Positions 1-21,032 of a DNA stretch of 21,032 bases are shown one piece after another. Location of the stretch: positions 38,850 to 59,881 of the forward strand of contig KZ627151.1 of the NCBI GenBank assembly GCA_002917775.1. The letters run 5' to 3'. The translations under genes were made by a program, and so were the position numbers. Numbering within the stretch: position 1 is the first letter of the stretch; every line of letters starts with the position of its first letter. The notes beneath the pieces are model-generated. The model was given only the letters and a program-made list of their open reading frames with translations, searched no databases and was not told the DNA's origin. This stretch comes from Glaciozyma antarctica PI12 (lineage: Eukaryota > Basidiomycota > Microbotryomycetes > Kriegeriales > Camptobasidiaceae).

Positions 1-301
1 CCCCTCGTCGCGCCCATCTTCCCCTCCTGGCTCGCGTACGCTGCCGTCGCATCTCCGCTGGCCGAATACGCGCTCATCCGCTACGTCTCTGGCGTTCCTA
101 TCCTGGAGGTGCGTATTTTCGCTGGTACGAGACTGGGAGGGGGCTGATGAAATTGCGAGCAGGCGGCGGGCGACAAGAAGTATGGCTCGGACCCGAAGTG
201 GGCCGAGTACAAGAGGTGAGCTGCTCTCCTACGCGCTGCCGTATCGAAGCTGACGATCTGCGTTTAGGACTACGCCTGTGTTCTTCCCCAAGTTGTGGTG
301 A
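1..301 (+). CDS. DUF1295 / steroid 5-alpha-reductase-like membrane protein, 3' end (left copy, partial)
   Basis: The 5' part lies beyond the window edge. Three exons are visible: 1-108, 163-215 and 268-301, split by introns of 54 and 52 bp with GTGCGT and GTGAGC donors, CTGAT/CTGAC branch sites and AG acceptors. The spliced end reads as a hydrophobic stretch rich in Ala, Leu and Tyr, then VSGVPILE, DKKYGSDPKWAEYKR and TTPVFFPKLW before TGA at 299-301. The pattern 'SGxPxLE...KKYGxxPxxxEYKRxTPVFxP' is the C-terminal signature of DUF1295 proteins, which share the fold of steroid 5-alpha reductases and isoprenylcysteine methyltransferases. The family is multi-pass membrane proteins, mostly at the ER, and the substrate of this member is unknown. 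A second copy, about 98% identical over most of the shared part including the second intron, lies inverted at 20,584-20,952. Family assignment is strong; the reaction is not shown by this fragment. Confidence 0.82.
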
Positions 302-1106
302 TTGGCAATGCGAACAAGTTGGGCTCTCCTCCGTCGCGTTCTCCACCACTCGCTCCAGGCTTCCAACACGTAGCTCTCCTCTACCTTCCGCCAGCGCTTG
401 CTTTCCATTCCCGCCCCGTCCTGGCTTCTTCGCAGCCCTCCCCGATCTTCTCTCGCGCGATAGCGGTCAGGGACTCCGGGCTCAACTCGCAAGATCCTTA
501 CATGATGTCTACCGCACCCATCATCTACATTCATGGCAAGACACTCGAATACTAGGAGACTCGAGCAGAGTCGCCCACTTTCAAAACGAGACGGGGCTCA
601 GCACAGTCTCCGACAGCGAGTGTGAACCCGCTGCCAATCACTCCCTCTCTCGAAGGCGCTCGTTGGCTTTTAGCGATACCACATCACACGATATGCGTCA
701 GCGGGAGGGTGGGAAGGGCGTGAATGTCGGTGGAGGAAGACGTTGGCTGTCGGGATTCGGCCTCGCCATTGACCTCGGCTTTGCATCGCTCCGTTCCTGT
801 ATTTCACCTTGAACGCTTACGGCTCCGCTCAGACAAGTCTCAAACGCCTCTCAAACCTCCCTACAGTCGTCGCAGCATCCCAATCTCGACATTCCAAAAT
901 CGCTGAATTCCGCACCCCAATTCTCGGCAGGAGCCTCGCTCTTCGTGCGCTCGCGAATATAGCCTCGCCGACAGCAATACTGAGCTAGAGTCCCTTATCT
1001 CGGTCTTTCGACCCATTCACCGTGACGGAAAAACGAAAGAACTCAGGCTGTATTACTGAGGGAACAAAGGGCCAAGCGAAGGATGCGAGACAGGAGTGTA
1101 CGAACG
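302..1106. other. Intergenic region between two convergent genes
   Basis: This holds the presumed 3' UTRs of the DUF1295 gene (ending 301, +) and the F-box-like gene (ending 1107, -). Long open frames cross it on both strands, but none starts in a sensible context, shows spliced continuity or resembles a known protein. The first roughly 45 bp still resemble the flank of the right-hand DUF1295 copy (20,540-20,583 read on -), after which the two flanks diverge completely. I see no gene here. Confidence 0.5.
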
Positions 1107-2280
1107 CTATAGGAAGAGGCTATCTGGCTCCCAGTCTGGAGAGGCTTCTAGGAAGGTGAGAGAGTCAAAAATGAAAGGTAGTTGTGAAGCTAGTGGGTCG
1201 TTGTCCAGAGCGAACGGTGCGGAGGGGGAGAGTGAACGCTCAAAGTTCCAACCGCTGGCTGACGACAACGTTCCGTTGAAGGGACTCCTCTCCTCGGTGT
1301 AACGACGATAATCGTTGATAAAAGAGTCGAATCCGTCAACGATAGCCTCGCTCGTCGTCTTCCAAGCCAATACCTCGGTCTGCCAGGTATTCCTCGTCGC
1401 TTCGCCGACCTTGCCGAGGAGGAAGCGAATGAGGCGTCCTCCTCTTTGATGCAGTGCCTGCGAATTACGGTCAGCACTGTGAGGTGCAAGTGAATCAACG
1501 AGACAGACCGAATGATCTGCACACAGCTCCAGCTGCTCCGCCAGCGAGAGAACGCTCGAGCAGAGTCATTCCCAAGATGGTCGACGAGGGTAAGTCGCGA
1601 GGCATGCGGGAAAAGGCGAAGCAGCTCGACTGTCTTCTCCGAATTCGACACCGTAAGCTCGTCCACCCGCAGCCCGACGATAGCCGGCATGATCTCCTCC
1701 CTTTGCTCCCGCTCCCCAGTTATTTCATCGTAATAACATGTTGCGTAGTAGAGGAGCAAGTCGCAAGAGCTGGATGCGACGGAGACGCGACGCACCCCCG
1801 CTGGGAGTTGAGAGAGGATGTATTCGATGTCGCCGTCGAAGGAACGCGGATCGAAGTCGAGCTCGCGAATAAGGAAGCTGTAGCGAGGCAGAATGTGGTA
1901 GTGGAAGAAAGGATTGCGGGCCCTGGAGACTCTGAGGACCTGCGAACGGCGGTCAGCCCCGTTGGGTCGCGGCACAGTTTGCCGCGCAGAGCAAAACGTA
2001 CCTCGAACAAGCGCTCCGCCGCAAGCTCACTCATTTCCCGATTGAGCAGGAAGAGCATATTGGTCCGCGTTCCTAGCCAGCGGCACCTGTTCCCCGACCC
2101 GCCGCCCTCCGCCCGCGCGAACGCTCGACGGTCGGCGAGGTCGGCCGCTCGAGCGTGGTCGACGATGAGGGCCTTGAGCTCGGTCGGGAGGTGCGCGAAG
2201 GTGACACGAGGAGGTGGAGAAGGAGATGCGGAGGGGGAGGACGCCGAAGAGGAGGAGCTGTCGGGTGAGGCGGGGAGCAT
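1107..2280 (-). CDS. F-box-like protein, left inverted paralog
   Basis: Proposed exons on the minus strand are 2280-2002, 1939-1523 and 1457-1107, giving 348 aa. Intron 1 (1940-2001) has a GTACGT donor and a CTGAC branch site. Intron 2 (1458-1522) uses a weaker GTGCAG donor but a good CTGAC branch site and keeps frame. Exon 1 starts with a Ser/Pro-rich leader and an F-box-like helix, THLPTELKALIVDHARAAD in pattern (actual 'AHLPTELKALIVDHARAAD'), followed by a conserved NMLFLLNREMSELAAERLF segment. Exon 2 has LRR-like text (HILPRY, LIRELDFD, VRRVSVAS, DELTVSNSE). Such proteins usually bind Skp1 and select substrates for SCF ubiquitin ligases, but that role is inferred. Exon 1 is about 97% identical to the copy at 19,105. 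Exon 3 is not obviously related to the paralogs, so the 3' end is the least certain part and decay there is possible. An upstream, out-of-frame ATG at 2291-2289 lies in an 11-bp near-duplication. Confidence 0.6.
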
Positions 2281-2740
2281 GCTGGGAGCATGCTAGGAGG
2301 AGCGAGGTGAGGCGTCAGTGGTGGGGCTTGTTCGTGCGAGGTCGAGCTGCAAAGGGAAGCCTTGTTAGCGCCTGCTCCAGGCCCTGTGCGGTGGCCCAGT
2401 ATCCTCAGCGGAAGACAGCTCAGGCTCCGGCCGCTGAGCAAGGAGCGCCTCTCCGCTGGTCCAAACCGCCGCGCGTTCCTCCAGCAGGGACTCACCAGTC
2501 AAGCAGCACTATCTACGCAGCGTGCCGGTGGCGGAGCTGGCGCGGGAGGGGAAGAAGGGAGAGAGGCGCGGCACCCTTCGCTTCAAGTACAAGTCCCCGT
2601 CAAGCCTCCCCACGGCTCTTCCTCCTCCACCTTCCTCCCCAGCCCAACACCCCATCGGCAGCACCTTTCCAACTCTACCGCAACTCTCGTCTACCCCCAC
2701 GCAAACCCCAACTAGGCCGTCGCATCCCCTCCTCCCCGGA
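2281..2740. promoter_or_regulatory. Shared divergent promoter region, F-box-like gene / UBX gene
   Basis: The 460 bp between the two start codons must hold both leaders and promoters. The left two thirds are taken by the F-box leader and its UTR intron. The side next to the UBX start (about 2,580-2,740) is a C/T-rich tract without a clear TATA box, a common promoter style in GC-rich basidiomycetes. No specific operator can be named. Confidence 0.4.
2347..2495 (-). other. 5' UTR intron of the left F-box-like gene
   Basis: Read on the minus strand, this 149-bp segment begins GTGAGT, contains a GCTAAC branch site and ends TTTGCAG 66 bp before the start codon at 2280. Closely related introns sit at the same place upstream of the paralogs at 16,966 (16,747-16,903) and 19,105 (18,891-19,038), and the exon just before the donor is also similar. 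Conservation across three loci supports real splicing. Confidence 0.65.
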
Positions 2741-4672
2741 ATGGACGTGCTCGACTCTCTCTCGATCGCACAACGCGAGACTCTCGCCAGCTTCCAGGCC
2801 ATCACGAATACGGATGATCTGGACACGAGCGTCACAGTGCTTAACTCGGCGGACTGGAATCTCGAGGTGAGTTCAGCTGCACCGTCACCGGGGTGCGGGG
2901 ATGGCGTAGGAGGGAGTCCCAGCGCGTCCTGACGAGGACAGCTCGCCGTACTCCTCTACGACAGTGCTCCCTGCCAGAACGCGCTCTGCGAACTTCAGCT
3001 GACCTCCTCTGTCCCCAGTCCGCCATCGCCAAGATCTACGACCGAGAGCCAGGATCCCATCCCACTCCCTCCTCCTCGACTCCCCTCATGGAGGATTTTC
3101 GGCATCGACGACTCTGCCGTGATGCCTCCAAGCGGTGCTGGCCGCCCCGTTGCTCCTGGGAGCTTAGCGTATTGGCTACGACAGGTGCGCGCCTCTCGCG
3201 ATGGGAGAGGGGACGGAGCTGATGCAGGGATCCAGTTCTTCGCAGTCCCTATTAACGTCCTCAGCTGGCCCGCTGGGGTGCTCTACGGCGCCGCAGGCTA
3301 CGTCCTCGGCTTCCTCGGTCCGTCCTACCCCCACCTCCCCCTTCTCCACTAACGTCCCCTTCAGCACGTCTCCTCCGTATCCGCCCCGGAACCCCTTCCC
3401 TCCGTCCTCGAAACCCATTCGCTCGAGACCCCGCACGAGCACACTTGGACCCGGGGGCGGCGGCGGAGAGGTGGGTGAGGGCTTTGGAGGAGAGTACGGG
3501 GGCGGTTAGGTGGGGAAGGAGGGGGGAGAGGAGGGGGAGTGGGCTGAGAGAGAGGGGAGAGAGGAGGAGTGTGCCGGATTTCTGGATTGGGGGATACGAG
3601 AGTGCGTTGAGGAGGGCGAAGGAGGAGGTCAAGGTGTTGATGGTGGTTCTGACGTGCGATGAGCATGAGGATGATGCTGAGTTCAAGAGGTGCGTTTGGT
3701 GCTTTACTCGAAAGGGCGGAATGCCGTGAGGAGGAAATGGGAGCTGACAAGATTCGCAGGAATGTGTTGACGGATCCGGAGTTGCTCAGAACGCTCGCTG
3801 CCGAGGGGATTCTCTGCTGGGGCGGAGACGTGCGGGATCGAGATGCCTACCAAGGTGCGTACATCCTTATTCTACGACCAGACGAAGCTGACGACATGCA
3901 CGCAGTTGGCAAGACTCTCACCTACTTCACCCTCCCCTTCATCGCCTTCATCGCCCTCCAACCCCCCTCAACCGCTTCCACCTCCACCGCCTCCCCCCGC
4001 ATGACCATCATCTCCCGCCTCGAAGGCTCCCCCTCCTCCACCACCTCCGCGCCCGCCCTCATCACCCAACTAACGACCCTCGTCCTCCCGCGCGTCACTC
4101 CCTTCCTCGCGCGTCTCCGCGCTATCGCAGCGACTCGGAACGCCGAACGCTTGCTACGGGAAGAGCAGGATAGGGCTTACAACGTCGCTGCTGCGAGGGA
4201 TACGGAACGAGTTCTTGCGCGACGAGCGGAGGAGGATCGGAAGCGGCGTGAGGGCGCAGCGAGTATCGAGCGGGAGGCGAGGATTGGCAAGCTGAGGGAG
4301 CAGGGACGGGAATGGCGGAATTGGATGCGCGCGGAGCTGGGAGAGGAACCGGTGGAGGGAGCGAGGATTGGGGTGAGATTAGGAGATGGGAGGAGGGCGG
4401 TGAGGAAGTTTGGAGAGGAGGAGAAGGTGGAGAGGGTGTATGCGTTTGTGGAGTGTGCGTTGGAGGAGGGGAAGGAGGGGGAGAAGGTGGGAGGGAGGAA
4501 GCCAGCGGGGTATGAGCACGTCTTTGACTTCAGGCTCGCGACGACGTTTCCGAGGGTCGTGTTGGAGATTGATGGAGGGATGGGGGCGAGGACGGTAGGA
4601 AGTTGGGGGGAGACGCTGGTGCCGAGTGGGAACTTGGTGGTCGAGGGGTTGGAGAAGAGGAGGGAGAGCTAG
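2741..4672 (+). CDS. UBX2: UBX-domain protein of the UBXD8/FAF2 (Ubx2/Ucp10) type; one apparent frame break
   Basis: Six exons: 2741-2866, 3019-3184, 3236-3317, 3365-3689, 3760-3854 and 3906-4672, about 519 aa. In order it has an N-terminal UBA-like helix bundle ending 'SADWNLE|SAIAKIYD', a hydrophobic ER hairpin (FFAVPINVLSW... to ...YVLGFLG), a UAS thioredoxin-like domain (DFWIGGYESALRRAKEE, LTCDEHEDDAEF), a charged Arg/Glu-rich coiled coil, and a C-terminal UBX domain with the p97-binding FPR loop (TTFPRVVLEI). This is the architecture of proteins that sit in the ER or lipid-droplet membrane and recruit Cdc48/p97 for ER-associated degradation. One base too many lies near the TTTT run at 3096-3099: the frame before it reads KIYDREPG... 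and the frame after it MPPSGAGRPVAPGSLAYW. Whether this is a sequencing error or a mutation cannot be told here. The start was chosen as the first ATG leading into the UBA-like domain. The acceptor at 3235 rather than 3227 keeps the frame. Confidence 0.88.
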
Positions 4673-5274
4673 AAAGAGGATGGGAGCGACGACGACGACG
4701 ACGGTGGCGACGAGTAATCGACCTGAGTTATACCTGTGGTCGCCTTCAGTTCCAGCACTGCTTCGGCCTCACTGCTTGGCTGCTCTCGCTGGACTGCCCG
4801 CTCAGGTCGACAAAAACTGCTCGTCGAGATGCGCGTGTTGACGACGTACGCGAGGCTCAAGTAGGTCGATTCGGCTCCTTCTTTCGCTTAGACGTGTCGA
4901 TTGCTCACCCGAGTCTAACTACACGCCTGGAATCAACAGAGGAGGCGCTGGAGGACAAGCATCTGCTTCGCCGTTGAGACCGGGAGGAGGGAGGGTCGGT
5001 GCGTGAGTTGACTTTCCGCCCGACTTCTTCTTCTTCTTCTTCCTCCTCCCTCTCCCTCGTCCCTCTCCCCCTCCCTCTCCCCCGCCGCCGTCTAAACGGG
5101 ACTCACCAGAACAAGCAGAGTAACGGCGGACCACCCAGCGAGACTCCCTCTACTCGAGAACTCGACTTCGTTCCTCCCCGCTTGGTCCCCTTCACAACTA
5201 GCAAACCAGACCCCAAACGACCACCAAGCACTCGTATCACCACTCCACCCCCACTCTCGTTCTCAACGCCACCG
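4673..5274. promoter_or_regulatory. Intergenic region and probable promoter/leader of the RING-RRM gene
   Basis: After the UBX stop there is a short GAC-repeat patch (about 4,688-4,702), then ordinary mixed sequence. From 5025 a (TTC)6 run starts a polypyrimidine tract that continues to about 5,090, on the coding strand upstream of the next gene. Such CT tracts are frequent near fungal transcription starts. The frame of the next gene stays open upstream of its ATG to about 4,999 but has no earlier ATG. No separate gene is seen. Confidence 0.45.
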
Positions 5275-8200
5275 ATGACGAGCCAGCCTCGTCGACCCTC
5301 CTCGCGCACGCACAGCCCACTCACTCCTTCCACCTCACTCTCCCATCTCGATCTCCTCCTCGCCGGTGCACCGCTCAAGCAGGACGGGATCGGTTTCAGC
5401 GACGGGGAGGATTCGCCCTCTAGGCCGAGCAAGACGGGGACGAGGAGCGAGAGGGATAGTCCTCCCCTCCCGAGTGAGTCAGACCTCAAGAGGAGCGCTC
5501 ACGGTGAGTCCTTTCGTTCTCCGCTCGGGTGCTTTTGGAGAACGGTCTAGCTGACTACTCCCTGCGCAGCCTACTCGCCCAAGCACTCGTCCTCTCTCGC
5601 CCTCGCCTTCACCCCTGTCGGTCCCACTCAAGTCGAGTCCACCTCTACGGGCCCCACGCCAGCTCAACAGCGCTCGTTCGACTCCAAGATGCAGGTAAGG
5701 TTATTCCCGAGAGCGAGGCGGTCACAAGCTGACGATCCCGCAGGCCTCCAGCTCGAAAGCGCGCTCTTACGTCGCTCCTCACCGTCGACCTCCCGCCCTC
5801 ACCCTCTCCCCTTCCTACTCCTCCCTCGAGCTCTACGACAATTCCAGACTCCCTGAGCCTGAAGATGCGTTCTACTCGCCTCTCCCGCGCCTCGACGCCC
5901 CGCCGCACCTCCGCAAGTCCAAATCGTCGTCGGAGGAACCTCCGTACTCTCCTCCCGCGGTCAGGATCTCGAGGGGCCCGTACGACGAGCCCAAGAAGTA
6001 CTCTCACCCTACTGCGATCAAGGAGGAAGAGGAGGAGGAACTCGTGCTGGGGAGGAGGACGCTCGATGCCTCGGTCGTCGAGCAGGACGAGACGAGCAGC
6101 GGGGAGGTTTGCAGCTCGGACGGCGACGATGGCACGGTCGATAACGTTTGCTCTTCCTGCGGATGCGCTCCTGTCGCCAGCTTCGTTGCTCTGGTGCGTC
6201 CCGCTTCTCGAAACCCTCTTCGCACGAACTAACGAGCTCATCGCAGATCCCCTGCGACCGTAAGCTCTCCCCGTCCTCCCTTCTCACCTCGCTAACTCCC
6301 TTCGCAGACCTCCTCTGCCACACCTGCCTCAACGCTCTCATCAACTCAGCCGCCCACAAGCCTCCTCGCGAAATGACATGCTTCATGTGCTCCACGCTCA
6401 TCGACTCCTTCGGTCCCGCCTGGGAGAACACCGGTTCCCTCGGTCTCGTCGACGCCCTCGTCGCCAGCCTTGCGAACAAGGACAGCGTTCGTCAGGATCC
6501 CCCGAAGAAAGGGAAGGAGAACGTGCTTCCCTTGAGCCTCCTCTCCCCCATCGGCATCCTCACGCAGGCCAACTCGTCCGCCTCACATACGCGCAGGTCG
6601 TCGTTGTCGACGACTACCTCGTTCGCGGACCTCCTGTCGCCACGCGCGACGTCGACGCCGCTCAAGGCTAGAGTGGCGGGGAGCAGCGAGTCGAGGTGGT
6701 CGGTTGAGGCGCAGGGGACGGGAGAGATGAGCTTTGAGATGAGCCCTTTTAGGCATTTGGATTGGAGTGTCGAGGGACCGTTGACGCCGGAGGATCGGAG
6801 GAAGGCGGGTTGGAAGGCGATTGGGTGCGTAGTCTCGTTCGTTCTTTTTCCTCGTCCCACATGCCTTGCGGCTTTCGATCTCGGGGAGTGTAGCTAATCT
6901 ACTTTTCCGAGCAGGACGGACGTCAAGCTCACCGAGGAGTCGGATTCGTCGCAGGACATGGTCATCGAGAGGCCGACCGAGTGGCCCGTCGTTCGTCTCG
7001 ACAACGTGCGTTCTCTTCTTCTCGCTTTGGAGCAAGGGTGAAAGCTGACGAGCTAATGAAGATTCCGTGGGACGTCACTGCTGCTGAACTCGAGGAGTGG
7101 CTGCCGGAGGGATCGCTTGCGCCGGCGGACGAGTGCGTGCTCGCGGTTCACATCCTTTGCAACCGGTACGTCTTTCTGCTATCCTCCACCCTGCCGTCAC
7201 CGTCATCGTCACCTGGACTGGGGATAGGAACTAACGCCTTCGTAGCTCCGACGGCCGCACTCTCTCCCAGGCCTACGTCGAGGCCTCCTCGCTCGAAGCT
7301 GCTCGCACGATCGTTCGTTCGCGCGACGGCCGCAAGATCGGTGGACGACCAGTGCACGTCACGCTCTCGAACCAGACGATCCTCATGACCACCGTTCGTC
7401 TTCCATCCCAGAATCCGGACCCTCGCTCACTCCGCACGCAGATCTTTCCGAGCTGGGAACCGGGATTCCAAGGCATCGATGCTCTTCCTTCCCCAGTTCC
7501 TGGCCCGCTCCTCATGCAGACTGAGCTCACGGGGCTCGTTTCGCTCTGCAAGCTCGAGGTTCGTCGGTTCCTTCTCGCGCTGGGGAGCAGGTCACTGATG
7601 CGGTCCCATCGCAGTCGAACCACGCTTCCAAAGTCAAGGAGCGACCTTACTACAACATCGTCACCATCCTTGAGAAGGTTCGTCGTTCCCTGCGATCTAA
7701 AAACTCGCGCTGACGAGTCGCGACAGTTCCCCTGGCACCAGTCGGAGACGTACAACAGCAAGCAGATCGTCAGGCTCTTCAATACTTCCTGCGGTTCGTC
7801 CCTCTCGTCCCTCTCCGTCGACGTCGCTGATCGTGGTTGCGGATCGCAGCGGCTGTCGAGATCCTTGGAGCGGTTCGCGAGCTCGTACCGGATTGGGTCG
7901 AGATCCTCACGACGATGGTTGATGCCGTCGCTGCCTGCCCGAGTGAGTTCCGTTCTCGGAGACGGTGGTGGTCGAAAGCTGACGTCGACGGCAGTCTTCC
8001 TCCCGAAGCAGAAGAACAAGTTCGTCAAGATGAGTGGGCTCCAGCATACCCGCTTCCCCGTGCGTCGCTCCGACTGCCCCACCGTCTCAAAGCAAGCTAA
8101 CGCACACGCGCAGTCCGGCGAATCTCCCAAGCGCAACCTCCTCGACAGCGGCTTCTCCTTCTCCCCTCCCTCCCTCCGCGACAAGTACGTCTCGGTCGGC

Positions 8201-8527
8201 GTCGAAGGACCTCGTCATCACGACGAAAGTCCCTCCAAGATCCTTGACCTCGCTCCCCACACGCACCACACCTCCCAAACGAGTCCAGTCCGCCGTAACC
8301 CCGCTACGGGACAGCAGTACGAGCTCAACCCGAACGCCGCGAAGGCGACGAACCTCCTCTTCCAGTCCTCTCTCGCGGCGCTCTCGACCCCGTTGCCGGC
8401 CCCGAGGAGCCCGCAGAAGACGAGGAGGCGACGTGCGGAGTCGATCTCGCGCCAGCTGGGCGTGGATGATGCGGTCGTTCGGGCTGTGGCGGCGCAGTTG
8501 GGCGTCGCGTTGGAGAGGAACGCTTAG
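5275..8527 (+). CDS. RING-finger and RRM domain protein
   Basis: Thirteen exons can be joined without breaking frame: 5275-5503, 5570-5694, 5744-6193, 6247-6259, 6308-6824, 6915-7005, 7062-7165, 7246-7558, 7615-7677, 7727-7793, 7850-7942, 7995-8059 and 8114-8527, giving 847 aa. After a Ser/Pro-rich, probably disordered N-terminus comes a complete RING finger at about residues 254-300: C-x2-C, then PCDHLLCHTC, then CFMC. The zinc-ligand Cys and His of its centre are encoded by a 13-nt microexon and its flank. An RRM follows at about 468-553 (VVRLDNIPWD as RNP2-like, GRTLSQAYVEA as RNP1-like). Then a conserved block follows (KERPYYNIVTILEKFPWH...QIVRLFNTSC) and a basic C-terminal tail. RING suggests E3 ubiquitin ligase activity and RRM suggests RNA binding; together they hint at an RNA-linked ligase, but the target is unknown. 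I do not recognise a named orthologue. Confidence 0.85.
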
Positions 8528-8642
8528 GCGTTCCTTCGTGCTTCTTTTCTTGGTTTCCGCATCGTACCCGTTCTGAGCATTCCCCTATCTTGAGTTATTC
8601 CACCTTCGCTACTATCCCCTTTTCTACGCACTCGTACTCAGC

Positions 8643-8649
8643 TATATAA
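8643..8649 (+). promoter_or_regulatory. TATA-box-like element
   Basis: TATATAA lies 52 bp upstream of the ATG at 8701 and 116 bp after the stop of the RING-RRM gene. It matches the TATAWAW consensus in a GC-rich sequence where such a match is rare by chance. If functional it would drive the plus-strand frame at 8701; otherwise it may simply be AT-rich 3' flank of the upstream gene. Confidence 0.3.
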
Positions 8650-8700
8650 CCCCACATCCCCCCCCCTCCGTCTGCTATTCCCATCGCATCTTATCTCGCA

Positions 8701-9423
8701 ATGTCATCGAGCGTTTTTGAACTTTCGAGTCTCGGTAGCGAGGTTTGCGGAGAGGGAATCGAGATCGCTGGCGACGCTTGCTTGGAGCCTGCGCTTCCGA
8801 GCTTGGAGGAGTGGCGGTCGCTCGCCAAGGCTGGAAGACAAGATGGCTTCGCGTTGGGCAGCTCGACAAAGGGGGTTGAGCGAGGAGCAAGCTGGTGTCG
8901 AGCAGCTGTCTCGCTGCGACGCAACCCCAGTCTTTCGCACAGCGCCCTCTCGCTATCGGATGAGCGTCTCGAACTCTCGCGAGGGGAACAAGAGCGAGAA
9001 AGACTGAGCTGTGAAGCGTGCACCCGAATCTCGTTGCAGATCCATCTCCCCTCTCTCGACGCTCTCGGGAGTGCGTACAGCAAGCAAAGTAGTTTCAGCT
9101 CCCCACGCCGACTCCTGTCGAGTGTCTCCAGCGGCGTATGCGCCGCGCGACGTGTGCGAGGAATCGGGGATTTGAGGCTGGAGTGGAGTGGGAGGTGGAG
9201 GGAGGGGAGGGGGAGGGGAGGGAGGACGACGAAAGAGGACGATGTGAGGTGGAGGAGAGGAGGCGAATGGAAGGCGAGGGGATGTGGGGAGATTGAGCAG
9301 GTAAAGGCGGAGGGAGGACGGGAGAGTGGTGAGAGGGAAGGAGAGAGCCGAGGTCGGAAGCTAGCGAGAAGCGATCTTGATCCTGGAACAAAGATAAAGG
9401 TCAGTCGCTTTCGGTCTGAGTAA
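8701..9423 (+). CDS. Candidate small gene, antisense to the 3' part of an F-box gene (doubtful)
   Basis: An open frame of 240 aa starts with MSSSVFELSSLGSEV at an ATG in a good context (CGCAATG), just downstream of a TATA-like element. The first roughly 50 residues look protein-like; the rest is Arg/Gly/Glu-rich, as expected of a shadow frame opposite proline-rich coding sequence. The distal part overlaps exon 5 (9095-9382) of the minus-strand F-box gene. No domain is recognised. It may be a real antisense transcript with a shorter coding part, or nothing; a long minus-strand frame crosses the same DNA and is equally unproven. Confidence 0.22.
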   Translation: MSSSVFELSSLGSEVCGEGIEIAGDACLEPALPSLEEWRSLAKAGRQDGFALGSSTKGVERGASWCRAAVSLRRNPSLSHSALSLSDERLELSRGEQERERLSCEACTRISLQIHLPSLDALGSAYSKQSSFSSPRRLLSSVSSGVCAARRVRGIGDLRLEWSGRWREGRGRGGRTTKEDDVRWRRGGEWKARGCGEIEQVKAEGGRESGEREGESRGRKLARSDLDPGTKIKVSRFRSE

Positions 9424-10458
9424 GCGACTGACTTACTCGAGGTAGATGTTCCTCTGCGCACAAAGCTTCTGGAAGCTTCTGGACATTCGGGGCCTCGACG
9501 CGTGGTGATGGTCGGCCGTTGAAAGCTCACGCGGAGCGAGGTGAGATGTTCTAGCGAGACGAGGGCGGTTCTCAGAGCAGTAAAGACGCTTCGCGAAAGG
9601 CCATCAGTGTCATAGTAATAGCCGAATTCGAGTCTGAGAGTCGAGAGAGAGCTCGGGAGGTGGACGAGAATGGAAAGGATGGAAGTGTCCTGGATGTTGA
9701 CGAGGCTGAGGTGCTGGAGTCGAACCGCCGTAGCCAAGAGCGAGACGGTAGCGAGCGTCCACGTTGCGTCTATGATCATGACCTCAAGCTTCGTGAGCTG
9801 ATCCGCGATCGGCTTGAACTGCTCGAGACAGTAGCCACTACTGCCCGCGATTTCGACTCGCTTAACCGAGAGATGCCCGAGGCTCCCGCGTGACGCCGCC
9901 ACGAGAAGATCAATAACCTTGGCCGACATACGCGCTGGAGAGGGGATGTCGAGAATGAGTGATTCGAGGTGGAAGATCACTTCTTGTGGTAGTGGCTCAG
10001 CGATCGTCTGCACGACGAGATGTAGCTCCTTGAAGCCTGTTTAGCAGCATTCATCAGATCACGATCCTCCGCTGCTGCATCAGGACTCACATGAGAGTGC
10101 GGGGTAGAGAAGAGCAGCACCAGGAAGAGGGCGATCGAGGTGGAGAACGAGCTTCTCGACCTACGCACGCCTTTATGACTCGAGCGGCAAGCTTCCCCCC
10201 AATGTAGAGGTGGAGCGTCCGAGTCGGATGCCTGCCCCGCATTGGACTGGCACAGAACTTCTCCACCCATTCCGCGTCCTGATCGAACGCTACGCTCCAG
10301 AGAAGGCGTTGTCCCTCCCACTGCCAGCTCTTCGCCACCAGCGAGAAGGCGCAGGCGCAAGCTTGCCGTTTCGTCCAGCTGTAGACGTCGTAGGATTCGT
10401 AGGCGGTCTCTAGGATTTGGTGGAGGAGCTCGGGAGGTAGGGAGTGGATGGTCGCCAT
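9095..10458 (-). CDS. F-box protein with LRR-like repeats; one apparent frame break
   Basis: Minus-strand exons: 10458-about 10162, 10160-10091, 10036-9531, 9478-9437 and 9382-9095, about 400 aa. The N-terminus MATIHSLPPELLHQILETAY is a textbook F-box, followed by a conserved SLVAKSWQWEGQRLLWS motif and HPTRTLHLYIGG. The next exons carry repeated L-x-x-L patterns typical of LRR-like substrate-binding regions (VEKLVLHLDRPLPGA, FKELHLVV, LESLILDI, LQHLSLVN). The coding frame before about 10,161 (ending KACV) and after it (starting VEKLVLHL) differ by one base with no room for an intron, so there is either a sequence error or a mutation. Exons 3-5 are joined by introns of 54, 52 and 54 bp in phase. 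The last exon is Ser/Pro-rich and its frame is less secure. Its F-box is of a different subfamily from the four other F-box-like loci here. Role inferred: SCF adaptor. Confidence 0.72.
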
Positions 10459-10952
10459 GCCGGCGAGAGGAGGGAGGAGGGCGGGAGAAGGGGAGGACGA
10501 CGATGACTGGGCGAGCCTGGCCAGAGCAGAAGAGCGAGATTAGCTCAACCGTGTGCAGCAGTCAAGCAGGCACGCTCACCTTACTCCCGCGTGGAGGATC
10601 CGCAAGCTCGAGAGCTACAAGGAGAACCGCGCACGAACGGCTGGACCGTTGCTCCTCATTCAAGCTGGGTTACGCAGGGCTTTGAAGGGCGCTGCTGGGT
10701 AGTTGGTCTGTGGAGTCGTGCAGAAAACTTGCTGAAGAAGGTTGAAGGGAGGAAACAAAGACCTCGCTCCCTCCTTGGCGACAGCTGCTTCAACTCGACG
10801 AGCACGCTGCAGGCTCTCCCTACTCCCACTCACCTCCAGCTCAACTCAGACGGCGCCACCAGCACACCAAGCTACTTCCACTCTCCCTCAGCTAATCCCA
10901 CTCGAACGGCCGACCGCGCGCCCCTCCTCCTCCCCGCCACTCCTCTCACGCC
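10459..10952. promoter_or_regulatory. Divergent promoter region, F-box gene / ARL1
   Basis: The interval separates the minus-strand F-box start (10458) from the ARL1 start (10953). On the minus strand a likely 5' UTR intron runs from 10579 (GTGAGC) to 10517 (GGCCAG), with a GCTAAT branch site, 59 bp before the F-box ATG. The ARL1 side (about 10,800-10,950) is C-rich with repeated CTCC and CACTC motifs and no TATA box. Confidence 0.45.
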
Positions 10953-11760
<808 letters not shown>

Positions 11761-12279
11761 GCCAGGTGCCTCTCGCTCGCTTCTCCTTCTCGACTTCCTT
11801 CATTCCTCGCCTTCACCCGTCCTCGCCGCCTCATCTCCCCGCGTCCTCCTCTCCATCTCACGACAACTACCCCAGCGCAGCGTTTTCCTCTCCCCCATCC
11901 TATACCCCCCATTTCCATCTACATTTTGTTTGGTGGCCATGGCGTCGTTTCTGGTGTTGGGAAGGAGGAGGATGACTAGGGGAACCGAGGAGGAGGGGAG
12001 AGTGCAAGAAGTATACTGTACAATGGCGTCTCGCTGGTCAGCCGAGAGGGACTGCATAGCCACACAGATCTCTTCGTCGTCGTATCCGCCTTTGCTGGTC
12101 GTCGTCGTCGTCGTCTCCAAGTCGACGAGCGCGAATTTGAGGACTTGCGATTTCGAACTTCCCTCAGGCTGACGCGTCCACTCTTGCCCACCTACCACCG
12201 CCTTCCGCACACCCTCCACGCCCTCCTACACCACCCCTACTCCACCTTCCTCTATACCGCCAGAAGGCCGCACAACGCG
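11761..12279. other. Intergenic region, ARL1 3' flank and RPT3 promoter
   Basis: The ARL1 3' side is C/T-rich. A (GTC)6 run lies at 12,098-12,115. Upstream of the RPT3 start (about 12,180-12,279) the plus strand is CCTCC/CACC-rich, as in the other promoter-proximal stretches of the window. Open frames on both strands here are short and unconvincing. No gene is seen. Confidence 0.45.
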
Positions 12280-14494
<2,215 letters not shown>

Positions 14495-15094
14495 GAGTTG
14501 GAGAGGGAGAGAGGGAGAGGGAGAGAGGGAGAGAGGGAGAGAGGGTGGAATCGAGAGTTTTTGTTCCTGTCGTCGCGTTGCGTGGTGCTGAGTCGGGAGT
14601 CGCCAACGAACGGGTGAGGCGCATGGAGCTCGTCGTGCTTTCGTTCTCGTTGCGCTGTGTTTGTTCTGAGCAGCTGCAGTGCAAAGCTCTGGAGCGGATC
14701 GAGTCGCAAGTCGGTGCGGGCCAGCGCTGAGCCTGGCAGTGGCGGCGAAGTCTTCGCGTCTTCGCAGCTCTGACTCGCCCCGACTTCGCCTCGACTTCTC
14801 CCTCGCCGACTCCCCCCACCGGTCCTCCCCCGGAATCCTGGTGTGCGTGCTTTGTGAACGACAGGGGGGTTAGTGTGCGGGCTAGAGACGATGGAAGAAC
14901 GAAGACGGGGGTACGCGCTGGAGGGACCACGCGCCTCGATGCAGCTCTGCTGGCCGAGTTCAAGGGGCAGGGAGGGACAAGGGAGCTGTCCAGAGAGCAG
15001 GAAGCTGACGTGCTCCTTGTCAGGTACCCGGCGCCCGTCTGCCCACGGCCGTCCCTCCACCTCTTCCTCCTCCTCTCCTCTCCCGTCCGCACTC
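14495..15094. repeat. Intergenic region with a GAGAGG-type purine microsatellite (14,501-14,544)
   Basis: Directly after the RPT3 stop comes a run of GAGAGGGAGAGA-like repeats about 44 bp long, presumably in the 3' UTR. The rest up to 15,094 shows no gene I can support. A CTGAC branch-like site and GTCAG acceptor at about 15,006-15,023 could end a 5' UTR intron of the following F-box-like gene, but no clear donor is evident. Confidence 0.5.
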
Positions 15095-17048
15095 ATGCCA
15101 CTTTCCGCCTCTCCGCCTCTCCGCCTCTCCGCCTCTTCCACCCTTTCCCTCGCCTGCCTCTCGAGCTCAAGGCCTGTATCGTCGGCTTCGCGCACGAGAA
15201 CGACGTCGCGCATGAGGAGACCGAGGAGCCGGCGACACTGGGTCCAGCAACTTCAGACGACGACGAGGTCGCAGATCTTTTGATGGGAACCTGGATGTCG
15301 GGTGTTGAAGCGTTGTTTACGACGAACAAGGAGATCAGCTCGCTAGCGGCGGCCTACCTCTTCAAGGTGCGACGCGAGGAGCTGCGTTGGAGAGGCCTAG
15401 CTGACCGCTCACCCACCCGCAGACGATCGCCCTCTCGCGTTGTAGCCTGCCAATCTTCAAGTACCGGATCCTTCCTCGTTACGCCGTCCACTTCCGCGAG
15501 GTCGACTTCGGCTACTGTTTCGACGAGCAGGAGCTCACCTACTTCGCTGCGACCATCTTGGCCCACCCCGACGTATCTCTCGGATACTTTCGCCTCTCCT
15601 CCTATTCAGCAGCCGGAATCGTCAAGCAGATGTACCCCACGCCTTGCGCCGCCGGCGCCGAAGACGATACGGACGAATACTTTGCGCCAGTATTTCGTCG
15701 AGCATGCGCGACGATCGAGGAGGCCGAGCTGGAAACTTCGGAGGATGCAGTGAAAGTGCTGCAGCTGCTCCCGAACTTGCGGTCTCTCAGCATAGGGGGG
15801 AGCGAGACGAGCTTCGTGCCGACGATGGTCGACTACGTCGTTCATCTGAGCGACTTTCGCCATCTCGCCATCAACTTCAAGTACCACGACCTGGTCACGA
15901 TCTGCAGCGGAGTTGGGCCCTTCAGGACCGTCAAGTCGATCGCCGTCACCGCCAGCAGCCTGTCGGCGAAGGAATGGACGACGCTCGCCGCCCTGCGAGG
16001 CTTCTCCCAAGCACTGCAGAGCTTGACTCTTTCCTTCCGCCATTTCTCCGACTATCCAGCCAAACTCTCTGCTGCGGCGACAGCTCCCTTCCCCTTTACC
16101 GCTCTCCGTACCCTCACCCTCCACTGCAATACCAAAGCCATCCTCACCATCCTCACCGCCCTTCGCGACTCTCCCCTCGAACGCTTCGACCTTCACTTCG
16201 TCGAAGCCCCTTCCTTTCGCGAAGAGGATCCCTTCCTTTTCGCCCTCTCCCAACATCACGACACTCTCCGCCACCTCCAGTACGCGCAGTACGATCCCAT
16301 CCCCGCCTACAAAGTCGCCGTCCTTCGCCGCGCCTGCTCCTCCTTCCTTATCACCCTCTCCACTCGCGGCCTCTTCATCATTCCCGGCGACTTGGAGCCC
16401 CCCAACCAGGTGCGCGCGACGCAGGATCAAGTCGAATGGGTCCAGGAACGCCTTCGCGAAGCTGAGCGACGCGGGAGGATGTTGGAGAGGCGTCTCCAGG
16501 CTTTGCGCCGTTCCGCTTTGGAACAAGCTGCGGAGGAGTCGGAAGTCGCGGAGGAGAATCACCCGAAGATCGAAGAGCGCGACGACGGAGTGGCGCAGAA
16601 GACGAGACACTGGGACGGGCGGAGCAGAGCCCCACAGAGCCCACAAGGAGCTCTCGAGCTGTCGCGAGCGCCGCGCAGCGCTCCTTCCTCCCTCTCCCTC
16701 AACACCTCCGCTGCTACCACGCTACGTAGACAGTGTTGCTTAACTGGTGAGTACCTGCCTAACGAACGCGCGGCACTTTGGCCCAGCGGAGGAGAGGCGC
16801 GCCTTGCTGTGCCGCCGGAGCCTCCTCCGCTGTTCGTCGGCTGGCGACACGGCCACCACGCCCAAGGAAGGCAACAGGCGCTAACTATCCTCCTTGTTTA
16901 CAGCCCGCAAGATCCCATCAGCAAACTCCACCACTCGTCCCTCCCATCCGCTCGCACCTCCCGACATGCTCTTCTCCTTGCCCGACACCTCCCCCTCCCA
17001 ATCTCCTTCTCCACCTCCTCGAATCTCCTTTGCGCACCTTCCGACTGA
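15095..17048 (+). CDS. F-box-like protein, tandem copy 1; start and end uncertain
   Basis: The secure part is exon 1 up to 15366 and exon 2 from 15423, joined across a 56-bp intron with a CTGAC branch site. It reads FPRLPLELKACIVGFAHEND (F-box-like), NKEISSLAAAYLFK, then RILPRY and a series of LRR-like segments (LRSLSIGG, FRHLAINFK, LQSLTLSF, LRTLTLHC, LRHLQYAQY). An Arg/Glu coiled coil (REAERRGRMLERRLQALRR) follows. Two points are open. The only nearby ATG (15095) is not in frame with the F-box; four copies of CCGCCTCT (15105-15136) lie between, and a change in copy number would alter the frame. Downstream the frame has no stop before 17,046-17,048, inside the next paralog. If the conserved intron 16,747-16,903 is removed, the frame runs directly into that paralog's start. 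The likely role is SCF adaptor, by inference. Confidence is high for the family, low for the ends. Confidence 0.6.
15105..15136 (+). repeat. Four tandem copies of CCGCCTCT
   Basis: An exact 8-bp unit is repeated four times between the candidate start codon at 15095 and the F-box of this copy. Eight is not a multiple of three, so gain or loss of a unit changes the reading frame of anything translated through it. Confidence 0.9.
16747..16903 (+). other. Conserved leader intron upstream of tandem copy 2
   Basis: A 157-bp intron candidate begins GTGAGT and has GCTAAC about 20 bp before its TTTACAG end. It is related in sequence and position to 2347-2495 (-) and 18,891-19,038 (+). Here the exon before it lies inside the open frame of tandem copy 1, and the exon after it (A-R-K-I-P-S...) continues in frame to the ATG at 16966. 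Confidence 0.6.
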
Positions 17049-18546
17049 GATCAAGGCGCTCATCGTCGACCACGCTCGAGCCGCCGACCTCGCCGATCGT
17101 AAAGCGTTCAAGGAGGCCGCTGCCAGCAGGGACTATTGGGAAAGGCAAGGGGCAAAGGCCCGTTGGCCAGGAGCGCGGGTCGATGCGCTCTTCATGCTTG
17201 GTCGGGAGATGAGCGCGCTCGCGGCAGAGCTGTTGTTTAAGGTACGTTGTGCTCCGAGCGGCAAGCTGGGCTGCAAGGAGCTGACCCCTCGCAGATCGTC
17301 AAGGTCTCCAGGACCAGACGAACCACCTTCCGACGCAGCATTCTGCCCCGCTACGGCAATCTTATTCGCGAGCTCGACTTTGACGAGCAGAGCTGCCGCA
17401 TCGACGTCGCTTTCATCCTCTCCCACCTGCCCTCCGGGGTTCGCCGCCTCTCCGTCTCGTCCATCCCCTCCGACTGGCTCACGTATTACGGATAAGGACA
17501 CTTCAGCAGTCCAGGCTGCGGGTGCGGGCGATGCGAGGACATCACGGCTTCCCTTTCCGAGCTTAGCAGTCGCGTCGAGGAGCTCACGGTGCGGAGTTCG
17601 GAGGATGCGGTCGAGATGCTGCTTCTCTTCCCGCATGCCTCGAGGGTCACTATCTTCAGTGATTGCTGTGCAGAAGATATGTGCTCGTCTTTACTTCGAG
17701 CGATTGAATTGGCGTTCGTCCAGCCCGAGTTGCTGCACCTCACCCTCGACCTTGACGGTTTCTTCCCCCGCCTTTCGACCAACTTCGGAACTTCGGCAAA
17801 TCTCGTCTCTCTCATCATTACCGCCGACGCCCTGTTTCCACATGATTGGAACGCCTTGGGTGCGATTTCGAAGACGCTGTAGTGTTTGACCCTCTGCTGC
17901 GAATCTTGCCCCTTACCCATCCCCGCCCTATCCTTCCCTCGACTCGAAACTCTCTCACTCTCCCTCGAACCCTTCTACGCCAGCTACATTCTTGAGTTTT
18001 CGCCGCCTTCCACACTTCCCCCATTCGCACCCTCTCCCTCAGATTCCCCACCACGCCCTCCTTCGACATCATCGAAGCAGATTCGCTCGCGAAGCAGCTT
18101 TCCAGCGACGACTCTCTCCACCGCGCCCTTCTCCACCACTCAACGACTCTCCAATCTCTCCATTACTCTCAGGACGACACGATCCTCTCCTTCGACTTTC
18201 TCCAACTTCAAAGCTTCAAACCCTTTGCGAACACCTCGGCATCGCACTATCCGTCGACGGTCTCATTCACGGCATCGACGACCCCCTGAACGACGCTCAC
18301 AACTTTGGCGGAACCTGCGCCGACTGGAGGAGTCTGCTTCCGTGGGGCGAAGGGGATTTCAGCGGGTCGGAGGCGTCGGCTGAGGAATTTGACGACGAGG
18401 AGGGCTGGTCTGACGCCCCTGCGACGAGCTCATGCGGATGCGAGGAATGCACGGGGACGACGAGCGAGGAGGGCGGGGAGGTGGAGGAGATCGGCGTGCT
18501 GAGGGGAGAAGGCGGGTGGAGGCAGCTGGCGGATCGGAGCTATTGA
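16966..18546 (+). pseudogene. F-box-like pseudogene, tandem copy 2
   Basis: Exon 1 (16966-17241, 92 codons) is intact: a Ser/Pro leader, AHLPTEIKALIVDHARAAD and MLGREMSALAAELLFK. A 53-bp intron (17,242-17,294) with CTGAC leads into exon 2 with HILPRY-like RSILPRYGNLIRELDFD and VRRLSVSS. After that the frame is broken at least four times: TAA at 17,493; TAG at 17,880, where tandem copy 1 has a Gln codon in the matching LQSLTL motif; and changes of frame near 17,990 and 18,215. On both sides of each break the text still matches the family (VEELTVRSSEDAVEML, LHLTLDLDGF, TLQSLHYSQDD), ending in an acidic tail with a CGCEEC motif before TGA at 18,544. A tiny intron around the first stop would be only about 28 bp and is unlikely. 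A 156-residue protein from the first frame is possible but would lack the repeats. Confidence 0.72.
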
Positions 18547-19104
18547 AGCGAGGGGGATTGGACGAAGGAGCGAGGGGCCTTAATTGTACCGCGGTGACGG
18601 AATGGGAGTTGTTGAGTTGGAGGAGTGCAAGGGATCGTGAAGGCGGTGCGAAGGGTTCCTCGCTCAGACCAACGCAGTCGAGCTTCCCTAGGCTTGAGTG
18701 ATTCCCTCGGAGAGATTGCGCCTGCCGCCTCGCCCTTACCCAAGAGGAACGAGAGCGACCTCGAGCTGAGCCAGGCTGAGCCCGCCGAAGTCAAAGCGCC
18801 GACCGCCCCGACCGAGCTCTCTTTCCTCCGTGCTGCGTACGCTCCAGGCTACCTCCAGTGCTACTCCCGGTGCTATTAGCTGATTACTCGGTGAGTATCT
18901 GCTGTCCAACGCACGCCCCACCGATTCGGCTGAGGAGCAGAGGCGCACCTTGCTGGAGCCTAAGCTATCGGCAGCTGGGGATGCAGGGCCACCACGCACA
19001 GGGACTGGAGCAGGCCCTAACGAGGCTTCCCTTTGCAGCTCGACCTCGCACACGAACAAGCCCCACCACTGACGCCTCACCCCCTCCTGCTCGCACCTCC
19101 CAGC
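18547..19104 (+). promoter_or_regulatory. Promoter and spliced leader of tandem copy 3
   Basis: A leader intron runs from 18,891 (GTGAGT) to 19,038 (TTTGCAG), 148 bp, with a CCTAAC branch site, ending 66 bp before the ATG at 19105. The intron and following leader are very similar to those of the left inverted gene. The sequence before the donor (about 18,790-18,890) resembles the corresponding stretch before tandem copy 2. An open frame at 18,625-18,879 lacks an ATG, is probably leader or a decayed end of an older copy, and is not called as a gene. Confidence 0.55.
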
Positions 19105-19858
19105 ATGCTCCCCTCCTCACCCGACAGCTCCTCCTCTTCGGCGTCCTCCCCCTCCGCATCTCCTTCTCCACCTCCTCGTGTCACCTTCGCGCACCTCCCG
19201 ACCGATCTCAAGGCCCTCATCGTCGACCACGCTCGAGCGGCCGACCTCGCCGACCGTCGAGCGTTCGCGCGGGCGGAGGGCGGCGGGTCGGGGAACAGGT
19301 GCCGCTGGCTAGGAACGCGGACCAATATGCTCTTCCTGCTCAATTGGGAAATGAGTGAGCTTGCGGCGGAGCGCTTGTTCGAGGTACGTCGTGCTCTGCG
19401 CGGGGAAGCTGGGCCACCGTTCGCAGGCTGACCACTGCTCGCAGGTCCTCAGGGTCTCCAGCACGCTCAAGCCTTTCTTCCGCTCCCACATTCTCCCTCG
19501 CTCCTCCCCCCTCCGCACCCTCACTCTCTCCATTTCGTTACCCACCTTCCCCGACTTCCAAGACCACCTATTCCACGAGATGACGCAGCATCGCAACACT
19601 CTTCAAGCTCTCCACTACTCCCAGGAACGCCCGATCACCCCCGTCGACTTTCGCGGACTCCAAACCATCTGCATCTCCCTCGACATCAGCCTCTCCACGT
19701 ACAGCCACGAAATTTTCCCTGTCAATTCGGACTCGGAGGGTGAGCATGACGACGCAGGCTCTCCCGCCTGCACGGAGGGAAGCGAGGATGGGCGCGAGGA
19801 CGGGCGCGAGGACGAGGCGCGAGAGGAGGGGGACGAAGACTTCGCCGCAGAGGACTGA
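19105..19858 (+). CDS. Short F-box-like protein, tandem copy 3 (lacks the LRR-like middle)
   Basis: Two exons, 19105-19383 (93 codons) and 19445-19858, encode 230 aa without interruption. Exon 1 differs from the left inverted gene at only about three residues (Ser4, Asp34, Trp81) and has the same length. Exon 2 starts with VLRVSSTLKPFFRSHILPRS but then jumps to LRTLTLSISLPTFPDF and TLQALHYSQERPITP, which match the C-terminal part of tandem copy 2. About 200 residues of LRR-like sequence are missing compared with longer copies, without loss of frame. The tail is acidic, with a small GRED repeat (DGREDGRED). It would keep the F-box, presumed to bind Skp1, while losing most of the presumed substrate-binding region. 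It could be a functional short form or a deletion product still open by chance. Confidence 0.72.
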
Positions 19859-20583
19859 ATCTCGTCGACAAATTGCGAAGGTCGAATAGCGGGGATTCGA
19901 GATCTTCTGGTGGGAGGGCGGCTGGGGGCGGGAGCTGGTTGGGGTCGGCGAGCGGTGTGTGGGATTTGTGGCGCAGGGCGAGCGGGGAGAGGGGTGATAG
20001 CGGGAATAAAGCACAATCCGCTGATAATTTTCCAGGGGGATGGGAGAGACGAGAACCGAGTTGGCCTTGAGCGAAAAGTGAGATGCGAAACTTGAGTCTC
20101 GGTAGCGAGGCGAACCTTGGAGCGGGCTCACGCTCGTGGCGAGACCGAGGAACGAGCAGCACAACCTCATCAGCGAGCTCCACGCTCTCGCGCCATGCCG
20201 CTCCCTTGCCGACGATCAGCAGGGCGGCTTCGGCGGGCAAGAAGCGGGAGATTTGCGCGTGGGCGGTCGTTGGCGGCGGGTTGGCGGTCTGGGCGATCCT
20301 TTGAGGGGGAAATGGGTCGGTATGTGTGTGAGCTGTGCAGGCTTGAAGGCTTTCGAAATGGATGAGATGGGTTGGTCGAAATGGCGAGCGACGAGGTTGG
20401 AGTTGGACGTCGAGCGCTGGAATCCGAGAGGCTTTCGCCGTTCGAGGAGGGAGCAAAGCTTTGGCGACCAGAAGAAGGGAGACAACATCGTGGACTGTAG
20501 TTAATCGAGAACGAGAGCGAGAGCGCAAGCAGAGTGGCGGGCTCCACGACGCGAGGAGAGCACGACGTCGTTCGCATTGCCGA
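19859..20583. other. Intergenic region between convergent F-box-like and DUF1295 genes
   Basis: This is the mirror counterpart of 302-1106 and should hold two 3' UTRs. Apart from the 45 bp next to the DUF1295 stop it shows no evident similarity to its left counterpart. Long frames cross it on the minus strand without gene-like features. At 20,094-20,110 a 17-bp string matches 8727-8743 exactly. I see no gene. Confidence 0.5.
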
Positions 20584-20952
20584 TCACCACAACGTTGGGG
20601 GAAGAAACACAGGCGTAGTCCTAGACGCAGATCGTCAGCTTCGATACGGCAGCGCGTAGGAGAGCAGCTCACCTCTTGTACTCGGCCCACTTCGGGTCCG
20701 AGCCATACTTCTTGTCGCCCGCCGCCTGCTCGCAATTTCATCAGCCCCCTCCCAGTCTCGTAACAAGGAAAAAAAGGAACCCCAAGAAAAGGAACGCCAG
20801 AGACGTAGCGGATGAGCGCGTATTCGGCCAGCAGAGATGCGACGGCAGCGTACGCGAGCCAGGAGGGGAAGATGGGCGCGACGAGGGGCGAGGAGAGAGC
20901 GACGGTCGAGGCGAGGAACTGAGCGGACCAGAGGCCGACTTCTCCGACGTAG
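20584..20952 (-). CDS. DUF1295 / steroid 5-alpha-reductase-like membrane protein, 3' end (right copy, partial)
   Basis: Minus-strand exons 20952-20781, 20725-20673 and 20620-20584 are visible; the 5' part lies beyond the contig end. Starting with a split codon then YVGEVGLWSAQFLAS, this matches the family motif (HPN)Y-[FV]-GE of DUF1295. It continues through the same hydrophobic stretch, VSGVP, DKKYGSDPKWAEYKR and TTPVFLPPTLW before the stop. The middle exon (53 nt) and second intron (52 bp) have the same lengths as in the left copy. Two differences stand out: the tail has an extra codon (PPT for PK), and the first donor region (about 20,757-20,790) is odd, reading GTTCCT with a T run where the left copy has GTGCGT. 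Since the sequence ends in ambiguous bases about 220 bp further on, base-call errors are likely. Confidence 0.75.
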
Positions 20953-20998
20953 CTGTGAGGATAAGGGTGAGTAGGAGTTTATTCAAGGGAGCGGAAGG

Positions 20999-21032
20999 NN
21001 NNACTTGGGGTGNNAAAANTNNNNCAAAAGNC
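20999..21032. other. Ambiguous bases at the contig end
   Basis: Undetermined bases occur at 20,999-21,002, 21,013-21,014, 21,019, 21,021-21,024 and 21,031. This marks the end of reliable sequence and lowers trust in differences seen in the last few hundred bases. Confidence 0.98.

Follow-up and report, generated by a model that had tools for sequence, protein, structure and literature searches.

Near-identical tracts in inverted F-box-like and DUF1295 genes at the two ends of a 21-kb window, and their probable origin by ectopic gene conversion

Genes of the window

The window, by which we mean the whole stretch of 21,032 nucleotides that was analysed, runs from the 3' end of a DUF1295 gene (forward strand) through an F-box-like gene, A (reverse strand), a housekeeping core, and the F-box-like genes C, D and E (forward strand) to a second DUF1295 3' end (reverse strand). 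The original prediction had read a mirrored order of DUF1295, F-box-like gene, core, F-box-like gene and DUF1295 from the sequence, and gene models and tblastn bear this out, with A and E as the two counterparts. The GC content of the window is 60.7%; for Rhodotorula graminis WP1, a Sanger assembly, a value of 67.76% is given (PMC4585186). The features referred to below are as follows.

1..315, forward strand: left copy of tract T2, the 3' end of a DUF1295 gene with exons at 1-108, 163-215 and 268-301 (PF06966)
1107..2280, reverse strand: F-box-like gene A, exon 1 at 2280-2002 and exon 2 from 1939 (codon-based gene model)
1997..2395, reverse strand: left copy of tract T1, comprising exon 1 of A and its leader, which is probably the end of a 5'UTR intron (changepoint search)
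2716..14447, no single strand: housekeeping core, with a UBA/UBX protein, a weak RING/RRM-like protein, gene B, an Arf-family GTPase and a proteasomal ATPase (gene models and Pfam)
9531..10458, reverse strand: gene B of the core, likened to F-box genes on visual inspection only (gene model)
15145..16376, forward strand: F-box-like paralogue C, whose C-terminal part looks LRR-like in a low-confidence model and a fold search (gene model, tblastn)
16966..18250, forward strand: F-box-like paralogue D, its reading frame interrupted by two stops, TAA at 17493 and TAG at 17880 (tblastn)
18988..19388, forward strand: right copy of tract T1, comprising the leader and exon 1 of E (changepoint search)
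19105..19858, forward strand: F-box-like gene E, 231 aa, two exons (gene model, tblastn)
20572..20888, reverse strand: right copy of tract T2, a DUF1295 3' end (PF06966)

The core had been expected to carry UBX, RING-RRM, ARL1 and RPT3. UBA_4, UBX, proteasomal ATPase and Arf-family domains all lie above their Pfam cut-offs, with RPT3 and ARL1 as putative names for the last two. The RING-RRM assignment was not confirmed: the RRM match falls below the cut-off (E 0.0091), and no RING match was returned by Pfam for the core pieces searched. The gene B protein finds only itself in the window by tblastn at an E of 1 or better, and has no Pfam match even at E up to 10. The window gave no Rfam matches at the gathering threshold and no ARAGORN matches with the bacterial code, and among the papers listed by literature searches none was evidently about this locus.

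Both DUF1295 ends match the C-terminal part of PF06966, at 33.0 bits over 49 residues on the left and 25.3 bits over 59 residues on the right (cut-off 20.4). Two GT-AG introns are kept in the left copy; the right copy has three inserted bases before the stop. The window starts inside the left copy, that is, inside a repeat, and it is probably a whole contig that stops in a repeat at both sides.

The identity of A, C, D and E as F-box genes, which the original prediction had proposed for the mirrored pair, was not confirmed by Pfam. The only F-box match is that of gene A to F-box-like_2, at E 0.21 and 12 bits (cut-off 21.6), alongside a DUF3558 match that is just as weak. For C and D, Pfam gave no match with E allowed to reach 10. 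When searched unspliced, a frame over C matches 2EXR below the cut-off (E 0.002), a match that the spliced, shorter C piece did not repeat. A structural model of exon 1 (pLDDT 69.4) consists of two long helices; a PDB search with it gave two matches, neither of them useful, when E was allowed to reach 10, and zero at 0.001. Strands and helices alternate in a model of the C tail, for which the mean pLDDT is only 57.3; with E limited to 0.001 the PDB search gave 55 matches, and among those listed are COI1, TIR1, FBXL2 and SKP2, as well as NLRPs and ribonuclease inhibitor. The model may be taken as a hint that the C tail forms an LRR solenoid. A scan of viral_contigs for a relative of exon 1 gave 161 pattern matches, with 0 confirmed by tblastn. 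F-box domain counts for Microbotryum and relatives are given in PMC4469406.

Used as tblastn queries, the A, C and E proteins find each other in the window and also find D, which entered the search as a target only. A and E are no lone pair: C and D are relatives, and both lie on the same side of the core and the same strand as E. The gene A model is weak past position ~1586, beyond which the C and E proteins do not match it, and the A query covered the protein up to 1550. Gene E is short, without the middle part present in C and D, and its C-terminal part is similar to theirs; its middle therefore seems to have been deleted. D is probably a pseudogene, unless introns take out the in-frame stops.

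Two short tracts of near-identity

The window had been described as a large imperfect inverted repeat around its core. Comparison of the window with itself gave a different picture, in which the ends mirror each other in two short near-identical patches only, T1 and T2, so that the arms have ~400 bp and ~315 bp in common. The inverted matches lie at 1882-2452 against 19502-18939 (89.8%) and at 1-336 against 20888-20547 (93.3%), and A and E each have a weaker match (69%) to a third place at ~16.7-17.6 kb. Between the tracts (330-1880 against 19503-20570) the best match scores 24.7 bits, under the maximum of 30.1 obtained from 60 shuffles (median 22.0).

The bounds of T1 come from a changepoint search without preset limits, run over 645 ungapped columns of A 1862-2520 against E 18860-19520. 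The search placed the tract at A 2395-1997 and E 18988-19388, with mismatches at 10/397 columns inside and 78/248 outside, a gain of 55.9 which none of 200 shuffles reached (shuffled maximum 9.8; shuffle tests here and below ignore differences in site rate). At the variable ungapped sites of the A/E/D alignment the longest run of sites at which A equals E is 37, against a maximum of 25 among 20000 shuffles; the run remains 37 under each of four aligner settings (0/2000 shuffles each). The same test gave a longest run of 11 for A with D (0/5000 shuffles) and of 3 for E with D (1081/5000). A and E thus have in common an identity tract longer than expected by chance, as is characteristic of ectopic conversion between paralogues.

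Exon 1 of A and E, said to be about 97% alike over 93 codons each, is indeed so: 90/93 residues and 276/279 bases are identical. The three differing sites all change the amino acid, leaving 0 changes in 74.3 synonymous sites, against an exon 1 dS to D of 0.363 for A and 0.367 for E. Over the 39-40 codons that open exon 2, dS is 0.461 for A-E, 0.434 for A-D and 0.722 for E-D. Constraint on the protein was considered as a cause of the exon 1 identity and set aside, since the tract includes a non-coding leader that is nearly as close (101/108 identical between A and E), and dS to D stands at 0.36.

The affinities of A to E and to D change along the gene, a comparison that covers the three alignable copies, of which D, with its in-frame stops, may evolve unevenly. 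Sites pairing A with E as against A with D number 24 versus 45 upstream, 91 versus 4 in the tract and 23 versus 24 downstream, within bounds drawn from the same data. Across the four aligner settings the counts are 23-24 versus 45-48 upstream, 91 versus 4 in the tract, and 22-27 versus 18-24 downstream. Just upstream of the tract (2391-2520) A is nearer D, with 103/128 positions identical, than E, with 81/122; further upstream (2521-2600) the affinities hardly differ (A-E 42/77, A-D 46/80). In intron 1 A is again nearer D (44/53) than E (44/60), and at the beginning of exon 2 the balance tips to E (A-E 57/75, A-D 53/78).

Explanations for the mirrored ends

We propose, with a probability of about 0.6, that T1 arose when one of two inverted paralogues was recently converted by the other in an ectopic event, probably A by E. 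Where the tract begins and ends, that exon 1 has zero synonymous differences, and that A has its affinity to D just upstream are observed directly; the cause and the direction of the event we infer. The uneven divergence of A and E, together with the lack of synonymous change in exon 1, means that a single age does not explain their identity. With respect to direction, the identity of A with D drops from the near-upstream value to 66/104 within the leader of the tract (p 0.0047 by Fisher's test), that is, to the level of E with D, which itself is unchanged (78/122 near upstream, 71/108 in the tract leader; p 0.78). This suggests that E was the donor, again within bounds taken from the same data. 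The near-even site counts downstream tell against the proposal, and the lean of the exon 2 start to E counts against a simple picture of conversion, though the A-E and A-D dS values are alike there.

Under this proposal, A and E would be inverted and fairly old paralogues that bound a local F-box-like cluster on either side, and each would have a DUF1295 gene opposite it, 3' end first. Recently, one of the arms would have been broken and then repaired with the inverted arm, ~17 kb away, as template; ~400 bp, comprising leader and exon 1, would have been copied between the F-box-like genes, probably from E to A, with no evident exchange of the flanks. The DUF1295 3' ends were probably homogenised likewise, giving T2 the same origin as T1 by analogy; T2 has no third copy.

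An assembly artefact, in which the reads of one copy were placed in both, or in which a DUF1295 end became attached to the right arm through a chimeric read so that there may possibly be only one DUF1295 locus, is the principal rival, which we regard as a serious but rather unlikely explanation. A tract like T1 would also result if reads had been mixed in the consensus, the window opens within the repeat on its left, and the right end of the window, where 12 Ns (the only ones present) lie at 20999-21032, is poor sequence. This judgement rests on the Ns together with a block of ~31 bases in the right DUF1295 copy, at ~20763-20790, in which apparent base-calling errors copy the neighbouring base. 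At left positions 99-125, 11/11 differences of the right copy (10 substitutions and one inserted base) equal the neighbouring base of that copy, against ~0.44 expected for random change, a figure judged by the neighbours in the left copy and so a slightly different measure. Within the block, whose bounds were set by eye, the T2 copies agree at 21/31 sites, and outside it at 275/282, with 6 gap columns in the comparison. Over all 342 columns identity is 93.3%, so that the near-identity claimed for the DUF1295 ends stands.

Against an artefact, 10 columns with substitutions and 6 with gaps separate the T1 copies, A alone having a tandem copy of 11 bp, and the copies are therefore not one read set. 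Outside the block, T2 has five substitutions (left 56, 264, 284, 291 and 303) that are unlike the neighbouring base, and hence unlike smearing; up to left 303 two further substitutions and the three inserted bases do equal their neighbour, and from left 316, past the stop, seven more substitutions do not. The T2 similarity also fades, by eye, after the stop with no sharp end, which argues for true paralogues. The inverted gene ends at both sides are present in the sequence. Of the two possibilities offered by the original prediction, an inverted segmental duplication or an assembly joined at a repeat, the second is partly borne out by the Ns, the bad block and the left end within the repeat; the first, as a single duplication, does not explain the uneven divergence of A and E or the nearness of A to D just upstream.

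A single inverted segmental duplication of an F-box-like gene and a DUF1295 gene, with later decay in between, would account for two gene ends being mirrored in order and orientation, and the start of exon 2 does lean to A-E. We nevertheless think it improbable. A large inverted segmental duplication leads one to expect continuous homology along both arms and a uniform divergence reflecting one age; here homology between the tracts does not rise above shuffles, divergence jumps from 10/397 to 78/248 at the T1 edge, and just upstream A is nearer D than E.

Slightly less credible still is that the mirrored ends are the footprint of an inversion, the core having once been inverted and the ends being breakpoint duplications such as are described for Drosophila inversions (PMC7584159), since continuous duplicates would be expected at breakpoints, and each arm here consists of two patches with unrelated sequence between them. 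The joining of allelic copies at both ends was set aside because the structures of A and E differ beyond exon 1.

Returning to conversion, the present case, if real, is a clear small example in which part of a gene has been overwritten from an inverted copy ~17 kb away; in it the unit copied is the F-box-like exon and the remainder of the gene is free to diverge. It would also mean that a draft contig can have mirrored ends with no segmental duplication behind them, and that apparent divergence at a contig end can partly reflect poor base calls. As a long shot, one could imagine that conversion between the inverted arms renews, time and again, just the F-box-like exon and the leader near the promoter, whereby an adaptor module is kept as the substrate-binding tails diverge or are lost, and that the same tracts let the core flip in the population.

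Comparison with known systems

The locus has some likeness to Y-chromosome palindromes, as described in PMC3403216, in that inverted copies on one chromosome have near-identical sequence in common. Unlike those palindromes, the common sequence here amounts to ~0.4 and 0.3 kb rather than to whole arms, with distances of ~17 and 20 kb between the copies. A second parallel is found in the inverted pheromone-gene copies at the Cryptococcus MAT locus (PMC12510652), where inverted gene copies likewise flank other genes and could permit inversions; the likeness of our locus to it consists of inverted copies placed around other genes.

The nearest comparison is with ectopic conversion between duplicated genes, the signs of which, according to a review (PMC3924832), include runs of identity too long to be due to chance and parts of one gene whose relationships conflict. 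Our locus differs from the cases treated there in coming from one genome with three alignable copies, and in having near-even site counts downstream of the tract. It resembles them in the over-long identity of T1 and in gene sub-regions, the tract and its upstream flank, that conflict in relationship. Ectopic conversion is an ordinary process, of which the present case is probably an instance.

Sequence quality at the right end

Detailed base-by-base comparisons should not rely on the final few hundred bases of the window, where the right-hand copy of the DUF1295 3′ end is found; a block resembling a base-calling error lies at 20763-20790, and there are Ns within 20999-21032.

The F-box-like paralogues C and D

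Both paralogues lie on the plus strand (C from 15145, D from 16966). The open frame of C is stop-free over 15405-17048, continuing beyond the start of D. D itself carries two in-frame stops, at 17493 and 17880, which suggests that D is a decaying member of the F-box-like cluster. A sub-threshold Pfam match to 2EXR (E = 0.002) was obtained with the unspliced frame over C exon 1 (14731-15753), and was not reproduced in Pfam with the shorter, exon-joined piece of C; 2EXR is a possible alternative name for the family.

The start region of gene A

In A, the minus-strand F-box-like gene near the left end, AGCATGCTCCC is present twice in tandem (2273-2294, minus strand), creating an extra ATG that is out of frame and precedes by 11 bases the start common to A and its inverted paralogue E. 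This added ATG may reduce translation of A.
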